From Nocardioides daeguensis (GTDB taxonomy: Bacteria > Actinomycetota > Actinomycetes > Propionibacteriales > Nocardioidaceae): DNA of 64,000 nucleotides. The DNA is taken from NCBI RefSeq assembly GCF_019192965.1, contig NZ_JAHTKU010000014.1:1-64000 (forward strand), in the 5' to 3' direction. The notes under the pieces are model-generated. The model did not search any database, had not been told where the DNA came from, and saw nothing but the letters and a program-made list of their open reading frames with translations. A program made the position numbers and the translations under genes. Positions 1-64,000 of the stretch are shown here, one piece after another (the stretch's first letter is position 1; each line of letters starts with the position of its first letter).

Positions 1-747
1 GCGGGCCCCCGCACGGCCTTGCCCCGCGCGTGTCGTGGCGGCCCGCAGGCACAGCCGCGTCGCATGGCCGAGGTCGCCCTCGGCAGCGCGGAAGATGTAG
101 GCGCCGGCGACGGTGACGGTCAGCCGGATGGCCTCCGCGCTGTCCGCGAGGCCGAGGGCGTGGATCTCCTCCCGCCGGCTCTCGCCGACGTCGATCGCGC
201 GGTGGAGGTGGCCCGACTCCCGATAGCACCTGCTCAGCGCGATCAGGTCGGTGAGCCACTGCGTCTCGGCGAGCGGCTCGGCGGTCACGACGAGCAGCTC
301 GGAGATGGCGCCCTCGAGGTTCCCGGACCGTTCGAGCGCCGTGGCGCGCAGACGGCGGGCGGTGCGCACGACCTCGGGTGCCGCGCCGCCGGCCAGCCGG
401 TCGAGTGCGCAGTCGGCGGCACGCAGGAGCTCGCCGGTGCGCTCGTGGGAGGAGTGCAGGAGCTCGGCGTTGTCGAGGTAGCCCAAGATGTCGACCAGCG
501 CCGCGGCGTCCGGGCCGCTGACCAGCGTGTCGGGTGAGGTCTGCGTGTGCCGGGCGAGCACCGTCAGCGCTCGCTCGTCGGGGAGGACCCGACCGGCCTC
601 GATGTCCTCGATCAGCTCGGGAGCCAGGCCGGTCTCCTCGGCAAGCGCCGCAACCGCCTTGCCGATCGTCCTGCGCGCACCGCGGAGCCGTCGGCCGAGG
701 TGCACCTGGTCGACCGGCCCGGACGGCTGGATCGACCCTGGCGCCAT
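1..747 (-). CDS. XRE-type regulator with helical repeats, C-terminus cut by window edge
   Basis: The reading frame is open from an ATG to the left edge, 249 codons without a stop, so the C-terminus is missing. The first 75 or so residues hold an XRE-type helix-turn-helix (LGRRLRGARR, then ETGLAPELIEDIEAGR). The rest is helical, Ala/Leu/Glu-rich and TPR-like. An in-frame ATG lies 9 bases upstream (754-756), but TAGCAT at 755-760 sits exactly 7 bases before the chosen ATG. That is the spacing of an actinobacterial -10 box on a leaderless transcript, and there is no Shine-Dalgarno sequence. It has the same layout as the regulator immediately upstream (849-2219). Its target genes are unknown. Confidence 0.75.
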   Translation of the reverse strand, partial: MAPGSIQPSGPVDQVHLGRRLRGARRTIGKAVAALAEETGLAPELIEDIEAGRVLPDERALTVLARHTQTSPDTLVSGPDAAALVDILGYLDNAELLHSSHERTGELLRAADCALDRLAGGAAPEVVRTARRLRATALERSGNLEGAISELLVVTAEPLAETQWLTDLIALSRCYRESGHLHRAIDVGESRREEIHALGLADSAEAIRLTVTVAGAYIFRAAEGDLGHATRLCLRAATTRAGQGRAGAR

Positions 748-848
748 GGGCCCCATGCTACGGGGGTGACCGGTCGGATCCGGGCGGAACGGATCCTCCG
801 CCTGCGGGCCCCGCGGACCTCGGCCTGCCCGCCGGGGACCGGGGCGGC

Positions 849-2219
849 TCAGGTGGTCGCGCGCCGGTGGGCCGCCGCGCCGGTGGCGGCCAGCCCGGTG
901 GCCGCGGCGGCACGACGGTAGGCGTCACGGGAGGCATCGGCGTCGCCGAGCTCGTCGAAGATCGACCCGAGCTCGAACCACAGCTGGGCCGCTGAGCGGT
1001 CGCCGGCGACGCCGCGCAGGGCGTCGGCTGCGCGGGCGAAGCTCTCGTGCGCGGCCTTGGCCTTGCGGGCACGCCGTTGGATCTGGCCGAGGAGCAGGTC
1101 GCGGGTCGCGGCCAGGACGGGGGAGAGATCGGCGTCGGCGTCGGCGCCCAGGATCGCCACGGCGGCGTCCGGCTCGCCGTCGAGGAAGACGGCACGGGCG
1201 AGGGCCGTGCGCACGGCCGCCAGCTCGGCGGCGGAGCCGTGGCCGCTGAGCATGTCCACGGCCCTCTCCAGGGCCGCTCGTGCGTTGGCCACGTCCGGTT
1301 CGTCGGCGGCGAGGAGCAGCTCGCCCCGCGCTGCCTGGTGGCGCGCGGCCCTCACGCGCCGCGCGACGTCGTCGCCGATCCGGCGCGCCGTCGCGGCGAA
1401 GGTGCGGGCGAGGTGGACGTTCGCGTTCTCGAGCTCGGCACTGCTGGCCCGGTGGTAGGCGGCGGCGAGGTCAGGCGCGGCGGCAGCCGACGGGACCCGG
1501 CCCAGCGCTTGGAGCGCGCGGTCCGTGTCGCCCTGCGCGACGTGGGCGGCGCTGAGCGCGGTCGCCAGGGCGAGCGCGTGGTCGCCTCCGGCGATGCCCG
1601 CGGCGTCCAGGGTCGCCAGCGCCTGCTCGCCCAGCCGCACGGCACGTCCGGCGTCGCCCCCGGCGACGTAGGCCGATGTCAGCGCGACCGCGGCGTCCAG
1701 CCAGTGTCGTGCGGTGGGTCCGGCCTCGACCAGGTCCTCGAGCCGGATGATGGCGTCGTCCAGGTCGCCGGCCGCGCGGGCGGCCAGCGCGGTGAGCAGG
1801 GCGACCTCGGTCGAGGTGTCGGACTCGGGCGAGCCGTCGAGGGCGGCTGTGATGTCTCGCAGCTCGGCCAGTGCGGCCGGGCCGTCGTGCTCGAGCGCCC
1901 AGGCCGCACGGTCGATCCGGGTGCGCAGCTCGGCCTGCCGGTCGCCGGTCACGCCGGTGAGCAGCTGCTCCAGCGTCATGCCCACCTTGGCGGCGAACAC
2001 CAGCAGCAGCTTGAGCTCGGGGCGGCGGTCGCCGGACTCGATGCGGGACAGGTACGCGGCCGAGGCCTCCGGCGAGGCGAGCTCGCTCTGGGTCAGGCCG
2101 GCCGCGATGCGCGCGGTCTTGATCCGCTGCCCCAGGACGCCCGCGTCGATGGTGCGGCTGAGGGCGGCAAGCTCAGTACTGACATCCACCCCTGCATTCT
2201 GCCTCGACTCGACACGCAT
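849..2219 (-). CDS. XRE-family transcriptional regulator with TPR-like C-terminal region
   Basis: The protein has 456 residues. An XRE helix-turn-helix lies at about residues 31-85 (QRIKTARIAAGLTQSELA, AAYLSRIESGDRRPEL). About 350 residues of Ala-rich helical hairpins follow, typical of tetratricopeptide-type arrays, so the protein probably binds DNA through its N-terminus and a peptide or protein ligand through the repeats. The annotated ATG has no clear ribosome site; a GTG 12 codons in (VDVSTELAAL) is an alternative start. It lies 51 bases downstream of pdxY on the same strand and 102 bases upstream of a second regulator with the same architecture, which suggests a tandem duplication. Nothing in the sequence identifies its target genes. 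Confidence 0.85.
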   Translation of the reverse strand: MRVESRQNAGVDVSTELAALSRTIDAGVLGQRIKTARIAAGLTQSELASPEASAAYLSRIESGDRRPELKLLLVFAAKVGMTLEQLLTGVTGDRQAELRTRIDRAAWALEHDGPAALAELRDITAALDGSPESDTSTEVALLTALAARAAGDLDDAIIRLEDLVEAGPTARHWLDAAVALTSAYVAGGDAGRAVRLGEQALATLDAAGIAGGDHALALATALSAAHVAQGDTDRALQALGRVPSAAAAPDLAAAYHRASSAELENANVHLARTFAATARRIGDDVARRVRAARHQAARGELLLAADEPDVANARAALERAVDMLSGHGSAAELAAVRTALARAVFLDGEPDAAVAILGADADADLSPVLAATRDLLLGQIQRRARKAKAAHESFARAADALRGVAGDRSAAQLWFELGSIFDELGDADASRDAYRRAAAATGLAATGAAAHRRATT

Positions 2220-2270
2220 TGTGCCCGCGCGGCTGCCGAGATCTTGCTGAGTTCTGCCAAGCGTCGCTGC

Positions 2271-3143
2271 TCAGCGCAGCGCGGTGACCTCGAACCGCTC
2301 GTCGGGTACGGCGATCGCGTCCTGCGCCGCGATCAGCCGCAGCTCGCGCTCGCCGGACGCCAGGGTCGCCGCGAGCACGTCGTACACCGACGCGACGGTC
2401 CGGCCCAGGGCGAGCGCGGCCGAGCCGGTCGTGTGCAGGTGGGCGGTGAAGAGCGCGGCAGTGATGTCCCCGGAGCCGTTCGCCTTCATCGGCAGCCGCG
2501 GGGTCTGCACGATCCACGCGCCGTCGCCGGTGACGGCGATCATCTCGATCACGCCGTCGGGGGCGCCCGCGCGCTCGACCGAGGTGACCAGCACGGTGGC
2601 GGGGCCGAGGGCACGCACCTCGTCGGCGGCGGCGAGGATGTCCTCGAGCGAGGACGGCCCGGACAGCTCGTCGCGGCCGGTGATGAAGCCCAGCTCGAAC
2701 TGGTTGGGCGTGAGGATGTCGGCGACCGGGACCACCTCGGAGCGGATGATCGGCGGGATCTCCGGGTTGACGAAGCAGCCCGACTTCGCGTTGCCCATCA
2801 CCGGGTCGCAGGTGTACGTCGCCGCGGGGTTGGCCGCCTTGACCCGCTTGACGGCGTCCACGACCACCGACGCGACGGCGGGGGAGCCCTGGTAGCCCGA
2901 CAGCACCGCGTCGCAGGACGGCAGCACGCCGCGCTCCTCGATCCCCATGATCACCTCGCCGACGTCGGCGGGGTCGAGCAGCGGACCGCGCCAGGCGCCG
3001 TACCCGGTGTGGTTGGAGAAGTGCACGGTGAACACCGGCCACACCTCGTGGCCGAGGCGCTGCAGCGGGAAGACCGCCGCGGAGTTGCCGACGTGGCCGT
3101 AGGCGACCGAGGACTGGATGGACAGGATCCGCACGGAGGCCAT
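2271..3143 (-). CDS. pdxY: Pyridoxal kinase (PdxY/PdxK type)
   Basis: This ribokinase-fold enzyme phosphorylates pyridoxal, pyridoxine or pyridoxamine with ATP in the vitamin B6 salvage pathway in the cytoplasm. Family signs are the N-terminal ILSIQSSVAYGHVGNSAAVF, the TPNQFELGFITG segment, and the anion-hole/catalytic GSGD in KANGSGDITAALF. Its roughly 290 residues match the family. The start is debatable: GGGAGG abuts the ATG directly, whereas a GTG three codons later (base 3134, VRILSIQ) has 9-base spacing and starts where E. coli homologues do. It is transcribed divergently from the GMC/aldehyde dehydrogenase operon across a palindrome-rich control region. Many PLP enzymes occur in the window (thrC, a PLP decarboxylase), but no functional link is shown. 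Confidence 0.92.
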   Translation of the reverse strand: MASVRILSIQSSVAYGHVGNSAAVFPLQRLGHEVWPVFTVHFSNHTGYGAWRGPLLDPADVGEVIMGIEERGVLPSCDAVLSGYQGSPAVASVVVDAVKRVKAANPAATYTCDPVMGNAKSGCFVNPEIPPIIRSEVVPVADILTPNQFELGFITGRDELSGPSSLEDILAAADEVRALGPATVLVTSVERAGAPDGVIEMIAVTGDGAWIVQTPRLPMKANGSGDITAALFTAHLHTTGSAALALGRTVASVYDVLAATLASGERELRLIAAQDAIAVPDERFEVTALR

Positions 3144-3173
3144 CCTCCCAGCCGCCCCTCGCCAAGACGAGAA

Positions 3174-3190
3174 CACGAAACACTTTCGTG
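3174..3190. promoter_or_regulatory. Perfect 7-bp inverted repeat in divergent promoter region
   Basis: CACGAAA and TTTCGTG flank a CAC spacer between the divergent pdxY and GMC oxidoreductase genes. A 7-bp arm with a 3-base centre is typical of a dimeric repressor site. The sequence does not identify the binding protein. Confidence 0.5.
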
Positions 3191-3197
3191 ACGAAAC

Positions 3198-3211
3198 TAG
3201 AACGCGTTACA
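3198..3211. promoter_or_regulatory. KstR-like operator ahead of GMC oxidoreductase
   Basis: TAGAACGCGTTACA fits the published KstR core pattern T-n-n-AAC-n-n-GTT-n-n-A at every fixed position. KstR is the TetR-family repressor of cholesterol and lipid catabolism in Mycobacterium and Rhodococcus. The site lies about 60 bases before the GMC start codon. Whether this genome encodes KstR cannot be seen here. Confidence 0.5.
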
Positions 3212-3269
3212 GTGAGGCGGCCGGGCCCCCCGAATGACCCCGGTCACACGAGCGAAGGATGGGAATCGG

Positions 3270-4925
3270 ATGGCGAAGCGCGCGCCGTACAGCAACGAGG
3301 CTGACTACGTGGTGGTCGGGTCGGGCAGCTCCGGGTCGGTCGTGGCCGGGCGGCTCGCCCAGTCCGGCGCGAGCGTGATCCTGCTCGAGGCCGGCAAGTC
3401 CGACGACACCGGCATGCACGGCTACTTCACGAAGAAGCCCGGCATGATCGGCCCGATGCACTCCGAGCCGCGGCTCGAGAGGCTCTTCGACTGGGGCTAC
3501 CGCTCCGTGCCCCAGCCCGGCCTCGACGGCCGCCGGATGCCCGCGCCGCGCGGCAAGGTCGGCGGCGGCTCGAGCTCGGTCAACGGCATGGTCTACGTCC
3601 GCGGCAACCGCGCCAACTACGACTCCTGGGCGGCCGAGGGCAACGCCGGCTGGAGCGCCGACGAGGTCAACGCGGCGTTCAAGCGCTACGAGGACTTCGA
3701 GGACGGCGAGAACGCCTACCGCGGCGCCGGCGGCCCCATCAAGATCACCCGCAACAAGACGCCGCAGGAGGCCACCCTCCAGTTCATCCAGGCCACCGCC
3801 GACACGCTCGGCGTGAAGGTCCTCGACGACTACAACGCCGCCGAGCAGGAGGGCATCGCCCGGATGCAGCAGAACGCTGCCGAGGGCCTGCGCTACTCCT
3901 CGACCCGTGGCTACGTCCACCACCTCGCGCCGCGCACGCTGGAGTTCCAGACCGAGGTCCACGTCGCGAAGGTCGTCATCGAGAACGGCCGCGCCACCGG
4001 CGTCGAGGTCATCGACCAGGGCAGGGGGGGCGGCACGCGCCGCTTCATCAAGGCCGGCAAGGAGGTCATCCTCTCCGCCGGCTTCGCCAACAGCCCGCAG
4101 CTGCTGATGCTCTCCGGCATCGGGCACGCCGACCACCTCGCCAGCGTCGGCATCGACTGCGTCGCGGACCTTCCGGTCGGCGACAACCTGCACGACCACC
4201 TGTTCCACCCGCTCTCGTTCCACGTCCCGAGCGTGAAGTACCGCGGCAACGCCTGGACCTTCTTCAAGGGCATGGCGCGCGACCTGACCCGCGGGGGCTC
4301 GTTCCTCGACAACTCGGTCTTCGAGTCGGTCGGCTTCGTGCGTACGTCGGCCGCCACCGACGTGCCCGACCTCCAGCTGCACATGCTGCCCTGGGCCTAC
4401 CCGAGCCCCAACCAGGACGAGCCGATCCGGCACATCCCCGACGGCCGCCCCTCGCTCACGGTCTTCTCGACGCTGATCTACCCGAAGAGCCGCGGCACCC
4501 TGCGCCTCGCGTCGTCCGACCCGACCGCCGCGCCGCTCATCGACTACGGCTTCTTCACCGACCCCGCCGACGTCGAGGTGCTCGCCGAGGGCACCGAGAT
4601 GATCCGCGAGATCATGGCCTCGGCCGCCTTCGGAGGTGCGGTCAAGGAGGAGATCCACCCGGGGCCGTCCATCCCCAACGGCAAGGAGCTGCGGGTCGCG
4701 CTCAAGAACCGCTCGACCTCCGTCTACCACGGCGTCGGCACCTGCCGGATGGGCGTCGACGAGCGCGCGGTCGTCGGCCCGGACCTCAAGGTCCGCGGCA
4801 TCGAGGGCCTGCGCGTCGCGGACGCCTCGATCATGCCGAGCATCACCGGCGGCAACACCAACGCCCCGTGCTACATGATCGGCGAGAAGGCCGCCGAGCT
4901 CATCCTGGGCGGAGCGGACTGGTGA
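3270..4925 (+). CDS. GMC family oxidoreductase (choline/alcohol dehydrogenase-like, FAD)
   Basis: This is a flavoprotein of 551 residues in the glucose-methanol-choline family, which oxidises a primary or secondary alcohol to an aldehyde or ketone. The FAD-binding Rossmann motif VVVGSGSSGSVVAGRL is at about residues 14-29. The GMC signature is GGGSSSVNGMVYVRGN, and the C-terminal catalytic region has YHGVGTCRMG with the active-site His and the NTNAPCYMIGEKA FAD segment. I chose the ATG preceded by AAGGA at 10-base spacing; an ATG 12 codons upstream lacks a ribosome site. The next gene overlaps by GTGA and encodes an aldehyde dehydrogenase, so the pair probably converts an alcohol to a carboxylic acid. 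The substrate is unknown; the KstR-like site upstream hints at lipid or steroid alcohols. Confidence 0.88.
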   Translation: MAKRAPYSNEADYVVVGSGSSGSVVAGRLAQSGASVILLEAGKSDDTGMHGYFTKKPGMIGPMHSEPRLERLFDWGYRSVPQPGLDGRRMPAPRGKVGGGSSSVNGMVYVRGNRANYDSWAAEGNAGWSADEVNAAFKRYEDFEDGENAYRGAGGPIKITRNKTPQEATLQFIQATADTLGVKVLDDYNAAEQEGIARMQQNAAEGLRYSSTRGYVHHLAPRTLEFQTEVHVAKVVIENGRATGVEVIDQGRGGGTRRFIKAGKEVILSAGFANSPQLLMLSGIGHADHLASVGIDCVADLPVGDNLHDHLFHPLSFHVPSVKYRGNAWTFFKGMARDLTRGGSFLDNSVFESVGFVRTSAATDVPDLQLHMLPWAYPSPNQDEPIRHIPDGRPSLTVFSTLIYPKSRGTLRLASSDPTAAPLIDYGFFTDPADVEVLAEGTEMIREIMASAAFGGAVKEEIHPGPSIPNGKELRVALKNRSTSVYHGVGTCRMGVDERAVVGPDLKVRGIEGLRVADASIMPSITGGNTNAPCYMIGEKAAELILGGADW

Positions 4926-6490
4926 CGCGTACGACACCGCAGCGACCGGCCTCCGTCACCGACGAGCTGCTCCAGCGCCTCGTCGCCCGGGTTCCCGGTC
5001 GCACCGGCGCGACCTGGAAGCTGAGCGAGGTCTACACCGGCGAGGTGCTCGTCGAGCTCCCGCAGTCGACCCCCGAGGACATCGAGGCCGCCTTCGCGCA
5101 GGCCCGCGCGGCGCAGCAGCTGTGGGCGCAGTGGCCGGTCGCGAAACGGCTCGAGGTCTTCGACCGCGCGCACACCCTGCTCGTCGACAACGCCCACACC
5201 ACCGCCGACCTGATCCAGGTCGAGAGCGGCAAGAACCGGCGGATGGCGATCGAGGAGACGTGCGACCCGCCGATGGTGATGTCGTACTACCTCAAGCGCG
5301 CCAAGAAGCTGCTCGCCCCGAAGAAGCACGGCGGTCCGGTGCCGATCGTGTCCGGCTCGACCGAGGTGCGCGTCCCCAAGGGCGTCGTCGGCATCATCGC
5401 GCCGTGGAACTTCCCGTTCGCCACGGGACTCTCCGACGCCATCCCCGCGCTCATCGCCGGCAACGCCGTCGTGGTGAAGCCCGACAACAAGACGGCGCTC
5501 TCGCCGCTCTACGGCATCTCGCTGCTCGAGGAGGCGGGCCTGCCGAAGGGCCTGTTCCAGGTCGTCTGCGGTGAGGGTCCCGACGTCGGCCCGACCCTGA
5601 TCGACAACGCCGACTACGTCATGTTCACCGGGTCCACCGCGACCGGCCGGGTGATCGGCGAGCGCGCCGGCCGCAACCTGATCGGCTGCTGCCTCGAGCT
5701 CGGCGGCAAGAACCCGATGATCGTGCTCGACGACGTCAACGTCGAGGAGTGGGTGGAGGGCACCACCTTCGGCGTCTTCGGCAACACCGGCCAGATCTGC
5801 ATGCACATCGAGCGGATCTACCTGCCCGAGAGCCGGTACGACGAGCTGAAGTCCGCCTTCGTGGAGCGGGCCGCCCATCTGGACATCGGGGCGGCGTACG
5901 ACTTCGGACCCGAGATCGGCTCGCTGGTCAGCCCCGACCACCGCGACCGGGTGGCCTCGCACGTCGAGGACGCCGTCGCCAAGGGCGCGACGGTCCTCAC
6001 CGGTGGGCGCGCGCGGCCCGACATCGGCCCCGCCTTCTTCGAGCCGACCGTGCTCGAGGGCGTCACCAAGGACATGCTGGCCGGTCACACCGAGACCTTC
6101 GGCCCGGTCGTGTCGCTGTACTCCTACCGCACCGTCGACGAGGCGATCCACCTCGCCAACGACACCGACTACGGCCTCAACGCCTCGGTGTGGAGCGGCG
6201 ACCTCGCCCGCGCGGAGGCGGTGGCGGAGCGGATCGAGTCCGGCAACGTCAACATCAACGACGCCCTCGCGACGGCGTACGCCTCCAAGGGCTCGCCCTC
6301 GGGCGGGGTGAAGAAGTCCGGCATCGGCGCCCGCCACGGTGACCAGGGCCTGCTCAAGTACACCGACGCGAAGAACGTCGCCGTGCTGAAGAAGCAGGTG
6401 ATGGGCCCGCGTCCGGGCCAGGCCTACGAGGCGTACGTCAAGCAGATGCTCAGCTCGCTCAAGCTGATGCGGAAGCTCCGCGTGCGCTGA
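4922..6490 (+). CDS. gabD2: Succinate-semialdehyde dehydrogenase-type aldehyde dehydrogenase
   Basis: This is an NAD(P)-dependent aldehyde dehydrogenase of 522 residues. It has the complete catalytic set: oxyanion Asn in APWNFPF (about 163), the cofactor loop FTGSTATGR, general base Glu in LELGGKNP (about 259) and nucleophilic Cys in NTGQICMHIERIY (about 293). Length and signature resemble the mycobacterial GabD2 type. The start is the GTG that overlaps the previous stop as GTGA, giving translational coupling to the GMC oxidoreductase. It probably oxidises the aldehyde that enzyme makes. A role on succinate semialdehyde itself is inferred from family resemblance only, and other aldehydes are equally possible. 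Confidence 0.88.
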   Translation: MTRTTPQRPASVTDELLQRLVARVPGRTGATWKLSEVYTGEVLVELPQSTPEDIEAAFAQARAAQQLWAQWPVAKRLEVFDRAHTLLVDNAHTTADLIQVESGKNRRMAIEETCDPPMVMSYYLKRAKKLLAPKKHGGPVPIVSGSTEVRVPKGVVGIIAPWNFPFATGLSDAIPALIAGNAVVVKPDNKTALSPLYGISLLEEAGLPKGLFQVVCGEGPDVGPTLIDNADYVMFTGSTATGRVIGERAGRNLIGCCLELGGKNPMIVLDDVNVEEWVEGTTFGVFGNTGQICMHIERIYLPESRYDELKSAFVERAAHLDIGAAYDFGPEIGSLVSPDHRDRVASHVEDAVAKGATVLTGGRARPDIGPAFFEPTVLEGVTKDMLAGHTETFGPVVSLYSYRTVDEAIHLANDTDYGLNASVWSGDLARAEAVAERIESGNVNINDALATAYASKGSPSGGVKKSGIGARHGDQGLLKYTDAKNVAVLKKQVMGPRPGQAYEAYVKQMLSSLKLMRKLRVR

Positions 6491-6520
6491 GCGCTGACGC
6501 TCGGCGAGCAGCCGCTCGGG

Positions 6521-6552
6521 CGTGTCGAGACGTCGGGAGATGTCTCGACACG
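6521..6552. terminator. Perfect 11-bp hairpin between convergent genes
   Basis: CGTGTCGAGAC and GTCTCGACACG flank a 10-base loop, 30 bases after the aldehyde dehydrogenase stop and before the convergent hsp20 end. There is no T-run, so if it terminates transcription it does so in the U-poor manner common in GC-rich actinobacteria. It runs directly into the CGTTCCTC hairpin that follows. Confidence 0.5.
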
Positions 6553-6580
6553 CCGCTGCGCTCGTTCCTCGCTCCGCGGC
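6552..6580. repeat. CGTTCCTC-loop hairpin, copy 1
   Basis: An imperfect GC-rich stem (GCCGCTGCGCT with GCTCCGCGGC) encloses the loop CGTTCCTC at 6563-6570. Two further hairpins near 7504-7582 have the same loop on unrelated stems. The surrounding bases resemble the short GTCTCGACACG-type extragenic repeats I associate with Nocardioides genomes. Confidence 0.45.
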
Positions 6581-6599
6581 TACTCGACGAGCTCGATGC

Positions 6600-7043
6600 T
6601 CACGCCTCGATCGCCTCGCGGTCGGCCGTCGGGGAGGCCCCGGCGATCTCGATCTTGCGCGGCTTGGCCTTCTCGGCCACCGGGATGACCAGGCGCAGCA
6701 CGCCGTTCTCGTAGGACGCCTCGATCCGCTCGAGGTCGAGGTTGTCGCCGAGGACCAGCTGGCGCGAGAACTGGCCGTGGGTGCGCTCGGAGGCCAGGCG
6801 CTGCCAGTCCCCGTTGCCGGCGACCCGCTCGGCCCGGACGGTCAGCACGTTGCGCTCGACGTCGATGTCGATGCTCTCCTTGCTGACGCCGGGGATGTCG
6901 AGCTCGAGGACGAACTGCTCGCCCTGGCGCCAGGCGTCCATCGGCATGACGGCCGGCCGGTTCGTCGTACCGAGTCCGGCGCCGAGGAGCTGGCCGGCGA
7001 GCCGGTCGAAGTCACGGAACGGGTCGGTGGTACGCAGCAACAT
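6600..7043 (-). CDS. hsp20: Small heat shock protein Hsp20 (alpha-crystallin family)
   Basis: This is an ATP-independent holdase chaperone of 147 residues that binds unfolding proteins in the cytoplasm. The alpha-crystallin domain runs from about residue 40 to 130 ([19 protein letters not shown] through [16 protein letters not shown]). The N-terminus [15 protein letters not shown] is typical of actinobacterial Hsp18/Hsp20. The start is well defined by GAAGGAGG seven bases upstream of ATG, and longer in-frame extensions have no support. It is divergent from an HspR-like MerR regulator with a HAIR-like palindrome between them, so heat-inducible repression is likely. Confidence 0.93.
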
Positions 7044-7121
7044 GACAGGTTCCTCCTTCGGGATACGCCGGCTCCGGGGTGAGCCGGTCGTGCGTTGATC
7101 TGCAATCACCGTTATAGATAA

Positions 7122-7140
7122 CCTGATCCCGTGAATCAAG
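7122..7140. promoter_or_regulatory. HAIR-like operator overlapping the HspR-like start
   Basis: CCTGAT-N7-ATCAAG is one mismatch from a perfect palindrome and resembles the HspR-binding HAIR element (CTTGAGT-N7-ACTCAAG), with each arm one base shorter. It overlaps the GTG start of the regulator and lies 80 bases from hsp20. A TATAGAT-like -10 candidate is adjacent. Confidence 0.45.
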
Positions 7141-7424
7141 GCCGAGGTCGAACCGACGACACGCGAGGGGTCTTCGCCATCTCCGTCGCGGCACGGATGA
7201 CGTCGATGGAGATCCAGAACCTGCGCGTGTACGAGCGGCGCGGCCTCCTGGAGCCCGCGAGGAGCGACGGCGGCACCCGCCTCTACAGCCACGCCGACAT
7301 CGAGACGCTGCACCGGATCCGCGACCTGCTGGCGGACGGGCTCAACCTCGCCGGGATCGCCAAGGTGCTCGAGCTCGAGGCCGAGGTGGCCCGGCTGCGT
7401 CGGCGACTCGCATCCGTTGGTTGA
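7131..7424 (+). CDS. MerR-family regulator, HspR-like
   Basis: The protein has 97 residues with one MerR winged helix-turn-helix: [20 protein letters not shown], then [22 protein letters not shown]-terminal helical segment ([16 protein letters not shown]) suits dimerisation. This is the layout of HspR, the heat-shock repressor that acts with DnaK in Streptomyces and Mycobacterium. Its divergent position next to hsp20 supports control of that gene. The GTG start overlaps a HAIR-like palindrome, implying autoregulation. A downstream ATG (7198) would delete the first recognition helix, so I rejected it. No dnaK operon is in the window, so this may be an hsp20-dedicated paralogue. Confidence 0.8.
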
Positions 7425-7471
7425 GGTGCGAGGAGCGCCAGCGACGAGCCTCGAGACCGCCGGAGCCGACC
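7419..7471. repeat. Extragenic dispersed-repeat-like element
   Basis: GTTGGTTGAGGTGCGAGG followed by GAGCCTCGAGACC forms an imperfect hairpin at the end of the HspR-like gene. It looks like a Nocardioides-type intergenic repeat (from memory: GGTTTCGAGGCTCGC...GCACCTCAACC). Only this copy is clear in the window. Confidence 0.4.
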
Positions 7472-7503
7472 CTTGGTCGTGACCAACCGGATTTCGACGC
7501 GCT

Positions 7504-7530
7504 GCAGCGACGTCGTTCCTCAGTCGCTGC
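7504..7530. repeat. CGTTCCTC-loop hairpin, copy 2
   Basis: Perfect 8-bp arms GCAGCGAC and GTCGCTGC enclose gt-CGTTCCTC-a. It lies between the convergent HspR-like and dioxygenase genes. Confidence 0.55.
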
Positions 7531-7555
7531 GCTTGCTCAATCTGCCTTCGCCCAC

Positions 7556-7582
7556 GCAGAGCGCTCGTTCCTCGCGCTCTGC
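7556..7582. repeat. CGTTCCTC-loop hairpin, copy 3
   Basis: Perfect 9-bp arms GCAGAGCGC and GCGCTCTGC enclose t-CGTTCCTC, four bases before the dioxygenase stop codon. The stem differs from copy 2 in several positions, yet both arms change together. Confidence 0.6.
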
Positions 7583-7585
7583 TGC

Positions 7586-8371
7586 TCAGGCAACCTGAAG
7601 CGAGCGCTTCGACAGTCCCATCCAGAACCCGTCGATCACCTGGTCGCCGGGCTCGGTCGGGTCGGTCGCGGCGCCGAGCGTGACGAACAGCGGCGTGTAG
7701 TGCTCGACGGTGGGGTGCGCGAAGGGCATGCCCGGCGCCTTCGAGCGGTACGACGCCAGCTCGTCGACGTCGCCGCGGGCCATCGCCTCACCGGCCCACG
7801 CGTCGAAGTCCGAGGACCAGCCCGGGGCGTCGGCGTCGATCTGCCAGGACGTCAGGAACGGCAGGCCGTGGGTGAGGAAGCCGGACCCGATGATGAGCAC
7901 GCCCTCGTCGCGCAGCGGCTTGAGCCGGCGGCCGATCTCCATCAGCCGGCCCGGGTCGTGGGTGGGCATCGACATCTGCAGGACGGGGATGTCGGCCGCG
8001 GGGTACATGATCTTCAGCGGCACCCACGCGCCGTGGTCGAGGCCGCGCGAGGCGTGCTGGTGGACCGGCTCGGTGCGCGGCATCATCGCCGCCACCCGCG
8101 TGGCCAACGCCGTTGCGTCGGGCGTCCGGTAGGTCATCTTGTAGTACTTAGGGGCGAACCCGCCGAAGTCGTAGACCAGGGGAGCGCCGCTCGCGGTGAG
8201 CGAGAGCGGCGCGGACTCCCAGTGGGCGCTGACGATCAGGATCGCCTTCGGTCGCGGCAGGTCGCCCGCCCAGGCCGCGAGCTGGCTCGACCACAGCGGG
8301 TCGTCGAGGAGCGGGGGAGCGCCGTGCCCGATGTAGAGGGCCGGCATCCGGGTGCTGGTGTCCGTCGTCAT
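7586..8371 (-). CDS. DODA-type extradiol dioxygenase (4,5-DOPA dioxygenase family)
   Basis: This is a non-haem iron/zinc class III extradiol dioxygenase-like protein of 261 residues, related to plant DODA and E. coli YgiD. Family marks are [12 protein letters not shown] near the N-terminus with a metal-binding His, LIVSAHWES with a second His, and the [14 protein letters not shown] segment with a catalytic His. It may open a catechol-type ring, but bacterial members mostly lack defined physiological substrates. GGAG five bases before ATG supports this start; longer N-terminal extensions are out of family. A near-perfect ATAGTT palindrome lies just upstream, so it is probably controlled by a small repressor or quinone/phenol sensor not present in the window. 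Confidence 0.88.
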
Positions 8372-8381
8372 GTCCACTCCA

Positions 8382-8401
8382 ATAGTTAAGACTTCAACTA
8401 T
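8382..8401. promoter_or_regulatory. ATAGTT-N8-AACTAT palindrome upstream of dioxygenase
   Basis: Perfect 6-bp AT-rich arms lie 11 bases before the dioxygenase start codon. AT-rich sequence is rare in this genome, and MarR- or HxlR-type repressors favour such sites. It would block the promoter or ribosome access. The binding protein is unknown. Confidence 0.5.
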
Positions 8402-8442
8402 ATTCCCGGCGGTTCCTCCCGGCAAGGCCGGACGCCCGCGGC

Positions 8443-9180
8443 TCAGGCCGGCAACGCCCAGTCGACGGGCCGACCGCCGCGCTCCACGAGCAGGGCGTTG
8501 ACTCGGCTGAACGGGCGCGACCCGAAGAACCCGCGCGAGGCCGACAGCGGCGAGGGGTGCGGGGACTCGACCGACGGGATCGAGCCGAGGTGCGCTCTGA
8601 GCGTCTGCGCGTCCCGGCCCCACAGGATCGCGGCGACCGGCGCGCCGGCCTCGGCCCGTCGTACCAAGGCCTGGATCGCGCACGCCGTGACGTGCTCCCA
8701 GCCCTGGCCCCGGTGCGAGCCGGGCTCGCCGGGGCGCACGGTGAGCACCCGGTTGAGCAGCATCACGCCCTGGTCGGCCCAGGCGGTGAGGTCGCCGTGG
8801 CCGGGAGGGACGAAGCCGACGTCGTCGGCCAGCTCCTGGTAGATGTTCCCGAGGCTGCGCGGGATCGGGCGCACGCCCCGGTCGACGGCGAAGCTGAGTC
8901 CGATCGGGTGGCCCGGCGTGGGGTAGGGGTCCTGGCCCACGACGAGGACGCGAACATCGGCGAGCGGGCGCCGGAAGGCGCGGAAGACGTGCTCGCCGGC
9001 CGGCAGGTAGGCGCGGCCCGCGGCGATCTCGGCGCGGAGGAACTGCCCGAGCGCGGCGACCCGGCCCTCCACCGGTGCCAGCGCGTCGGCCCAGTCGGCG
9101 GCCATCAGGCCCTGGTCGACGAGCGACGCAAGAGAACCTGGTCGTGACGAGCCGGCCGAGCTCTGACTGGTTGCACCCAC
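8443..9180 (-). CDS. ung: Uracil-DNA glycosylase, family 1
   Basis: The enzyme removes uracil from DNA as the first step of base excision repair. The catalytic motif [20 protein letters not shown] contains the water-activating Asp, and the C-terminal [18 protein letters not shown] contains the conserved His and Leu insertion loop. The whole frame is 245 residues, slightly longer than the usual 225 or so. The GTG start has no ribosome site, and a start nearer LASLVDQGL or [11 protein letters not shown] is quite possible. It stands alone, with 322 non-coding bases upstream. Confidence 0.93.
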
Positions 9181-9502
9181 GGCCGAACCCTAGGACACCA
9201 AAGGCGTCGCGGTCCCCCCAGACCCCACCCCTCCGAGGGTCCGGCCGTGGTTGCTGCTCCCTGTCGTCGCGGTGCCGGCGCGCGCCCCACCCCCTCCTCG
9301 GGGCGCCCGCCGACGTGCGACGAGCTCCGGCGCGGATCTCGAGCCCTGTTGGTCCTCCGGGGGCACTCCCGGCAATGGGGTGCCGGACCCGGTGGGGCTC
9401 CCTCCAACGAACGTCGAGGTCCGCGTCGGTAATGAGAACTCTACGGAGCGACCCGGGGTGCGCGAATCGGGAACGCGGCCGGGACCGGTTAGTCCGTTGG
9501 GA
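9181..9502. other. 322-base non-coding region with GC hairpin
   Basis: No frame here has family-like content or actinobacterial codon bias with a plausible start. A perfect 7-bp hairpin, GCGCCCC (9282-9288) and GGGGCGC (9300-9306), with an 11-base loop, could end a transcript on either strand. On the minus strand the region lies downstream of the PLP decarboxylase stop and upstream of ung, so it may carry the ung promoter or a small RNA. I do not recognise a known RNA family. Confidence 0.4.
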
Positions 9503-10930
9503 CTATGTCCCGGCAGCGACCGGCCGGGCCAGCCGGTCGAGGAAGGCCACGAGGACCGCCTCACGCAGCGCCGGCGGCGCGACGTCGAGCAGCGCGTTGA
9601 CCGACGCCATCCGCTCGGGCAGGCCGATCTCGCCGCCGTCCCCGGCCAGGCCGCCGGCGGCCAGCAGCAGGTCGAGCTCGGCGTCGCCGAGGGTCACCGG
9701 GTCCAGCGCCCGCAGCAGCTCCGCGACTCCGGGATCGACCGGCACCGGACCGGCCCCCAGGGCTGCGGCGACGGACTCCTCCAGCGCGGCCAGGAAGGCG
9801 GCGGGCTCGGTCGCGGCGCTGATCGCGACGTGCAGCGACGGCGGCCGGTCGCGGTACGACAGCTGGGGCTGGACGAACCACCCGCGCACCGCCATCTCGT
9901 CGCAGACCGTGAACACGTCGAGCGGCCCGTCGGCGACCGCGGCCACCAGCGTCGACTCCGGGGCGGCGACCAGGGCGAGCCCGCCGAGGGTCGAGATCCC
10001 TGCCGCGATCGTGTCGGTGGCGGCCAGCGCCTGCTCGGCCAGCCGGAGGTACCCGGCGTCGCCGATCGCCTGCACCGTCGCCCACGCCCCGGCCGTCGGG
10101 CCGCCCGAGCGCGTCGACTGCAGGGTCGCGTTGAGCATCGTGTAGCCGGGCCAGCCGGCGTGGGCGAAGTACTGCGGGCGGCGCAGCGCGGGCGTGCGGT
10201 GCAGGAGCAGCGACGCGCCCTTGGGTGCGTAGGCGTACTTGTGCAGGTCGGTGGAGATCGACGTGACGCCCTCGACCGCGAAGGTCCACGGCGTCACCGG
10301 CCGTCCCAGCCGGGCGGCGTACGGCAGCACCCAGCCGCCGATGCACGCGTCGACGTGGCAGCGCACGCCCCGGGCGGCCGCCGCCGCCGCGATCTGCGGG
10401 ACCGGGTCCACCACGCCGTCCGCGTACGACGGCGCGCTGGCCACCACCAGCACGGTGGTGTCGTCGAGGGCGGCCGCCATCGCCGCTGCGTCGGCGCGGT
10501 GGTCGGGACCGGTCGGCACCACGACCACCCGGAGGCCGAAGTAGTGCCCGGCCTTGTGGAACGCCGCGTGCACCGTGTCGGGCACGACGATCGACGGCGA
10601 GGCGATCTCCGGGTGGGCGTCGCGCGCGCCCAGCACCGCCAGCAGGCAGGACTCGGTGCCGCCCGACGTCAGCGTCCCGACCATCGAGGCAGGTCCCTCG
10701 ACCAGGTCGCGGGCGAAGGCCACGAGGTCGTTCTCCATCGCCAGCAGGCTCGGGAACGCCGTCGGGTCCAGGCCGTTGCTGCCGGCGAACGCCGCCACGG
10801 CCTCGCGGGCGAGCGCGTCGACCTCGGCCAGCCCGGCGTCGTACACGTAGGCCAGGGTCCGGCCGCCGTGCACGGGTAGGTCGTCCTCCTGCAGCGCGAC
10901 CAGTCGCTTGCGGATCTCCTCAGGCGTCAA
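9503..10930 (-). CDS. Group II PLP-dependent decarboxylase, sphingosine-1-phosphate-lyase-like
   Basis: The protein has 475 residues, fold-type I. The PLP-lysine motif is STDLHKYAYAPKGASLLLHR, with the usual His-Lys pair. Upstream are GTLTSGGTESCLLAVLGARD (phosphate-binding loop) and CHVDACIGGWVLPY, a segment characteristic of sphingosine-1-phosphate lyases and related decarboxylases rather than of glutamate decarboxylase. It probably decarboxylates an amino acid or cleaves a phospho-aminoalcohol; the substrate is not determined. I chose the TTG start (LTPEEIRKRL) because GGGAGG lies nine bases upstream; it overlaps the end of the transporter gene by 11 bases, indicating coupling. The long N-terminal extension in the same frame is composed of antisense-like Arg/Pro and was excluded. 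Confidence 0.82.
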   Translation of the reverse strand: MTPEEIRKRLVALQEDDLPVHGGRTLAYVYDAGLAEVDALAREAVAAFAGSNGLDPTAFPSLLAMENDLVAFARDLVEGPASMVGTLTSGGTESCLLAVLGARDAHPEIASPSIVVPDTVHAAFHKAGHYFGLRVVVVPTGPDHRADAAAMAAALDDTTVLVVASAPSYADGVVDPVPQIAAAAAARGVRCHVDACIGGWVLPYAARLGRPVTPWTFAVEGVTSISTDLHKYAYAPKGASLLLHRTPALRRPQYFAHAGWPGYTMLNATLQSTRSGGPTAGAWATVQAIGDAGYLRLAEQALAATDTIAAGISTLGGLALVAAPESTLVAAVADGPLDVFTVCDEMAVRGWFVQPQLSYRDRPPSLHVAISAATEPAAFLAALEESVAAALGAGPVPVDPGVAELLRALDPVTLGDAELDLLLAAGGLAGDGGEIGLPERMASVNALLDVAPPALREAVLVAFLDRLARPVAAGT

Positions 10931-12254
10931 CGAGATCGACCTCCCTCTCGTCGAGAGCGTAGCCACGCAGCCACCACAGGCTCGCGAGCACCAGCAGGGC
11001 CGGCAGCACCGAGAAGCCGAGCGTGATCGCGGTGACCGCGGAGTCCGGCTGCGCCACGTCGCCGCTGTCGCTGGACCGGTAGGACCCCAGCGCCAGCGCC
11101 ACCGCGAACAGGCCGGGGCCCAACGCCAGGCCGAGGGTCTCGCCGGCGGTCCACACGCCCGTGTAGACACCCACCCGCGAGGAGCCGGTCCGCCGCGCGT
11201 CGACGGCTGCCGCGTCCGGCAGCATCGCCATCGGGAACACCTGGGCGCCGGCGTACCCGACGCCGACCAGGCCCACCGCCGCGAACACCACGGCCGACGG
11301 CACGTGCCCGGCGAGCACGGCCAGCGCGGCGCCGGCGGCGAGCACGAGCGAGGAGGCGACGTACCCCTGCTTCTTGCCGATCCGCCGCCCGAGCGCCGCC
11401 CACCCGGGCGTCAGCAGCAGCGCCGGCCCGACGAAGCAGACGAACAGGATCGTCGCGGCGCCGTCGCGTTCGAGGACGTCGCCGGCGAGGTAGTCGACGC
11501 CGGCGAGCATGCAGCCGGTGGCGAGCGCCTGCAGGACGAAGGTGACCAGCAGCAGCCGGAAGTCCCGCGCGGCGGCGACCAGGCGGAGCTGGTCGCGCAG
11601 CGTGCCCGGTCCCGGCGCCACCTCGCCGACCCGGGCACCGCGGGTGCCGCGGTAGGCCAGCAGCGCGCCGGTGACGATGATCGCCGCCATCACGACGCCC
11701 ATCGCGCGGTAGCCGTCGCGGCCGCCGACCGCGTCCCGGATCGCCGGCGCACTCGCCCCCGCGAGCAGGATCGTGAACGCCAGGATCGCCACCCGCCAGG
11801 TCATCAGCCGGGTGCGCTCGGCGTAGGAGTCGGTGATCTCGGCGGGCATCGCGACGTAGGGCACCTGGAAGAAGGCGTAGGCGGTTGCGCAGGCCAGGAA
11901 GGCGACCAGCACCCACGCCGCGTCGAACGCCTGCGAGCCGAGGTCGGGGCCGGCGAAGAGGACGGCGAAGCAGACGCCCAGCACGAGGCCGGCGCGTAGC
12001 AGCCACGGCCGTCGCGGCCCGCGCGGGTCGACGGTGCGGTCGCTGATCCGGCCCGCCACCGGGTTGAGGACGACGTCCCACGCCTTCGGAAGGAAGACGA
12101 TCGCCCCCGCCAGCAGCGCGGGCACGGCGAGGCTGTCGGTCAGGTAGGGGAGCAGCATCAGGCCCGGCACGGTGCCGAACGCGCCGGTGGCGACCGACCC
12201 GGCGCCGTACCCGATCCGGACGCTGCGGGGGAGGGGCGTCCCCGGGGAGCTCAC
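10920..12254 (-). CDS. GPH-type MFS transporter (sugar/cation symporter family)
   Basis: This is an integral membrane protein of about 444 residues with roughly 12 hydrophobic segments. The N-terminal VRIGYGAGSVATGAFG and KAWDVVLNPVAGRISDRT (with a conserved D-x-x-x-N-P-x-x-G-x-x-S-D) are hallmarks of the glycoside-pentoside-hexuronide:cation symporter group, which includes MelB; steroid and xenobiotic carriers also fall here. The GTG start overlaps the stop of the upstream hydrolase as GTGA and is followed by an 11-base overlap with the PLP decarboxylase, so three proteins come from one message. It may import the decarboxylase substrate; that is inference from order alone. Confidence 0.85.
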   Translation of the reverse strand: MSSPGTPLPRSVRIGYGAGSVATGAFGTVPGLMLLPYLTDSLAVPALLAGAIVFLPKAWDVVLNPVAGRISDRTVDPRGPRRPWLLRAGLVLGVCFAVLFAGPDLGSQAFDAAWVLVAFLACATAYAFFQVPYVAMPAEITDSYAERTRLMTWRVAILAFTILLAGASAPAIRDAVGGRDGYRAMGVVMAAIIVTGALLAYRGTRGARVGEVAPGPGTLRDQLRLVAAARDFRLLLVTFVLQALATGCMLAGVDYLAGDVLERDGAATILFVCFVGPALLLTPGWAALGRRIGKKQGYVASSLVLAAGAALAVLAGHVPSAVVFAAVGLVGVGYAGAQVFPMAMLPDAAAVDARRTGSSRVGVYTGVWTAGETLGLALGPGLFAVALALGSYRSSDSGDVAQPDSAVTAITLGFSVLPALLVLASLWWLRGYALDEREVDLVDA

Positions 12255-13435
12255 TTCCCGAGCGCCCGCGAGGCCGCGGAGGAGTGGCGCCGCTTCCGGT
12301 TGGTGCCGATCGGCGCGGTCGCCCGGCTGTCGGTCGACCACTGGGAGATCCACTCGTCCATGACCAGCCAGGTGGTGGTCCGGGCGGCGCGGCCGGTCAG
12401 CATGCCGAGGTGGCCACCGGGCACGACCTCGAAGCGGACCTCGGGCGACTTGGTCAGGATCGGTACGACGGCACGCACCGCCGGGACCGGCGCGATGCCG
12501 TCGGTCGAACCGCCGAACACCAGCACCGGGACGGTGATCTCACCCAGGTCGATGGTCCGGTCGTCGAGCTCGAAGGTGCCGCTGGCGAGCTGGTTGCCCT
12601 TGGCGAAGCGGTGGTAGAGCTGGCCGAACGTGCGCCCGGGGTAGGCGATCATGTTCGCCGTGAAGTGGTCGACCGCCTCGACCTGCGCGAGGAACTCGCG
12701 GTCGTCGACGTGGGTCGCCAGCGCGATCGGCTTGGTCACCAGCTTCTGGAACGCGGTGAGTTGGAAGGCCCACTTCACCAGTGGCTTCGGCGCCCCGCCC
12801 AGCATCTGGTAGCCCTTGGTGACCGGGCCCTTGCCGTTGAACAGGTTGAGCAGCGGCCGGAACGGTGCCAGCAGCGGCACGAGCGAGATGTCGATCGGCG
12901 AGCCGACGACGGTCAGCGACGCGACGGGCAGGTCGCCGGAGCGCTGGTCGGCGAGGGTGAGCAGGGAGAAGATGCCGCCCAGCGACCAGCCGATCACGTG
13001 CACGGGACGGCCGCCGGCGTGCTTCGACACCTCGCGGATCGCGGTCGGCACGACCTCGTCGACCCAGTGCTCCATGCCGAGGTTGCGGTCACGGAAGGAG
13101 ACCTCGCCGTACTCCACCAGGTAGGTCGGCCGCCCCTCCGTCACGAAGTGCTCGACCAGCGAGCACCCGCGCCGCAGGTCGTAGCAGCTCGCCGGTGCCG
13201 CGAGCGGTGTCACCAGCAGCACCGGGTCGCCGTGCTCCTGGACGTGGCCCGCCGGGCGGTAGTGGTAGACCTCGCGCAGGGTCCCGTCGTCGATCAGGGT
13301 GCGCGGCATCGGCCGCAGGTCGGCGACGCCGCCGTAGAGCAGCTTGTGGGCGACGTTGCTCGCCGCAGCGACGACCTGGTCCGGGGCGGGGAGCAGGCCG
13401 ACGCCCGGGACGGAGCGCAGGGGCACCAGATCCAT
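12251..13435 (-). CDS. PhaC-like alpha/beta hydrolase
   Basis: This is an alpha/beta hydrolase of 394 residues related to class III/I polyhydroxyalkanoate synthases. The nucleophile elbow is VHVIGWSLGGIFSLL, with Ser where true PHA synthases have Cys (G-x-C-x-G), so hydrolase or acyltransferase activity is more likely than polymerisation. The late Asp (VFGGSTDGIAPV) and His (VVPGGHLGML) complete the triad. It starts at an ATG beginning MDLVPLRSV, is first in a tightly coupled three-gene set with the transporter and PLP decarboxylase, and has an Arg/Ser-rich C-terminal tail. Substrate unknown. Confidence 0.8.
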   Translation of the reverse strand: MDLVPLRSVPGVGLLPAPDQVVAAASNVAHKLLYGGVADLRPMPRTLIDDGTLREVYHYRPAGHVQEHGDPVLLVTPLAAPASCYDLRRGCSLVEHFVTEGRPTYLVEYGEVSFRDRNLGMEHWVDEVVPTAIREVSKHAGGRPVHVIGWSLGGIFSLLTLADQRSGDLPVASLTVVGSPIDISLVPLLAPFRPLLNLFNGKGPVTKGYQMLGGAPKPLVKWAFQLTAFQKLVTKPIALATHVDDREFLAQVEAVDHFTANMIAYPGRTFGQLYHRFAKGNQLASGTFELDDRTIDLGEITVPVLVFGGSTDGIAPVPAVRAVVPILTKSPEVRFEVVPGGHLGMLTGRAARTTTWLVMDEWISQWSTDSRATAPIGTNRKRRHSSAASRALGK

Positions 13436-13490
13436 GGGCGAAAACTACCGCGCAGCGCCGGCTCGCGCCGCTGTCGTCCGAGAACGGGTT

Positions 13491-14105
13491 CTACTTCCAG
13501 GCGACCGACGCCAGCACCGCGTCGAACCACTGCGGCGTGCGTGGGTCGTCGGCCTTGCCGTCCAGCACCAGCTCGACGAGGCTGCCCTCGACCTCGGCGG
13601 CCCAGGTGTAGCGCGTCATGCGCAGCGTCGCGTCGAACTCGTTGGCCGTGGTGGTGCTGGCGGTGATGCCCTCGACGCCGTCGACCACCCGGTTGTCGCC
13701 CCGTACGAGCGGCGGGTCCAGCTCGGTGCGGTCGCCGACGCCTACCGCCTCGGCGACCTCGTCGAGCCCGTCGGTCGCGTTGCCCATGACCTTCGACTCG
13801 TAGACCGCCATGGTCCAGTAGTCCGGCGTCTCCCGGTAGCTGGCCTGGGTCCGGCCGTCGCCGTCGAGCTCCCAGTCCCCGTTGGGGAGCCGGAAGGACA
13901 CCAGCGGTGTCTCGATCGTGCGTCCGGTGGCGGCCGGTGACGGCGCGGAGGCGGTGGGGCTGGGTGCGGCGCTGCCCGTGGACGCGTCGGCAGCGGGCGA
14001 CCGGCTCGGCGAGGGCGACGGGTCGCCCCCGTCCTGGCAGGCGCCGAGGAGCAGGGCGAGGCAGGCGCCGGCGGCGAGGAGTCCGGTCCGGGTACGACGT
14101 CTCAA
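13491..14105 (-). CDS. Putative lipoprotein of unknown function
   Basis: The protein has 204 residues. A lipoprotein signal peptide reads LRRRTRTGLLAAGACLALLLGAC, with the lipobox LLLGAC and acylated Cys at about residue 23. A Ser/Pro/Ala linker of about 35 residues follows, then a compact domain (LVSFRLPNGDWELD, YTWAAEVEGSLVELVLDG). The start is a TTG near a weak AAAGG, because no ATG or GTG lies in frame close to the signal peptide. It is therefore an extracytoplasmic membrane-anchored protein. The layout resembles another lipoprotein in the window (24601-25275), but I recognise no enzyme motif in either. Confidence 0.75.
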   Translation of the reverse strand: MRRRTRTGLLAAGACLALLLGACQDGGDPSPSPSRSPAADASTGSAAPSPTASAPSPAATGRTIETPLVSFRLPNGDWELDGDGRTQASYRETPDYWTMAVYESKVMGNATDGLDEVAEAVGVGDRTELDPPLVRGDNRVVDGVEGITASTTTANEFDATLRMTRYTWAAEVEGSLVELVLDGKADDPRTPQWFDAVLASVAWK

Positions 14106-14270
14106 GGCACCGGCCTTTCCGAGAGGGGGAGCCGCCAGCGTAGGCGGCCGGTCGCGGGTGGAGGAACTTCGGGTCGGGGGGTGTAAGGGTCGGGGGGCGG
14201 GGGAAGGCCATCGGGAGACCATGCTGCGCGGCCGGTGCCCGCGCGCCTCTCGGGAAGGAACCAGCCGCCG

Positions 14271-14747
14271 ATGTTGCCGCAGTTCATCACCGACTTCACA
14301 GCCGCGGCGGTGAAGGCCTCGCCGAAGGGCATCGCCGTCGTCGAGCAGGCCATCCAGGAGGCGATCGACGAGATCAACCGGATGATGCCGATGATCGACC
14401 CCGAGGAGTTCAGCGCCGACGCCTTCATCCCGAAGTCCGCCTTCGGTGCGGCCGAGCGCTCGCCGCTGGTCGCCCTCCACCACGCCAAGGCCCATGCCGT
14501 CATGCGCGACACCCTCGTGGGGGTCGTGACCGACCTCGAGAACTTCAAGGCCGCCTGCGTCGCGGCCCGCGACGGCTTCGTCGAGGTCGACACCGACGCC
14601 CGGACCGAGCTCAACGCGCGAGTGAACGCGATCACCGCGCTCGGCAACGCCGACACCGGCAACGCCGATGACGCCTACCACCAGGCGGTCTACGACAACG
14701 CGAACGCCCAGGCGAGCGAGACCAACCCCGACGAGCAGGAGGGCTGA
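14271..14747 (+). CDS. Small helical protein, possible type VII secretion-associated substrate
   Basis: The protein has 158 residues with no signal peptide or membrane segment. It is mainly helical, with a disordered acidic tail ending NPDEQEG. GGGAAGGA precedes the ATG (MLPQFITDF) by 11 bases. The second gene starts three bases after the stop. Size, helix content and the partner (an N-terminal helical domain plus Pro/Gly-rich region) recall ESX/type VII secretion pairs, but I see no WXG motif. No secretion ATPase (EccC) or other ESX component is in the window. Function unassigned; the type VII idea is inference. Confidence 0.6.
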   Translation: MLPQFITDFTAAAVKASPKGIAVVEQAIQEAIDEINRMMPMIDPEEFSADAFIPKSAFGAAERSPLVALHHAKAHAVMRDTLVGVVTDLENFKAACVAARDGFVEVDTDARTELNARVNAITALGNADTGNADDAYHQAVYDNANAQASETNPDEQEG

Positions 14748-14750
14748 GCG

Positions 14751-16028
14751 ATGGCCGGTGAGCACATCCGCAAGGCCGAGGCGGTCACGGCGCTGTCCGA
14801 CTCCGACCAGGTCAACGCCTCGGGCATCACGTGGGGCCTGCACGCGGCGAGGCTCAGAAAGCTGAAGAGGATCCTCGAGACCACGGCGGCGACGGTGAAG
14901 CTCGGCTTCAGCGACGGGGCCGAGGGCGACCCCGAGGGCACCGCCGAGCGCGGCAGCGCCGCCTTCCTCGCCCTCAGCGTCCAGGTCGGGGAGCGTTCGG
15001 AGCAGATGAAGGCGGCCGGTGGGGTCCTGAACACGGCGAGCGGCCGCCTGCGGGCGGTCGAGCAGATCCGCGACAACAAGTACGTCGACCCCGGCGCGGC
15101 ACCCACGAAGCCCAACCCGACCGGCATGACCGACGACGACTACGCCGCGGCGAAGAAGCAGTACGACAAGGACAAGACCGCCCACGACCAGGCCGCCTCG
15201 ACCTACGACCACCACGACGAGTCGGCCCGGGTTGCGTTGGCGAACCTCGACGAGGCCTACGGCGACGCGTCCGCGGTGCTCGCCGACATCCACGGGGAGC
15301 CGGTCTATCCCGAGGACCTCCCGCCGGCGGGCAACACGCCCGGCGGTTCTCCGGGCCTGCCGATCCGGCGCGGCACGCCGCCGACGCTCGGGGAGCCCGA
15401 GGGTCCGCAGACCCCGCCCGGCAACGACCCGGGCGACCCGGGCGACCCGACCCACCCGCCGCACGTGGTGCCGCCGGCCGACCCGTTCGACCCCTGGGAC
15501 CCCGGCAACCCGGGCGACTTCCTCGAGCCCGGCAGCCCGCCGGTCGGGCCGTCGGTGCTGACCCCGGGTGGTGGACCGGGCGGTGGCCCGGGCGGCGCCG
15601 GCGGAGGTGGCGGTGGGATCAACCCGTTCGCCGCGGGTGCCGTGGGCGCCGGTGTCGCCGGCATGCCGGGCCTCGCCAACGCCGTGCGCGGCCTGCTCGG
15701 GGGCGGTGGCGTGCCCGGACAGTCCGTGGGGCGGATCGGCGCGAGCTCGCGCACCGCGGGTGCCGGCTCGCTCGGTCGTTCCGGGGTCGGTACGCCGGGC
15801 AGCCAGGCCGGCCGCGGTGCCGGTGGTCGTGCGGGTGGTCGCGCGGGTGGTCGTGGTGCCGCGGGTGCGGCCGGCGGTCGCGGCGCGCGCTCGGGTGCCG
15901 GAGCGGCGGGCGCTGCGGGCGGCCGGGGCCGGCGCACGGGCGAGGAGGGCGACGAGGAGCGCGACCTCTTCGACGACGGCAGCGACTGGATCGACGACGA
16001 GGGGGCCGCGCCCGGCGTCCTGTCCTGA
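14751..16028 (+). CDS. Pro/Gly-rich protein with acidic tail, PPE-like architecture
   Basis: The protein has 425 residues in four parts. An N-terminal helical part runs to about residue 190 and contains a Y-D-H-H-D sequence that fits the YxxxD/E type VII export signal. Next comes a Pro/Asp-rich segment (about 190-270) with PGNDPGDPGDP repeats. A Gly/Ala/Arg-rich segment (about 270-395) contains GGRAGGRAGGRG repeats. A conserved-looking acidic tail reads DLFDDGSDWIDDEGAAPGVL. There is no signal peptide. This resembles PPE-like proteins of actinobacterial ESX loci. It is coupled to the preceding 158-residue gene with a 3-base gap. The low-complexity segments inflate any similarity score, so the assignment is tentative. 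Confidence 0.65.
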   Translation: MAGEHIRKAEAVTALSDSDQVNASGITWGLHAARLRKLKRILETTAATVKLGFSDGAEGDPEGTAERGSAAFLALSVQVGERSEQMKAAGGVLNTASGRLRAVEQIRDNKYVDPGAAPTKPNPTGMTDDDYAAAKKQYDKDKTAHDQAASTYDHHDESARVALANLDEAYGDASAVLADIHGEPVYPEDLPPAGNTPGGSPGLPIRRGTPPTLGEPEGPQTPPGNDPGDPGDPTHPPHVVPPADPFDPWDPGNPGDFLEPGSPPVGPSVLTPGGGPGGGPGGAGGGGGGINPFAAGAVGAGVAGMPGLANAVRGLLGGGGVPGQSVGRIGASSRTAGAGSLGRSGVGTPGSQAGRGAGGRAGGRAGGRGAAGAAGGRGARSGAGAAGAAGGRGRRTGEEGDEERDLFDDGSDWIDDEGAAPGVLS

Positions 16029-16036
16029 GGGGGACC

Positions 16037-16072
16037 GGGCTCAGGGCAGGGCTCAGGAGGGGGCTCAGGACA
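16037..16072. repeat. Three short GGGCTCAGG tandem units
   Basis: GGGCTCAGGGCA, GGGCTCAGGAGG and GGGCTCAGGACA follow one another between two convergent genes. The third unit contains the otsA stop codon. They probably arose by slippage; I infer no function. Confidence 0.55.
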
Positions 16073-17489
16073 GGGTCGCGGGCCGCACCGACTTGGTGTG
16101 GCTGTGGCTGTCGTCCTCGAGCTCGGTCATGAAGCTGTCGGCCCACGCCTTGACGTCGTGCTGGGCGATCTGACGCCGCATCGCCTTCATCCGCCGCGTC
16201 AGCTCCTTCGGGTCGGCCGCGTAGGCCTCGAGGAGCGCGGCCTTCATGCCGTTCATGTCGTAGGGGTTGACCAGCCAGGCCTGGCGCAGCTCGTCGGCCG
16301 CGCCGGCGAACTCCGAGAGGACGAGGGCGCCGTCGTCGTGGATGCGGCAGGCGACGTACTCCTTGGCGACCAGGTTCATGCCGTCGCGGTACGGCGTGAC
16401 GACCATGATGTCGGCGGCGCGGTAGAGCGCGGCCATCTCCTCGCGCGGGTACGACGTGTGCAGGTAGCTCACCGCGGGGCGGCCGATCCGGCCGAGGTCG
16501 CCGTTGATCCGGCCCACGAGGAGCTCGATGTCGTCGCGCAGGTTGCGGTAGTGCTCGACGCGTTCTCGTGACGGCACGGCGACCTGGACGAACACCGCGT
16601 CGTCCACGGTGAGGGCGCCGTCGCGGATCAGCTCGCCGAACGCGCGGAGCCGGGCGTGGATGCCCTTCGTGTAGTCGAGCCGGTCGATGCCGAGGAAGAT
16701 CTTGCGCGGGTTGCCCAGGGCGTCGCGGATCGCCGCCGCCCGCTCGGCCACGGCCTCGGAGCGGGCCAGCTCCTCGAAGCCGGCGGCGTCGATCGAGATC
16801 GGGAAGGCCTGCGCGCGCACGGTGCGGCCGTCGGGCAGGTAGACCAGGTCGCGGTGCGTCTTGTGGCCCACGCGCTGACGGACGAGACGGATGAAGTTCT
16901 GCGCCGCGCCGGGCAGCTGGAAGCCGACCAGGTCGGCGCCGAGCAGGCCCTCGAGGATCTGGCGGCGCCACGGCAGCTGCTGGAACAGCTCGGCGGGCGG
17001 GAACGGGATGTGCAGGTAGAACCCGATCCGCAGGTCCGGGCGCAGCTCGCGCAGCATCTGTGGCACCAGCTGCAGCTGGTAGTCGTGGACCCACACGGTC
17101 GCGCCGTCGTTGGCAAGCTCGGCGGCACGCTCGGCGAAACGCCGGTTGACCTTGACGTAGGTGTCCCACCACTCGCGGTGGAACTCCGGCTTCGCCACGA
17201 CGTCGTGGTACAGCGGCCACAGCGTGCCGTTCGAGAACCCCTCGTAGTGCTCCTCGATCTCGTCGGCCGACATCGCCAGCGGCACCAGGTCGAGGCCGTC
17301 GACCTTGAACGGCTTGAACTTCTGGGTGCCGCCCGGCCACCCGACCCAGACCCCGTCGTGGGCCCGCATCACCGGCTCGATGGCGGACACCAGCCCGCCC
17401 GGGGACCGGCGCCACCTGGCCTTGCCGTTGTGGTCGGTGACGCGGTCGACGGGAAGACGGTTGGCGACGATCACGAGGTCATGGCCCAC
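16065..17489 (-). CDS. otsA: Trehalose-6-phosphate synthase
   Basis: This GT20-family enzyme of 474 residues joins UDP- or ADP-glucose to glucose-6-phosphate, giving trehalose-6-phosphate in the cytoplasm. Family motifs are [12 protein letters not shown] at the N-terminus, [13 protein letters not shown] (His/Asp), [11 protein letters not shown] for the donor phosphate, and [10 protein letters not shown] with the Glu of the donor-sugar pocket. It starts at an ATG ([11 protein letters not shown]) and is full length. The phosphatase partner otsB is 2 kb away on the other strand, so the two are clustered but not co-transcribed. The product is used for osmotic and desiccation protection. Confidence 0.96.
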
Positions 17490-17498
17490 GTCCCCACC

Positions 17499-18518
17499 CT
17501 AGTCAGCCGGGTCGTCGGGGTAGCGGATCTCGAGGTCGGCCCGTAGCGCGTCCATCTGTCGCAGCACGGTGAGCGTCTGGGCGTGGGGAACCAGTGGGCT
17601 CTCGCGCAGCCCCGCGCGCAGGCAACGGCCCACCTCGGCGATCTCGTTGCCGTAGCCGCGGCCCACCACCGGTTCCTCGCCGGTGAGGACCACGGCCTGC
17701 TCGGGGCGGCCGGCCGGCGTGAACACCGCGGCCCGGGGGTGGTGGAAGTCGCCGTGCAGCTCGACCCGGCCGAGGTCGGTCGCGATCGAGGCGGCGCGGC
17801 TCGACCAGGACGTCATCGACGCGTGCAGGCTGGCCATCGCTCCGCGCGGGTAGCGCCCCGCGATGGCGATGTCGAGGTCGACGCCGCTGTCGGCGAGGGT
17901 GGCGACGCCGCGCAGCTCCTCGGCCTCGCCGAGCAGGAGGTGGGCGAGGGTGAGGGGGTAGATCCCCATGTCGAGCAACGCCCCGCCGCCGAGCTCGGGG
18001 GCGAGCATCCGGTCGCTCGGGGGAACGTCGACCCGGAAGCCGAGCTCGGCCGCGAGGTGCCGGGGCGTGCCGAAGCGACCGGTGGCCAGCTCGCGGCGCA
18101 GCTCCCGCACGACCGGGTGGCACGCGGTCCACATCGCCTCCATGAGGAACCGGTCGTGCTCGACGGCGAGCCGGACCATCGCCTCGCCGTCGGCGGTGCG
18201 CAGCGTGAGCGGCTTCTCGCAGAGCACGTGCTTGCCGGAGGCGAACGCCGCCCGGGCGCCGTCGAGGTGCAGGGCGTGCGGGGTGGCGACGTACACGACG
18301 TCGACCGTGGGGTCGGCCATCAGCGCCGCGTAGCTCCCGTGCGCGCGGGTCCGGCCGTCGCCGTACGCGGCGGCGAAGGCGCGGGCGGACTCCTCGTTGC
18401 GGGAGCCGACGGCCGCCAGCCGGGCGCCGGGGACCAGGGCCAGGTCGGCCGCGAACGAGCGCGCGATCTTCCCGGTGGCCAGGATGCCCCAGCCGATCGT
18501 CTCCGCGGTGCCGGTCAT
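17499..18518 (-). CDS. Gfo/Idh/MocA-family oxidoreductase
   Basis: This is an NAD(P)-dependent oxidoreductase of 339 residues. The N-terminal Rossmann fold (GWGILATGKIARSFAADL) is followed by the family motif HVLCEKPLTL, whose Lys is catalytic. The C-terminal domain has GGGALLDMGIYPLTLAHLLLG, as in trans-1,2-dihydrobenzene-1,2-diol dehydrogenase-like members. It is separated from otsA by nine bases on the same strand and probably shares its transcript. The substrate is a sugar, polyol or dihydrodiol; the sequence does not decide. Confidence 0.85.
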   Translation of the reverse strand: MTGTAETIGWGILATGKIARSFAADLALVPGARLAAVGSRNEESARAFAAAYGDGRTRAHGSYAALMADPTVDVVYVATPHALHLDGARAAFASGKHVLCEKPLTLRTADGEAMVRLAVEHDRFLMEAMWTACHPVVRELRRELATGRFGTPRHLAAELGFRVDVPPSDRMLAPELGGGALLDMGIYPLTLAHLLLGEAEELRGVATLADSGVDLDIAIAGRYPRGAMASLHASMTSWSSRAASIATDLGRVELHGDFHHPRAAVFTPAGRPEQAVVLTGEEPVVGRGYGNEIAEVGRCLRAGLRESPLVPHAQTLTVLRQMDALRADLEIRYPDDPAD

Positions 18519-18649
18519 GCCCGCGACCCTAGGGGGCGACGGAGGAGGGGAGTGACGGCGCGGCCGAATGACATCGTTGTGATTCGCGGGCTACAGTACG
18601 AGTCAGTACACCTGTCGACCTTCCCCACCTGATGTGTCGAGGAGACCTC

Positions 18650-18952
18650 ATGACCGCCGAGCGCAGCACTCGGGAGAACGCCGCCGCGGCGGCCGCTCCC
18701 GGCGGTCTCAGCGACCGCGATCGCGCGATCCTCGAGTTCGAGCGGCAGTGGTGGAAGTACGCCGGCGCCAAGGAGAGCGCCGTGCGTGAGCAGTTCGACA
18801 TGAGCGCCACCCGCTACTACCAGGTGCTCAACGCGCTGATCGACCGGCCCGAGGCCCTCGAGGCCGACCCGCTGCTCGTGCGCCGGCTGCGTCGGCTGCG
18901 CTCGCAGCGCCAGCGGCAGCGGTCCGCGCGGCGCCTGGGCTTCGAGATCTGA
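18650..18952 (+). CDS. DUF3263-family protein
   Basis: This small protein of 100 residues belongs to an actinobacteria-specific family with a predicted helix-turn-helix. The conserved core is LSDRDRAILEFERQWWKYAGAKE followed by FDMSATRYYQVLNALIDRPEAL (written here as two parts), and the C-terminus is basic (RSQRQRQRSARR), suiting nucleic-acid binding. GAGGAG five bases before the ATG fixes the start. It is followed after 35 bases by a LytR_C protein, a pairing I know from other actinobacteria. Its role is unknown; I would guess transcriptional or envelope-related regulation. Confidence 0.85.
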   Translation: MTAERSTRENAAAAAAPGGLSDRDRAILEFERQWWKYAGAKESAVREQFDMSATRYYQVLNALIDRPEALEADPLLVRRLRRLRSQRQRQRSARRLGFEI

Positions 18953-18987
18953 ACCCACCAGCCCACCCGAACCCGAAAGAGGCGGCC

Positions 18988-19548
18988 ATGACCTTCCCCA
19001 CCTGGCCCACTCGCACCCGAGACGAACGCGGCGCCGTCCTGCCCTCGCCCGTGGTGCTGCTCAGCATCGTCGCGGTCGCGCTCGCGGCCATCGCGTTCGT
19101 CGCGACCCGTGGCGACCAGCCGGTCGAGCGCGACATCTCGGCCACCAAGGCGGCGGCGACGCCGACCGCGAAGGCCACCGATGAGCCCGCCGACGCCGGC
19201 GCCGATGCCGGCACCGACCCCGCCGCGCCGCCCACGGGCCAGGAGAAGCCCGCACCGCCGCCGGTCGTGCGCGGCGAGCACGCGGTGGTGGTCTTCAACA
19301 ACACCGCGATCCGCGGCCTCGCCGGCCGGGTGTCGGAGAAGGTGAAGGCCGCCGGCTGGAAGGTCGCGGCCGCCGACAACTGGTACGGCACCGTCCCGGC
19401 GACCACGGTCTACTTCCCGAAGGGCAAGAAGGCCCCGGCCCAGCTGCTCGCGCTCGACCTCGGCATCGCGCGGGTGCTGCCCGCCGACACCGACAGCGAC
19501 ATGAGCGACACCAACCTGACCGTCATCCTCACCGGCGAGCTGGACTGA
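18988..19548 (+). CDS. Membrane-anchored LytR_C domain protein
   Basis: The protein has 186 residues. A single transmembrane segment lies at about residues 22-42 (LPSPVVLLSIVAVALAAIAF) after a short cytoplasmic stretch. A Thr/Ala/Pro-rich linker and a C-terminal LytR_C domain follow (HAVVVFNNTAIRGLAGRVSE, TTVYFPKGKKAPAQLLALDL). Free-standing LytR_C proteins lie outside the membrane and are thought to act in cell-wall polymer attachment, but their activity is not established. GAAAGAGG before the ATG supports the start. It lies downstream of DUF3263 and upstream of otsB. Confidence 0.85.
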   Translation: MTFPTWPTRTRDERGAVLPSPVVLLSIVAVALAAIAFVATRGDQPVERDISATKAAATPTAKATDEPADAGADAGTDPAAPPTGQEKPAPPPVVRGEHAVVVFNNTAIRGLAGRVSEKVKAAGWKVAAADNWYGTVPATTVYFPKGKKAPAQLLALDLGIARVLPADTDSDMSDTNLTVILTGELD

Positions 19549-19643
19549 TCCGATGAGGTCGGCGCCGCGCTCGTCCCTGGCGCCCGGACAACCGTTCACC
19601 GACCGGCCACCCGCCGTCACGGGCGGCGTGATGGGATGGAGAC

Positions 19644-20495
19644 GTGAGGTTCTCGTCCGTCGAGGGTGAACAGCGCTACGACGCGTTGGTGCGGGTCGCG
19701 TCGCGGACCGTCGTCGGCCTCGACTTCGACGGCACCCTGTCGCCGATCGTCGACGACCCCGCACAGGCCCACATCCACCCCGACGCCCCGGCCGTGCTGG
19801 CGGCGCTGGCCGAGGAGGTCGCCGCGATCGCGGTGATCACCGGCCGCCCGGCCCGGCAGGCGCTCGACCTCGGCGGCCTGGAGGAGGTCGGCGACGCGCT
19901 GGCCGCCGTCGGCAAGGAGCTCTTCGTCTTCGGGCAGTACGGCAACGAGCGGTGGAGCTCGAGCCACCGCCGGATCCGGGGCACCCGGCCGCCGCGGGGC
20001 CTGGCGACCTTCGAGCGCGACCTGCCGCGGGCGCTGCGCAGCGCCGGCGCCACCGACGCCTACGTCGAGGACAAGGGCCTCGCCGTCGCCGTCCACACCC
20101 GGCGGCTGCCCGATCCCGAGGGCGCCTTCGACCGGCTGCTGCCTCCGCTGCGGGAGCTCGCCGACCGGCACGGCCTGGTCCTCGAGCCGGGCCGCTCGGT
20201 GATCGAGGTGCGCTCGGCCGGCTCCCACAAGGGGATGGTCGTGCACCGGCTCGCCGAGGTGCTCGGGGCCGAGGGCTTCCTGTTCGCCGGCGACGACCTG
20301 GGCGACGTCGAGGCGTTCGAGGCCGTCGAGGAGCTCGCGCGCGACGGGCTGGCCACGCTGCGGGTCTGCTCGGCGTCCGACGAGCAGAGCGCCCTCGTCG
20401 CGCTCTCCGACGTCGTCGTGCACGGCCCGGTGGGCGTGCTCGACCTGCTCGGCCGGCTGGCCGAGGACGCCCGCGCCGCGCGCACGGCGTCCTGA
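19644..20495 (+). CDS. otsB: Trehalose-6-phosphate phosphatase
   Basis: This HAD-superfamily phosphatase of 283 residues dephosphorylates trehalose-6-phosphate to trehalose. Motif I is VVGLDFDGTLSPIVDD (nucleophilic and acid/base Asp), motif II lies in AVITGRPARQAL, and motif IV in FAGDDLGDVEAFEAV. GSHKGMVVHRL contributes the conserved Lys. The GTG start (VRFSSVEGE) has no strong ribosome site. With otsA nearby, the OtsAB trehalose route is complete in this window. Confidence 0.94.
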   Translation: MRFSSVEGEQRYDALVRVASRTVVGLDFDGTLSPIVDDPAQAHIHPDAPAVLAALAEEVAAIAVITGRPARQALDLGGLEEVGDALAAVGKELFVFGQYGNERWSSSHRRIRGTRPPRGLATFERDLPRALRSAGATDAYVEDKGLAVAVHTRRLPDPEGAFDRLLPPLRELADRHGLVLEPGRSVIEVRSAGSHKGMVVHRLAEVLGAEGFLFAGDDLGDVEAFEAVEELARDGLATLRVCSASDEQSALVALSDVVVHGPVGVLDLLGRLAEDARAARTAS

Positions 20496-20560
20496 TCCAC
20501 CGCCCCCGTTTCCAGCTCATCCCACATCGCGGACGTCGGTCTCGACATGCGGGACTCCGA

Positions 20561-20590
20561 TTGGGTGCCGACGCGCCCCGCCCCTAGGCT
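20561..20590 (+). promoter_or_regulatory. Candidate promoter for the SAM-riboswitch operon
   Basis: TTGGGT (20561-20566) and TAGGCT (20585-20590) are 18 bases apart. Transcription would start about 6-7 bases on, right at the 5' end of the riboswitch stem P1. This fits a housekeeping actinobacterial promoter, though the -35 box is weak. Confidence 0.45.
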
Positions 20591-20596
20591 GAGCCT

Positions 20597-20744
20597 GCTC
20601 ATCCAGAGGGACTGAGGGAACGGCCCTGAGAAGTCCCGGCAACCGCCGCGAACTCCCGTCGACCACCTGCTCGCAGGCTCGGCGTCGCGGAAACGGTGCC
20701 AAATCCGACCCGCGCGAGAGTCGCCGGGACAGATGAGAAGGAGG
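20597..20744 (+). promoter_or_regulatory. SAM-I (S-box) riboswitch
   Basis: Conserved S-box landmarks appear in order: CTCATCCAGAGG at the 5' side, TGAGGGAACGGCCC, AAGTCCCGGCAACC, then GGTGCCAAATCC, and GATGAG at the 3' side. CTCATC (20598-20603) pairs with GATGAG (20732-20737) as P1. The ribosome site AAGGAGG (20738-20744) is the next base after P1, and there is no terminator hairpin with T-run. S-adenosylmethionine binding therefore probably reduces translation by holding P1 closed against the ribosome site. It lies directly ahead of the thrC-like gene. The class assignment is strong; the translational mode is inferred. Confidence 0.9.
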
Positions 20745-20749
20745 AATCC

Positions 20750-22030
20750 ATGAGCGCCGTTGTGATCGAGTCGGAGACGACGACCGCGAAGCCGGGGCTG
20801 CGCGAGGGCGCGTTCGGCAACGCCACCACCCTGTCCTGTCGCGAGTGCGGCCACCAGGTCGCCCTGGGCCCGTTCTACGCCTGTCCCGAGTGCTTCGGGC
20901 CCCTCGAGATCTCCTACGACTTCCCGGCCGTGACCCGTGCGCAGATCGAGGCCGGTCCCCGCAACATCTGGCGCTACAAGGCGCTGCTGCCGGTGCCGGA
21001 CGACATCGAGACCAGCCCCAACACCGAGCCCGGCTTCACCCGTCTGCTCGACGCGAAGAACCTGGCCGCCGAGCTCGGGATCGCCAAGCTGTGGGTCAAG
21101 GACGACTCGACCAACCCGACGAACTCCTTCAAGGACCGTGTCGTCGCCTGTGCGCTGAGCGCGGCCCGCGAGCTCGGCTCCACCGTCTTCGCCTGCCCCT
21201 CGACGGGCAACCTCGCCAACGCCGTGGCCGCCGCCGGTGCCCGCGCCGGGATCAAGACGGTCGTGTTCATCCCGAGCAACCTCGAGCAGCCCAAGCAGGT
21301 CAACTCGGCGATCTTCACCGAGAACCTGGTCGCCGTCGACGGCAACTACGACGACGTCAACAAGCTCGCCTCCGAGATCGCCGGTGAGGAGGAGGGCTGG
21401 GCGTTCGTCAATGTCAACGTGCGGCCCTACTACGCCGAGGGCTCCAAGACCCTGGGCTACGAGATCGCCGAGCAGCTCGGCTGGCGCCTGCCCGACCAGG
21501 TCGTCATCCCGGTCGCGTCCGGCTCCCAGCTGACCAAGGTCGACAAGGCGTTCCAGGAACTGATCAAGCTCGGTCTCGTCGAGGACAAGCCGTACCGGAT
21601 CTTCGGCGCCCAGGCCACCGGCTGCGGCCCGGTCGCGACCGCGTTCAAGGCCGGCGTCGACGCGATCCGCCCGGTCAAGCCCGACACCATCGCCAAGAGC
21701 CTGGCCATCGGCAACCCGGCCGACGGCATCTACGTCCTCGACATCGCTCGCCGCACGGGCGGTGCGGTCGAGGAGGTCAGCGACGAGGAGATCCGCGAGG
21801 GCATCGTGCTGCTCGCCCGGACCGAGGGCATCTTCACCGAGACCGCCGGCGGGACGACGACCGCGGTCACCAAGAAGCTCGTCGAGACCGGCCAGCTCGA
21901 CCCCACCCTCGAGACGGTCATCATCAACACCGGCCACGGCCTGAAGACCCTCGACGCGGTCTCCGGCCAGGTCGGCGCCGCCGCGACCATCGCCCCGACC
22001 TACGCGGCGTTCAAGCAGACCGGTCTCTGA
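20750..22030 (+). CDS. thrC: Threonine synthase-like PLP enzyme under SAM control
   Basis: This is a fold-type II PLP enzyme of 426 residues. An N-terminal zinc ribbon has Cys at about 30, 33, 45 and 48 (LSCRECGHQ, YACPECFG). The PLP Lys is at about 128 in NPTNSFKDRVV, and STGNLANAVAAAG is the phosphate loop. Annotated threonine synthases of this type turn O-phosphohomoserine into threonine. The start is set by AAGGAGG five bases before ATG. It is controlled by a SAM riboswitch and followed after 45 bases by a CysO-type sulfur carrier, which does not fit plain threonine synthesis. It may use O-phosphohomoserine and the carrier thiocarboxylate to make homocysteine, as mycobacterial CysM uses O-phosphoserine for cysteine. 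That role is inference. Confidence 0.9.
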   Translation: MSAVVIESETTTAKPGLREGAFGNATTLSCRECGHQVALGPFYACPECFGPLEISYDFPAVTRAQIEAGPRNIWRYKALLPVPDDIETSPNTEPGFTRLLDAKNLAAELGIAKLWVKDDSTNPTNSFKDRVVACALSAARELGSTVFACPSTGNLANAVAAAGARAGIKTVVFIPSNLEQPKQVNSAIFTENLVAVDGNYDDVNKLASEIAGEEEGWAFVNVNVRPYYAEGSKTLGYEIAEQLGWRLPDQVVIPVASGSQLTKVDKAFQELIKLGLVEDKPYRIFGAQATGCGPVATAFKAGVDAIRPVKPDTIAKSLAIGNPADGIYVLDIARRTGGAVEEVSDEEIREGIVLLARTEGIFTETAGGTTTAVTKKLVETGQLDPTLETVIINTGHGLKTLDAVSGQVGAAATIAPTYAAFKQTGL

Positions 22031-22075
22031 GACCGCCCCCGCCCCCCGCCCCGCCCCAGCAGAAGAGAGCGCACC

Positions 22076-22351
22076 ATGGCAGTCAGCGTCCGGATCCCCA
22101 CCATCTTGCGGACCTACACCGGAGGCGAGTCCGAGGTGAGCGCCACCGGCGCCAACCTCGCGGAGATCCTCGACGACCTCGACAGCAACTACGCGGGCAT
22201 CAAGGGCCGGATCCTCGACGAGGACGGCAAGCTGCGCCGCTTCGTCAACGTCTACGTCAACAACGACGACGTGCGCTTCGAGCAGGACCTGGCGACCCCG
22301 ACGCCCGACGGCGCCGAGGTCTCGGTGATCCCCGCGGTCGCTGGCGGCTGA
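22076..22351 (+). CDS. cysO: CysO-type ubiquitin-like sulfur carrier protein
   Basis: The protein has 91 residues of the MoaD/ThiS beta-grasp fold and ends in the required Gly-Gly (VIPAVAGG). It matches what I recall of M. tuberculosis CysO closely: VRIPTILR, YTGG, a DLDSNYAGI segment, and LRRFVNVYVNNDDVRF. The C-terminal glycine is adenylated and converted to a thiocarboxylate by a MoeB-type enzyme, then donates sulfide to a PLP enzyme. In mycobacteria the partners are CysM and the Mec protease; neither is here. Its neighbour is the thrC-like gene on the same riboswitch-controlled transcript. The stop is followed by a long hairpin terminator. Confidence 0.92.
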   Translation: MAVSVRIPTILRTYTGGESEVSATGANLAEILDDLDSNYAGIKGRILDEDGKLRRFVNVYVNNDDVRFEQDLATPTPDGAEVSVIPAVAGG

Positions 22352-22357
22352 GTCACG

Positions 22358-22422
22358 ACCGCACCCCATGCGTATTGGTCGCCGTACCGCGGAATTCGCG
22401 ACCAGAACGCATGGGGTGCGGT
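22358..22422. terminator. Long bidirectional hairpin between convergent genes
   Basis: ACCGCACCCCATGCGT (22358-22373) is perfectly complementary to 22407-22422, a 16-bp stem. An inner stem GGTCGC/GCGACC is nested inside. It separates the convergent cysO and acyl-CoA synthetase genes. There is no T-run on either side, so it may also protect mRNA 3' ends. Confidence 0.75.
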
Positions 22423-22428
22423 GCGCAG

Positions 22429-24030
22429 TCAGCCGAGCAGCTGGGCCGCCAGGGCGGCGCTGGCCGGATAGTCGACCTTGCTCACCGGGGTGCGGGGCAC
22501 CTCGTCGACGAACAGGACCGACTTCGGGACCTTGTAGTTGGAGATCAGCGCGCGGCAGTGCTCGCGCACGTCGTCCTCGCTCAGCGAGGTGCCCTCGCGG
22601 CGCTGCACCAGCGCGGTGACCTGCTGGCCCCAGCGCTCGTGCGGCGTGCCGACGACGACCGCGTCGAAGATGTCGTCGTGGCGCAGCAGCACCGCCTCGA
22701 CCTCCTCGGGGTGGACCTTCTCGCCGCCGGTGTTGATGCAGACCGAGCCGCGACCCAGGACCGTCACCGAGCCGTCCTCCTCGCGGCGCGCGAAGTCGCC
22801 CGGGATCGCCCAGCGCACCCCGTCGATCTCCCGGAACGTCGCGGCGGTCTTGACCGGGTCCTTGTAGTAGCCGAGCGGCACCGGGCCGGAGCGGCCGAGC
22901 ATGCCGTCCACGCCCACCGGGCAGGGCCGGAACCCGGCGTCGAACACCTCGACCTGGTCGGTGACGGTGAACCGCGGCGCCGCCTGGCTGCCGTCGGTGC
23001 CGTCGTCCATCCGGGAGCCGGCCGCCCCGGACTCCGAGGAGCCGTACGTGTCGAGGATGAACCGGCCGGGCAGCGCGCGACGGATCTCCTCGCGCACGCC
23101 GTCGGACAGGGGAGCGGCTCCGTTGGAGACCGCCGCCAGGCTGGAGAGGTCCCAGCGGTCCGGCTCCGCGAGGATCGCCTCGGCCACCGGGCGGCCCATC
23201 GCGTCGCCGAGGAAGGTCAGGGAGACCACCTTCGCCCTCTCGACGAGATCGAGGATCTTCGCCGCGTCGAAGTGCGGCTCGGTGTACAGCGCCACGGTCT
23301 GGCCGGCGACGTGGGCGTTGCCGAGGATCCACTGGCTGCCGCCGTGCATCATCGGCCCGCAGGCCAGCAGCACCATCGGGCTCTCGACCGCCGCGGCCTC
23401 CGCGACCAGCTGGTCCACGGAGTCCAGCGGGGCGCCGTACCGGGCGGCGTTGAGAGCGGCGCGGATCAGGTCCTCGTTGCGCCACACGACGCCCTTCGGG
23501 TAGCCGGTGGTGCCGCCGGTGTAGAGCACGTAGTGGTCGTCCGCGCTCCGCCCCGTGACCGTCCGCTCGGGAGGGGCGGCGGCGAGCGCGGCGTCGTACC
23601 CCTCGCCGAGGACGAGGGTGTGCTGCAGGGTGGGGATGTCGAGCTCGGCCAGCGCGTCGACGTACTCGGGGGCGACGATCGCCGCGACGCAGTCGGCGTT
23701 GTCGTAGAGGTAGGCCAGCTCGTCGCGCAGGTACTTGTAGTTGATGTTGATCGGCACCGCCCGCGCCTTGAGGCAGCCGTAGAGCGCGTCGACCCACTCG
23801 ATCCGGTTGGTCGAGTGCACGGCGACGTGCTCGCCCGGCCGGATGCCGAGCCCCACCAGGTGGTTGGCCAGGCGTGTGGAGCGCTCGTCGATCTCCGCGA
23901 ACGTCCACACCCGCTCGCCCGTGTGGACGGCGACGCGGTCGGGGACGGCGTCGGCCATCGCCTCGAGGATGTCGGCGAGGTTGATCGGGCGCGCGGTGGT
24001 CGCTGTCGTGGCTTCTGTGGTGGAGGTCAC
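22429..24030 (-). CDS. Acyl-CoA synthetase (FadD, steroid/fatty-acid type)
   Basis: This is an adenylate-forming ligase of 533 residues that activates a carboxylic acid with ATP and CoA. Motifs are the P-loop YVLYTGGTTGYPKGVVWR, the adenylate-binding DTYGSSESG, and GDFARREEDGSVTVLGRG with the hinge to the C-terminal domain; the catalytic Lys is in TPVSKVDYP. The pattern resembles the FadD19/FadD17 group that activates steroid side chains. The GTG start (VTSTTEAT) is preceded at about 20 bases by a KstR-like palindrome, which supports lipid or steroid catabolism. It is convergent with cysO. Confidence 0.88.
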   Translation of the reverse strand: MTSTTEATTATTARPINLADILEAMADAVPDRVAVHTGERVWTFAEIDERSTRLANHLVGLGIRPGEHVAVHSTNRIEWVDALYGCLKARAVPININYKYLRDELAYLYDNADCVAAIVAPEYVDALAELDIPTLQHTLVLGEGYDAALAAAPPERTVTGRSADDHYVLYTGGTTGYPKGVVWRNEDLIRAALNAARYGAPLDSVDQLVAEAAAVESPMVLLACGPMMHGGSQWILGNAHVAGQTVALYTEPHFDAAKILDLVERAKVVSLTFLGDAMGRPVAEAILAEPDRWDLSSLAAVSNGAAPLSDGVREEIRRALPGRFILDTYGSSESGAAGSRMDDGTDGSQAAPRFTVTDQVEVFDAGFRPCPVGVDGMLGRSGPVPLGYYKDPVKTAATFREIDGVRWAIPGDFARREEDGSVTVLGRGSVCINTGGEKVHPEEVEAVLLRHDDIFDAVVVGTPHERWGQQVTALVQRREGTSLSEDDVREHCRALISNYKVPKSVLFVDEVPRTPVSKVDYPASAALAAQLLG

Positions 24031-24048
24031 AGGGAAAGAGTGCCAACG

Positions 24049-24060
24049 AGAACAAGTTCT
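24049..24060. promoter_or_regulatory. KstR-like palindrome upstream of acyl-CoA synthetase
   Basis: AGAAC-AA-GTTCT is a perfect palindrome containing the KstR core AACnnGTT, though it lacks the outer T and A of the consensus. It lies 19 bases before the GTG of the fadD-type gene and about 70 bases before the divergent OsmC gene. Confidence 0.5.
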
Positions 24061-24129
24061 TGCTAGAGGGCTTCCCGGTTCGCCTTCCCTTTCCGTGCCG
24101 TCGTCCCGCCCGGTCGCCACAATGGCGGG

Positions 24130-24597
24130 GTGACCGACCACCACTACGCGCTCGACCTGTCCTGGCAGGGCAACCGCGGCACCGGTACCTCCGGCTACCG
24201 CGACTACGACCGCGACGTCCTGCTCACCGCGGCCGGCAAGCCCGACCTGCTCGGCTCCGCCGACCCGGCCTTCCGTGGGGACGCCGCCCGCTGGAACCCG
24301 GAGGAGCTGCTCCTCGCCGCGCTGGCGCAGTGCCACCTGCTGTCGTACCTCCATTCGGCGGTCAACCACGGCGTCGTCGTCGTCGCGTACGACGACAGCC
24401 CGGTCGGCACCATGGCGCAGGTCGGCCAGGGCGGCCGGTTCACCTCGGTCACGCTGCGGCCGAGGGTGAGCGTGGCGGACGCGTCGATGGCGGAGGTCGC
24501 GCAGCAGATCCACGGCGAGGCCAGTGCCAACTGCTTCATCGCGGCGTCGGTGGCCTTCCCCGTCAGCCACGAGCCGACGGTGCTCGTCGCAGGCTGA
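24130..24597 (+). CDS. OsmC/Ohr-family protein
   Basis: The protein has 155 residues. The OsmC fold usually acts as a thiol peroxidase on organic hydroperoxides through two Cys. Here WNPEELLLAALAQCHLLSYL carries the first redox Cys, and EASANCFIAASVAFPV carries the second (C-x-x-A type). The N-terminal HHYALDLSWQGNRGTGTSGYRD is typical of the YhfA/OsmC subgroup. The GTG start has no strong ribosome site. It is divergent from the acyl-CoA synthetase gene. Oxidant defence is the family role; induction is not shown here. Confidence 0.85.
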   Translation: MTDHHYALDLSWQGNRGTGTSGYRDYDRDVLLTAAGKPDLLGSADPAFRGDAARWNPEELLLAALAQCHLLSYLHSAVNHGVVVVAYDDSPVGTMAQVGQGGRFTSVTLRPRVSVADASMAEVAQQIHGEASANCFIAASVAFPVSHEPTVLVAG

Positions 24598-24600
24598 GCC

Positions 24601-25275
24601 TCAAGCGCGGCGGATCGTCGGCAGCACCTTGGCCATCCGGGACCTGGCCTCGGACGGGTCGGCCGTCGTGATCGTCAGGTTCACGATCCGGCCGCCGGTG
24701 AGGAGGGTCAGCGCGGCGCCGTACTGCGTGCGGACGCCGAGTGTGATCGAGTAGTGGAGGACGCGCCCCGGGCCGGCGGCGGTGTCGACGTCCTCGACCG
24801 CGTCGATGGACGACGTCACGGTCGCGTACTGCGAGCGCAGCTCTGCCTCGGACGGCAGGGCGTTCGCCGCGCCGGTCGTCGAGACGTTCAGGTTCCCGGC
24901 GTAGCCGACGAGGAAGGCGTCGAAGTCGTCGAGCGAGCTGGCGAACTGCTCGCGGGTCAGCCCCATCCGGTCGAGCAGCTCCTGGAGCTCGGCGCTACGG
25001 CTCGCGCTCCGCAGGTCCTTCGCCGTCCACGGAGCCCAGCCCGCCGGTGCGGTGAACCGGACGCCGACGCGCGCGGCGACGACCACGTTGGCCTTCTTCT
25101 TGTCCCTGCTGGGCTTCGCCTCGGTCGACGGCTCGCCGTTCCCGCCGTCCGACGGCCCGAGCGGCGAGGACGTGGACGGGATGAGGATCTTGTCCTCCTC
25201 GGCCACCGTCTCCCCGGCGCACCCGGCGAGCAGTACGGCGCAGGCGGCGAGGATGACCGAGAGGCGCGGAAGCAT
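24601..25275 (-). CDS. Putative lipoprotein of unknown function
   Basis: The protein has 224 residues. The signal peptide MLPRLSVILAACAVLLAGCAG carries the lipobox LLAGC. A charged, Ser/Lys-rich linker follows, then a mixed alpha/beta domain with a possible ligand fold (RFTAPAGWAPWTAKDL, YGAALTLLTGGRIVNLTITT). The ATG start is clear. It is convergent with OsmC, three bases between stops, and divergent from the SGNH hydrolase. It is similar in design to the lipoprotein at 13491-14105, but I see no motif that gives an activity. Confidence 0.8.
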   Translation of the reverse strand: MLPRLSVILAACAVLLAGCAGETVAEEDKILIPSTSSPLGPSDGGNGEPSTEAKPSRDKKKANVVVAARVGVRFTAPAGWAPWTAKDLRSASRSAELQELLDRMGLTREQFASSLDDFDAFLVGYAGNLNVSTTGAANALPSEAELRSQYATVTSSIDAVEDVDTAAGPGRVLHYSITLGVRTQYGAALTLLTGGRIVNLTITTADPSEARSRMAKVLPTIRRA

Positions 25276-25360
25276 GGGGGGATCGTAGGTGCGCGCTGCC
25301 GACACCGGGGCGAAACCGCGAAGCCACGATCCGTTCAGGCCGGTCTGGTTCAAAGCAGCC

Positions 25361-26188
25361 ATGAGTCGTACCCGTACCGCCCTCGTCGCCGCCGGCGTCG
25401 CCCTCGCCGGCATCGGCGTGACGACCGGGGGCGGGCGCGAGCTGCTCCGCCGGCAGGCCGCCATCGCCCGCGCCCGGATCGGCAAGCCGCTGGGGGAGCA
25501 GGCGATCCCCGCCGACAAGGTCTGGAAGCGCAAGTCGTACGACGGCCCGCCGCTGCACCTGCTCGTCCTCGGTGACTCGATCGCCGCGGGGCTCGGCGCC
25601 GAGCGCGCGAAGGACACCTTGGGTGGCCGGATCGCGCGCGGCCTGGCCGGGGAGGTGCGCCGCCCGGTCGCGCTGCGGACCGCGGCGGTCGTCGGCTCGG
25701 AGACCTCGGCGCTGGCCGGGCAGCTCGACGGGCTGCCGTCGGGGTACCGCCCCGACGTCGCGGTGATCGTGGTCGGCGGCAACGACGTGACCCATCGGAT
25801 CCCGGTGGCGACGTCGGCGGCGCAGCTGGAGGAGGCCGTCGCGCGGCTGCGGGCCTCCGGGACCGAGGTCGTCGTCGGCACCTGCCCCGACCTCGGTGCG
25901 CTCCGGCCGGTCCCGCAGCCGCTGCGCTCGCTCGGCTCGCGGATGTCGCGCCAGCTCGCGGCGGCGCAGGCCGAGGTCGCCGTGCGCAACGGGGCACACG
26001 CGGTCTCGCTCGCCCGCGTGGTGGGGCCGTTCTTCATCACCAACCCCGACGAGATGTTCAGCCTGGACCGGTTCCACCCGAGCGCGCTGGGCTACAAGCG
26101 CACCGCCCAGGCGCTGCTGCCGTCGGTGCTGCTGGCGCTGGGGCACGCGGAGCGGGTCCCGTTCGGGCACCGCGCACCCGCGTCTTGA
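25361..26188 (+). CDS. SGNH/GDSL hydrolase, exported or membrane-tethered
   Basis: The protein has 275 residues. A hydrophobic N-terminal segment (LVAAGVALAGIGVTTGGG) suggests a signal anchor. The SGNH blocks are LLVLGDSIAAGLGAE (block I with nucleophilic Ser), VIVVGGNDVTH (block III with Asn) and SLDRFHPSALGYKRTAQ (block V with catalytic Asp and His). It is an esterase or lipase acting probably at the envelope; the substrate is unknown. The ATG lies 4 bases after AAAGCAGCC, with no classic ribosome site. It ends 102 bases before groEL, within the groEL control region. Confidence 0.88.
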   Translation: MSRTRTALVAAGVALAGIGVTTGGGRELLRRQAAIARARIGKPLGEQAIPADKVWKRKSYDGPPLHLLVLGDSIAAGLGAERAKDTLGGRIARGLAGEVRRPVALRTAAVVGSETSALAGQLDGLPSGYRPDVAVIVVGGNDVTHRIPVATSAAQLEEAVARLRASGTEVVVGTCPDLGALRPVPQPLRSLGSRMSRQLAAAQAEVAVRNGAHAVSLARVVGPFFITNPDEMFSLDRFHPSALGYKRTAQALLPSVLLALGHAERVPFGHRAPAS

Positions 26189-26200
26189 CCTTCCCTTCTC

Positions 26201-26227
26201 CTTGCACTCGCCATGGTCGAGTGCTAA
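26201..26227 (+). promoter_or_regulatory. CIRCE element 1 of groEL
   Basis: CTTGCACTC-N9-GAGTGCTAA: the right arm is a perfect match to the HrcA-binding CIRCE consensus (TTAGCACTC-N9-GAGTGCTAA) and the left arm matches 7 of 9 bases. TTGCAC (26203-26208) and AAACAT (26226-26231), 17 bases apart, are a candidate promoter that the element overlaps. Confidence 0.85.
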
Positions 26228-26233
26228 ACATGA

Positions 26234-27919
<1,686 letters not shown>

Positions 27920-27941
27920 GTCCCGCTCACCCAGCAAGCAC

Positions 27942-27981
27942 CCGCAGGGCCCTCGCTTCGGCGAGGGCCCTGCGGCCTTTT
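27942..27981 (+). terminator. Strong intrinsic terminator after groEL
   Basis: A 15-bp perfect stem, CCGCAGGGCCCTCGC with GCGAGGGCCCTGCGG, has a TTCG tetraloop and is followed by CCTTTT. It lies 22 bases after the groEL stop and before narK. Confidence 0.95.
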
Positions 27982-28093
27982 CGGTGCCTCGCGGGGGTCT
28001 GGCGGCGCGCCGAGCGGATACCGAGGCGTGACGCGGGACACATCGATGCGGTACTGATGGAGTCCTGGGGGCCACGACCACCGAGGAGACGGC

Positions 28094-29335
28094 ATGACCG
28101 ATGCAGTCCGTGCACGAGTCGACGCGGGACCGGTCGTGTCGGGCCGACCCTGGCTGATGCTGGCGGTCGCCACGCTCGGCTTCGTCGTGAACTTCTGGGC
28201 GTGGGCGCTGCTCAGCCCGCTGGGACCGCTGTTCCGTGACACCGGGACGCTCGGCACCCTCAGCGAGTCCGACGTCTCGCTGCTCGTCGCGGTCCCCGTC
28301 GTCGTCGGCTCGTTGGGTCGCATCATCGTGGGCGCGCTGACCGACCGGTTCGGCGGCCGGGTCATGTTCCCGCTCGTCTCGCTCGCGACGGTCGTGCCCA
28401 TCGTCTTCGTCGCCTTCGTCGCGCTCGACTCCTACGCCCTGCTGCTGGTGGGTGGCTTCTTCCTCGGCATCGGCGGCACCGCGTTCGCGGTCGGCGTGCC
28501 GTTCGTCAACGCCTGGTTCCCGCCGGAGAAGCGCGGCCTCGCGGTCGGCATCTTCGGCGCCGGGATGGGCGGCACGGCGATCAGTGCGCTCACCACCGTG
28601 CGTCTCTACGAGGACGTCGGCGAGCGCGTGCCCTTCCTGATCACCGCCGGCGTGCTCCTGGCGTACGGCGTCCTGGCCTGGCTGGTCCTGCGCGACGCCC
28701 CGGGCCGGACGGTCCCCACGACGCCGCTCGGCCAGCGTCTGGCCGCCACGGCGCGGATGCCGATCACCTGGCAGGCCTGCGTCCTCTACGCCGTGGCCTT
28801 CGGCGGCTATGTCGCCTTCTCGGTCTACCTGCCGGCCTATCTCAAGACCGCCCACGGCCTCACCGCCGCCGACGCCGCCAACCGGATGGCGGGCTTCGTG
28901 GTGGTCGCGGTGGCGATGCGGCCGCTCGGCGGCTGGCTGGCCGACCGGCTCGGCGCGATCCGCGTGCTCGCGCTCGACTTCGCGGTGGTGGCGCTCTGCG
29001 CCGCGATCGCGGCGGGGACGCCTCCGCTCCAGTCCGGCGGCACGATCGCCTTCCTCGCGATGGCAGCGGCCCTCGGCATGGGCAGCGGTGCGACCTTCGC
29101 CCTCATCGCCCAGGTCACCGAGCCCGGCCGGGTCGGCGGTGTCACCGGCCTGGTCGGCGCGGCGGGCGGTCTCGGCGGGTTCGTGCCGCCGTTGGTCATG
29201 GGCTACGTCTACGGCCGGACCGATTCCTACGCGATCGGGCTGTGGCTGCTCGCCGCCACCGCGGCGGCCACCCTCGTGCTGACCGTCACCGTCGTCAGAA
29301 GCACCGTCGCCGCGCACCAGGAGCAGGTTCGATGA
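28094..29335 (+). CDS. narK: Nitrate/nitrite transporter NarK
   Basis: This NNP-family major facilitator protein of 413 residues has about 12 membrane segments and takes up nitrate or exchanges it for nitrite. Its signatures are GGTAFAVGVPFVNAWFPPEK with RGLAVGIFGAGMGGTAISAL, and SLGRIIVGALTDRFGGR in the first half with PLGGWLADRLGA in the second; the Arg residues of these helices bind nitrate. GAGGAGACGGC precedes the ATG. The stop overlaps the narG start as ATGA, so it is the first gene of a narKGHJI operon. Confidence 0.93.
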   Translation: MTDAVRARVDAGPVVSGRPWLMLAVATLGFVVNFWAWALLSPLGPLFRDTGTLGTLSESDVSLLVAVPVVVGSLGRIIVGALTDRFGGRVMFPLVSLATVVPIVFVAFVALDSYALLLVGGFFLGIGGTAFAVGVPFVNAWFPPEKRGLAVGIFGAGMGGTAISALTTVRLYEDVGERVPFLITAGVLLAYGVLAWLVLRDAPGRTVPTTPLGQRLAATARMPITWQACVLYAVAFGGYVAFSVYLPAYLKTAHGLTAADAANRMAGFVVVAVAMRPLGGWLADRLGAIRVLALDFAVVALCAAIAAGTPPLQSGGTIAFLAMAAALGMGSGATFALIAQVTEPGRVGGVTGLVGAAGGLGGFVPPLVMGYVYGRTDSYAIGLWLLAATAAATLVLTVTVVRSTVAAHQEQVR

Positions 29336-32300
29336 CCGACCTCGAGTCCCGCCTGCAGCAGGCGGCGATCGGCGCGCGACGGTTCTTCACCAAGGCCGAG
29401 GTCAGCGACGACCACCGCGCCCTGTTCAAGCAGGGCGGACGCGAGGGCGACGTCTTCTACCGCGACCGCTGGAGCCACGACAAGGTCGTGCGCAGCACCC
29501 ATGGCGTCAACTGCACCGGGTCGTGCTCGTGGAAGGTCTACGTCAAGGACGGGATCATCACCTGGGAGGCGCAGCAGACCGACTACCCGAGCGCCGGGCC
29601 GGACCGTCCCGAGTACGAGCCGCGCGGTTGCCCGCGCGGGGCGGCGTTCTCCTGGTACACCTACAGCCCGACCCGGGTCCGCTACCCCTACGTCCGGGGC
29701 GTGCTGCTGGAGATGTTCCGCGCCGCCAAGGAGCAGTACGGCGACCCCGTGGTCGCCTGGGGCTCGATCGTGCAGGACCCGGACAAGGCGCGCGCCTACA
29801 AGCGGGCGCGCGGCAAGGGCGGCCTGGTGCGGGCCACGTGGGAGGAGGCCGCCGAGATCGTCGCCGCCGCCCACGTCTACACGGTCAAGCGCTGGGGACC
29901 GGACCGGATCGCCGGCTTCTCGCCGATCCCCGCGATGTCGCCGGTGTCCTACACCTCGGGCGCGCGCTTCCTGGAGCTCATCGGCGCACCCATGCTGTCC
30001 TTCTACGACTGGTACGCCGACCTGCCGAACGCCTCGCCGCAGATGTTCGGCGACCAGACCGACGTCCCCGAGTCGGGCGACTGGTGGGACGCGGGCTACC
30101 TGATCATGTGGGGCTCGAACGTCCCGCTGACCCGGACCCCGGACGCGCACTGGATGACCGAGGCGCGCTACCGGGGGCAGAAGGTGCTCGCGGTGGCGCC
30201 GGACTACGCCGAGAACGTGAAGTTCGCCGACGAGTGGATCAGCCCCGCGCCGGGCACCGACGGGGCGCTGGCGATGGCGATGGGGCACGTCGTGCTCAAG
30301 GAGTACTTCGTCGAGCGGCAGGTGCCCTTCTTCACCGACTACAACAAGCGCTACACCGACCTGCCCCACCTCGTGTGTCTCGAGCCGACCGGGGACGGGG
30401 CCTTCCGCCCCGGCAAGTTCCTCGTCGCCGGCGACATCGACCACCCCGAGGGCGGGGCGGAGAACGCGATGTGGAAGCCCGCCGTCCTCGACGCGGCGAG
30501 TGGCGAGGTGCGGATCCCGCAGGGCGCGATCGGCCACCGCTTCGGTGAGGAGGGCCTCGGGCGCTGGAACCTCGAGCTCGGCGACCTCGACCCGGCGCTG
30601 TCCCTGTACGAGCTGCGGCACGACGCCGTCGAGGTCGAGCTCCCGCGCTTCGACGCCCCCGACGGCAAGGTGCGCCACCACCGCCGCGGCGTCCCCGTGC
30701 GCCGGGTGGGGGAGCGTCTGGTCACGACGGTGCTCGACCTCATGCTCGCCCAGTACGGCGTGGCCCGCGACGGCCTGCCCGGCTCCTGGCCCGCGGGCGA
30801 CGACGACCCCGACGGCGTCGCCACGCCGGCCTGGCAGGAGCAGCACACCGGCGTGCCGGCCGCCCAGGTCCGCCGGCTCGCGCGCGAGTGGGCGCAGAAC
30901 GCGATCGACACCGAGGGCCGCGGGATGATCCTGATGGGCGCGGGCGTCAACCACTGGTTCCACTCCGACCAGATCTACCGCGCGATGCTGGTGCTGACGA
31001 CGATCACCGGCTGCCAGGGACGCAACGGCGGCGGATGGGCGCACTACGTCGGCCAGGAGAAGGTGCGCCCGATCATGGGCTTCCAGCACCTCGCCTTCGC
31101 CCTCGACTGGCACCGCCCGCCGCGGCACATGAACCAGACGGCGTACTGGTACGTGAACACCAGCCAGTACCGCTACGACACTTTCAGCGCCGACGACCTC
31201 GACGCCGGCACCGGCGTGTTCGCCGGGAAGACCGTGATGGACCTGCTGGCCCAGTCGGTGCGGCTGGGCTGGAGCCCGAGCTACCCCACCTTCGACCGCA
31301 GCTCCCTGACCTTGGCCGACGAGGCGCAGGCCGCGGGCATGGAGGCGCCGGCGTACGTCGCGCGCGAGCTGCAGGCCGGCCGGCTCCGCTTCGCCGTCGA
31401 GGACCCCGAGCACGAGGACAACCACCCGCGGGTGCTCTCGCTGTGGCGCTCCAACCTGCTCGGCTCCTCGGCGAAGGGCAACGAGTACTTCCTGCGCCAC
31501 CTGCTCGGCACCGACAGCGCCGCGACCGCCAAGGAGGCGCCGCCCGAGCTGCGCCCGAAGGACGTCGTGTGGCCCGAGCACGCCGCCGAGGGCCGGCTCG
31601 ACCTGCTCACCACGATCGACTTCCGGATGACGAGCAGCACCGTGCTCAGCGACGTCGTGCTCCCCGCCGCCACCTGGTACGAGAAGCACGACCTGTCGAC
31701 CACCGACATGCACCCGTTCGTCCACTCCTTCAACCCCGCCATCGCCCCGCCCTGGCAGACGAAGTCGGACTGGGACGCCTGGAAGGCGATCGCGAAGCGC
31801 TTCTCCGAGCTCGCCGTCGACCACCTCGGGACCCGCCGCGACGTGGTCGCGAAGCCGCTGTGGCACGACACCCCGGAGGCGATGGCCACCGTCCACGGCG
31901 TCGTGAAGGACTGGAGGACGGGGGAGTGCGACCCGGTCCCCGGCAAGACGATGCCGGTGATCGCGGTGGCCGAGCGCGACTACACGGCCGTCCACGACAA
32001 GCTGACCACGCTCGGGCCGCTGCTCGAGAAGGCGGGGATGATCACCAAGGGCGTCCAGTACGACGTCCACCGCGAGGTCGAGCTGCTGCGCGAGCGCCAC
32101 GGCGTCGCGACCGAAGGCGCGGGCGCGGGCCAGCCGCGGCTGGAGACCGACGTCCAGGTGGCCGACTCGATCCTGCACCTGGCCGGTGTCTCCAACGGGC
32201 ACCTCGCCACCCAGGGGTTCCGGTTCCTGGAGAAGCGCACCGGTATGCAGCTGGCGGACCTTGCGGCCGAGCACGAGGGCAAGCAGATCACCTTCCGCGA

Positions 32301-33009
32301 CACCCAGGCGGCGCCGGTGCCGGTGATCACCTCGCCGGAGTGGTCGGGCTCGGAGTCGGGCGGTCGCCGCTACAGCCCGTTCACCATCAACGTCGAGCGG
32401 CACAAGCCGTTCCACACGCTGACCGGCCGCCAGCAGTTCTACCTCGACCACGACTGGTTCCTCGGGATGGGGGAGATGCTGCCCGTCTACCGACCACCGC
32501 TGAACATGACGACGCTCTTCGGAGAGGCACCGATCGGCGAGGAGAACGAGCTCGGCGTCTCGGTCCGCTACCTGACCCCGCACAACAAGTGGTCCATCCA
32601 CAGCGAGTACCAGGACAACCTCTTCATGCTCTCCCTGTCCCGCGGCGGCCAGTCCGTGTGGATCTCCGACCGCGACGCGGCGAAGGTCGGCATCCGCGAC
32701 AACGACTGGATCGAGATGGTCAACCGCAACGGCGTGGTCGCCGCCCGCGCGATCGTCAGCCACCGGATGCCGGAGGGCACCGTCTACATGCACCACGCCC
32801 AGGACCGGCTGATCGACGTACCCCTCACCGAGCGCGACCGCAAGCGCGGCGGCATCCACAACAGCCTCACCCGGATCCTGATGAAGCCCAACCACATCGT
32901 CGGCGGCTACGCCCAGCTGGCCTACTTCTTCAACTACATCGGCCCCATCGGCAACAACCGGGACGAGGTCACGATGATCCGCAAGCGCCGCGCGGAGGTG
33001 GAGTACTGA
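29332..33009 (+). CDS. narG: Respiratory nitrate reductase alpha subunit
   Basis: This molybdenum bis-MGD catalytic subunit of 1225 residues is on the inner face of the membrane and reduces nitrate to nitrite. STHGVNCTGSCSWKVYV provides the His and Cys ligands of the FS0 4Fe-4S cluster, with the last Cys in EPRGCPRGAAFSWY. YDWYADLPNASPQ carries the Asp ligand of molybdenum. The length matches NarG of the membrane-bound type. I chose the ATG (MTDLESRLQQ) that overlaps the narK stop as ATGA; a further upstream start would lie inside narK. It has no Tat signal, as usual for NarG. Confidence 0.96.
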   Translation: MTDLESRLQQAAIGARRFFTKAEVSDDHRALFKQGGREGDVFYRDRWSHDKVVRSTHGVNCTGSCSWKVYVKDGIITWEAQQTDYPSAGPDRPEYEPRGCPRGAAFSWYTYSPTRVRYPYVRGVLLEMFRAAKEQYGDPVVAWGSIVQDPDKARAYKRARGKGGLVRATWEEAAEIVAAAHVYTVKRWGPDRIAGFSPIPAMSPVSYTSGARFLELIGAPMLSFYDWYADLPNASPQMFGDQTDVPESGDWWDAGYLIMWGSNVPLTRTPDAHWMTEARYRGQKVLAVAPDYAENVKFADEWISPAPGTDGALAMAMGHVVLKEYFVERQVPFFTDYNKRYTDLPHLVCLEPTGDGAFRPGKFLVAGDIDHPEGGAENAMWKPAVLDAASGEVRIPQGAIGHRFGEEGLGRWNLELGDLDPALSLYELRHDAVEVELPRFDAPDGKVRHHRRGVPVRRVGERLVTTVLDLMLAQYGVARDGLPGSWPAGDDDPDGVATPAWQEQHTGVPAAQVRRLAREWAQNAIDTEGRGMILMGAGVNHWFHSDQIYRAMLVLTTITGCQGRNGGGWAHYVGQEKVRPIMGFQHLAFALDWHRPPRHMNQTAYWYVNTSQYRYDTFSADDLDAGTGVFAGKTVMDLLAQSVRLGWSPSYPTFDRSSLTLADEAQAAGMEAPAYVARELQAGRLRFAVEDPEHEDNHPRVLSLWRSNLLGSSAKGNEYFLRHLLGTDSAATAKEAPPELRPKDVVWPEHAAEGRLDLLTTIDFRMTSSTVLSDVVLPAATWYEKHDLSTTDMHPFVHSFNPAIAPPWQTKSDWDAWKAIAKRFSELAVDHLGTRRDVVAKPLWHDTPEAMATVHGVVKDWRTGECDPVPGKTMPVIAVAERDYTAVHDKLTTLGPLLEKAGMITKGVQYDVHREVELLRERHGVATEGAGAGQPRLETDVQVADSILHLAGVSNGHLATQGFRFLEKRTGMQLADLAAEHEGKQITFRDTQAAPVPVITSPEWSGSESGGRRYSPFTINVERHKPFHTLTGRQQFYLDHDWFLGMGEMLPVYRPPLNMTTLFGEAPIGEENELGVSVRYLTPHNKWSIHSEYQDNLFMLSLSRGGQSVWISDRDAAKVGIRDNDWIEMVNRNGVVAARAIVSHRMPEGTVYMHHAQDRLIDVPLTERDRKRGGIHNSLTRILMKPNHIVGGYAQLAYFFNYIGPIGNNRDEVTMIRKRRAEVEY

Positions 33010-34673
33010 TGCGCGTGATGGCCCAGATGGCGATGGTGATGAACCTCGACAAGTGCATCGGCTGCCACACCTGCTCGGTCACCTGCAAGCAGGCCTGGAC
33101 CAACCGCACCGGCACCGAGTACGTCTGGTTCAACAACGTGGAGACCCGCCCCGGGCTGGGCTACCCGCGCACCTACGAGGACCAGGAGGAGTGGCAGGGC
33201 GGCTGGGTCCGCAAGCCCAACGGACGCCTCGCGCTGCGCAGCGGCGGGCGGATCAGGAAGCTGCTGACCATCTTCTCCAACCCGAAGCTGCCCTCGATCG
33301 ACGACTACTACGAGCCCTGGACCTACGACTACGACAACCTGCTGAGCTCGCCGCAGAGCGACACCTTCCCGGTGGCCCGCCCCAAGAGCCTGATCACCGG
33401 CGCGGACATGAACGTCGAGTGGTCGGCCAACTGGGACGACGACCTCGGCGGCTCGCACGAGCACGCCGCGCGCGACGTGATGCTGCGCGGCATCGAGGAC
33501 AAGGTGAAGCTCGAGTTCGAGCAGACCTTCATGTTCTACCTGCCCCGGATCTGCGAGCACTGCCTCAACCCGTCGTGCGCCGCCTCCTGCCCGTCCGGCG
33601 CGATCTACAAGCGCTCCGAGGACGGCATCGTGCTCGTCGACCAGGACCGCTGCCGGGGCTGGCGGATGTGCGTGTCGGGCTGTCCCTACAAGAAGGTCTA
33701 CTTCAACCACAAGACCGGCAAGGCCGAGAAGTGCACCTTCTGCTACCCCCGGGTCGAGGTCGGCATCCCGACCGTGTGCTCGGAGACCTGCGTCGGCCGG
33801 CTGCGCTACCTCGGGCTGGTGCTCTACGACGCCGACAAGGTCCTGGAGGCAGCCAGCATCGAGGACGAGCACGCCCTGTACGACGCCCAACGGGCCTGTT
33901 TCCTCGACCCCCACGACCCCGAGGTCCGCCGGGCCGCGGCCGAGGCCGGCATCCCGGCCGACTGGATCGAGGCGGCACGGAAGTCGCCGGTCTGGCGGCT
34001 GATCAACGAGTACCAGGTCGCCCTCCCGCTGCACCCGGAGTACCGGACCATGCCGATGGTCTGGTACATCCCGCCCCTGTCCCCGGTGGTCGACGCCGTC
34101 AAGGACACCGGCGAGGACGCCGAGGACCGCGGCAACCTGTTCGCCGCGATCGACGCCCTGCGCATCCCCGTCGAGTACCTCGCCAACCTGTTCACCGCTG
34201 GTGACACCGCCCCCGTCGACCGGGTGCTGCGCAAGCTCGCGGCGATGCGCTCCTACATGCGCGACATCAACCTCGGGCGCGACGTGGACGACGCGATCCC
34301 GGCCGCGGTGGGGATGACGGGGGAGCAGCTCTACGAGATGTTCCGCCTGCTCGCGATCGCCAAGTACGACGAGCGCTACGTCATCCCACCCGCGCACGCC
34401 GAGCAGGCGCACGCGCTCGAGGAGCTCGTCACCGAGTGCCCGGTCTCCGAGTACGGAGGCGGCCAGCAGGACCTGTTCGGCGAGGGGTCCGGCTACCCGA
34501 CGCCGGTCGCGGTGGAGAACTTCCGGATGCTCCAGGCGCGACAGACCAGCGACACCCTGGCCGCACCCGACGACAAGGGCTCTCGGGTCAACCTGCTCAA
34601 CTGGGACGGCAAGGGGCTGCCCGACGGGCTCTTCCCGCCTCGCCCCGACGCACCCACGCAGGGCGAGTCGTGA
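33009..34673 (+). CDS. narH: Respiratory nitrate reductase beta subunit
   Basis: This iron-sulfur electron-transfer subunit of 554 residues has four Cys groups: KCIGCHTCSVTCKQAW, ICEHCLNPSCAASCPSGAIY, RCRGWRMCVSGCPYKKVYF and KCTFCYPRVEVGIPTVCSETC. The RCRGWRMC motif has Trp in place of one Cys, which identifies the 3Fe-4S centre and is typical of NarH. Together they carry electrons from NarI haem to NarG. The ATG overlaps the narG stop by one base (TGATG), giving translational coupling and equal output. Confidence 0.96.
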   Translation: MRVMAQMAMVMNLDKCIGCHTCSVTCKQAWTNRTGTEYVWFNNVETRPGLGYPRTYEDQEEWQGGWVRKPNGRLALRSGGRIRKLLTIFSNPKLPSIDDYYEPWTYDYDNLLSSPQSDTFPVARPKSLITGADMNVEWSANWDDDLGGSHEHAARDVMLRGIEDKVKLEFEQTFMFYLPRICEHCLNPSCAASCPSGAIYKRSEDGIVLVDQDRCRGWRMCVSGCPYKKVYFNHKTGKAEKCTFCYPRVEVGIPTVCSETCVGRLRYLGLVLYDADKVLEAASIEDEHALYDAQRACFLDPHDPEVRRAAAEAGIPADWIEAARKSPVWRLINEYQVALPLHPEYRTMPMVWYIPPLSPVVDAVKDTGEDAEDRGNLFAAIDALRIPVEYLANLFTAGDTAPVDRVLRKLAAMRSYMRDINLGRDVDDAIPAAVGMTGEQLYEMFRLLAIAKYDERYVIPPAHAEQAHALEELVTECPVSEYGGGQQDLFGEGSGYPTPVAVENFRMLQARQTSDTLAAPDDKGSRVNLLNWDGKGLPDGLFPPRPDAPTQGES

Positions 34674-35326
34674 GGCGCCGCGCGCGGGTCGACGTCCGTG
34701 CGGTGTGGGCGGCCTGCTCGGTGCTGCTCGACTACCCGACGGCCGGCCTGGTCGACTCGCTCGACGACGTCGAGGCGCTGGTCGCGGGCGAGCGCCACCT
34801 GGCCGGCCTGGTCACCCACCTGCGCACCCGTGCCCTCCCCGAGCTCCAGGCCGAGTACGTCGCGACCTTCGACCACACCCGCAAGTGCGCGCTCTACCTG
34901 ACCTACTTCGCCTACGGCGACACCCGGCGCCGCGGACAGGCGCTGGTGCGCTTCAAGGAGGCCTACCGTGAGGCGGGCGTCGCGTGGGACGAGTCCACCG
35001 GCGAGCTGCCGGACCATCTGTGCGCGGTGCTGCAGTTCGGTGCCACGGTCGACGTCGACCGCGCGCGGCGGCTGCTGACCGACCACCGCGCCGGCGTCGA
35101 GATGCTCCGGCTCGCCCTGACCTCCTGGCGCAACGACGACGGCTCGACCGGCTCGCCGTGGGCGGGCGCGCTGGACGCCGTGTGCGCGACCCTGCCCGAG
35201 CTGCGCGGCGACGAGGCCGATGCCGTGCGCCGCCTGGTGGAGCAGGGTCCGCCCGCCGAGGAGGTCGGCCTGGACGGCTACGGGCCGGCCCTCATCGCGC
35301 CCGCGACGTTGAGCGTGAGGAGCTGA
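34670..35326 (+). CDS. narJ: Nitrate reductase maturation chaperone
   Basis: This cytoplasmic chaperone of 218 residues belongs to the TorD/DmsD group. It holds apo-NarGH until the molybdenum cofactor is inserted and then attaches it to NarI. Family-typical segments are VWAACSVLLDYPTAG, ELQAEYVATFDHTRKCALYLTYFAYGDTRRRG (here in two parts: the FDHTRKCALYLT core and TYFAYGDTRRRG) and ELPDHLCAVLQFG. The start is a GTG overlapping the narH stop as GTGA. Confidence 0.93.
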   Translation: MRRRARVDVRAVWAACSVLLDYPTAGLVDSLDDVEALVAGERHLAGLVTHLRTRALPELQAEYVATFDHTRKCALYLTYFAYGDTRRRGQALVRFKEAYREAGVAWDESTGELPDHLCAVLQFGATVDVDRARRLLTDHRAGVEMLRLALTSWRNDDGSTGSPWAGALDAVCATLPELRGDEADAVRRLVEQGPPAEEVGLDGYGPALIAPATLSVRS

Positions 35327-35327
35327 G

Positions 35328-36044
35328 ATGGACGTGTTCTTGTGGGTGATCGTGCCCTACCTGTGCCTGGCGACGTTCGTGCTCGGACACGCGTGGCGCT
35401 ACCGCTATGACAAGTTCGGCTGGACCACCCGCTCCTCGCAGCTCTACGAGAACCGGCTGCTGCGCCTCGGCTCGCCCCTGTTCCACTTCGGGATGCTCGG
35501 GGTCGTCGGCGGCCACGTGATCGGCCTGCTGGTGCCGCGCAGCTGGACCGACGCGATCGGGATCGACGACCACGCCTACCACCTGGTCGCGGTCGCGGGC
35601 GGGCTGGTCGCCGGGGCGATGGCGCTGGCCGGCATGGCGATCCTGGTCTACCGGCGCCGCACCGTGGGGCCGGTGTTCTCCGCGACCACCCCGATGGACA
35701 AGGTGATGTACGCCTTCCTCGGCGCCGTGATCGCCTTGGGCATGTGGAACACGATCGCCGGGTCGATCTTCACCCTGGGCGGGGAGTACAACTACCGGGA
35801 GGGTGTCTCGGTCTGGTACCGCTCGTTCCTCGCGTTCACCCCCGACGCCTCCCTGATGGCCGATGCGCCGATCGGGTTCCGGCTGCACGCGCTGGTGGCC
35901 TTCGGTCTCTTCGCGCTGTGGCCGTTCACCCGGCTGGTGCACGTGTTCAGCGCGCCGCTCGGCTACCTCACCCGGCCCTACCTCGTCTACCGCAGCCGCG
36001 ACGGGCGGCTAGGGAGGAGCACGCCATGGAGTCCACGAGCCTGA
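35328..36044 (+). CDS. narI: Respiratory nitrate reductase gamma subunit
   Basis: This membrane cytochrome b subunit of 238 residues has five transmembrane helices, takes electrons from menaquinol and anchors NarGH. The helix GSPLFHFGMLGVVGGHVIGL and the later FRLHALVAFGLFALWPFTRLVHVFS carry the four haem-ligand His. GAGGAG before the ATG supports the start. The last 19 bases overlap the following cupin gene. The C-terminal tail beyond LVYRSRDGRLG is Ser/Pro/Arg-rich and is in the overlap zone, so it is not conserved sequence. Confidence 0.94.
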   Translation: MDVFLWVIVPYLCLATFVLGHAWRYRYDKFGWTTRSSQLYENRLLRLGSPLFHFGMLGVVGGHVIGLLVPRSWTDAIGIDDHAYHLVAVAGGLVAGAMALAGMAILVYRRRTVGPVFSATTPMDKVMYAFLGAVIALGMWNTIAGSIFTLGGEYNYREGVSVWYRSFLAFTPDASLMADAPIGFRLHALVAFGLFALWPFTRLVHVFSAPLGYLTRPYLVYRSRDGRLGRSTPWSPRA

Positions 36045-36352
36045 CCGCGTTGGCCGAGAGCCAGCTGCTCGCCGCGCGGGAGGCGTCCAGCGGCCGCGCC
36101 GCCGTCACCGTGTACGGCGGCCGCGAGCACCGGCTGCGGCAGACCCTGGTCGCGCTGCGGGCGGGGGAACGGCTCGGCGAGCACGACGCCCCCGACGAGG
36201 CCACCCTGCAGGTGATCGAGGGCGAGGTCGCGGTCCATGCGGGCGCCGAGACCTGGCGCGGCGGTGTCGGCGACCACCTCGTGCTGCCGCCCCAGCGTCA
36301 CGACCTCGAGGCACTCACCGACGCGGCCGTGCTGCTGACCGTGGCCAACTGA
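36026..36352 (+). CDS. Small cupin-domain protein after narI
   Basis: The protein has 108 residues. The single cupin barrel is seen in LRAGERLGEHDAPDEATLQV with IEGEVAVHAGAETWRGGVGDHLVLPPQRHDLEAL (two cupin motifs; in the first only one metal-type His, GEHDAP, is present and the second has QRHDLEA). It starts within narI with GGGAGGAG six bases upstream. A cupin following nar operons probably binds a metal or small ligand and may act in regulation or cofactor supply; that is guesswork. No DNA-binding domain is present. Confidence 0.8.
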   Translation: MESTSLTALAESQLLAAREASSGRAAVTVYGGREHRLRQTLVALRAGERLGEHDAPDEATLQVIEGEVAVHAGAETWRGGVGDHLVLPPQRHDLEALTDAAVLLTVAN

Positions 36353-36372
36353 CTCCTCAGCGCCCGTCGGGT

Positions 36373-36921
36373 TCAGCGGAGCAGGGCGGCCGGCGTGATC
36401 GTGACCGGGAACGGGCGTTCCGCGGTCCAGGACCCAGGTCCGGAGACGTCGGCGACCTCGACGTACCTGCCGTCGACGAGCTCGTGGGCGACCAGGCGCA
36501 GCGCCTCCGGGTCGACGATCCAGTACGACGGGATGCCGGCTCGCTGGTAGCGCTCGAGCTTCATGTTGCGGTCGATCACCTGGGTGCTCGGCGAGAGCAC
36601 CTCGACGACCAGCAGGGGAACCGCCGGCAGGTTCTTGCCCGTGAAGTCGGCGCGCCGTCCGACCACGACATCGGGCTCGACGACGGTGTCGTCGGCCAGC
36701 ACGACGTCCAGCGGTGCCGTGAGGACCCGGAGCTCCACCGGAGCACCGGCGTCGAGGAGCTGCCACAGGCGGAGCCCGACCTCTTGGTGGTCGGGAGCCG
36801 GCGCCGCGTTCACCAGCAGGGTCCCGTCGACGAGCTCGTAGCGGTGCCCGTCATCGGGCAGCTGATCGCGCTCGGCGATGGTCCATGGCCCGGGGACCTG
36901 CAACGTCTCCACGACGCTCAT
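36373..36921 (-). CDS. Uma2/DUF820-family putative endonuclease
   Basis: The protein has 182 residues with a PD-(D/E)xK-type fold. The Uma2 core is RYELVDGTLLVNAAPAPDHQ with Glu in the ELV motif, VVEPDVVVGRRADF with the catalytic Asp, and LLVVEVLSPSTQVIDRNMK with Glu and Lys. The terminal YWIVDPEALRLVAHEL is also conserved. Biological roles of such proteins are largely unknown; they are common in actinobacteria and cyanobacteria. It is convergent with the nar operon, 20 bases apart. The ATG start is accompanied by GAGGCACG. Confidence 0.85.
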   Translation of the reverse strand: MSVVETLQVPGPWTIAERDQLPDDGHRYELVDGTLLVNAAPAPDHQEVGLRLWQLLDAGAPVELRVLTAPLDVVLADDTVVEPDVVVGRRADFTGKNLPAVPLLVVEVLSPSTQVIDRNMKLERYQRAGIPSYWIVDPEALRLVAHELVDGRYVEVADVSGPGSWTAERPFPVTITPAALLR

Positions 36922-37022
36922 CGTGCCTCCTCGATCCGAGATCTGTCATGGGCCACAGGCTCCGCTCGCGCCAGGGGACCCGCAACCGCCCATCCCCAGG
37001 CCTCTTGTGGCAGGGTCGATCC

Positions 37023-37580
37023 GTGACCGCAACCGGACTCCTCCTCGCCGCCGGCGCGGGCACCCGGATGGGCTTGCCCAAGGCGCTGGTCCGTGGCGAC
37101 GACGGACCCTGGTTGACCCGATCGGTGCAGGTTCTGCTCGACGGAGGCTGCGCGCAGGTCGTGGTGGTGCTCGGCGCCGGGGCCGACGAGGCCGCCCCGC
37201 TGCTCGACGGCCTGCCGCGGGTGACGGCGGTGCGCTCGCAGGACTGGTCCTCCGGCATGGGGGCCTCGCTCGCGACCGGGCTGGCCGCGCTCGACACCGC
37301 CCCGGTGGACGCCGCGCTGGTCCACCTCGTCGACCTGCCCGACGTCACCGCGGCGGTCGTGGCGCGGGTGCTGGCGGCCGGTCACGGGCCGACGACGCTC
37401 TCCCGGGCGTCGTACGACGGCACGCCGGGTCACCCGGTCCTCCTCGGCCGCGGCCACTGGGCGGGCGTCGCCGAGAGCGCCGTCGGCGACCGGGGCGCGC
37501 GGGCCTACCTCGCCGCCCACGACGTCGCGCTCGTCGAGTGCGGCGATCTCGCCACGGGGGCGGACGTCGACGGGCGATGA
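37023..37580 (+). CDS. MobA/MocA-like nucleotidyltransferase for molybdenum cofactor
   Basis: The protein has 185 residues with an NTP-transferase Rossmann fold. The signature TGLLLAAGAGTRMGLPKALV is at the N-terminus, and VHLVDLPDVTAAVVARVLAA carries the metal-binding Asp pair. The short length and GTPGHPVLLGRGHW favour MocA (cytidylyltransferase making MCD) over MobA. MCD is the cofactor of xanthine dehydrogenase and CO dehydrogenase-type enzymes, which fits the MoxR/VWA/XdhC genes that follow. The GTG start has no strong ribosome site. Nitrate reductase, encoded upstream, needs MGD instead, so this gene belongs functionally with the genes to its right. Confidence 0.85.
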   Translation: MTATGLLLAAGAGTRMGLPKALVRGDDGPWLTRSVQVLLDGGCAQVVVVLGAGADEAAPLLDGLPRVTAVRSQDWSSGMGASLATGLAALDTAPVDAALVHLVDLPDVTAAVVARVLAAGHGPTTLSRASYDGTPGHPVLLGRGHWAGVAESAVGDRGARAYLAAHDVALVECGDLATGADVDGR

Positions 37581-37587
37581 TGGCGCG

Positions 37588-37803
37588 ATGAGCTCCTCGG
37601 CAACCGACGTGCGCAACGTGCCACCGTGATTGGCCGGTCTGATCGCGATGTCGGGCTACTCCCTCGGCGCCGCGCTGCTCGTCCTCGTGCCCCACCTCCT
37701 GGGCGCGCCCTCGTGGGTGCTGGTCCCGTGCTACGTCGCCGGCGCGGTGCTCGGCTACCTGACCAGTCGCACGATCCTGCGGTGGCTCTACACGCCGCGT
37801 TGA
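37588..37803 (+). pseudogene. Small two-helix membrane protein interrupted by in-frame TGA
   Basis: From an ATG eight bases after the mobA-like stop the frame reads MSSSATDVRNVPP, then TGA (37627-37629), then LAGLIAMSGYSLGAALLVLV with a second hydrophobic stretch PSWVLVPCYVAGAVLGYLT and a basic end RTILRWLYTPR. The part after the TGA is clearly coding-like: two membrane helices in one frame with a natural stop. A TGG-to-TGA change would explain it (PPWLAG). Alternatively the product starts at TTG 37630 or ATG 37648, neither with a ribosome site. Family not recognised. Confidence 0.6.
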
Positions 37804-37807
37804 CTTC

Positions 37808-37823
37808 GGCAACAGTTGCCAAC
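37808..37823. promoter_or_regulatory. GGCAACAGTTGCCAAC palindrome ahead of MoxR gene
   Basis: GGCAAC-A-GTTGCC is a perfect palindrome. It lies 21 bases before TAGCCT (37845-37850), a -10 box that is followed six bases later by the MoxR ATG, as in a leaderless mRNA. A 15-of-16 identical copy lies before the CaiB gene (43447-43462). A candidate binder is the GAF regulator encoded between them. Confidence 0.6.
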
Positions 37824-37856
37824 CTCGCGCCAACGGCCGCGGCCTAGCCTGGGTGC

Positions 37857-38735
37857 ATGGACACCCGCGTCGCCGACCTCGCCCGCCGGCTGGAGGAGAC
37901 GGGCTACCTGGCCGACGAGGAGCTGGCGACGGTGCTGTTCTTGTCGCTGGAGATGGCGCGTCCACTGCTGCTCGAGGGCGAGCCGGGCACGGGCAAGACC
38001 GCGCTCGCGGAGGCGATCGCGCAGGCGCTGGACCGGCCGCTGATCCGGCTGCAGTGCTACGAGGGCATCGACGCGACCCAGGCGCTCTACGACTGGGACT
38101 TTCCGCGCCAGATCCTGCACCTGCGGGCGCTGGAGGCGCTCTCGGGGAGCGCCAAGGGCGACGTCGAGGAGGCCGAGAAGAGCCTGTACGACGAGCGCTT
38201 CCTCCTCGCGCGGCCGGTGCTGGCCGCGCTGCAGCAGAGCCCGGCGGTGCTGCTCATCGACGAGGTGGACCGCGCCGACGACGAGTTCGAGGCGTTCCTG
38301 CTCGAGGTGCTCTCGACCTTCCAGGTGACCATCCCCGAGCTCGGCACGGTGCAGGCCGCGACGCCGCCGACCGTCGTGCTCACCTCCAACCGCACCCGCG
38401 AGCTGCACGACGCGCTGAAGCGACGCTGCCTCTACCACTGGATCGACCACCCGGGCCTGGAGCGCGAGGTGGCGATCGTCCGGTCGCGGGCGCCCGAGGT
38501 CAGCGCCACCCTGGCCCGCCAGGTGGTCGACGTGGTCCAGCAGCTGCGGGCCGGGACCGACCTGCTCAAGCCGCCCGGGGTCGCGGAGACCCTCGACTGG
38601 GCGCGGGCCCTGCAGCACCTCGGCACGACCGACCTCGACGTCGAGACCGCGGCGCGGACCCTCGGCGCCCTGGTGAAGTACCGCGACGACGCCGAGCGGG
38701 TGCGTGCCGCCCTGGACCGGATGCTCTCGCGATGA
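37857..38735 (+). CDS. MoxR/CoxD-type AAA+ ATPase
   Basis: This AAA+ ATPase of 292 residues has Walker A GEPGTGKTAL at about residues 41-50 and Walker B VLLIDEVDRAD at about 131-141. CoxD-type MoxR ATPases, working with a VWA partner, help insert the copper-sulfur-molybdenum or related metal centre in CO dehydrogenase and similar hydroxylases. The next gene overlaps by ATGA. The start lies six bases after TAGCCT and lacks a ribosome site, which fits leaderless translation. The group of MobA-like, MoxR, VWA and XdhC proteins is the known cox maturation set, but the structural genes coxMSL are missing from the window. Confidence 0.88.
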   Translation: MDTRVADLARRLEETGYLADEELATVLFLSLEMARPLLLEGEPGTGKTALAEAIAQALDRPLIRLQCYEGIDATQALYDWDFPRQILHLRALEALSGSAKGDVEEAEKSLYDERFLLARPVLAALQQSPAVLLIDEVDRADDEFEAFLLEVLSTFQVTIPELGTVQAATPPTVVLTSNRTRELHDALKRRCLYHWIDHPGLEREVAIVRSRAPEVSATLARQVVDVVQQLRAGTDLLKPPGVAETLDWARALQHLGTTDLDVETAARTLGALVKYRDDAERVRAALDRMLSR

Positions 38736-39853
38736 GCACCGCCGCCCTGGTCCACCAACCCGACGAGATCCTCCTCGGCTTCGCCACCGCGCTGCGCGCG
38801 GCCGGCGTACCGGTCACCCAGGACCGCACCCGCGCCTACCTCGACGCGGTCGCCCTCGTCGGCATCGGCGACCGGACGGCGACCCGCGCGGCCGGGCGCG
38901 CGACGCTGTGCGCGACCCCGGAGGACCTGGAGCGCCACGACCGGGTCTTCGAGGAGTGGTTCGACCGCGACAACACCACGCCCACGATCCGGCCCCGCAC
39001 CGAGCGGCAGCAGCCGACGGCGTCCCTGCTGCCCGACGAGCAGTCGGCAGCAGGAGGCGGTCCGGACGAGGACGACGACCCGGTCCGGGCCGCGGCGAGC
39101 GCGACCGAGGTGCTGCGCCACCGCGACGTCGCGACCATGGACCCGGCCGACCGGATCCGGCTCGCGGCGATGTTCAGCACCCTCCGGGTCACGCTGCCCA
39201 CCCGGCCGACCGCGCGCCGTACCCCGCACCGCCGCGGCGACGTCGACGCCTCCCGCACCCTGCGCGCCAGCCTGCGGCGGATGGGCGAGCCGGCCGAGAT
39301 CCACCGCCGCCGGCGCGCGACCCGGCCGCGCCGCGTGGTGCTGCTGGTCGACGTGTCCGGCTCGATGAGCGGGTACGCCGACGCGCTGCTCCGTCTCGCC
39401 CACCGGGTCGTCACCGCGGGCCCCGGCGTCGAGGTGTTCAGCCTCGGCACCCGGCTCACCCACCTGACCCGCGCACTCAAGCGGCGCGATCCCGACCGGG
39501 CCATCGCGGCGGCGGGCGATGTCGTCCCGGACTGGTCGGGAGGCACCCGCCTGGGCGAGACGCTGAAGGCCTTCGTCGACCGGCACGGCCGCCGCGGGAT
39601 GGCCAGGGGCGCGGTGGTGGTGATCTTCAGCGACGGCTGGGAGCGCGGCGACACCGCGCTGCTGGCCGAGCAGGTCGACCGCCTGCACCGGCTCGCCCAC
39701 AAGGTCGTGTGGGTCAACCCGCACCGCGGCAAGGACGGCTACGCCCCGGTCCAGCAGGGCATCGTCGCCGTCCTGCCCCACGTCGACGCCTTCCTCGCCG
39801 GCCACTCGCTGGCGACCTTCGTCGACCTGTTGGAGGAGGTACGCCGTGCGTGA
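38732..39853 (+). CDS. VWA-domain CoxE-like protein
   Basis: The protein has 373 residues. The N-terminal part (to about 130) is helical, and the C-terminal VWA domain contains a full MIDAS motif VLLVDVSGSMSGYADALL at about 203-220, with the later Thr/Asp (WSGGTRLGETLKAF) and SDGWERGDT completing it. CoxE-like proteins pair with MoxR ATPases as substrate adaptors in metal-centre assembly of molybdenum hydroxylases. The ATG overlaps the MoxR stop as ATGA, and the last 8 bases overlap the xdhC start, so the three are one coupled unit. Confidence 0.87.
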   Translation: MSTAALVHQPDEILLGFATALRAAGVPVTQDRTRAYLDAVALVGIGDRTATRAAGRATLCATPEDLERHDRVFEEWFDRDNTTPTIRPRTERQQPTASLLPDEQSAAGGGPDEDDDPVRAAASATEVLRHRDVATMDPADRIRLAAMFSTLRVTLPTRPTARRTPHRRGDVDASRTLRASLRRMGEPAEIHRRRRATRPRRVVLLVDVSGSMSGYADALLRLAHRVVTAGPGVEVFSLGTRLTHLTRALKRRDPDRAIAAAGDVVPDWSGGTRLGETLKAFVDRHGRRGMARGAVVVIFSDGWERGDTALLAEQVDRLHRLAHKVVWVNPHRGKDGYAPVQQGIVAVLPHVDAFLAGHSLATFVDLLEEVRRA

Positions 39854-40964
39854 GGTCCTGCCCCAGCTGCTCGCCTGGTGGGCGGCCGGCGAGACGGTCG
39901 GCATGGGCACCGTCGTCGCCACCTTCCGCTCCGCCCCGCGACCCCCGGGCGCCTCGATGCTGGTCGGGCCCGACGCGTCCGCGGTCGGCTCGGTGTCGGG
40001 CGGTTGCGTCGAGGGCGCGGTCTACGACCTGGCCCGGGAGGTCACCACCTCCGGCACACCCACCCTGCAGCGCTACGGCGTCTCCGACGACGACGCCTTC
40101 GCCGTCGGCCTGACCTGCGGCGGCATCCTCGACGTCTACGTCGAGAAGGTGAACACCGAGACCTTCCCCGAGCTCGGTGCCATCGCCGCCGACATCGAGG
40201 CAGGGCGGCCGGTCGCGGTCGCCACCGTCGTCGACCACCCCGACCAGGCCTACGTCGGTCGGCGGGTCGTGCTGCACCCCGACGGAGACCCGGCCGGCAG
40301 CCTCGGCAGCCCTCGGATCGACGACGCCGTGCGCGACGACGCGCTCGGCCTGCTCGCCGCGGGCCACAACGGAACCTTGACCTACGGTCCCGACGGCGAG
40401 CGCCGCGGCGAGGGGATGCGCGTCTTCGTGTGGGCCTTCGCCCCGGCGCCGCGGATGCTGGTCTTCGGTGCCATCGACTTCGCGGCCGCCGTGGCGCGGG
40501 TCGGCGGCTTCCTCGGCTACCACGTCACCGTCTGCGACGCCCGGCCGGTGTTCGCCACGACGAGCCGGTTCCCGGGCGCCGACGAGGTCGTCGTCGAGTG
40601 GCCGCACCGCTACCTCGCCGCCGAGCAGGAGGCCGGCCGGGTCGACGGCCGGACGGTGATCGCGGTGCTCACCCACGACCCGAAGTTCGACGTCCCGCTG
40701 CTGGAGGTGGCGCTGCGCCTGCCCGAGGTGGGCTACGTCGGCGCGATGGGCTCGCGGCGCACCCACGACGACCGGATGGAACGGCTCCGCGAGGCCGGGC
40801 TCGCCGACGACGAGCTGGGACGCCTGCACAGCCCGATCGGTCTCGACCTCGGCGCCCGCACGCCGGAGGAGACCGCGATCAGCATCGCCGCCGAGATCGT
40901 GGCCGGCCGCTGGGGTGGTTCGGGGGAGCCGCTGGGAACGCTGAGGGGCCGCATCCACGCGTGA
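39846..40964 (+). CDS. XdhC/CoxF-family molybdenum cofactor insertion protein
   Basis: The protein has 372 residues. The XdhC N-terminal domain shows ATFRSAPRPPGASMLVG and VSGGCVEGAVYDLAREV, the Cys-containing motif conserved in the family, and CGGILDVYVEK. The C-terminal Rossmann-like domain has VFGAIDFAAAVARVGGFLGY, and VGYVGAMGSRRTHDDRMERL is typical. XdhC binds molybdenum cofactor, protects it and adds the terminal sulfur before insertion into xanthine dehydrogenase; CoxF/CoxI serve CO dehydrogenase. It overlaps the VWA gene by eight bases, with a GTG start. The client enzyme is not in the window. Confidence 0.9.
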   Translation: MREVLPQLLAWWAAGETVGMGTVVATFRSAPRPPGASMLVGPDASAVGSVSGGCVEGAVYDLAREVTTSGTPTLQRYGVSDDDAFAVGLTCGGILDVYVEKVNTETFPELGAIAADIEAGRPVAVATVVDHPDQAYVGRRVVLHPDGDPAGSLGSPRIDDAVRDDALGLLAAGHNGTLTYGPDGERRGEGMRVFVWAFAPAPRMLVFGAIDFAAAVARVGGFLGYHVTVCDARPVFATTSRFPGADEVVVEWPHRYLAAEQEAGRVDGRTVIAVLTHDPKFDVPLLEVALRLPEVGYVGAMGSRRTHDDRMERLREAGLADDELGRLHSPIGLDLGARTPEETAISIAAEIVAGRWGGSGEPLGTLRGRIHA

Positions 40965-40997
40965 TCGGCGTCACAGGTGGAGGGTAGTCTGCGTGCC

Positions 40998-42236
40998 ATG
41001 GACGAGCTCGACCAGCGGCGGCGGCGCGCGCTCGCTGCCTGGACCACGTGGGTCGAGGAGCGCGACGGCGCCCTGACCCAGGTACGTCCCGAGATCCTTG
41101 ACAGCTGGACCCGCTCGGGGGCCTGCGTGGCCCGCGACGTGCACCAGGCGCCCCTGGCCGACGAGTCGGAGACTCGCTCCTTGTGGCAGGGCTCGCCGCT
41201 CCAGATCGCCGTCGAGCGGGTCGAGGACGAGCTGCGCCGTACCGCCGAGGACGGCGACCTCGTCCTCGCCGTCACCGATCCCGACACCCGCGTGCTGTGG
41301 ACCTACGGCGGCCGGGTGATGCGCCGCAAGGCCGAGACCGTGAACTTCGTGCCCGGTGGACGCTGGGACGACCGCTCGGTCGGCACCAACGCGCTCGACC
41401 TCGCCAACCGGCTGGACCGGCCCTCGATGGTGTTCAGCGCCGAGCACTACGCCCCGATCGTGCACAACTGGGTGTGCTGGGCCGCGCCCGTGCACGACCC
41501 GGTGAGCGGCGCCAAGCTCGGCGTCCTCGACATCTCCACCACCTGGGAGCGCACCCACCCGATCGGGCTCGCGACCGCCCGCGTGCTGGCCCGGCTGGTC
41601 GAGGGCGCGCTGCCGCGGACCCACCTCTACGAGGACGCCCCACCACCGGAGGAGACCAGCGAGCCGGGCCTGGTGCTCAGCCTGCTGGGCACCGCCGAGG
41701 CACGTGTCGACGGTCAGCGGCTGCTGCTCAACCGGCGGCAGACCGAGATCCTCTCGCTGCTCGCGCTGCACCCCGACGGGCTCTCGCTCGACCAGCTGCA
41801 CGCCATGCTCTACGGCGACCACGCGGTCACCTTCTCCACGCTCAAGGCCGAGGTGTCCCACCTGCGCGCCGCCCTCGCCGGGCAGCTCGCCTCACGGCCC
41901 TACCGGCTGCTGATGCCGATCGCCACCGACGTCGACCACGTCCTCAGCCTGCTGCGCCGCGGCCAGGTCGCCGCCGCCGTCGAGGCCTACGGCGGCGACC
42001 TGCTGCCCGGCACCGAGAGCCCGGCGCTGGTCGAGATGGGGGAGTACGTCGCCGTGGCGGTCCGCGAGGCGCTGCTCGCCGACCCGCAGCCCGACGCGGT
42101 GCTGCACTACAGCGAGCTGGCGCCGTACGACACCGCGGTGCTGGAGGCCTGCCTCGCCGAGCTCGGCCGCGACGGCCGGCTGCGGCACCCCGCCATCCCG
42201 CTGCTCAAGGCGCGGCTGGCCGTCGCCGACGCGTGA
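40998..42236 (+). CDS. GAF-domain transcriptional regulator
   Basis: The protein has 412 residues. The N-terminal QVRPEILDSWTRSGACVARD is the usual lead into a GAF sensor domain (about 60-200, with DDRSVGTNALDLA and WAAPVHDPVSGAKLGVLDIS). A winged-helix DNA-binding region follows at about 230-300 (LLLNRRQTEILSLLALHPDG, TFSTLKAEVSHLRAAL). The first half resembles AcoR/DmpR-type activators but there is no AAA+ sigma-54 domain. The ATG lies 33 bases after xdhC. Two nearly identical palindromes flank it, ahead of the MoxR and CaiB genes, and may be its sites. Ligand unknown. Confidence 0.85.
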   Translation: MDELDQRRRRALAAWTTWVEERDGALTQVRPEILDSWTRSGACVARDVHQAPLADESETRSLWQGSPLQIAVERVEDELRRTAEDGDLVLAVTDPDTRVLWTYGGRVMRRKAETVNFVPGGRWDDRSVGTNALDLANRLDRPSMVFSAEHYAPIVHNWVCWAAPVHDPVSGAKLGVLDISTTWERTHPIGLATARVLARLVEGALPRTHLYEDAPPPEETSEPGLVLSLLGTAEARVDGQRLLLNRRQTEILSLLALHPDGLSLDQLHAMLYGDHAVTFSTLKAEVSHLRAALAGQLASRPYRLLMPIATDVDHVLSLLRRGQVAAAVEAYGGDLLPGTESPALVEMGEYVAVAVREALLADPQPDAVLHYSELAPYDTAVLEACLAELGRDGRLRHPAIPLLKARLAVADA

Positions 42237-43409
42237 TCAGGACAAGCCCAGCCACGCCCTGACGGAGTCGTTGTGCTGCCCGAGGGTGGGCGGCGCGACG
42301 TGGTACTCCCGGCCGCCGGCGTAGGCGTTGTCGTCGAAGCGCAGCGCCGGCCCGGGCAGCTGGACGTTGCCGAGCGTGGCGTGCTCGACGTCGATGAGCA
42401 GGCCCTGGGAGCGGGTCTGCTCCCACGTGTAGACGTCGTCGAGGGTGCGCACCTTGCCGGCGGGGACACCGGCCCGGTCGAGGCGGTGCAGGATCTCCTC
42501 GGCGGACACGGTCGAGAGCAGCTCCTCGACGAGGGCGATCACAGCGTCGCGGTTCTGGACCCGCTCGGGGTTGGTCGCCATGCCCTCGCGCTCGGGGTCG
42601 ATGCCGAGCTCGGCACACAGCGCCTGCCACAGCTTCTCCGAGCCGCAGGCGATCTGCACGGGGGCGGTCGCGGTCGGGAACATGCCGTAGGGGGCGATCG
42701 ACGGGTGGTGGCCGCCGGCCAGTCCGGGGACCTCCTTGGCGACGGTCCACTTGGTGCCCTGGAAGGCGTGCACGCCGACCATGCCGGCGAGCAGCGACGT
42801 GCGGACCACGCGGCCGCGGCCGGTGTGCCCGCGTTCGTAGAGGGCCGAGACCACGCCGAAGGCGCCGTTCATGCCGGCCAGCAGGTCGGCGATCGGGACG
42901 CCCACCTTGGTGGGCTCGCTCAGGCCGGTCAACGACATCAGGCCGCCCTCGCCCTGCGCGATCTGGTCGAAACCGGAGCGCTGCGCCTCGGGCCCGTCGT
43001 GGCCGAAGCCGGTGATCTGCAGGACGACCAGCCGCGGGTTGAGCTCGTGCAGCCGCTCGACCGGGAAGCCGAGCCGGTCGAGGACGCCGACCCGGAAGTT
43101 CTCCATCAGCACGTCGGCACGCTCGATGAGCCGGGCGAGGACGTCCTGGTCGGCGGGGTCCTTCAGGTCGAGGGTGATCGACTCCTTGTTGCGGTTCGCC
43201 GAGAGGAAGTACGTCGACTCGCGGCGCCCCGCCGTCGGGTCGACGAACGGGGGGCCCCAGGTCCGGGTGTCGTCGCCGGACGGGCTCTCGACCTTGATCA
43301 CGCGGGCGCCGAGGTCGCCGAGCATCATCGCCGCATGCGGCCCGGCGAGGGCGCGGGTGAGGTCGAGGACCAGGACGTCGTCCAGAGGCGCGGAGGTGGT
43401 CGTGGACAT
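42237..43409 (-). CDS. CaiB/BaiF (family III) CoA-transferase
   Basis: This class III CoA-transferase of 390 residues moves CoA between carboxylic acids. Marks are the N-terminal LDDVLVLDLTRALAGPHAAM, with LGDLGARVIKVESPSGDDTR, the catalytic Asp in VGVPIADLLAGMNGAFG, and YFLSANRNKESITLDLKDPA. Formyl-CoA, carnitine and 2-hydroxyacyl CoA-transferases are closest; the substrate is not decided. The stop abuts the convergent GAF gene stop as TGATCA with no gap. TAGCGT lies seven bases before the ATG, and a palindrome like the one ahead of MoxR lies 37 bases upstream. Confidence 0.9.
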   Translation of the reverse strand: MSTTTSAPLDDVLVLDLTRALAGPHAAMMLGDLGARVIKVESPSGDDTRTWGPPFVDPTAGRRESTYFLSANRNKESITLDLKDPADQDVLARLIERADVLMENFRVGVLDRLGFPVERLHELNPRLVVLQITGFGHDGPEAQRSGFDQIAQGEGGLMSLTGLSEPTKVGVPIADLLAGMNGAFGVVSALYERGHTGRGRVVRTSLLAGMVGVHAFQGTKWTVAKEVPGLAGGHHPSIAPYGMFPTATAPVQIACGSEKLWQALCAELGIDPEREGMATNPERVQNRDAVIALVEELLSTVSAEEILHRLDRAGVPAGKVRTLDDVYTWEQTRSQGLLIDVEHATLGNVQLPGPALRFDDNAYAGGREYHVAPPTLGQHNDSVRAWLGLS

Positions 43410-43446
43410 GCCGTCGACGCTATTGACGACGGCAGGTCCGCAACAT

Positions 43447-43462
43447 GGCAGCAGTTGCCAAC
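43447..43462. promoter_or_regulatory. GGCAGCAGTTGCCAAC palindrome ahead of CaiB gene
   Basis: It is identical to the site before MoxR at 15 of 16 bases. It lies 24 bases upstream of TAGCGT (43417-43422, minus strand), which is followed seven bases later by the CaiB ATG. The same operator, -10 and leaderless-start layout therefore occurs at both genes. Confidence 0.6.
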
Positions 43463-43475
43463 AGCCGGCGCCCGA

Positions 43476-43928
43476 TCAGGGCAGAAGCAGCACCACGGTC
43501 TCGGCGACCGCGGCCGGCTTGTCCTCGCCCTCGATGTCGATGACGTGCTTGAGGGTGACCTGGTAGCCGCTGGCGAGTGCGGTGACGTCGGCCAGGGTGA
43601 CGGTCAGGCGGATCCGCTTGCCCACCAGCACCGGGTGGGGGAAGCGCACCTTGTTGATGCCGTAGTTGAGCTTCGCGCCGGGGGTCTCCAGGCTGAAGAT
43701 GGCGTCGCCGAGCCACGGGATCAGCGACAAGGTGAGGTAGCCGTGCGCGATCGTGCCCCCGAACGGACCCTCCTTCGCCTTCTCCACGTCGACATGGATC
43801 CACTGGTGGTCGCCGGTGGCGTCGGCGAACTGGTTGACCCGCTCCTGGGTGATCTCGACCCAGTCACCTGTGCCGAGGACCTCGCCGTTGGCGGCGATCA
43901 GCTCGTCGAAGGTGGTGAAGACCCGCAT
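43476..43928 (-). CDS. MaoC-type (R)-specific enoyl-CoA hydratase
   Basis: This hot-dog-fold protein of 150 residues hydrates trans-enoyl-CoA to the 3-hydroxyacyl-CoA. The hydratase 2 motif is clear: QFADATGDHQWIHVDVEKAK holds the catalytic Asp and His, and FGGTIAHGYLTLSLIPWL is the conserved second part. It is NodN/MaoC-like and single-domain, so it works as a homodimer. It is upstream of the CaiB gene on the same strand with a 66-base gap that contains the palindrome. The ATG start is divergent from adenosine deaminase, 31 bases away. Confidence 0.92.
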   Translation of the reverse strand: MRVFTTFDELIAANGEVLGTGDWVEITQERVNQFADATGDHQWIHVDVEKAKEGPFGGTIAHGYLTLSLIPWLGDAIFSLETPGAKLNYGINKVRFPHPVLVGKRIRLTVTLADVTALASGYQVTLKHVIDIEGEDKPAAVAETVVLLLP

Positions 43929-43959
43929 GCCTGCTCCTGGTGCTCTCTAGGATTCGGTC

Positions 43960-45051
43960 ATGGAACCTACACGCGGCCTGTCGGAGAGCCTGCTGCGGGC
44001 GGCACCCAAGGTGCTGCTCCACGACCACCTCGACGGCGGCCTGCGGCCGGCCACGATCATCGAGCTCGCCGCGGGTGTCGGCCACGCCCTGCCGGCGACC
44101 GACACCGCCGCGCTCGCGCACTGGTTCGCGGAGGCCGCCGACTCGGGCTCTCTCGAGCGCTACCTCGAGACCTTCGCCCACACCGTCGGCGTCATGCAGA
44201 CCGCCGAGGCGCTGACCCGTGTCGCCCGTGAGTGCGTCGAGGACCTCGCCGCCGACGGCGTCGTGTACGCCGAGATCCGCTACGCCCCCGAGCTCCACGT
44301 CGACGGAGGCCTCGACCTCGAGGAGGTCGTCGCCGCGGTCCAGCGGGGCTTCGAGGAGGGCATGGCCGCGGCCGGCGGCAGGATCGACGTCCGGCACCTG
44401 CTGACCGCGATGCGCCAGGCCGCGCGCGCCATGGAGATCGCCGAGCTCGCCGTCGCGTGGCGCGACCGCGGGGTCGTCGGCTTCGACATCGCCGGTCCCG
44501 AGGCGGGCTACCCGCCCACCCGGTTCATCGACGCCTTCGAGTACCTCCAGCGCCAGAACTCCCACTTCACGATCCACGCCGGCGAGGGCTTCGGCCTGCC
44601 GTCGATCTGGGAGGCGGTCCAGTGGTGCGGCGCAGACCGGCTCGGCCACGGCGTGCGGATCGTCGACGACATCAAGGTCGACGACGCCGGCGTCGCACAG
44701 CTCGGCCGGCTGGCGTCGTACATCAGGGACAAGCGGATCCCGCTCGAGATGTGCCCGTCCTCCAACGTGCAGACCGGCGCCGCACCGTCGCTGGCGGAGC
44801 ACCCGATCAGGCTGCTGGCGTCGCTGCGGTTCCGGGTCACCGTCAACACCGACAACCGGCTGATGAGCCGCACCACGCTGAGCCGGGAGTTCGGCCTGCT
44901 CGCCGAGACCTTCGGCTATGGCTGGGCCGAGATCGAGTGGTTGACCGTCAACGCGATGAAGTCCGCCTTCATCCCCTACGACGAGCGCTACCGGCTGATC
45001 ACCGAGACCATCAAGCCCTGGTACGCCGCTCAGACCACGAACCAGAAGTAG
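43960..45051 (+). CDS. add: Adenosine deaminase
   Basis: This metal-dependent TIM-barrel deaminase of 363 residues converts adenosine or deoxyadenosine to inosine. Zinc ligands are seen in [14 protein letters not shown] (His-x-His), IHAGEGFG (His) and [10 protein letters not shown] (Asp); [15 protein letters not shown] carries the second catalytic His-Gly. It belongs to the purine salvage group with udk and deoC in this region. The ATG has GGTCATGG context without a strong ribosome site. Its last 22 bases overlap the end of the convergent papain-fold gene. Confidence 0.95.
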
Positions 45052-45548
45052 TCCCAGCCCGCGACGTCGACCCGGTGCCCGGTCCACCGGTCGGCGGCGA
45101 CCTCGACCAGGCGCCCGCTCGCGGGGTCGAACACCTCGACCCCGCCGGGCAGCGGGCGCACCGCGAGCACGACGTGCCGCGGCAGGCAGCGGCTGCCGAC
45201 GTAGACCGCGACCGGTCGCTCGCGCAGCTGCTCGCGCAGGACGTCGTACCCGATCGCGGGGCGGGGCCGCACGAACACCGTGGCGACGTGGTCGCCGGAC
45301 AGTGCTCGCAGTGCGTTGGCGACCGCCCACGGCGGGGTGCCGAGGGCGCGCGGCCACGGCAGCTGGAAGCGGTCGCGCGGGCTGCGTGACGAGGTGAGGA
45401 GGCGGTGCTCCTCGGTGATGTCGGCCGCGGCGTGCTCCGGGCGCCACTCGGTCAGCAGCGCGCGGGCGCCGAGCACGCTCGCCGCGCCACAGCTGCGCGG
45501 GTCGGGCTGGCGCAGCGCGGCGGGCGCCAGGTCAGCCGGCCACCGCAT
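45030..45548 (-). CDS. Papain-fold protein, peptidase C39-like
   Basis: The protein has 172 residues. [17 protein letters not shown] near residue 16-32 resembles the nucleophile region of C39-type and other papain-fold cysteine peptidases (QxxxxxCGAAS). A later His (LPRHVVLAV) and Asp ([12 protein letters not shown]) give a plausible Cys-His-Asp triad. There is no signal peptide, so it acts in the cytoplasm or is fused or exported in an unknown way. The ATG lies inside the end of udk (17-base overlap), so it is translationally coupled to uridine kinase. The natural substrate is unknown; peptidase activity is inferred from motifs. Confidence 0.65.
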
Positions 45549-46176
45549 GGTCGTCCTCCTGGTCGCCGCGCAGCCCGCTGAGCTCGACGAAGGCACGCTC
45601 GCCGGTCGCGACCCGGCAGCCGACCGCGGTCGCCCGCCGCACGATCTGCCGCTGTGCGCGGGCCAGCGCGAGTCCGCGTCGGACCAGCACCAGCGGCGGC
45701 TTGCGGTGCTCGCGCAGGTCGCGGGTGAGCCGACGCCAGAAGGTGAGCACCGGGTGCTGGGTGATGCAGTACGCCTCCGCCAGGATGCCCGCCCGCCGGC
45801 ACTCCTCGACGATCTCGGTCGCGAAGATGCCCTCCGCGCAGAACCGCCGGGCACCGGCGAGGTCGAGGCGCTTGCTGCCGGTGCGCCGGCTCTCGGAGAT
45901 CGAGTACGCCGGTACCTCGGTCCTCCCTGTGGTGCACAGCTCCTGGAGGGCGACGAAGGCGTCCTCGTGGCTCCAGGTGCCCGGGTGGTCCCAGTCGACC
46001 AGCCCGGCGTTGGCGCCCTCGCTGATCAACGGCAGCTCCGGCCTGTCGCCGTCGTGGTAGAAGTCGTCGAGGTGCAGCGTGGGCCACCCGTAGGCCTTCG
46101 CGAGCCGCCCGGCCAGCCGGGACTTTCCGGAACCGGAGGGGCCGGCGAGCACGATCACGCGGGCACGAGCGGTCAT
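45532..46176 (-). CDS. udk: Uridine kinase
   Basis: This P-loop kinase of 214 residues phosphorylates uridine and cytidine in pyrimidine salvage. Walker A is VLAGPSGSGKSRLAGRL, and WPTLHLDDFYHDGDRPELP carries the substrate-binding Asp. VDWDHPGTWSHEDAFV and the YSISES segment match uridine kinases. The tail is longer than usual and runs into the next gene by overlap. The ATG start is adjacent to the dipeptidase gene transcribed the other way, 59 bases apart. Confidence 0.9.
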   Translation of the reverse strand: MTARARVIVLAGPSGSGKSRLAGRLAKAYGWPTLHLDDFYHDGDRPELPLISEGANAGLVDWDHPGTWSHEDAFVALQELCTTGRTEVPAYSISESRRTGSKRLDLAGARRFCAEGIFATEIVEECRRAGILAEAYCITQHPVLTFWRRLTRDLREHRKPPLVLVRRGLALARAQRQIVRRATAVGCRVATGERAFVELSGLRGDQEDDHAVAG

Positions 46177-46235
46177 GGGGGTCGAGTCTGCCGTACGGTC
46201 CCCGGCGGTGCGAGTCGACCAGTAGGTTTCGGTCC

Positions 46236-47429
46236 ATGGGAGAGGGAGGACGGCGCACGCGCCGCTGGATCAGGATCACGTTGCTGTCGTTGCTGGGACT
46301 CGTGGTCCTCGGCGCGATCGGGTTCTTCACGTTCGCGCCGCGCATCGTCGAGAACGGGATGAACAAGGTCGACCCGGCCGACCTGCCGAAGGTCAGCCCG
46401 GAGACGCAGAAGCTGCACGACTCGTTGCAGGTCGTCGACATGCACTCGGACACCCTGATGTGGGACCGCGACATCCTCGACCGGTCGGGACGCGGGCACA
46501 TGGACCTGCCGCGGCTGGAGGACGGGAACGTCGCGCTGCAGGTGTTCTCCTCGGTGTCGAAGTCGCCGAAGGGGCAGAACTACGACAGCAACTCGGCCGA
46601 CAGCGACAACATCACCCTGCTCACCTTCGCCCAGCTGCAGCCGCCGCGGACCTGGACGTCGCTCCTGCAGCGCTCGCTCTACCACGCCGAGAAGCTCGAG
46701 AAGGCCGCCCGCGGCTCGAACGGCTCACTCCGGCTGATCCGCTCCCGCCGCGACCTCGACCGGCTGATCGCCGACCGTGAGGACGGCAAGCAGGTCACCG
46801 GCGCCCTGTTCTCCGTCGAGGGCCTGCAGAACCTGGAGGGCGACTTCGACAACCTCGACAGGCTCTACGACGCCGGCATGCGGATGGCCGGCTTCACCCA
46901 CTTCTTCGACAACGAGGTCGCCGGTTCCATGCACGGCGAGAAGAAGGGCGGCCTGACCGCCCTCGGCCGCCGGGTGCTCGCCGAGATGGAGCGTCGCGGC
47001 ATCATCGTCGACATCGCCCACGCCAGCCACGACGCCGTCGCCGAGATGCTCTCGCTCGCCACGAAGCCCGTCGTGCTCAGCCACGGCGGCGTCCAGGCCA
47101 CCTGCGACGTCAACCGCAACCTCACCGACGAGGAGATCCGCGGGGTCGCCGCGACCGGCGGCGTCGTCGGCGTCGGCTACTGGGACGCCGCCGTCTGCTC
47201 GCTCACGACGAAGGCAGTGGTCGACGCCATCGACCACGTCGTGGAGGTCGGCGGCATCCAGACCGCCGCCCTCGGCAGCGACTTCGACGGTGCCACGACG
47301 GTCGGTTGGGACACCACGCACCTGGCCGCGATCACCCAGGAGCTCGTGGACCGCGGGTACGACCGCACGCAGATCGCCGCGATCATGGGCGGGAACACGC
47401 TGCGGGTGATGCGGGCGACGCTCCCGTAG
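46236..47429 (+). CDS. Membrane dipeptidase (peptidase M19 family)
   Basis: This renal-dipeptidase-like zinc enzyme of 397 residues has an N-terminal membrane anchor (about 11-33: WIRITLLSLLGLVVLGAIGF). The M19 zinc ligands are seen in VDMHSDTLMWDRD (His-x-Asp), FSVEGLQNLEGDFD (bridging Glu), and the later His in SHGGVQATCDVNRNLTDEE and VDIAHASHDAVAEML; GSDFDGATTVGWDT is the C-terminal signature. It therefore hydrolyses dipeptides outside the membrane. The ATG (MGEGGRRTRR) is well placed. It stands alone. Confidence 0.93.
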   Translation: MGEGGRRTRRWIRITLLSLLGLVVLGAIGFFTFAPRIVENGMNKVDPADLPKVSPETQKLHDSLQVVDMHSDTLMWDRDILDRSGRGHMDLPRLEDGNVALQVFSSVSKSPKGQNYDSNSADSDNITLLTFAQLQPPRTWTSLLQRSLYHAEKLEKAARGSNGSLRLIRSRRDLDRLIADREDGKQVTGALFSVEGLQNLEGDFDNLDRLYDAGMRMAGFTHFFDNEVAGSMHGEKKGGLTALGRRVLAEMERRGIIVDIAHASHDAVAEMLSLATKPVVLSHGGVQATCDVNRNLTDEEIRGVAATGGVVGVGYWDAAVCSLTTKAVVDAIDHVVEVGGIQTAALGSDFDGATTVGWDTTHLAAITQELVDRGYDRTQIAAIMGGNTLRVMRATLP

Positions 47430-47478
47430 CCGCGCGCGGGAGGCCTCGCGCTCCCACCGGGTTCGGTAGCGTCCCCTC

Positions 47479-48822
47479 ATGCAGATCCGTCCTCCATTGG
47501 CGGCACGCGACGTCGGACCGGTCTCGATCGCCGGCGCGGTCGTGGCATGCATCGCGCTGTGGGTGCTCGCGAGACCCGCGAGCGTTCCTGCGGGCGCCTA
47601 TGTCGGCCAGCTCGTGGGAGCCGTCTCGATCCTGCTCCTGTCGGTCGCGTTGGTGCTGATCAGCTCGCTGCCCTGGGTCGAGCAGTGGTTCGACGGGATC
47701 GACCGCGCGGCCATCTGGCACCGCCGTCTGGCCATCACCGGGCTGCTCCTGCTCGCTGTGCACATCCCGCTCTCCTCCAGTCCGATCCACTCGCGCTGGG
47801 GCGGACCGCTCGGCACCGTCGGCGCGATCGGCATGATCGCGCTCGCGGTGTGGGCGATCCTGCCGCGGTGGCAGTCCGTCGTCCCCGGGCCGTTGCGAGG
47901 CATCGTCCGCGGGCTGAAGGACGCTCCGGTCGTCCGCGACGTCCGCAGGGTCTTCGGTGGCTACGACCGCTGGCGGCAGGTGCACCGGCTGACCGGGGTC
48001 TTCGTCGCGGCGGGCTTCGTCCATGGACTCCTCGACGGCTCCCCCTTCCCGGAGTCGGGGGTGCTGCGCTGGTCCTACGTGGCGATCGGCGGCATCGGCC
48101 TCGGCTTCTACCTCTACCGGGAGCTCCTGGCGCGCTTCTTCCGGTCGCTGCACGACTACGAGGTCGACGCGGTCAGGGCGGCCGGAGAGGGGCTGGTGGA
48201 GATCGCGCTTCGCCCGCTCGGCAAGGCGATGACCTTCGTCCCCGGCCAGTTCGCGCTGGTCTACATCGAGGCCAAGGACGGGTGGCACCGGCACCCGTTC
48301 ACCATCGCCAGCGCCCCGCACGAGCGGCTCGTGCGGATCACGGTGAAGGCGCTGGGCGACTACACCTCGTCGCTGGAGCAGCTCCTCGAGCCGGGGATGC
48401 CGGCCGTCATCGGTGGACCGCACGGCCGCTTCGACCACGCCAAGGGCACCGCGCGCCAGGTCTGGGTCGCCGGAGGCGTCGGGGTGGCGCCCTTCCTCAG
48501 CTGGATGCGAGCGCTGGAGGCCAACCCACCGCAGGGGCGGGTGGACCTCTACTACGCGTTCACCGGGACGCCCGCGCCATTCGCCGACGAGCTCGTCGCG
48601 ATCGCGGCCGGCCAGGAGCTGGTCCGCGTCCACCTGGTCGACTCGGCGAGCGACGGACGGCTCGGCACCGCGCGGATCATGGCCGACGTCGAGGGAGCGC
48701 CTGCCGAGCTGTCGGTCTTCATGTGCGGGCCCCAGGCCATGCTCCGCGACCTCCAGCGCGGGCTGAGGTCCTCCGGTGTCCGCGCGCGGAACATCCATCG
48801 CGAGTACTTCGACTGGCGCTGA
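47479..48822 (+). CDS. Ferric reductase-like transmembrane oxidoreductase
   Basis: The protein has 447 residues. The first 220 contain about six membrane helices with paired His on opposite helices (IWHRRLAITGLLLLAVHIPL, HRLTGVFVAAGFVHGLLDG), the haem pattern of ferric-reductase/NOX domains. The cytoplasmic C-terminus has the FAD motif WHRHPFTIASAPHERL and the NAD motif WVAGGVGVAPFLSW, with FMCGPQAMLRDLQRGL. Electrons pass from NAD(P)H through FAD and haem to an outside acceptor, either ferric iron or oxygen. The ATG start follows the dipeptidase by 49 bases; no ribosome site is obvious. Confidence 0.88.
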   Translation: MQIRPPLAARDVGPVSIAGAVVACIALWVLARPASVPAGAYVGQLVGAVSILLLSVALVLISSLPWVEQWFDGIDRAAIWHRRLAITGLLLLAVHIPLSSSPIHSRWGGPLGTVGAIGMIALAVWAILPRWQSVVPGPLRGIVRGLKDAPVVRDVRRVFGGYDRWRQVHRLTGVFVAAGFVHGLLDGSPFPESGVLRWSYVAIGGIGLGFYLYRELLARFFRSLHDYEVDAVRAAGEGLVEIALRPLGKAMTFVPGQFALVYIEAKDGWHRHPFTIASAPHERLVRITVKALGDYTSSLEQLLEPGMPAVIGGPHGRFDHAKGTARQVWVAGGVGVAPFLSWMRALEANPPQGRVDLYYAFTGTPAPFADELVAIAAGQELVRVHLVDSASDGRLGTARIMADVEGAPAELSVFMCGPQAMLRDLQRGLRSSGVRARNIHREYFDWR

Positions 48823-48846
48823 GCCACCGGTAGGTGCGGCGCCGGC

Positions 48847-49716
48847 TCAGATCCCGATCGGGTGCCACACCGTCTTCTGCTCGACGAACGCCGTCATGGG
48901 GGACAGCCCCGGGTCGAGGGCCCAGTCCGGCTCGGCCGCCGGGGCGCGTCGTACCCGCTTGAGGTTGTCGGCGGCGGCCACCTCGAGCGAGGTCGCCAGC
49001 TCGGGAGAGCCCGCGACACCGCACAGGTCGATGGCGTTGACGTCCATGTGGGCGGCCAGCCACGGGCCCAGCGCCGCGGCGTCACCGGTGAGGATGTTGA
49101 CCACGCCGCCGGGGACGTCGGAGGTCGCGAGCACCTCGGAGAACGTCACGGCCGGCAGCGGGCGCGCGTACGACGACACGACGACCGCGGTGTTCCCGGT
49201 GACGATCACGGGGGCGACGACGGAGACCAGCCCGAGCAGCGAGGACTCCTGCGGCGCGAGGACGCCGACCACGCCGGTCGGCTCGGGCGCGGTGTGGTTG
49301 AAGAACGGGCCGGCGACGGGGTTGGCGTTGCCGATCACCTGGGCGAGCTTGTCGGCCCAGCCGGCGTACCAGACGAGGCGGTCGACGGCGGCGTCGACCT
49401 GGCCCCGCGCGAGTGCGGCGGAGCCGCCCTCGGACTGCCGCACGGCCTCCTCGAACTGCGGGCGGCGGTCCTCCATCACCTCGGCGATCCGGTACAGGAT
49501 CTGGCCGCGGTTGTAGGCCGTCCGCGACGACCAGGGGCCGAATGCCTTGCGGGCCGCGACCACGGCGTCGCGGACGTCCTTGCGGGAGGCGAGGGACGCG
49601 TTGGCCACGAACTTCCCCTTGTTGTCGGTGACCTCGTAGGAATAGCCCGACTCCGAGCGCGGGAACGCGCCGCCGATGTAGAGCTTGTAGGTCTTGCGCA
49701 CGTCGATCCGAGCCAT
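48847..49716 (-). CDS. Truncated aldehyde dehydrogenase paralogue lacking catalytic residues
   Basis: The protein has 289 residues, about 60% of a normal aldehyde dehydrogenase. The N-terminal cofactor domain aligns (YIGGAFPRSESGYSYEV, VVAARKAFGPWSSRTA, YAGWADKLAQVIG). The oxyanion Asn in PWNFPLL is replaced (GVLAPQESSLLG), the cofactor Lys in VLKPAE is lost (VVVSSYARPL), FTGSTEVGK has become LCGVAGSPELA, and both catalytic Glu and Cys are absent because the chain ends before them. The sequence is not frameshifted and has normal codon use. It overlaps the full-length enzyme stop by one base (TGATG), so it may be a partner subunit or regulator. Confidence 0.85.
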   Translation of the reverse strand: MARIDVRKTYKLYIGGAFPRSESGYSYEVTDNKGKFVANASLASRKDVRDAVVAARKAFGPWSSRTAYNRGQILYRIAEVMEDRRPQFEEAVRQSEGGSAALARGQVDAAVDRLVWYAGWADKLAQVIGNANPVAGPFFNHTAPEPTGVVGVLAPQESSLLGLVSVVAPVIVTGNTAVVVSSYARPLPAVTFSEVLATSDVPGGVVNILTGDAAALGPWLAAHMDVNAIDLCGVAGSPELATSLEVAAADNLKRVRRAPAAEPDWALDPGLSPMTAFVEQKTVWHPIGI

Positions 49717-51152
49717 CAGGCCTCGGCCCCCTTCAGGTAGGCGGCGAGGCCCTGGCGCCCGCCCTCGCGGCCGTAGCCGGACTCCTTGTAGCCGCCGAAC
49801 GGGCTGGCCGGGTCGAACTTGTTGAACGTGTTGGCCCACACGACGCCGGCCCGCAGCTGCGAGGCCATGTGCAGGATCCGCGACCCCTTCTCGGTCCACA
49901 CGCCGGCGGAGAGCCCGTACGGCGTGTTGTTGGCCTTCTCGACCGCCTCGGCGGGCGTGCGGAAGGTCAGCACGGACAGGACCGGCCCGAAGACCTCCTC
50001 GCGCGCGATCCGGTGGGCCTGCGCGACGCCGGTGAAGAGCGTCGGCGGGAACCAGAAGCCGGACGACGGGAGGTCGCACGCCGGCGCCCAGCGCTCGGCG
50101 CCCTCGGCCTCGCCGATCTCGCACAGCTCGCGGATCCGTTCCAGCTGCTCGCGGGAGTTGATCGCGCCGATGTCGGTGTTCTTGTCGAGCGGGTCGCCCA
50201 CGCGCAGCGTGCTCATCCGGCGCTTGAGCCGGGCGAGCACCTCGTCGGCGACGGACTCCTGCACCAGCAGTCGCGAGCCCGCGCAGCAGACGTGGCCCTG
50301 GTTGAAGAAGATCCCGCCGACGATGCCCTCGATGGCCTGGTCCATGGGGGCGTCGTCGAACACGATGTTGGCGGCCTTGCCGCCGAGCTCGAGGGTCACC
50401 TTCTTGTCGGTGCCGGCGACCGCGCGCGCGATCGCCTTGCCGACCTCGGTCGAGCCGGTGAAGGCGACCTTGTCGACGTCGGGGTGGGACACCAGCGCCT
50501 GGCCGGTGCCGCCCGCGCCGGTGACGATGTTGACGACACCCGGCGGCAGGTCGGCCTGCTGGCAGATCTCCGCGAACAGCAGTGCCGTCAGGGGGGTGGT
50601 CTCGGCCGGCTTGAGGACGACCGTGTTGCCGCACGCCAGCGCCGGCGCGACCTTCCACGCCAGCATGAGCAGCGGGAAGTTCCAAGGGATGACCTGGCCC
50701 GCGACGCCGAGCGGCTGCGGGTTCGCGCCGAGGCCGGCGTGCTCGAGCTTGTCGGCCCAGCCGGCGTAGTAGAAGAAGTGGGCGGCGACGATCGGTACGT
50801 CGACGTCGCGGCTCTCCTTGATCGGCTTGCCGTTGTCGATCGACTCGAGCACCGCCAGCTCGCGGCCGCGCTCCTGGATGATCCGGGCGATGCGGAACAG
50901 GTACTTGGCCCGCTCCTTGCCCGACATCCGCGACCAGCCGCGGAACGCTCGCCGGGCCGCCCGCACCGCGAGGTCGACGTCGGCGTCGGAGGCCTCGGCG
51001 ATCTCGGCGAGGGTCTCCTCGGTGGCGGGGTTGACCGTCTTGAACGACGACCCGCGCCCGTCGACGAACTCGCCGTCGAGGAACAGGCCGTAGGACGCCT
51101 TGATGTCGACGATGCTCCGCGACTCCGGAGCCGGTGCGTACTCGAAACCCAT
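49716..51152 (-). CDS. NAD-dependent aldehyde dehydrogenase
   Basis: This aldehyde dehydrogenase of 478 residues is complete. Oxyanion Asn is in IPWNFPLLM (about 158), cofactor binding in FTGSTEVGK (about 231-239), general base Glu in VTLELGGK (about 255), and nucleophile Cys in NQGHVCCAGSRL (Cys 289, aligned by me). The pattern is that of class 1/2 enzymes acting on small aliphatic aldehydes. GAGGGACCACGAC precedes the ATG. It is 11 bases downstream of deoC, whose product acetaldehyde is a likely substrate, and overlaps the truncated paralogue. Confidence 0.94.
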   Translation of the reverse strand: MGFEYAPAPESRSIVDIKASYGLFLDGEFVDGRGSSFKTVNPATEETLAEIAEASDADVDLAVRAARRAFRGWSRMSGKERAKYLFRIARIIQERGRELAVLESIDNGKPIKESRDVDVPIVAAHFFYYAGWADKLEHAGLGANPQPLGVAGQVIPWNFPLLMLAWKVAPALACGNTVVLKPAETTPLTALLFAEICQQADLPPGVVNIVTGAGGTGQALVSHPDVDKVAFTGSTEVGKAIARAVAGTDKKVTLELGGKAANIVFDDAPMDQAIEGIVGGIFFNQGHVCCAGSRLLVQESVADEVLARLKRRMSTLRVGDPLDKNTDIGAINSREQLERIRELCEIGEAEGAERWAPACDLPSSGFWFPPTLFTGVAQAHRIAREEVFGPVLSVLTFRTPAEAVEKANNTPYGLSAGVWTEKGSRILHMASQLRAGVVWANTFNKFDPASPFGGYKESGYGREGGRQGLAAYLKGAEA

Positions 51153-51163
51153 GTCGTGGTCCC

Positions 51164-52147
51164 TCAGTCCAGGGTGAAGTAGTCGGGACCGCTGTAGCGG
51201 CCGGTGGTCATCTTCGTGCGCTGCATGAGCAGGTCGTTGAGCAACGTCGAGGCGCCGAAGCGGAACCAGTCCGGGTCGAGCCAGTCGTCGCCGGCGACCT
51301 CGTTGACCATCACGAGGTACTTGATCGCGTCCTTGGCGGTGCGGATGCCTCCCGCCGGCTTGACGCCGATCTGGACCCCGGTCGCCTCGCGGAAGTCGCG
51401 GACCGCCTCCAACATCACCAGCGTGACAGGCAGGGTCGCCGCCGGCTGCACCTTGCCGGTGGAGGTCTTGATGAAGTCGGCGCCGGCCAGCATCGCCAGC
51501 CACGACGCGCGGCGGACGTTGTCGTAGGTCTGCAGCTCGCCGGTCTCGAAGATCACCTTGAGGTGCGCGTGCGACCCGTCGGGACGGACGCAGGCCTCGC
51601 GGGTCGCGACGATCTCCTCGAACACCTGGAGGTAGTGCCCGGCCAGGAACGCGCCCCGGTCGATGACCATGTCGATCTCGTCGGCGCCGCCCGCGACCGC
51701 GTCGCGGGTGTCGGCGAGCTTGACGGCCATCGACGCCCGGCCGCTGGGGAACGCCGTGGCGACCGCGGCCACGTTGACCTGGTCGCCGACGATCGCCTTC
51801 ACCTCACCGACCAGGTCGCCGTACACGCACACCGCGGCGACCGACGGGCACGACGGGTCGGCCGGGTCGGGTCGCAGCGCCTTGCTGGCGAGCGCCCGGA
51901 CCTTGCCGGGCGTGTCCTGGCCCTCCAGCGTGGTCAGGTCGACCATCCGGATCGCCAGGTCGAGGGCCCACGCCTTCGCGGTCGTCTTGATCGAGCGGGT
52001 GCCGAGCCCGGCTGCGCGCGCCTCGGCGCCGACCTGGTCGACACCCGGCAGGCCGTGCAGGAACCGGCGCAGCGAGGCCTCGCTCGCCGTCACCTCGGAG
52101 TACGCCGTGAGTCCCGGTGCGGGATCGGTGGGTGCAGTGGTCGGCAT
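51164..52147 (-). CDS. deoC: Deoxyribose-phosphate aldolase
   Basis: This class I aldolase of 327 residues cleaves 2-deoxyribose-5-phosphate to glyceraldehyde-3-phosphate and acetaldehyde. The Schiff-base Lys is in FIKTSTGKVQPAATLP, and the proton-relay Lys is in GVQIGVKPAGGIRTAKD. EIDMVIDRGAFLAG and AAVCVYGDLV complete the barrel signature. It is longer than E. coli DeoC (about 259) because of N- and C-terminal extensions usual in actinobacteria. It leads an operon with two aldehyde dehydrogenase genes, which would remove acetaldehyde. The ATG has no strong ribosome site. Confidence 0.95.
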   Translation of the reverse strand: MPTTAPTDPAPGLTAYSEVTASEASLRRFLHGLPGVDQVGAEARAAGLGTRSIKTTAKAWALDLAIRMVDLTTLEGQDTPGKVRALASKALRPDPADPSCPSVAAVCVYGDLVGEVKAIVGDQVNVAAVATAFPSGRASMAVKLADTRDAVAGGADEIDMVIDRGAFLAGHYLQVFEEIVATREACVRPDGSHAHLKVIFETGELQTYDNVRRASWLAMLAGADFIKTSTGKVQPAATLPVTLVMLEAVRDFREATGVQIGVKPAGGIRTAKDAIKYLVMVNEVAGDDWLDPDWFRFGASTLLNDLLMQRTKMTTGRYSGPDYFTLD

Positions 52148-52171
52148 CTGCCCAGCATAGGGTTGGGGACT

Positions 52172-52741
52172 GTGCAGAACGAAGGTGTCGCCAAGCCCGA
52201 GCGGTACAGCTCCGGAGGACTGGTCATCGGCGTCGTCGGGCTCCTGCTCGTGGCCGCCGTCATCGCCTACGGCCTGCTCGATCCGGAGGCGGGCTTCGCG
52301 CCGTGGGCCTATCCGTTCTGTCTCCTGCTCGGCGTGCTGGTGTGGGCCGTCCTGATCCGGCCGGCCCTGCGACTGCACCGTGACGAGCTCGAGCTGCGCA
52401 ACGCCCTGCACACCCGCTGGGTGCCCTTCGCCGTCATCACGAGCGTGGAGGTCAGCCAGGTGACCGTCGTCCGCGTGGGGGAGCGGCGCTACGTCGGCAG
52501 CGGGTTCGGTCGCACCCGGCGCGCCATCCGTCACGACAGCCGGGCGGCCCACGACACCCCGGTGGCGCAACGGTCCACCGCCTGGCTGATCGAGGACAAG
52601 ATCGAGCGCCGGATCGCGTCCGCCCGCGACCTGGGCGCCGCCGGCACGACGCCGAAACCCCGGCACGCCTGGGCGTGGCCGGAGATCGTGCTGCTCGGCG
52701 CACTCGCCGTCGCGACCCTGGTGCTGGCCCTCCTCGGCTGA
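52172..52741 (+). CDS. Membrane protein with bacterial PH-like domain
   Basis: The protein has 189 residues. Two close membrane helices (about 15-37, LVIGVVGLLLVAAVIAYGLL, and 43-65) are followed by LHRDELELRNALHTRWVPFAVITSVEVSQVTVV, the pattern of bacterial PH domains (the LR-D/E-L-x-L-R-N motif, here in two parts). A third helix (LLGALAVATLVLALLG) ends the chain. Membrane topology proteins of this kind are common in actinobacteria and of unknown role. The GTG start lies 24 bases from the divergent deoC. Confidence 0.75.
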   Translation: MQNEGVAKPERYSSGGLVIGVVGLLLVAAVIAYGLLDPEAGFAPWAYPFCLLLGVLVWAVLIRPALRLHRDELELRNALHTRWVPFAVITSVEVSQVTVVRVGERRYVGSGFGRTRRAIRHDSRAAHDTPVAQRSTAWLIEDKIERRIASARDLGAAGTTPKPRHAWAWPEIVLLGALAVATLVLALLG

Positions 52742-52771
52742 CCGCTTCCAGCGGTTCGTAGGCTGCACTCC

Positions 52772-53338
52772 ATGCAGACCCGTGTCCGGCTCGCCGCCGC
52801 TGCCCTCCTGTCGCTGTCCGTGCTCGCCACCAGTGCGTGCGGAGACTCCGAGGAGGAGAAGGCGTCGGACTCGACGTCGACCCCGTCCACGACGCCCAGC
52901 AGCGACGCCCCCGTGGCCCCGGCCGGCGAGGAGTGCACCGCCGACGACATCACGGTCGAGGGCGACTTCGGTGCCGTGCCGACCATCACCGTCCCCGACG
53001 ACTGTGCGCCGCCGACCACCCTGCTGAGCAAGGACCTGGTCACCGGCACCGGCCCGGCCGCGAAGGCCGGCGACACCGTCGAGACCAACTACCACCTGGT
53101 GACCTGGTCGAACAAGCAGGTGCTCGACAGCTCCTTCGAGCGCGGCGAGACCTTCCCGCTGGAGGACCTGGGCAACGCGCCGGTCATCGACGGCTGGAAC
53201 CAGGGCCTGATCGGCGTCCAGAAGGGCACCCGCCGGCTGCTCGTCGTCCCCCCGGCCCTCGGCTACGGGCAGGGCGGCGGCGGCATCGCGCCGAACGAGA
53301 CGCTCGTCTTCGTGGTCGACGCCGTCTCGATCAGCTGA
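52772..53338 (+). CDS. FKBP-type peptidyl-prolyl isomerase lipoprotein
   Basis: The protein has 188 residues. The signal peptide MQTRVRLAAAALLSLSVLATSAC has the lipobox LATSAC (Cys at about 23). A Ser/Thr linker follows, then the FKBP domain (about 85-188): VLDSSFERGETFPL, VIDGWNQGLIGVQKGTRRLL and PPALGYGQGGGGIAPNETLVF, the standard FKBP hydrophobic pocket pattern. It probably assists folding of exported proteins on the outer face of the membrane. An ATG start is clear. It is convergent with the mutase gene. Confidence 0.93.
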   Translation: MQTRVRLAAAALLSLSVLATSACGDSEEEKASDSTSTPSTTPSSDAPVAPAGEECTADDITVEGDFGAVPTITVPDDCAPPTTLLSKDLVTGTGPAAKAGDTVETNYHLVTWSNKQVLDSSFERGETFPLEDLGNAPVIDGWNQGLIGVQKGTRRLLVVPPALGYGQGGGGIAPNETLVFVVDAVSIS

Positions 53339-53359
53339 GCGCCGGGCTCGAGGGCTCGC

Positions 53360-55030
53360 TCAGATCCCCGCTGCGGCGGCGATGTCGGCGCGTAGCGCGG
53401 TGAGGCGGGTGGCCGCCTCGGCCCGGGCGACGGTCACGTCGCCGTCGACCACGGGGACGACCACCTCGAGGTAGCACTTCAGCTTGGGCTCGGTGCCGCT
53501 CGGGCGCACGACGACCCGGCTGCCGTCCTCGGTGCGGTAGCGCAGCCCGTCGGTCGGCGGCAGGTCCGCCGAGCCGGCGGCGAGGTCGTCGGCCGCGGTG
53601 ACGGGCGAGCCGCCGAGGGTGCTCGGCGGCGTGCTGCGCAGTCGCTGCATCGCGGCCGCGATCTGCGCCAGGTCGGTGACCCGGACCGACAGCTGGTCGG
53701 TGGCGTACAGGCCGTACCGGACGGCGATGTCGTCGAGCAGGTCGAGCAGGCTGCGGCCGGCGGCCTTGGCCTCGGCGGCGATCTCGCACAGCAGCAGTGC
53801 GGCGGAGACGCCGTCCTTGTCCGAGACGTTCGCGGGGTCGACGCAGTAGCCGAGGGCCTCCTCGTAGCCGAACACGAGCTCCGGCTGCCGACCGATCCAC
53901 TTGAAGCCGGTCAGCGTCTCGGCGTACCGCTGGCCGTGCGCGGCCGCCATCGCGCCGAGTAGGGACGACGACACGATCGAGGTGGCGTAGACGCCGGTGC
54001 GACCGGCGCTCAGCAGATGGTCGGCGAGCAGCGCGCCCACCTCGTCACCGCGCAGCATCCGCCAGCCGCCGGGACCCGGTACGGCGGCCGCGCAGCGGTC
54101 CGCGTCGGGGTCGTTCGCGATGACCAGGTCGGCGCCGGTCCGCTCCGCCAGCGCGACGGCGAGGTCGATGGCACCGGGCTCCTCCGGGTTGGGGAACGCG
54201 ACCGTCGGGAAGTCCGGGTCCGGAGCCTCCTGCTCGGCGACGACCTGAGGGGCGGCGAAGCCGGCGGTCTCCAGCACCGCGGGCAGCGCACCGCCGCCGA
54301 CGCCGTGCAGCGGGGTGTAGACGATCGCGAGGTCGCGAGGGCCGTCGCCGGCGATCGCGGCGACGGTGTCGAGATAGCTGTCGACGATGCCGTCGTCGAG
54401 CACCCGGCCGCCGGTCGTCTCCAGTGGTGGGCGGGGGACCGACTCCAGGTTGCCGACGGCGGCGATGCGCGCCGCGATCTCGGTGTCGGCGGGCGGCACG
54501 ATCTGGCTGCCGTCGCCGAGGTAGACCTTGTAGCCGTTGTCCTGCGGCGGGTTGTGGCTCGCCGTCACCATCACCCCCGCGGCGCAGCCGAGCTCGCGGA
54601 TCGCGAACGCCAGCAGCGGCGTCGGCAACGGGCGGGGGAGCAGCAGCGGCGTGAGGCCTGCGCCGGCCATCACCTCGGCGGTGTCACGGGCGAACACGTC
54701 GGAGTTGTGCCGGGCGTCGTACCCGATGACGACGGGGGTGCCGGGGGTGGTGCCGGTGTCGAGGAGGTACGCCGCCAGGCCGGCCGCCGCGCGGATGACC
54801 ACGACCCGGTTCATCCGGTTCGACCCGGCCCCGAGCGCGCCCCGCAGGCCCGCCGTACCGAACTCGAGGGTGCCGCGGAAGCGGTCGGCGAGGTCGGCCC
54901 GGGCGTTCGCGTCGCCGGCCTCGACGGCCGCGATCACCCGGACCAGCTCGTCCCGGGTGTGGGCATCGGGGTCCTCGGCGAGCCAGGACTGGGCCCGGGC
55001 GAGCAGGACGTCGGTGTCAGGCGTGGTCAC
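53360..55030 (-). CDS. Phosphohexomutase (phosphoglucomutase/phosphomannomutase)
   Basis: This alpha-D-phosphohexomutase of 556 residues interconverts hexose-1- and hexose-6-phosphates. The phosphoserine loop is GVMVTASHNPPQDNGYKVY, the metal-binding loop is VIANDPDADRCAAAV, the sugar loop is FVFGYEEALGYCVDP (GYEEALG) and the phosphate loop is RVVVRPSGTEPKLK. FGTAGLRGALGAG at the N-terminus is also typical. The GTG start (VTTPDTDVLL) lies 64 bases from the divergent SRPBCC gene. It could feed trehalose or glycogen and cell-wall pathways by making glucose-1-phosphate. Confidence 0.93.
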   Translation of the reverse strand: MTTPDTDVLLARAQSWLAEDPDAHTRDELVRVIAAVEAGDANARADLADRFRGTLEFGTAGLRGALGAGSNRMNRVVVIRAAAGLAAYLLDTGTTPGTPVVIGYDARHNSDVFARDTAEVMAGAGLTPLLLPRPLPTPLLAFAIRELGCAAGVMVTASHNPPQDNGYKVYLGDGSQIVPPADTEIAARIAAVGNLESVPRPPLETTGGRVLDDGIVDSYLDTVAAIAGDGPRDLAIVYTPLHGVGGGALPAVLETAGFAAPQVVAEQEAPDPDFPTVAFPNPEEPGAIDLAVALAERTGADLVIANDPDADRCAAAVPGPGGWRMLRGDEVGALLADHLLSAGRTGVYATSIVSSSLLGAMAAAHGQRYAETLTGFKWIGRQPELVFGYEEALGYCVDPANVSDKDGVSAALLLCEIAAEAKAAGRSLLDLLDDIAVRYGLYATDQLSVRVTDLAQIAAAMQRLRSTPPSTLGGSPVTAADDLAAGSADLPPTDGLRYRTEDGSRVVVRPSGTEPKLKCYLEVVVPVVDGDVTVARAEAATRLTALRADIAAAAGI

Positions 55031-55094
55031 CGGGCCACCGTAGTCCCCGCTCACGCGTCGATGGCGCTCTTCGGCTGTCCCGCATGATGGGTCC

Positions 55095-55526
55095 GTGCTC
55101 CGCTCTTTCACCTTCTCCGACTCCTGGCTGGTCGCCGCGCCGGTGGACGACGTGGCCGCGACCCTGGTCGACCTCGAGCACTACCCGCGCTGGTGGCCCC
55201 AGGTGCGGGCCGTCGCCAAGCTCGGGCCGGACACGGCCCGGGTGTGCTGCCGCTCGACGCTGCCCTACACCCTCGACCTGGTCCTCGACGCCGTCTCCCG
55301 CACGCCGCCGGTGGTGGAGGTCGCGATCGGGGGCGACCTCGACGGGTTCGCGCGGTTCACCCTGACTCCCGAGGGCGCCGGCACCCGGCTCGACTTCGCG
55401 CAGGAGGTCGCCGTGCGCGGGCTGCTCGCGCTGGCGTCGTACGGCGGGCGGTGGCTGCTGGAGTGGAACCACCACCGGATGATGGCCGGCTGCCGGGACG
55501 GGCTGGCGGGGGAGCTGACCGGGTGA
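55095..55526 (+). CDS. SRPBCC/START-like ligand-binding protein
   Basis: The protein has 143 residues with a helix-grip fold. FTFSDSWLVAAPVDDVAATL at the start and HYPRWWPQVRAVAKLG are typical of polyketide cyclase/dehydrase-like SRPBCC proteins, where a hydrophobic cavity binds a small lipid. GGRWLLEWNHHRMM at the end forms the long C-terminal helix. No catalytic motif is visible. The GTG start is used (VLRSFTFSD). The last bases overlap the repeat at 55525. Confidence 0.75.
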   Translation: MLRSFTFSDSWLVAAPVDDVAATLVDLEHYPRWWPQVRAVAKLGPDTARVCCRSTLPYTLDLVLDAVSRTPPVVEVAIGGDLDGFARFTLTPEGAGTRLDFAQEVAVRGLLALASYGGRWLLEWNHHRMMAGCRDGLAGELTG

Positions 55527-55568
55527 TCGAAAGCGATCAGCGGCAGCGGGTTGCGCGGATCGCTTTCG
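55525..55568. repeat. GATCGAAAGCGATC hairpin, upstream copy
   Basis: CGAAAGCGATC (55528-55538) pairs perfectly with GATCGCTTTCG (55558-55568), an 11-bp stem with a 19-base loop. It could terminate the SRPBCC transcript. The 14-base start of the arm recurs exactly at 56626-56639 after the next gene. Confidence 0.7.
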
Positions 55569-55667
55569 TTCGGCGCGGCGGGCGGTCGCCGACGGACTCC
55601 CACGGTCCCGTCCACAGGCTCGCGATCCTCGGTGGACGCGAGGATGCCGGGAGGCGAGCGTTCACCC

Positions 55668-56655
55668 ATGGACGACCTCCATCATCTTCTCGACGTCCAG
55701 GACGGCGTCATCGCTCGGCGCCAGGCGCTCGCCTGCGGCCAGACTCCCGCAGACGTCCGGCGTCGCGTCCGCCGCCGGGAGTGGGTGGCCGTCCACCTTG
55801 GTGTCTACGTCAGCCACACGGGACCCCTCACCTGGCGGCAGCGCGCTTGGGCCGCCGTCCTCGCCTGTGGCGGCGCGCTGGACGGCTGGTCGGCGGTCCG
55901 CGCACACGACGGTCCCGGGCGCCGCGCTCGGCGCGATGATCGGGTGGTCGAGGTCGTCGTGCGACTGGGTGGGCGGACCACGCCGCTTCCCGGGGTCCGC
56001 GTCCGGCAGTGCCGCAACTTCGACGACGTGGTGCAGGCCAACGCCAGTCCGCCCCGGGTGCGGTACGACGACGCGATCCTGCTGCTCGCCGACCGGGCCA
56101 CCCGCGAGCTGGACCGGATCGCGATCCTCGCCGACGCGTGCGGGGGGGCGCCGGACCACCGCCGAGCGCCTGATCGCCCGGATGGGCGCGATGGCGCGGC
56201 TGGCGCACCGGACCGCCATGGCTGCGGTGCTGGCCGACGTCACCGATGGCACCTGCTCCGTGCTCGAGCACGCCTATCTCGCCAGGGTCGAACGCGCCCA
56301 CGGCCTGCCTCGGGGCCTGCGTCAGGTCGAGAGCAGGGACGGTCGGGGGCGCCGGATGTTCCGTGACGTCGTCTACGGCGGCCAGCGACCACCCTGGCGG
56401 CAGATCGTCGAGCTCGACGGGCGCCTCGGTCACGACTCCGCCGCCGCCCGCGACCGGGACCTGGAGCGGGACCTCGATGCGGCGTTGGGCGACACCGCCA
56501 CGGTGCGGCTGGGCTACGGGCAGGTCCTCGACCGGCCGTGCTCGACGGCCGCCAAGGTGGCGCGGGTGCTCCAGCTGCGGGGCTGGTCCGGCCAGCCCAC
56601 GACCTGCCCGGACTGCCGATCGGAGGATCGAAAGCGATCCGAGCGCCTCGGCTGA
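55668..56655 (+). pseudogene. AbiEi-like/DUF559 protein, frameshifted at a G7 run
   Basis: Reading from ATG (MDDLHHLLDVQDG) the N-terminal half has a type IV antitoxin AbiEi-like start (GVIARRQALACGQTPADVRRRV, then WVAVHLGVYVSHTGPL). At GGGGGGG (56142-56148) the frame must slip: deleting one G continues DACGG with RRTTAERLIARMGAMARLAH and a C-terminal DUF559/Vsr-type nuclease part (QIVELDGRLGHDSAAARDRD, RDLDAALGDTATVRLGYGQV). Without the slip the protein ends as a poor antisense-like tail. Such AbiEi-DUF559 proteins are common in actinobacteria. It may be a true pseudogene, a phase-variable gene, or a sequencing error in the homopolymer. Confidence 0.8.
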
Positions 56656-56669
56656 ACGGATTCCTTTCG
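56626..56669. repeat. GATCGAAAGCGATC hairpin, downstream copy
   Basis: The 14 bases GATCGAAAGCGATC are identical to the upstream copy, and CGAAAGCGATCCG pairs imperfectly with CGGATTCCTTTCG (56657-56669). It includes the stop codon of the DUF559 gene. Two copies thus frame one gene. Confidence 0.65.
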
Positions 56670-56672
56670 CTC

Positions 56673-57248
56673 TCAGCCGGGCCGTGCCGAGCCGGTCCGT
56701 CGCCGGTGCCGCCACGGCCGCAGCACCAGCACGAGCCCGACGCCGAGCACGGCGCCGAACGCCGCGCCGGTGGCGTTGTCGATGACGTCGGTGACGTCGC
56801 AGGCCCGGTCGATCCGCGCCAGCTCGAGCTGGGTCTTCTCGATCAGGGCCGAGTAGGCGGCGAGACCGAGGAGGCCGAGGGGCGCCAACACCCAGCCGAG
56901 CCGCCAGCGGGCGACCGCCACCACGAGCAGCATCCCGGACGGCACGAACAGCGCCGTGTTGAGGGTGCGCTGGCCGGACTGGAGGATCCAGAAGCCCTCG
57001 GGGGCGGGGCCGCCGATGTCCCAGGAGCAGGACGGCCGGCGGGTCTCGGCGGGGACGAAGCCGGTGTCGGGGGAGGTGGGGACCAGCGTCACCAGCGCGA
57101 TCACCACGACCGACCACACGAGTCCGGCGATCGCGAGGGCCGAGACCCAGCCGAGGGGACGGACGAGGACGAGCGCGAGCAGTGCGCACCCGACGCCCGC
57201 GACACCGACGCCGAGCAGCATGACCCCGGTCCCCCCGAACGTGACCAT
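56673..57248 (-). CDS. VanZ-like membrane protein
   Basis: The protein has 191 residues with about five membrane helices. LIEKTQLELARIDRACDVTDVIDNATGAAFG shows the VanZ-like pattern (the R-x-x-D-x-x-D-x-x-x-N-x-x-G motif: RACDVTDVIDNATGA), preceded by LNTALFVPSGMLLVV. VanZ gives low-level teicoplanin resistance in enterococci, but most relatives are uncharacterised. There is no glycopeptide resistance gene nearby. The ATG start (MVTFGGTGVML) is within 40 bases of the SDR gene end. Confidence 0.85.
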   Translation of the reverse strand: MVTFGGTGVMLLGVGVAGVGCALLALVLVRPLGWVSALAIAGLVWSVVVIALVTLVPTSPDTGFVPAETRRPSCSWDIGGPAPEGFWILQSGQRTLNTALFVPSGMLLVVAVARWRLGWVLAPLGLLGLAAYSALIEKTQLELARIDRACDVTDVIDNATGAAFGAVLGVGLVLVLRPWRHRRRTGSARPG

Positions 57249-57288
57249 GGGCCCAGACGTTAGCCGTCCGCCCCCACACGCACCCAGA

Positions 57289-58092
57289 TCACGACGCCTG
57301 AGCGCGCTGCTTCGCGATGAACCTCGTGGCCATCTTGTTCACGAACACGGGCGAGAGCCGGCCGACCCGCCAGGCGATCCGGGCCTGCCGCGGCTCGATC
57401 ACGATCGCCTCGTCGGCGACGACCGCGGCGAGCACCCGGCGGGCGAGGACGTCCGGGTCGACGGGGCGCTTGACACCCTGGCCCTCGAGGTAGAAGTCGC
57501 GGCCCTTGAACCGGCCGATCTCGCCCTTGTCGAGGATCGGGGTGTCGACCGCGGCGGGGCACACGACGGTCACGCCGATACCGTGCCCGGCCGCCTCGGT
57601 GCGCAGCGCGAGGGAGAGCCCGACGACCGCGTGCTTGGTCGTGACGTACGACGTCATCAGGCCGGCTGCCATCAGCCCGCCCATCGAGGCGGTGTTCACG
57701 ATGTGCCCGCCGCCCTGGACGATCATCCGCGGGTACGCCGCATGCACGCCGTGGACGACGCCGCGGATGTTGACGTCGATGATCGCGTTCCACTGGGCGA
57801 GGGTGAGGTCCTCGGTGTCGCCGAGGAAGGTGATGCCGGCGTTGTTGAACATCAGGTCGATCCGGCCGTGCTCGGCGACGACCGCGTCGACCGCGGCCCG
57901 CACGTCCTCCGCCGAGGTCACGTCGACCTGCCGGGCGACCGCTGCGCCCGGGCCCACCGCCGATGCCGCCACGGCAGTGGCCGCGTCCAGGTCGAGGTCG
58001 GCGCACACGACGTACGCCCCGTCGGCGACCAGCGCCCGGACGAGGGAGGCGCCGATGCCGGAGCCGCCCCCGGTGACGACGGCGGTCCTCAC
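57289..58092 (-). CDS. Short-chain dehydrogenase/reductase (longer member)
   Basis: This NAD(P)-dependent SDR of 267 residues has the cofactor motif AVVTGGGSGIGASLVRAL, the structural MFNNAGITFLG, catalytic Ser in IVNTASMGGLMAAG and the Tyr-Lys pair in TSYVTTKHAVVGLS. CADLDLDAA suggests NAD preference. The GTG start (VRTAVVTGG) overlaps the stop of the upstream SDR as GTGA. The C-terminal ARIAWRVGRLSPVFVNKMAT extension is as in steroid or retinol-type SDRs. It probably oxidises an alcohol made in the divergent catabolic cluster. Confidence 0.9.
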   Translation of the reverse strand: MRTAVVTGGGSGIGASLVRALVADGAYVVCADLDLDAATAVAASAVGPGAAVARQVDVTSAEDVRAAVDAVVAEHGRIDLMFNNAGITFLGDTEDLTLAQWNAIIDVNIRGVVHGVHAAYPRMIVQGGGHIVNTASMGGLMAAGLMTSYVTTKHAVVGLSLALRTEAAGHGIGVTVVCPAAVDTPILDKGEIGRFKGRDFYLEGQGVKRPVDPDVLARRVLAAVVADEAIVIEPRQARIAWRVGRLSPVFVNKMATRFIAKQRAQAS

Positions 58093-58817
58093 GCGAACGC
58101 CTTCTCGACGAGGCCGACCAGGTCGGGGTAGCGCTTGAGGTGTGCCCCGCCGTTGATGTCGAGGGTCTCGCCGGTGATCCACGCAGCCTCGTCGGAGAGC
58201 AGGAACCGGATGGCGGCGGCGATCTCCGCGGGCTCGCCGGAGCGGCCGAGCGCGGTGTTCTCCAGGTAGTCCTCGCGCACGCCGGGGATGTCCATCGCGG
58301 GCGCGGTCAGCGGTGTCACGACCAGGCCGGGCGCGACCGCGTTGACCCGGACCCCGCGGCCGCCGAGCTCCAGCGCAGCCACCTCGGTGAGGGCGACCAG
58401 ACCCGCCTTCGAGGCGCAGTACGCCGCCAGGCCGGTGCCGGGCTGCCGGGCGTTGAGCGAGGACAGGGAGACCAGTGAGCCGCCGTCGGCGACCCGGCGA
58501 CCGGCGTGCTTGAGCACCAGGAATGCGCCGTTGAGGCAGACGTCGACGACCCGGCGCCACTGCGCGGCGTCGTGGTCGACGACCCGGGCCAGGGTGCTCA
58601 CGCCGGCGCAGTTCACCAGGCCGTGGAAGGCCCCGTGAGTGGCGACGACGCCGTCGAGGAGGGCCTGGACCGACGCCTCGTCGGTGACGTCGACGAAGGC
58701 GTCGGCGGCGGTGCCGGGCAGGTCCGCGACGACCACCTCGTGGTCCGCGGCGCGCAGGGCCCGGGCGGTGGCTGCCCCGATCCCCGACGCGCCCCCGATG
58801 ACGACCGATACCTGCAT
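58089..58817 (-). CDS. Short-chain dehydrogenase/reductase (first gene)
   Basis: This SDR of 242 residues has SVVIGGASGIGAATARAL for NAD(P), VNCAGVSTLARVV, Ser in LVSLSSLNARQPG and Tyr-x-x-x-Lys in AAYCASKAGLVALTE. ADLPGTAADAFVDV favours NAD. The conserved C-terminal TGETLDINGGAHLKRYPDL matches hydroxysteroid-type and 3-alpha-HSD-like members. AGGAGAGCTGCC precedes the ATG. It is first in the two-gene minus-strand operon and divergent from the FMO operon across palindromes that could be operators for both. Confidence 0.9.
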   Translation of the reverse strand: MQVSVVIGGASGIGAATARALRAADHEVVVADLPGTAADAFVDVTDEASVQALLDGVVATHGAFHGLVNCAGVSTLARVVDHDAAQWRRVVDVCLNGAFLVLKHAGRRVADGGSLVSLSSLNARQPGTGLAAYCASKAGLVALTEVAALELGGRGVRVNAVAPGLVVTPLTAPAMDIPGVREDYLENTALGRSGEPAEIAAAIRFLLSDEAAWITGETLDINGGAHLKRYPDLVGLVEKAFA

Positions 58818-58847
58818 GGCAGCTCTCCTGACATTCGTCTGAATCTG

Positions 58848-58861
58848 TTGACACGCGTCAA
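58848..58861. promoter_or_regulatory. TTGAC-N4-GTCAA palindrome
   Basis: TTGACACGCGTCAA lies in the divergent region, 31 bases upstream of the minus-strand SDR operon start. TetR-family proteins bind such sites, and a TetR gene lies in the divergent operon. Confidence 0.5.
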
Positions 58862-58874
58862 ATGGCAGCCATAA

Positions 58875-58890
58875 CGTGACGCTCGTCACG
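58875..58890. promoter_or_regulatory. CGTGACG-N2-CGTCACG palindrome
   Basis: Perfect 7-bp arms lie 50 bases before the FMO start. Together with the palindrome 14 bases away it makes a double operator between the divergent operons. Confidence 0.5.
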
Positions 58891-58939
58891 CGGGTTTGTC
58901 AAGGCTCCCCGGCGGGGGCCCGACGGGAAGGAAGCAACG

Positions 58940-60277
58940 ATGAGTGGTCCCACCGTCGCCGTGATCGGCGCGGGCATCAGCGGCCTGACGATGAGCAAGA
59001 TGCTCGCCGACTACGGCGTGGAGTTCGCGACCTTCGAGTCCTCGGACCGGGTCGGCGGCAACTGGGCGTTCGGCAACCCGAACGGGCACAGCAGCGCCTA
59101 CCGCTCGCTGCACATCGACACCTCGAAGCACCAGCTGTCCTTCAAGGACTTCCCGATGCCCGAGGAGTATCCCGACTTCCCGCACCACACCCAGGTCAAG
59201 GAGTACCTCGACAGCTACGCGGACGCCTTCGACATCCGCCGCAAGATCGAGTTCGAGAACGGCGTCGTCCACGCGCAACGGCATCCCGACGGCGGCTGGG
59301 AGCTCGAGACCGAGCGCACCGGCACCCGCCGCTTCGACGTCCTGCTGGTAGCCAACGGCCACCACTGGGACCCGCGCTTCGCCGACAAGCCGGGGGAGTT
59401 CACCGGCCTGACGATGCACTCGCACGCCTACATCGACCCGCGCACGCCGTACGACCTGACGGGCAAGCGGATCCTGATCATCGGTCTCGGCAACAGCGCC
59501 GCCGACATCGCCGTCGAGCTGTCCAGCAAGACCCTCGACAACGAGGTGGTCATCTCCACCCGGTCGAGCGCGTGGATCGTGCCGAAGTACTTCGCCGGCA
59601 AGCCGGCCGACAAGTACTACAAGACCTCGCCGCACATCCCCTTCGCGTGGCAGCGCAAGTTCGTCCAGATCATGCAGCCGATGACGGCCGGCCGGCCCGA
59701 GGACTACGGCCTGCCGACGCCCAACCACAAGTTCTTCGAGGCGCACCCGACGCAGTCGGTCGAGCTGCCGCTGCGGCTCGGCTCGGGCGACCTGCGCGCC
59801 AAGGGCGACATCGAGCGCTTCGACGCAGACACGGTGCACTTCGCCGACGGCACCTCGCAGGACTTCGACGTCGTCATCCACGCGACCGGCTACAACATCA
59901 CGTTCCCGTTCTTCGACGAGGACCTCATCAGCGCGCCGGAGAACCACATCCGTCTCTACAAGCGGATCTTCAAGCCCGGCTTCGACGACGTCGCCTTCAT
60001 CGGCTTCGCGCAGTCGACGCCGACGCTGTTCCCGTTCGTCGAGTGCCAGACCCGGCTCGTCGCGGCCTGGTTGGTCGGCCGCTACGCGCCGCCGAGCGAG
60101 GCCGAGATGGAGCGGGTGATCGACGAGGACCAGCACAAGTACACCGCCCACATGGTGCAGCGGCCACGGCACACCCAGCAGCTCGACTACTTCCTCTACG
60201 AGTACGACCTGCGCACCCGCGAGATCCCGGCCGGCCAGGCCCGCGCGGCGTCGGCGGCGTCGGCGGTGGCCCGGTGA
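58940..60277 (+). CDS. Flavin-containing monooxygenase
   Basis: This is an FAD/NADPH monooxygenase of 445 residues. The N-terminal FAD motif is VAVIGAGISGLTMSKML (GxGxxG), the FMO fingerprint is FTGLTMHSHAY (F-x-G-x-x-x-H-x-x-x-Y), and NADPH binding is at ILIIGLGNSAADIAVEL. The Tyr at the end of the fingerprint marks FMO rather than classical Baeyer-Villiger enzymes (Trp), though some FMO-type proteins do oxidise ketones. The ATG is preceded by GGAAGGAAGCAACG. It is the first gene of a coupled operon of at least five genes and probably starts degradation of a xenobiotic or lipid. Confidence 0.9.
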   Translation: MSGPTVAVIGAGISGLTMSKMLADYGVEFATFESSDRVGGNWAFGNPNGHSSAYRSLHIDTSKHQLSFKDFPMPEEYPDFPHHTQVKEYLDSYADAFDIRRKIEFENGVVHAQRHPDGGWELETERTGTRRFDVLLVANGHHWDPRFADKPGEFTGLTMHSHAYIDPRTPYDLTGKRILIIGLGNSAADIAVELSSKTLDNEVVISTRSSAWIVPKYFAGKPADKYYKTSPHIPFAWQRKFVQIMQPMTAGRPEDYGLPTPNHKFFEAHPTQSVELPLRLGSGDLRAKGDIERFDADTVHFADGTSQDFDVVIHATGYNITFPFFDEDLISAPENHIRLYKRIFKPGFDDVAFIGFAQSTPTLFPFVECQTRLVAAWLVGRYAPPSEAEMERVIDEDQHKYTAHMVQRPRHTQQLDYFLYEYDLRTREIPAGQARAASAASAVAR

Positions 60278-60903
60278 GCGACGAGCGCCTGTGGGCGCGG
60301 ATGGTCGACCGGCGCAGCGTCAACCGCGGCGACCAGCGGCGTACGGCCCTCCTCGAGGCGCTCGACGAGCTGCTCCGCGAGCAGACGCTCGAGGAGGTCA
60401 ACGTCGCCGAGATCTCCCGCCGTGCGGGCGTGACGCGCTCGGCGTTCTACTTCTACTTCGAGAGCAAGGCCACCGCCGTCCTGGCCCTGATGGCCGAGCT
60501 GTACGACGACGCGTCGGACGCGACCGACCTGCTGGTCAAGGCGGAGGGAGAGCCCCGGGCCCGGATCCGCCGGGTCGTCGCGACCCTGTTCGACTCGGTC
60601 GACAAGACGCCACACACCTACCGTGCGCTCCTCGAGGCGCGCGCCACCAGCACGGCGGTCCGCGAGCTGTGGGAGGCCGGGCGTGCCGAGTTCGCGGAGA
60701 TGACCGCGGAGATGATCGAGCGCGAGCGCGCCGTCGGCCACGCGCCGCCGGGCGCCGACGCCCACGTCCTCGCCGCCGTCCTCCTCGACCTCAACGACCA
60801 CGCCGTCGAGCGGCACGCGATGGGCGTCGGCCCCGAGCGCGAGGCCCACATCGACGCGATCACCCACATCTGGATCCAGAGCATCTACGGGAGCCCGGCA
60901 TGA
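60274..60903 (+). CDS. TetR-family transcriptional regulator
   Basis: The protein has 209 residues. The TetR helix-turn-helix is VNVAEISRRAGVTRSAFYFY at about 39-58, followed by FESKATAVLALMAELYDD, and the C-terminal helical ligand domain is normal. It overlaps the FMO stop with GTGA and is translated within the operon, an arrangement suiting local feedback. The palindromes at 58848 and 58875 are plausible targets. The ligand is unknown but is probably the operon substrate or a CoA ester. Confidence 0.9.
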   Translation: MSDERLWARMVDRRSVNRGDQRRTALLEALDELLREQTLEEVNVAEISRRAGVTRSAFYFYFESKATAVLALMAELYDDASDATDLLVKAEGEPRARIRRVVATLFDSVDKTPHTYRALLEARATSTAVRELWEAGRAEFAEMTAEMIERERAVGHAPPGADAHVLAAVLLDLNDHAVERHAMGVGPEREAHIDAITHIWIQSIYGSPA

Positions 60904-61847
60904 GCACCGTCTTCGACTTCACCTCGGCCGGCGTGCGCTGCGCCGCCACCCACTTCGCCCCGCCGGTGGTCGAGGAGCGAGCGCGCCTCGAAACCGGCGC
61001 TCCGGTCGTCGTCCTGGCGCACGGCCTCGCCGGCACCCAGGACGCCGGTGTGTTCCCGTTCGCCGAGGCCTTCGCTGCGGCCGGACTGCACGCGGTCACC
61101 TTCGACTACCGCGGCTTCGGCGGCTCCGACGCCGCCGACGGTGAGCCGCGCCAGGTCGTCTCGCTCGCCGGGCAGGTCGCCGACCTCCACGCGGCCGTCG
61201 ACGCCGCGAAGTGCCTGCCCGGCGTCGACCCGACCCGGGTCGTGCTGTGGGGCGTCTCGCTGGGAGGTGGTCACGTCGTCTCGGTCGCCGCCGAGCGAGA
61301 CGACATCACGGCCGTCGTGTCGGTGGTCCCGATGGTCGACGGCCTCGCGGCCGCCCGCCTGGCCACCCAGCACCACCGGCCCAGCCAGCTGCTGGCCTCG
61401 ACGGGCCGCGGCCTCGCGAGCGCCTTCCGACGCAAGGTCGGCCGCAGGCCCGCGATGATCCCCGTCGTGGCCCACCCCGGCGAGACCGGTGCGCTGACCC
61501 TGCCGGGCGCCTACGAGGACTACCTGGCGATCGCCGGTCCGACCTGGCGCAACGAGATCGCCGCCGACGTCGTCCTGGAGCTCGGTACCCGGGCGCCCGC
61601 GAAGGCGGCGTCCCGGCTGGAGGTCCCCTGGCTGGTCCAGGTAGCCGACTTCGACCGCAGCGCCCCGCTGCAGGCCGCGATGAAGGCGGCCGTCGCGGGC
61701 CGCGCCGAGGTCCGGCACTACCCGGGCGACCACTTCGACCTGTTCGCGGGCAAGCCCTTCCACGAGCCCGCCGTCGAGCACGCCCTCCACTTCCTGTTGC
61801 GCCACCTCACGGTCACCTCGCCCGTGCTGGAGCCGGCCCGTGGCTGA
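60900..61847 (+). CDS. Alpha/beta hydrolase
   Basis: This alpha/beta hydrolase of 315 residues has the nucleophile elbow VLWGVSLGGGHVVSVA (G-x-S-x-G), an oxyanion-hole HGLAGTQDAG, and a late catalytic His in HYPGDHFDLFAGKPF. The Asp is probably in VQVADFDRSAP. It belongs to the DLH/Hydrolase_4-like group and resembles esterases. The ATG overlaps the TetR stop as ATGA. In this operon it might hydrolyse an ester or lactone formed by the monooxygenase. Confidence 0.85.
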   Translation: MSTVFDFTSAGVRCAATHFAPPVVEERARLETGAPVVVLAHGLAGTQDAGVFPFAEAFAAAGLHAVTFDYRGFGGSDAADGEPRQVVSLAGQVADLHAAVDAAKCLPGVDPTRVVLWGVSLGGGHVVSVAAERDDITAVVSVVPMVDGLAAARLATQHHRPSQLLASTGRGLASAFRRKVGRRPAMIPVVAHPGETGALTLPGAYEDYLAIAGPTWRNEIAADVVLELGTRAPAKAASRLEVPWLVQVADFDRSAPLQAAMKAAVAGRAEVRHYPGDHFDLFAGKPFHEPAVEHALHFLLRHLTVTSPVLEPARG

Positions 61848-63429
61848 CACCGTCCAGGGCCTGCTCCTGGCCCACGCGGAACGCGACACCGCCGGACTGC
61901 GGTACGACGAGCGCACCTGGACGTGGCGCGAGGTCGTCGCCGGTGCCGCGGCCCGGGCGCACGTGCTGCGCGCGATGGCCGACGAGGAGAGGCCGCTCCA
62001 CGTCGGCGTCCTGCTGCCGAACGGCCCGGAGATGGCGCTCGCGATCTCGGCCGGAGCGATCGGCGGGCACGTCACGGTCGGCATCAACGGGACCCGGCGC
62101 GGCGGGGCGCTCGCCTCCGACGTACGCCGGGCCGACTGCCAGGTCGTGCTCACCGACAGCGCGCACCGGCCGCTGCTCGAGGGCCTGGACCTCGGCGGCG
62201 CGACGGTGGTCGACACCGACGCCGTGGCCTGGCCGGCGCTCGTCGCGGCGGCGCCGACGACCACCGACGGGTTCCCGGTCGCGACGACCACGGACACCTT
62301 CATGCTCATCTTCACCTCGGGCACGAGCGGTGAGCCGAAGGCCGTGCAGGTCGCGAACTTCATGGTCGTGATGGCCGGATCGGTGCTCGTCGACAAGTAC
62401 GGCCTCGGTCCCGACGACGTCGTCTACTGCTCGATGCCGATGTTCCACAGCAACGCGGTCATGGCCGGCTTCGCCGTCAGCGCCGCCTCCGGCGCCGCGC
62501 TGGCCGTGGCCGAGTTCTCCGCGCGCGGCTTCCTCGCCGACGTCCGGCGCCACGGCGCGACGTACCTCAACTACGTCGGCAAGCCGCTCGCCTACGTCCT
62601 GGCGACCCCGGCGCAGCCGGACGACGCGGACAACCCGCTGCGCTTCGCGTTCGGCAACGAGGCCTCCGACCGCGACATCCGCGAGTTCGCGCAGCGCTTC
62701 GGGTGCTCGGTGTGGGACGGCTTCGGCTCGACCGAGTCGGCGATCATCATCACCCGCACCGAGGAGACGCCGGCCGGCTCGATCGGCGTCCCGTTCGACG
62801 GGGTGGCGGTCTACGACCGGGGCACCCGGACGGAGTGCCCGCGCGCCGAGTACGACGCCGAGGGCCGGGTCACGAACCTCGACGAGGCGGTCGGCGAGCT
62901 GGTCAACACCCAGGGCGCGGGCTTCTTCGCCGGCTACTACAACGACGACGAGGCGACGGCCGAGCGCCTCGACGGCGGCATGTACTGGTCCGGCGACCTC
63001 GCCTACCGCGACGCCGACGGCTTCGTCTTCCTGGCCGGCCGCACCGACGACTGGCTGCGCGTAGACGGTGAGAACCTCGCCGCCGCGCCGGTCGAGCAGC
63101 TGCTGCTGCGCCACGAGGCGATCTCCCAGGCGGCCGTGTACGCCGTCACCGACGAGCGGGTGGGCGACCAGCTGATGTGCGCGCTGGTGCTCCGGGAGGG
63201 CGCGACGCTGGCGCCCGAGGAGCTCGCGGCCTTCCTCGCCGCCCAGCCCGACCTGTCGCCGAAGGGCTGGCCGCGGCACGTGCGGATCGCGAAGGCGCTG
63301 CCGAGCACCGCGACCAACAAGGTCCTCAAGCGCGAGCTGCGTGCCCAGGGACTGGCCACCGCCGACCTGCTCTGGTCGCGGGGCGAACGGGACCATGTCT
63401 ACGCCGAACAGGTCAGGAGCAAGCCATGA
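61840..63429 (+). CDS. Acyl-CoA synthetase/ligase (FadD17-like)
   Basis: This AMP-forming ligase of 529 residues has the P-loop FMLIFTSGTSGEPKAVQV, the adenylate region VWDGFGSTESAIIITR, and YWSGDLAYRDADGFVFLAGRTDDWLRVDGENL (in parts) with the conserved Asp and Arg; the catalytic Lys is in STATNKVLKREL. It activates the carboxylate released by the hydrolase or an imported acid. The GTG start overlaps the hydrolase gene by 8 bases. The resemblance to mycobacterial FadD17/FadD19-type ligases suggests steroid or branched lipid substrates; that is inference. Confidence 0.88.
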   Translation: MADTVQGLLLAHAERDTAGLRYDERTWTWREVVAGAAARAHVLRAMADEERPLHVGVLLPNGPEMALAISAGAIGGHVTVGINGTRRGGALASDVRRADCQVVLTDSAHRPLLEGLDLGGATVVDTDAVAWPALVAAAPTTTDGFPVATTTDTFMLIFTSGTSGEPKAVQVANFMVVMAGSVLVDKYGLGPDDVVYCSMPMFHSNAVMAGFAVSAASGAALAVAEFSARGFLADVRRHGATYLNYVGKPLAYVLATPAQPDDADNPLRFAFGNEASDRDIREFAQRFGCSVWDGFGSTESAIIITRTEETPAGSIGVPFDGVAVYDRGTRTECPRAEYDAEGRVTNLDEAVGELVNTQGAGFFAGYYNDDEATAERLDGGMYWSGDLAYRDADGFVFLAGRTDDWLRVDGENLAAAPVEQLLLRHEAISQAAVYAVTDERVGDQLMCALVLREGATLAPEELAAFLAAQPDLSPKGWPRHVRIAKALPSTATNKVLKRELRAQGLATADLLWSRGERDHVYAEQVRSKP

Positions 63430-64000
63430 GCTACGACGTCATCGTCCGGGGAGGGCGCTGGTTCGACGGGACCGGGGCGCCGTCCGCCGTCCGCGACCTC
63501 GGGATCCGCGAGGGCCGCGTCGTCGCGGTCTCCGCGGAGGAGCTCGACGCCACCGACTGCCCCCGCGTCATCGACGCGCGCGGACGCTGGGTGCTGCCGG
63601 GCATGGTCGACATCCACACCCACTACGACGTCGAGGTGCTCGTCCAGCCCTCGCTGTCGGAGTCGCTGCGCCACGGCGTCACCACGACCTTCCTCGGCTC
63701 GTGCTCGCTGTCGACCGTGCACGCCGCACCCGAGGATGCCGGCGACCTGTTCGGCCGGGTCGAGGCGATCCCGCGGCCGTACGTCGTCGGCGCGCTCGAC
63801 GACCTGAAGACCTGGTCGAGCGCGGGGGAGTACGTCGCCGCGCTCGAGGAGCTCCCCCTCGGCCCCAACATCGCCGCCTTCATCGGCCACTCCGACATCC
63901 GCTCCGCGCGGATGGGTCTGTCCCGCTCGACCGACCCCGCCGTGCGGCCGACCGCGGCCGAGCTGGCCCGGATGGAGGCCGACCTGGTCGACGCCCTCGA
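63426..64000 (+). CDS. Amidohydrolase (N-acyl-D-amino acid deacylase family), cut by window edge
   Basis: This N-terminal fragment of 191 codons continues past the right edge. The start is an ATG overlapping the ligase stop as ATGA. DVIVRGGRWFDGTGAPSAVR is the typical beginning of amidohydrolase 3 proteins, and MVDIHTHYDVEVLVQPSL carries the His-x-His metal ligands with the Asp. HGVTTTFLGSCSLS follows as in D-aminoacylase and related amidohydrolases. It forms part of the FMO operon. The catalytic C-terminal part is not visible, so its substrate cannot be judged. Confidence 0.85.
   Translation, partial: MSYDVIVRGGRWFDGTGAPSAVRDLGIREGRVVAVSAEELDATDCPRVIDARGRWVLPGMVDIHTHYDVEVLVQPSLSESLRHGVTTTFLGSCSLSTVHAAPEDAGDLFGRVEAIPRPYVVGALDDLKTWSSAGEYVAALEELPLGPNIAAFIGHSDIRSARMGLSRSTDPAVRPTAAELARMEADLVDAL

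Follow-up and report, generated by a model that had tools for sequence, protein, structure and literature searches.

A probable catabolic unit of Nocardioides daeguensis, putatively under an EthR-like TetR regulator and built around an FMO-fold monooxygenase with a predicted active-site aspartate

In this soil actinobacterium, a divergent gene cluster at the end of the window (the whole 64-kb stretch of DNA analysed) probably encodes a repressible alcohol/ketone pathway, in which short-chain dehydrogenases (SDRs), a Baeyer-Villiger monooxygenase of the FMO fold, a hydrolase and a FadD1-type ligase would act under the control of an EthR-like TetR regulator. Gene families, their order and conservation, a residue signature and an operator footprint are the observations, and from these we infer the reactions and their order, the repression and the ligand. 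The monooxygenase itself stands an even chance of representing an unrecognised Baeyer-Villiger lineage within the FMO family, one in which a BVMO-type Asp and a BVMO-like longer loop would be set into the scaffold of an FMO. At least two branches would belong to it, separately paired with ester hydrolases of unrelated fold, and the one here would be under an EthR-like repressor with a readable operator. Among the papers listed by literature searches none described this gene unit, which is not proof that there is none.

Organization of the locus

Two minus-strand genes, the NAD(P)-dependent short-chain dehydrogenase SDR2 (57289–58092; PF00106, 169.7 bits, with a YxxxK motif) and the short-chain dehydrogenase SDR1 (58089–58817; PF13561, 186.6 bits), overlap by 4 bases (GTGA) and diverge from five plus-strand genes. 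The first of these encodes an FMO-fold class B flavoprotein monooxygenase (FMO, 58940–60277) with an Ile59-Asp60 dyad, and is followed by genes for a TetR-family regulator whose C-terminal domain is that of EthR (60274–60903), an alpha/beta hydrolase that is likely an esterase or lactonase (60900–61847; PF12146, 53.2 bits), a FadD1-type acyl-CoA ligase (61840–63429) and an amidohydrolase of D-aminoacylase type (63426–64000, continuing to contig position 65180). Successive plus-strand genes overlap by GTGA (FMO/TetR), ATGA (TetR/hydrolase), 8 bases (hydrolase/FadD) and ATGA (FadD/amidohydrolase). The preliminary description had this arrangement right, including the divergent SDR pair, the overlaps, the TetR gene within the operon and two palindromes in the central region (58848–58861 and 58875–58890). 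It also had the unit continuing beyond the window, which holds as far as the amidohydrolase stop at 65180, 1,180 bases past the window, and no farther: this is the operon end, and the next gene, for a heme oxygenase (65165–65908), lies on the opposite strand. The arrangement varies between carriers, the SDR1 homologue being divergent from the FMO gene in 29 of 80 named loci and downstream of it in 32, a placement seen in many Mycobacteriales loci.

Proposed pathway and the acyl-CoA ligase

In the pathway that we propose, SDR1 and SDR2 would convert a secondary alcohol into a ketone, from which the FMO would form an ester or lactone by inserting oxygen beside the carbonyl (Baeyer-Villiger oxidation). 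Cleavage of this product by the hydrolase would release an acid, which the FadD1-type ligase would convert to its CoA thioester for beta-oxidation. A FadD gene follows the FMO-hydrolase pair in 28 of the 80 named loci. The ligase encoded here narrowly passes the FadD1 model (NF009927, 804.0 bits against a cut-off of 800), and falls below the cut-offs for FadD17 (NF005897, 594.9 against 850) and for the steroid-22-oyl-CoA synthetase CasI (NF052587, 542.6 against 900). Since FadD is thus akin to steroid-acid CoA ligases, there is a hint that the substrate may be a bulky, steroid-like acid.

A stronger version of this idea, that the unit serves catabolism of a steroid or sterol side chain or ring, with a steroid ketone as the FMO substrate and FadD1 acting on a steroid acid, is in our view doubtful. 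It draws on the order of these model matches (FadD1, then the two sub-threshold families), and on a FadD paralogue with 73% DNA identity located near a KshA_C-type Rieske oxygenase in contig C30. However, the operon is devoid of any other steroid gene, the surroundings of the unit in many carriers show no recurrent steroid gene family (among families found in at least five loci, which are only partly annotated), and main-text passages of a phytosterol transcriptome of Nocardioides simplex name neither such a unit nor the terms 'Baeyer' or 'amidohydrolase'.

The monooxygenase and its residue signature

The FMO belongs to the FMO family by its domain match (PF00743, 259.6 bits against a cut-off of 22), and its structural matches are led by solved FMOs (ranks 1–34, Z 28.5 to 21.2), with BVMOs at a Z of about 19. 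It is closest to DiatB and to ancestral mammalian FMOs, not to type I BVMOs, and the closest solved sequence is AncFMO5. Pimelobacter simplex ATCC 6946 has an FMO 94% identical to it. On this scaffold, Asp60 is a predicted active-site residue that is unusual for the FMO family. It is found in 111 of 111 rows of an alignment of the FMO branch (two rows of which come from the window itself), as is the preceding Ile59, and its column corresponds to AncFMO5 Asn62, so that the Asn or Gln expected at the dyad position of an FMO is replaced by Asp. According to section 8 of a survey of the family, this column holds Asn in most FMOs and Gln in clade IV and in NMOs, with Asp named only for BVMOs, while all performers of Baeyer-Villiger oxidation carry Leu or Ile directly before it (PMC10682829). 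Asp60 would then stand over the flavin where other FMOs have their Asn, as Asp does in type I BVMOs. In direct MAFFT and HMM alignments with PAMO, Asp60 did not fall on Asp66 of that enzyme, because the sequences differ in length before the site, and residues 42–62 of the AlphaFold model (pLDDT below 50) are too poorly predicted to position the side chain by the flavin.

A second feature accompanies the Asp. All 13 Asp paralogues compared, and none of 18 others, have a fingerprint loop that is three residues longer, a difference repeated in a later sample (6/6 Asp-type versus 0/4 others). The branch fingerprint reads FxGxxxHxHxY, with Phe154 in 110 rows and Tyr164 in all 111, and thus departs from the type I BVMO pattern FxGxxxHxxxW[P/D], whose Trp position is Tyr throughout. 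No residue clearly equivalent to the catalytic Arg of BVMOs was seen in the FMO, the model being too weak near the site. His269, likewise present in all 111 rows, shares its column with AncFMO5 His282, and Baeyer-Villiger activity was lost when that residue was replaced by Glu (PMC10028610); His269 does not discriminate between the types, since 17 of 18 Asn/Ile-type paralogues also have His there. In the tree, the Asn/Ile types group with AncFMO5 and 8z12 (support 99/99), a sister Asp branch is well defined (99/100), and the core Asp group has support of 82/99, one locus (L128) falling outside. The tree leaves the position of PAMO uncertain and so does not tell which of Asp and Asn is ancestral.

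Two known groups of FMO-like enzymes are instructive. Type II FMOs (FMO-E, -F and -G, PsFMO A–C and JsFMO) are FMO-like Baeyer-Villiger enzymes (PMC10028610), but carry an additional N-terminal domain of about 160 residues and a His-Asp pair, whereas the FMO here, with 445 residues and a FAD motif that starts at residue 5, lacks such a domain and has Ile-Asp. Mammalian FMO5 and AncFMO5 share with it the Ile of the dyad and the His at the 282 column, and if the FMO here is BVMO-active they would share the reaction as well, as FMO5 performs Baeyer-Villiger oxidation (PMC10682829); unlike it, they have Asn at the second dyad position and a shorter fingerprint loop.

Gene neighbourhood adds a further line of evidence. 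The FMO gene is directly followed by that for the alpha/beta hydrolase in 79 of 80 named loci, as it is in 29 of 29 relatives, and the GxSxG, Asp and His motifs of the hydrolase are kept over 107 rows. In the sister Asp branch a PF00144 serine hydrolase, of unrelated fold, lies directly upstream in 10 of 11 cases. None of 18 Asn/Ile-type loci has a PF00144 hydrolase, and of the 59 ORFs that neighbour such loci no more than 3 match alpha/beta-hydrolase models. In a sample across the phylum, two of six Asp-type loci had neither hydrolase within 1.5 kb.

These data bear on a second alternative, that the FMO catalyses ordinary N- or S-oxygenation and tolerates Asp in place of Asn, and that hydrolase and ligase act on the ester of another compound or on the oxygenated product. 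The affinity of its scaffold for DiatB and ancestral mammalian FMOs and the Tyr in place of the fingerprint Trp would fit such an enzyme. We nevertheless hold this to be unlikely, as Asp60 is invariant and coupled to the longer loop, and as two unrelated hydrolase folds adjoin the two Asp branches and rarely the Asn types. Asp alone is not plainly sufficient for Baeyer-Villiger chemistry, since changing the dyad Asn abolished mFMO activity (PMC10682829) and the Asn78Asp mutant of mFMO has been crystallised (2xlr). Published work implicates a residue network in the choice between Baeyer-Villiger and N-/S-oxidation (PMC9950137, PMC10682829), and a naturally occurring branch in which the key position is always Asp would allow the determinants of that choice to be tested directly.

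The amidohydrolase

The amidohydrolase (PF07969, 56.0 bits; complete frame in L009) resembles the N-acyl-D-glutamate deacylase 3gip (E 1.5e-25), and its HTH, GSCS and SDAGAH stretches, putatively the HxH, Cys and Asp metal-site motifs of an N-acyl-D-amino-acid deacylase, are conserved over six rows. A pathway for an amide or N-acyl compound, in which this enzyme would take the key step, is very improbable in spite of that resemblance and of the ATGA overlap with FadD. We reject it as the core function, since the amidohydrolase is present in only 5 of 80 named loci as against 79 for the FMO-hydrolase pair. For the same reason the amidohydrolase is, on locus comparison, an accessory, lineage-specific addition to the unit. 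Of the catabolic sequence put forward in the preliminary description, oxygenation, ester hydrolysis, CoA ligation and ketone or lactone chemistry thus gain from Asp60 and from the near-constant hydrolase, and amide hydrolysis is not supported as a core step.

Putative operators and regulation

The regulator is an EthR-type TetR by its domains (PF21313, 91.8 bits against a cut-off of 27; TetR HTH, 37.7 bits, above cut-off), and EthR is its best solved relative over nearly the whole length (E 1.1e-24). Its most likely sites of action are the two palindromes of the SDR1-FMO gap, both of which contain the core TGACN4GTCA. The main putative operator, TTGACACGCGTCAA (58848–58861), is symmetric at 12 of 14 positions and overlaps a predicted plus-strand -35 hexamer of the FMO promoter (TTGACA, 58848–58853), which is followed after an 18-base spacer by a predicted -10 hexamer (TAACGT, 58872–58877, plus strand). 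The second, CGTGACGCTCGTCACG (58875–58890), lies at the expected transcription start, and a third, imperfect operator-like copy, TGACATTCGTCT (58829–58840), is found 20 bases upstream of the main operator. A scan of 58700–59000 for consensus promoters and terminators reported none, and the FMO promoter is proposed solely from conservation across loci, TANNNT occurring at a spacer of 17–19 in 52 of 55 loci against 1.3 expected.

Of 56 other loci with an EthR-like TetR, 55 carry the core upstream of the FMO gene, as does none of 53 loci without one; in held-out loci the figures were 2/2 and 0/15. The exact operator is absent from locus L037, which does have the regulator. Pairs of the core at 27–28-base spacing were found in 18 of the 56 other TetR loci, and among these loci there were 19 cases of a TGACN4GTCG copy at 20-base spacing. 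The raw count within the window, three matches of which two lie in the gap, is weak evidence, as three matches are also reached when the whole window is shuffled, in 6 of 100 trials; it is the conservation across loci, together with the single occurrence of the 14-mer TTGACNCGNGTCAA in the 4.66-Mb genome, that sets the palindromes above chance. Binding by the TetR, encoded in the operon itself, would cover the -35 element and the transcription start as well as the divergent SDR promoter, and a ligand from the pathway would release the repression. A putative site of this kind, readable from dozens of related genomes, may serve as a ready reporter with which to find what an EthR-like regulator responds to, and hence the pathway substrate, in non-pathogenic actinobacteria, carriers of the unit including Pimelobacter and Nocardioides. 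Control by KstR was also considered and rejected, and no KstR-like regulator or site was noticed on reading the 122-base gap.

Comparison with known systems

The mymA operon of Mycobacterium tuberculosis contains a monooxygenase with a hydrolase, an SDR and FadD13, and shares with the present unit the grouping of a monooxygenase with a hydrolase, an SDR and a FadD-type ligase, although ligase and regulator differ here. In the EthA-EthR system of the same organism, too, a TetR-family gene, EthR being the closest solved relative of the TetR here, is paired with a class B flavoprotein monooxygenase; ethA and ethR are divergent, whereas the TetR gene here lies inside the operon. EthA and MymA are both treated as type I BVMOs (PMC9044951), unlike the present FMO, which belongs to another branch. 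The acmA-acmB operon of Gordonia sp. TY-5 joins an acetone monooxygenase to an esterase in a route from secondary alcohol through ketone and ester to acid (PMC6215540), and so parallels the proposed reactions, but AcmA is a member of the BVMO family, while an FMO-fold enzyme and a CoA ligase are found here.

Conservation and extent of the unit

The catabolic unit that holds the FMO (58940–60277, plus strand) and its hydrolase is real, widely conserved and ordinary in appearance; its oxygenase bears an unusual signature, and its operator is readable. The window is positions 1–64000 of contig C36 in a source genome of 4.66 Mb and 41 contigs, and the gene positions and overlaps of the preliminary description were confirmed on this sequence. 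Its expectation that the unit continues past the window held for the amidohydrolase, which, in the 9.4 kb of contig that remain, ends at 65180 (plus strand); there it meets a convergent heme oxygenase gene (65165–65908), so that the operon stops at five genes. Pfam and NCBIfam profiles recognized two SDRs, an FMO-like protein, an alpha/beta hydrolase, an Amidohydro_3 protein and a TetR whose C-terminal domain is of the EthR type, and placed the ligase in the FadD1 type (804.0 bits, cut-off 800).

With the FMO as query, 80 named actinobacterial loci, the best 80 of 309, were taken for comparison. The hydrolase lies directly 3′ of the FMO in 79 of these 80 (sole exception, L101), and in 29/29 loci of same-family relatives, which are the best matches given loci, the window's own left out, rather than a random sample. 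FadD is next in order in 28/80, SDR1 is divergent in 29/80 and downstream in 32/80, and the amidohydrolase is found in 5/80; contig ends truncate some of these loci. Some FMO at E ≤ 1e-60 is present in 66 of 149 family genomes. Of a phylum sample of 296 genomes, 10 match at E ≤ 1e-112, own genome included; residue 60 is Asp in six of the ten new matches, and at least 6/296 genomes (own included) carry an Asp-type FMO, a lower bound because few candidates were scored per genome.

The Asp60 signature and the adjoining hydrolases

Alignment to AncFMO5 places Ile59-Asp60 of the window FMO on Ile61-Asn62, the column of the dyad above the flavin (PMC10682829). According to that source, FMO clades I–III mostly have Asn at the second position of the dyad, with a few cases of Thr, His and Val; clade IV and NMOs have Gln there, and BVMOs have Asp. 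Every Baeyer-Villiger enzyme has Leu or Ile at the first position. Ile59 and Asp60 occur in 111/111 aligned core rows, two of them the window's own protein. Among 31 paralogue rows residue 60 is Asp in 13, Asn in 16 and Ile in 2, and a loop longer by three residues accompanies all 13 Asp rows (one of which, L137_8963, also stands in the core set, as L037) vs none of the 18 others; in the later phylum sample it accompanies 6/6 Asp vs 0/4 Asn rows. His269, present in 111/111 core rows, is compatible with Baeyer-Villiger activity but is not diagnostic, because 17/18 Asn/Ile rows share it.

The best support for an ester as the putative FMO product is that unrelated hydrolases adjoin two separate Asp branches. 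In the sister branch (n = 11, 45–47% identity to the window FMO) the gene just before the FMO, on the FMO's own strand, encodes a PF00144 serine hydrolase in 10/11 cases, the exception being L137_4514; no such hydrolase was found near the 18 Asn/Ile-type FMOs, around which alpha/beta-hydrolase models match at most 3/59 ORFs (counted over the 25 of 59 families listed). Within 1.5 kb, one of the two hydrolases occurs at 4/6 Asp-type loci of the phylum sample vs 0/4 Asn-type; Asp-type loci L153 and L155 have neither within that distance. Since PF00144 includes beta-lactamases and peptidases too, we only infer an esterase role for the sister-branch hydrolase. Locus L137 carries both kinds of Asp-type FMO (4514–6049 and 8963–10321) less than 6 kb apart in one genome, the first without the PF00144 hydrolase of its sisters.

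As to substrate, the next-best ligase profiles after FadD1 are FadD17 and CasI, both under cut-off. A FadD relative (73% DNA identity) on contig C30 has as neighbours a KshA_C-type oxygenase, an FAD/ferredoxin-type reductase and an acyl-CoA dehydrogenase; the steroid-type cluster there, FadD1-like ligase included, is at L010 5175–11549. The FMO unit does not come up in the passages covered of PMC7807495, which deals with phytosterol and Nocardioides simplex. For a bulky substrate, steroid-like or other, there is a hint and no more.

Operator and regulator

In the 300 bases before the FMO, the palindrome TGACN4GTCA is present in 55/56 loci that have the EthR-like TetR (the window copy left out; exception, L037) and in 0/53 loci that lack it, shuffled expectations being 0.41 of 57 and 0.35 of 53, respectively. 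Removal of near-identical rows at 95, 85 and 80% FMO identity left 44/45 vs 0/38, 21/22 vs 0/17 and 13/13 vs 0/7, and loci outside the discovery set gave 2/2 and 0/15. The consensus across loci is TTGACRCGTGTCAA, from which the window copy is one base off; TTGACNCGNGTCAA is found at a single place in the source genome. The first half of the operator coincides with the −35 hexamer, and a TANNNT hexamer follows 17–19 bases later in 52/55 loci (1.3 expected); a consensus promoter scanner reported no promoter at the FMO upstream region. A second site lies 27–28 bases past the main one in 18 loci, and a looser copy 20 bases before the main site in 19 cases. The closest solved relative of the window TetR is EthR, and the simplest reading is that a repressor would sit on the −35 element and start site.

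The 53 loci without the EthR-like protein act as a natural control. Another, divergent TetR is present in 41 of them; the one member scanned matched PF00440 only. A different palindrome, ACAG-N10-CTGT, appears in 28 of these 53 loci (0.16 expected), 26 of the 28 with the alternative TetR, and in 1/57 of the EthR-like group. From this distribution, the FMO-hydrolase core stays while regulator and putative operator swap together. The loci in which this pair stands in place of the EthR-like switch fall within L059–L120.

Possible gene exchange and other neighbours

Relative to L070 (Nocardioides sp. Root240), flanking genes share 85–92% DNA identity vs 81% for the FMO, whose mid-part dips to 65–68% (window 59200–60270 compared), and relative to L042 (Actinomadura sp. 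7K507) the FMO shares 90% (window 58940–60277) vs 79–81% for the remaining shared genes. The FMO gene has a history unlike that of its neighbours, and identities so out of step with theirs suggest that the FMO alone was exchanged. Downstream of the unit, 16 Gordonia loci carry a zinc-type medium-chain dehydrogenase, of which the copy in L066 (13594–14613) was the one profile-scanned.
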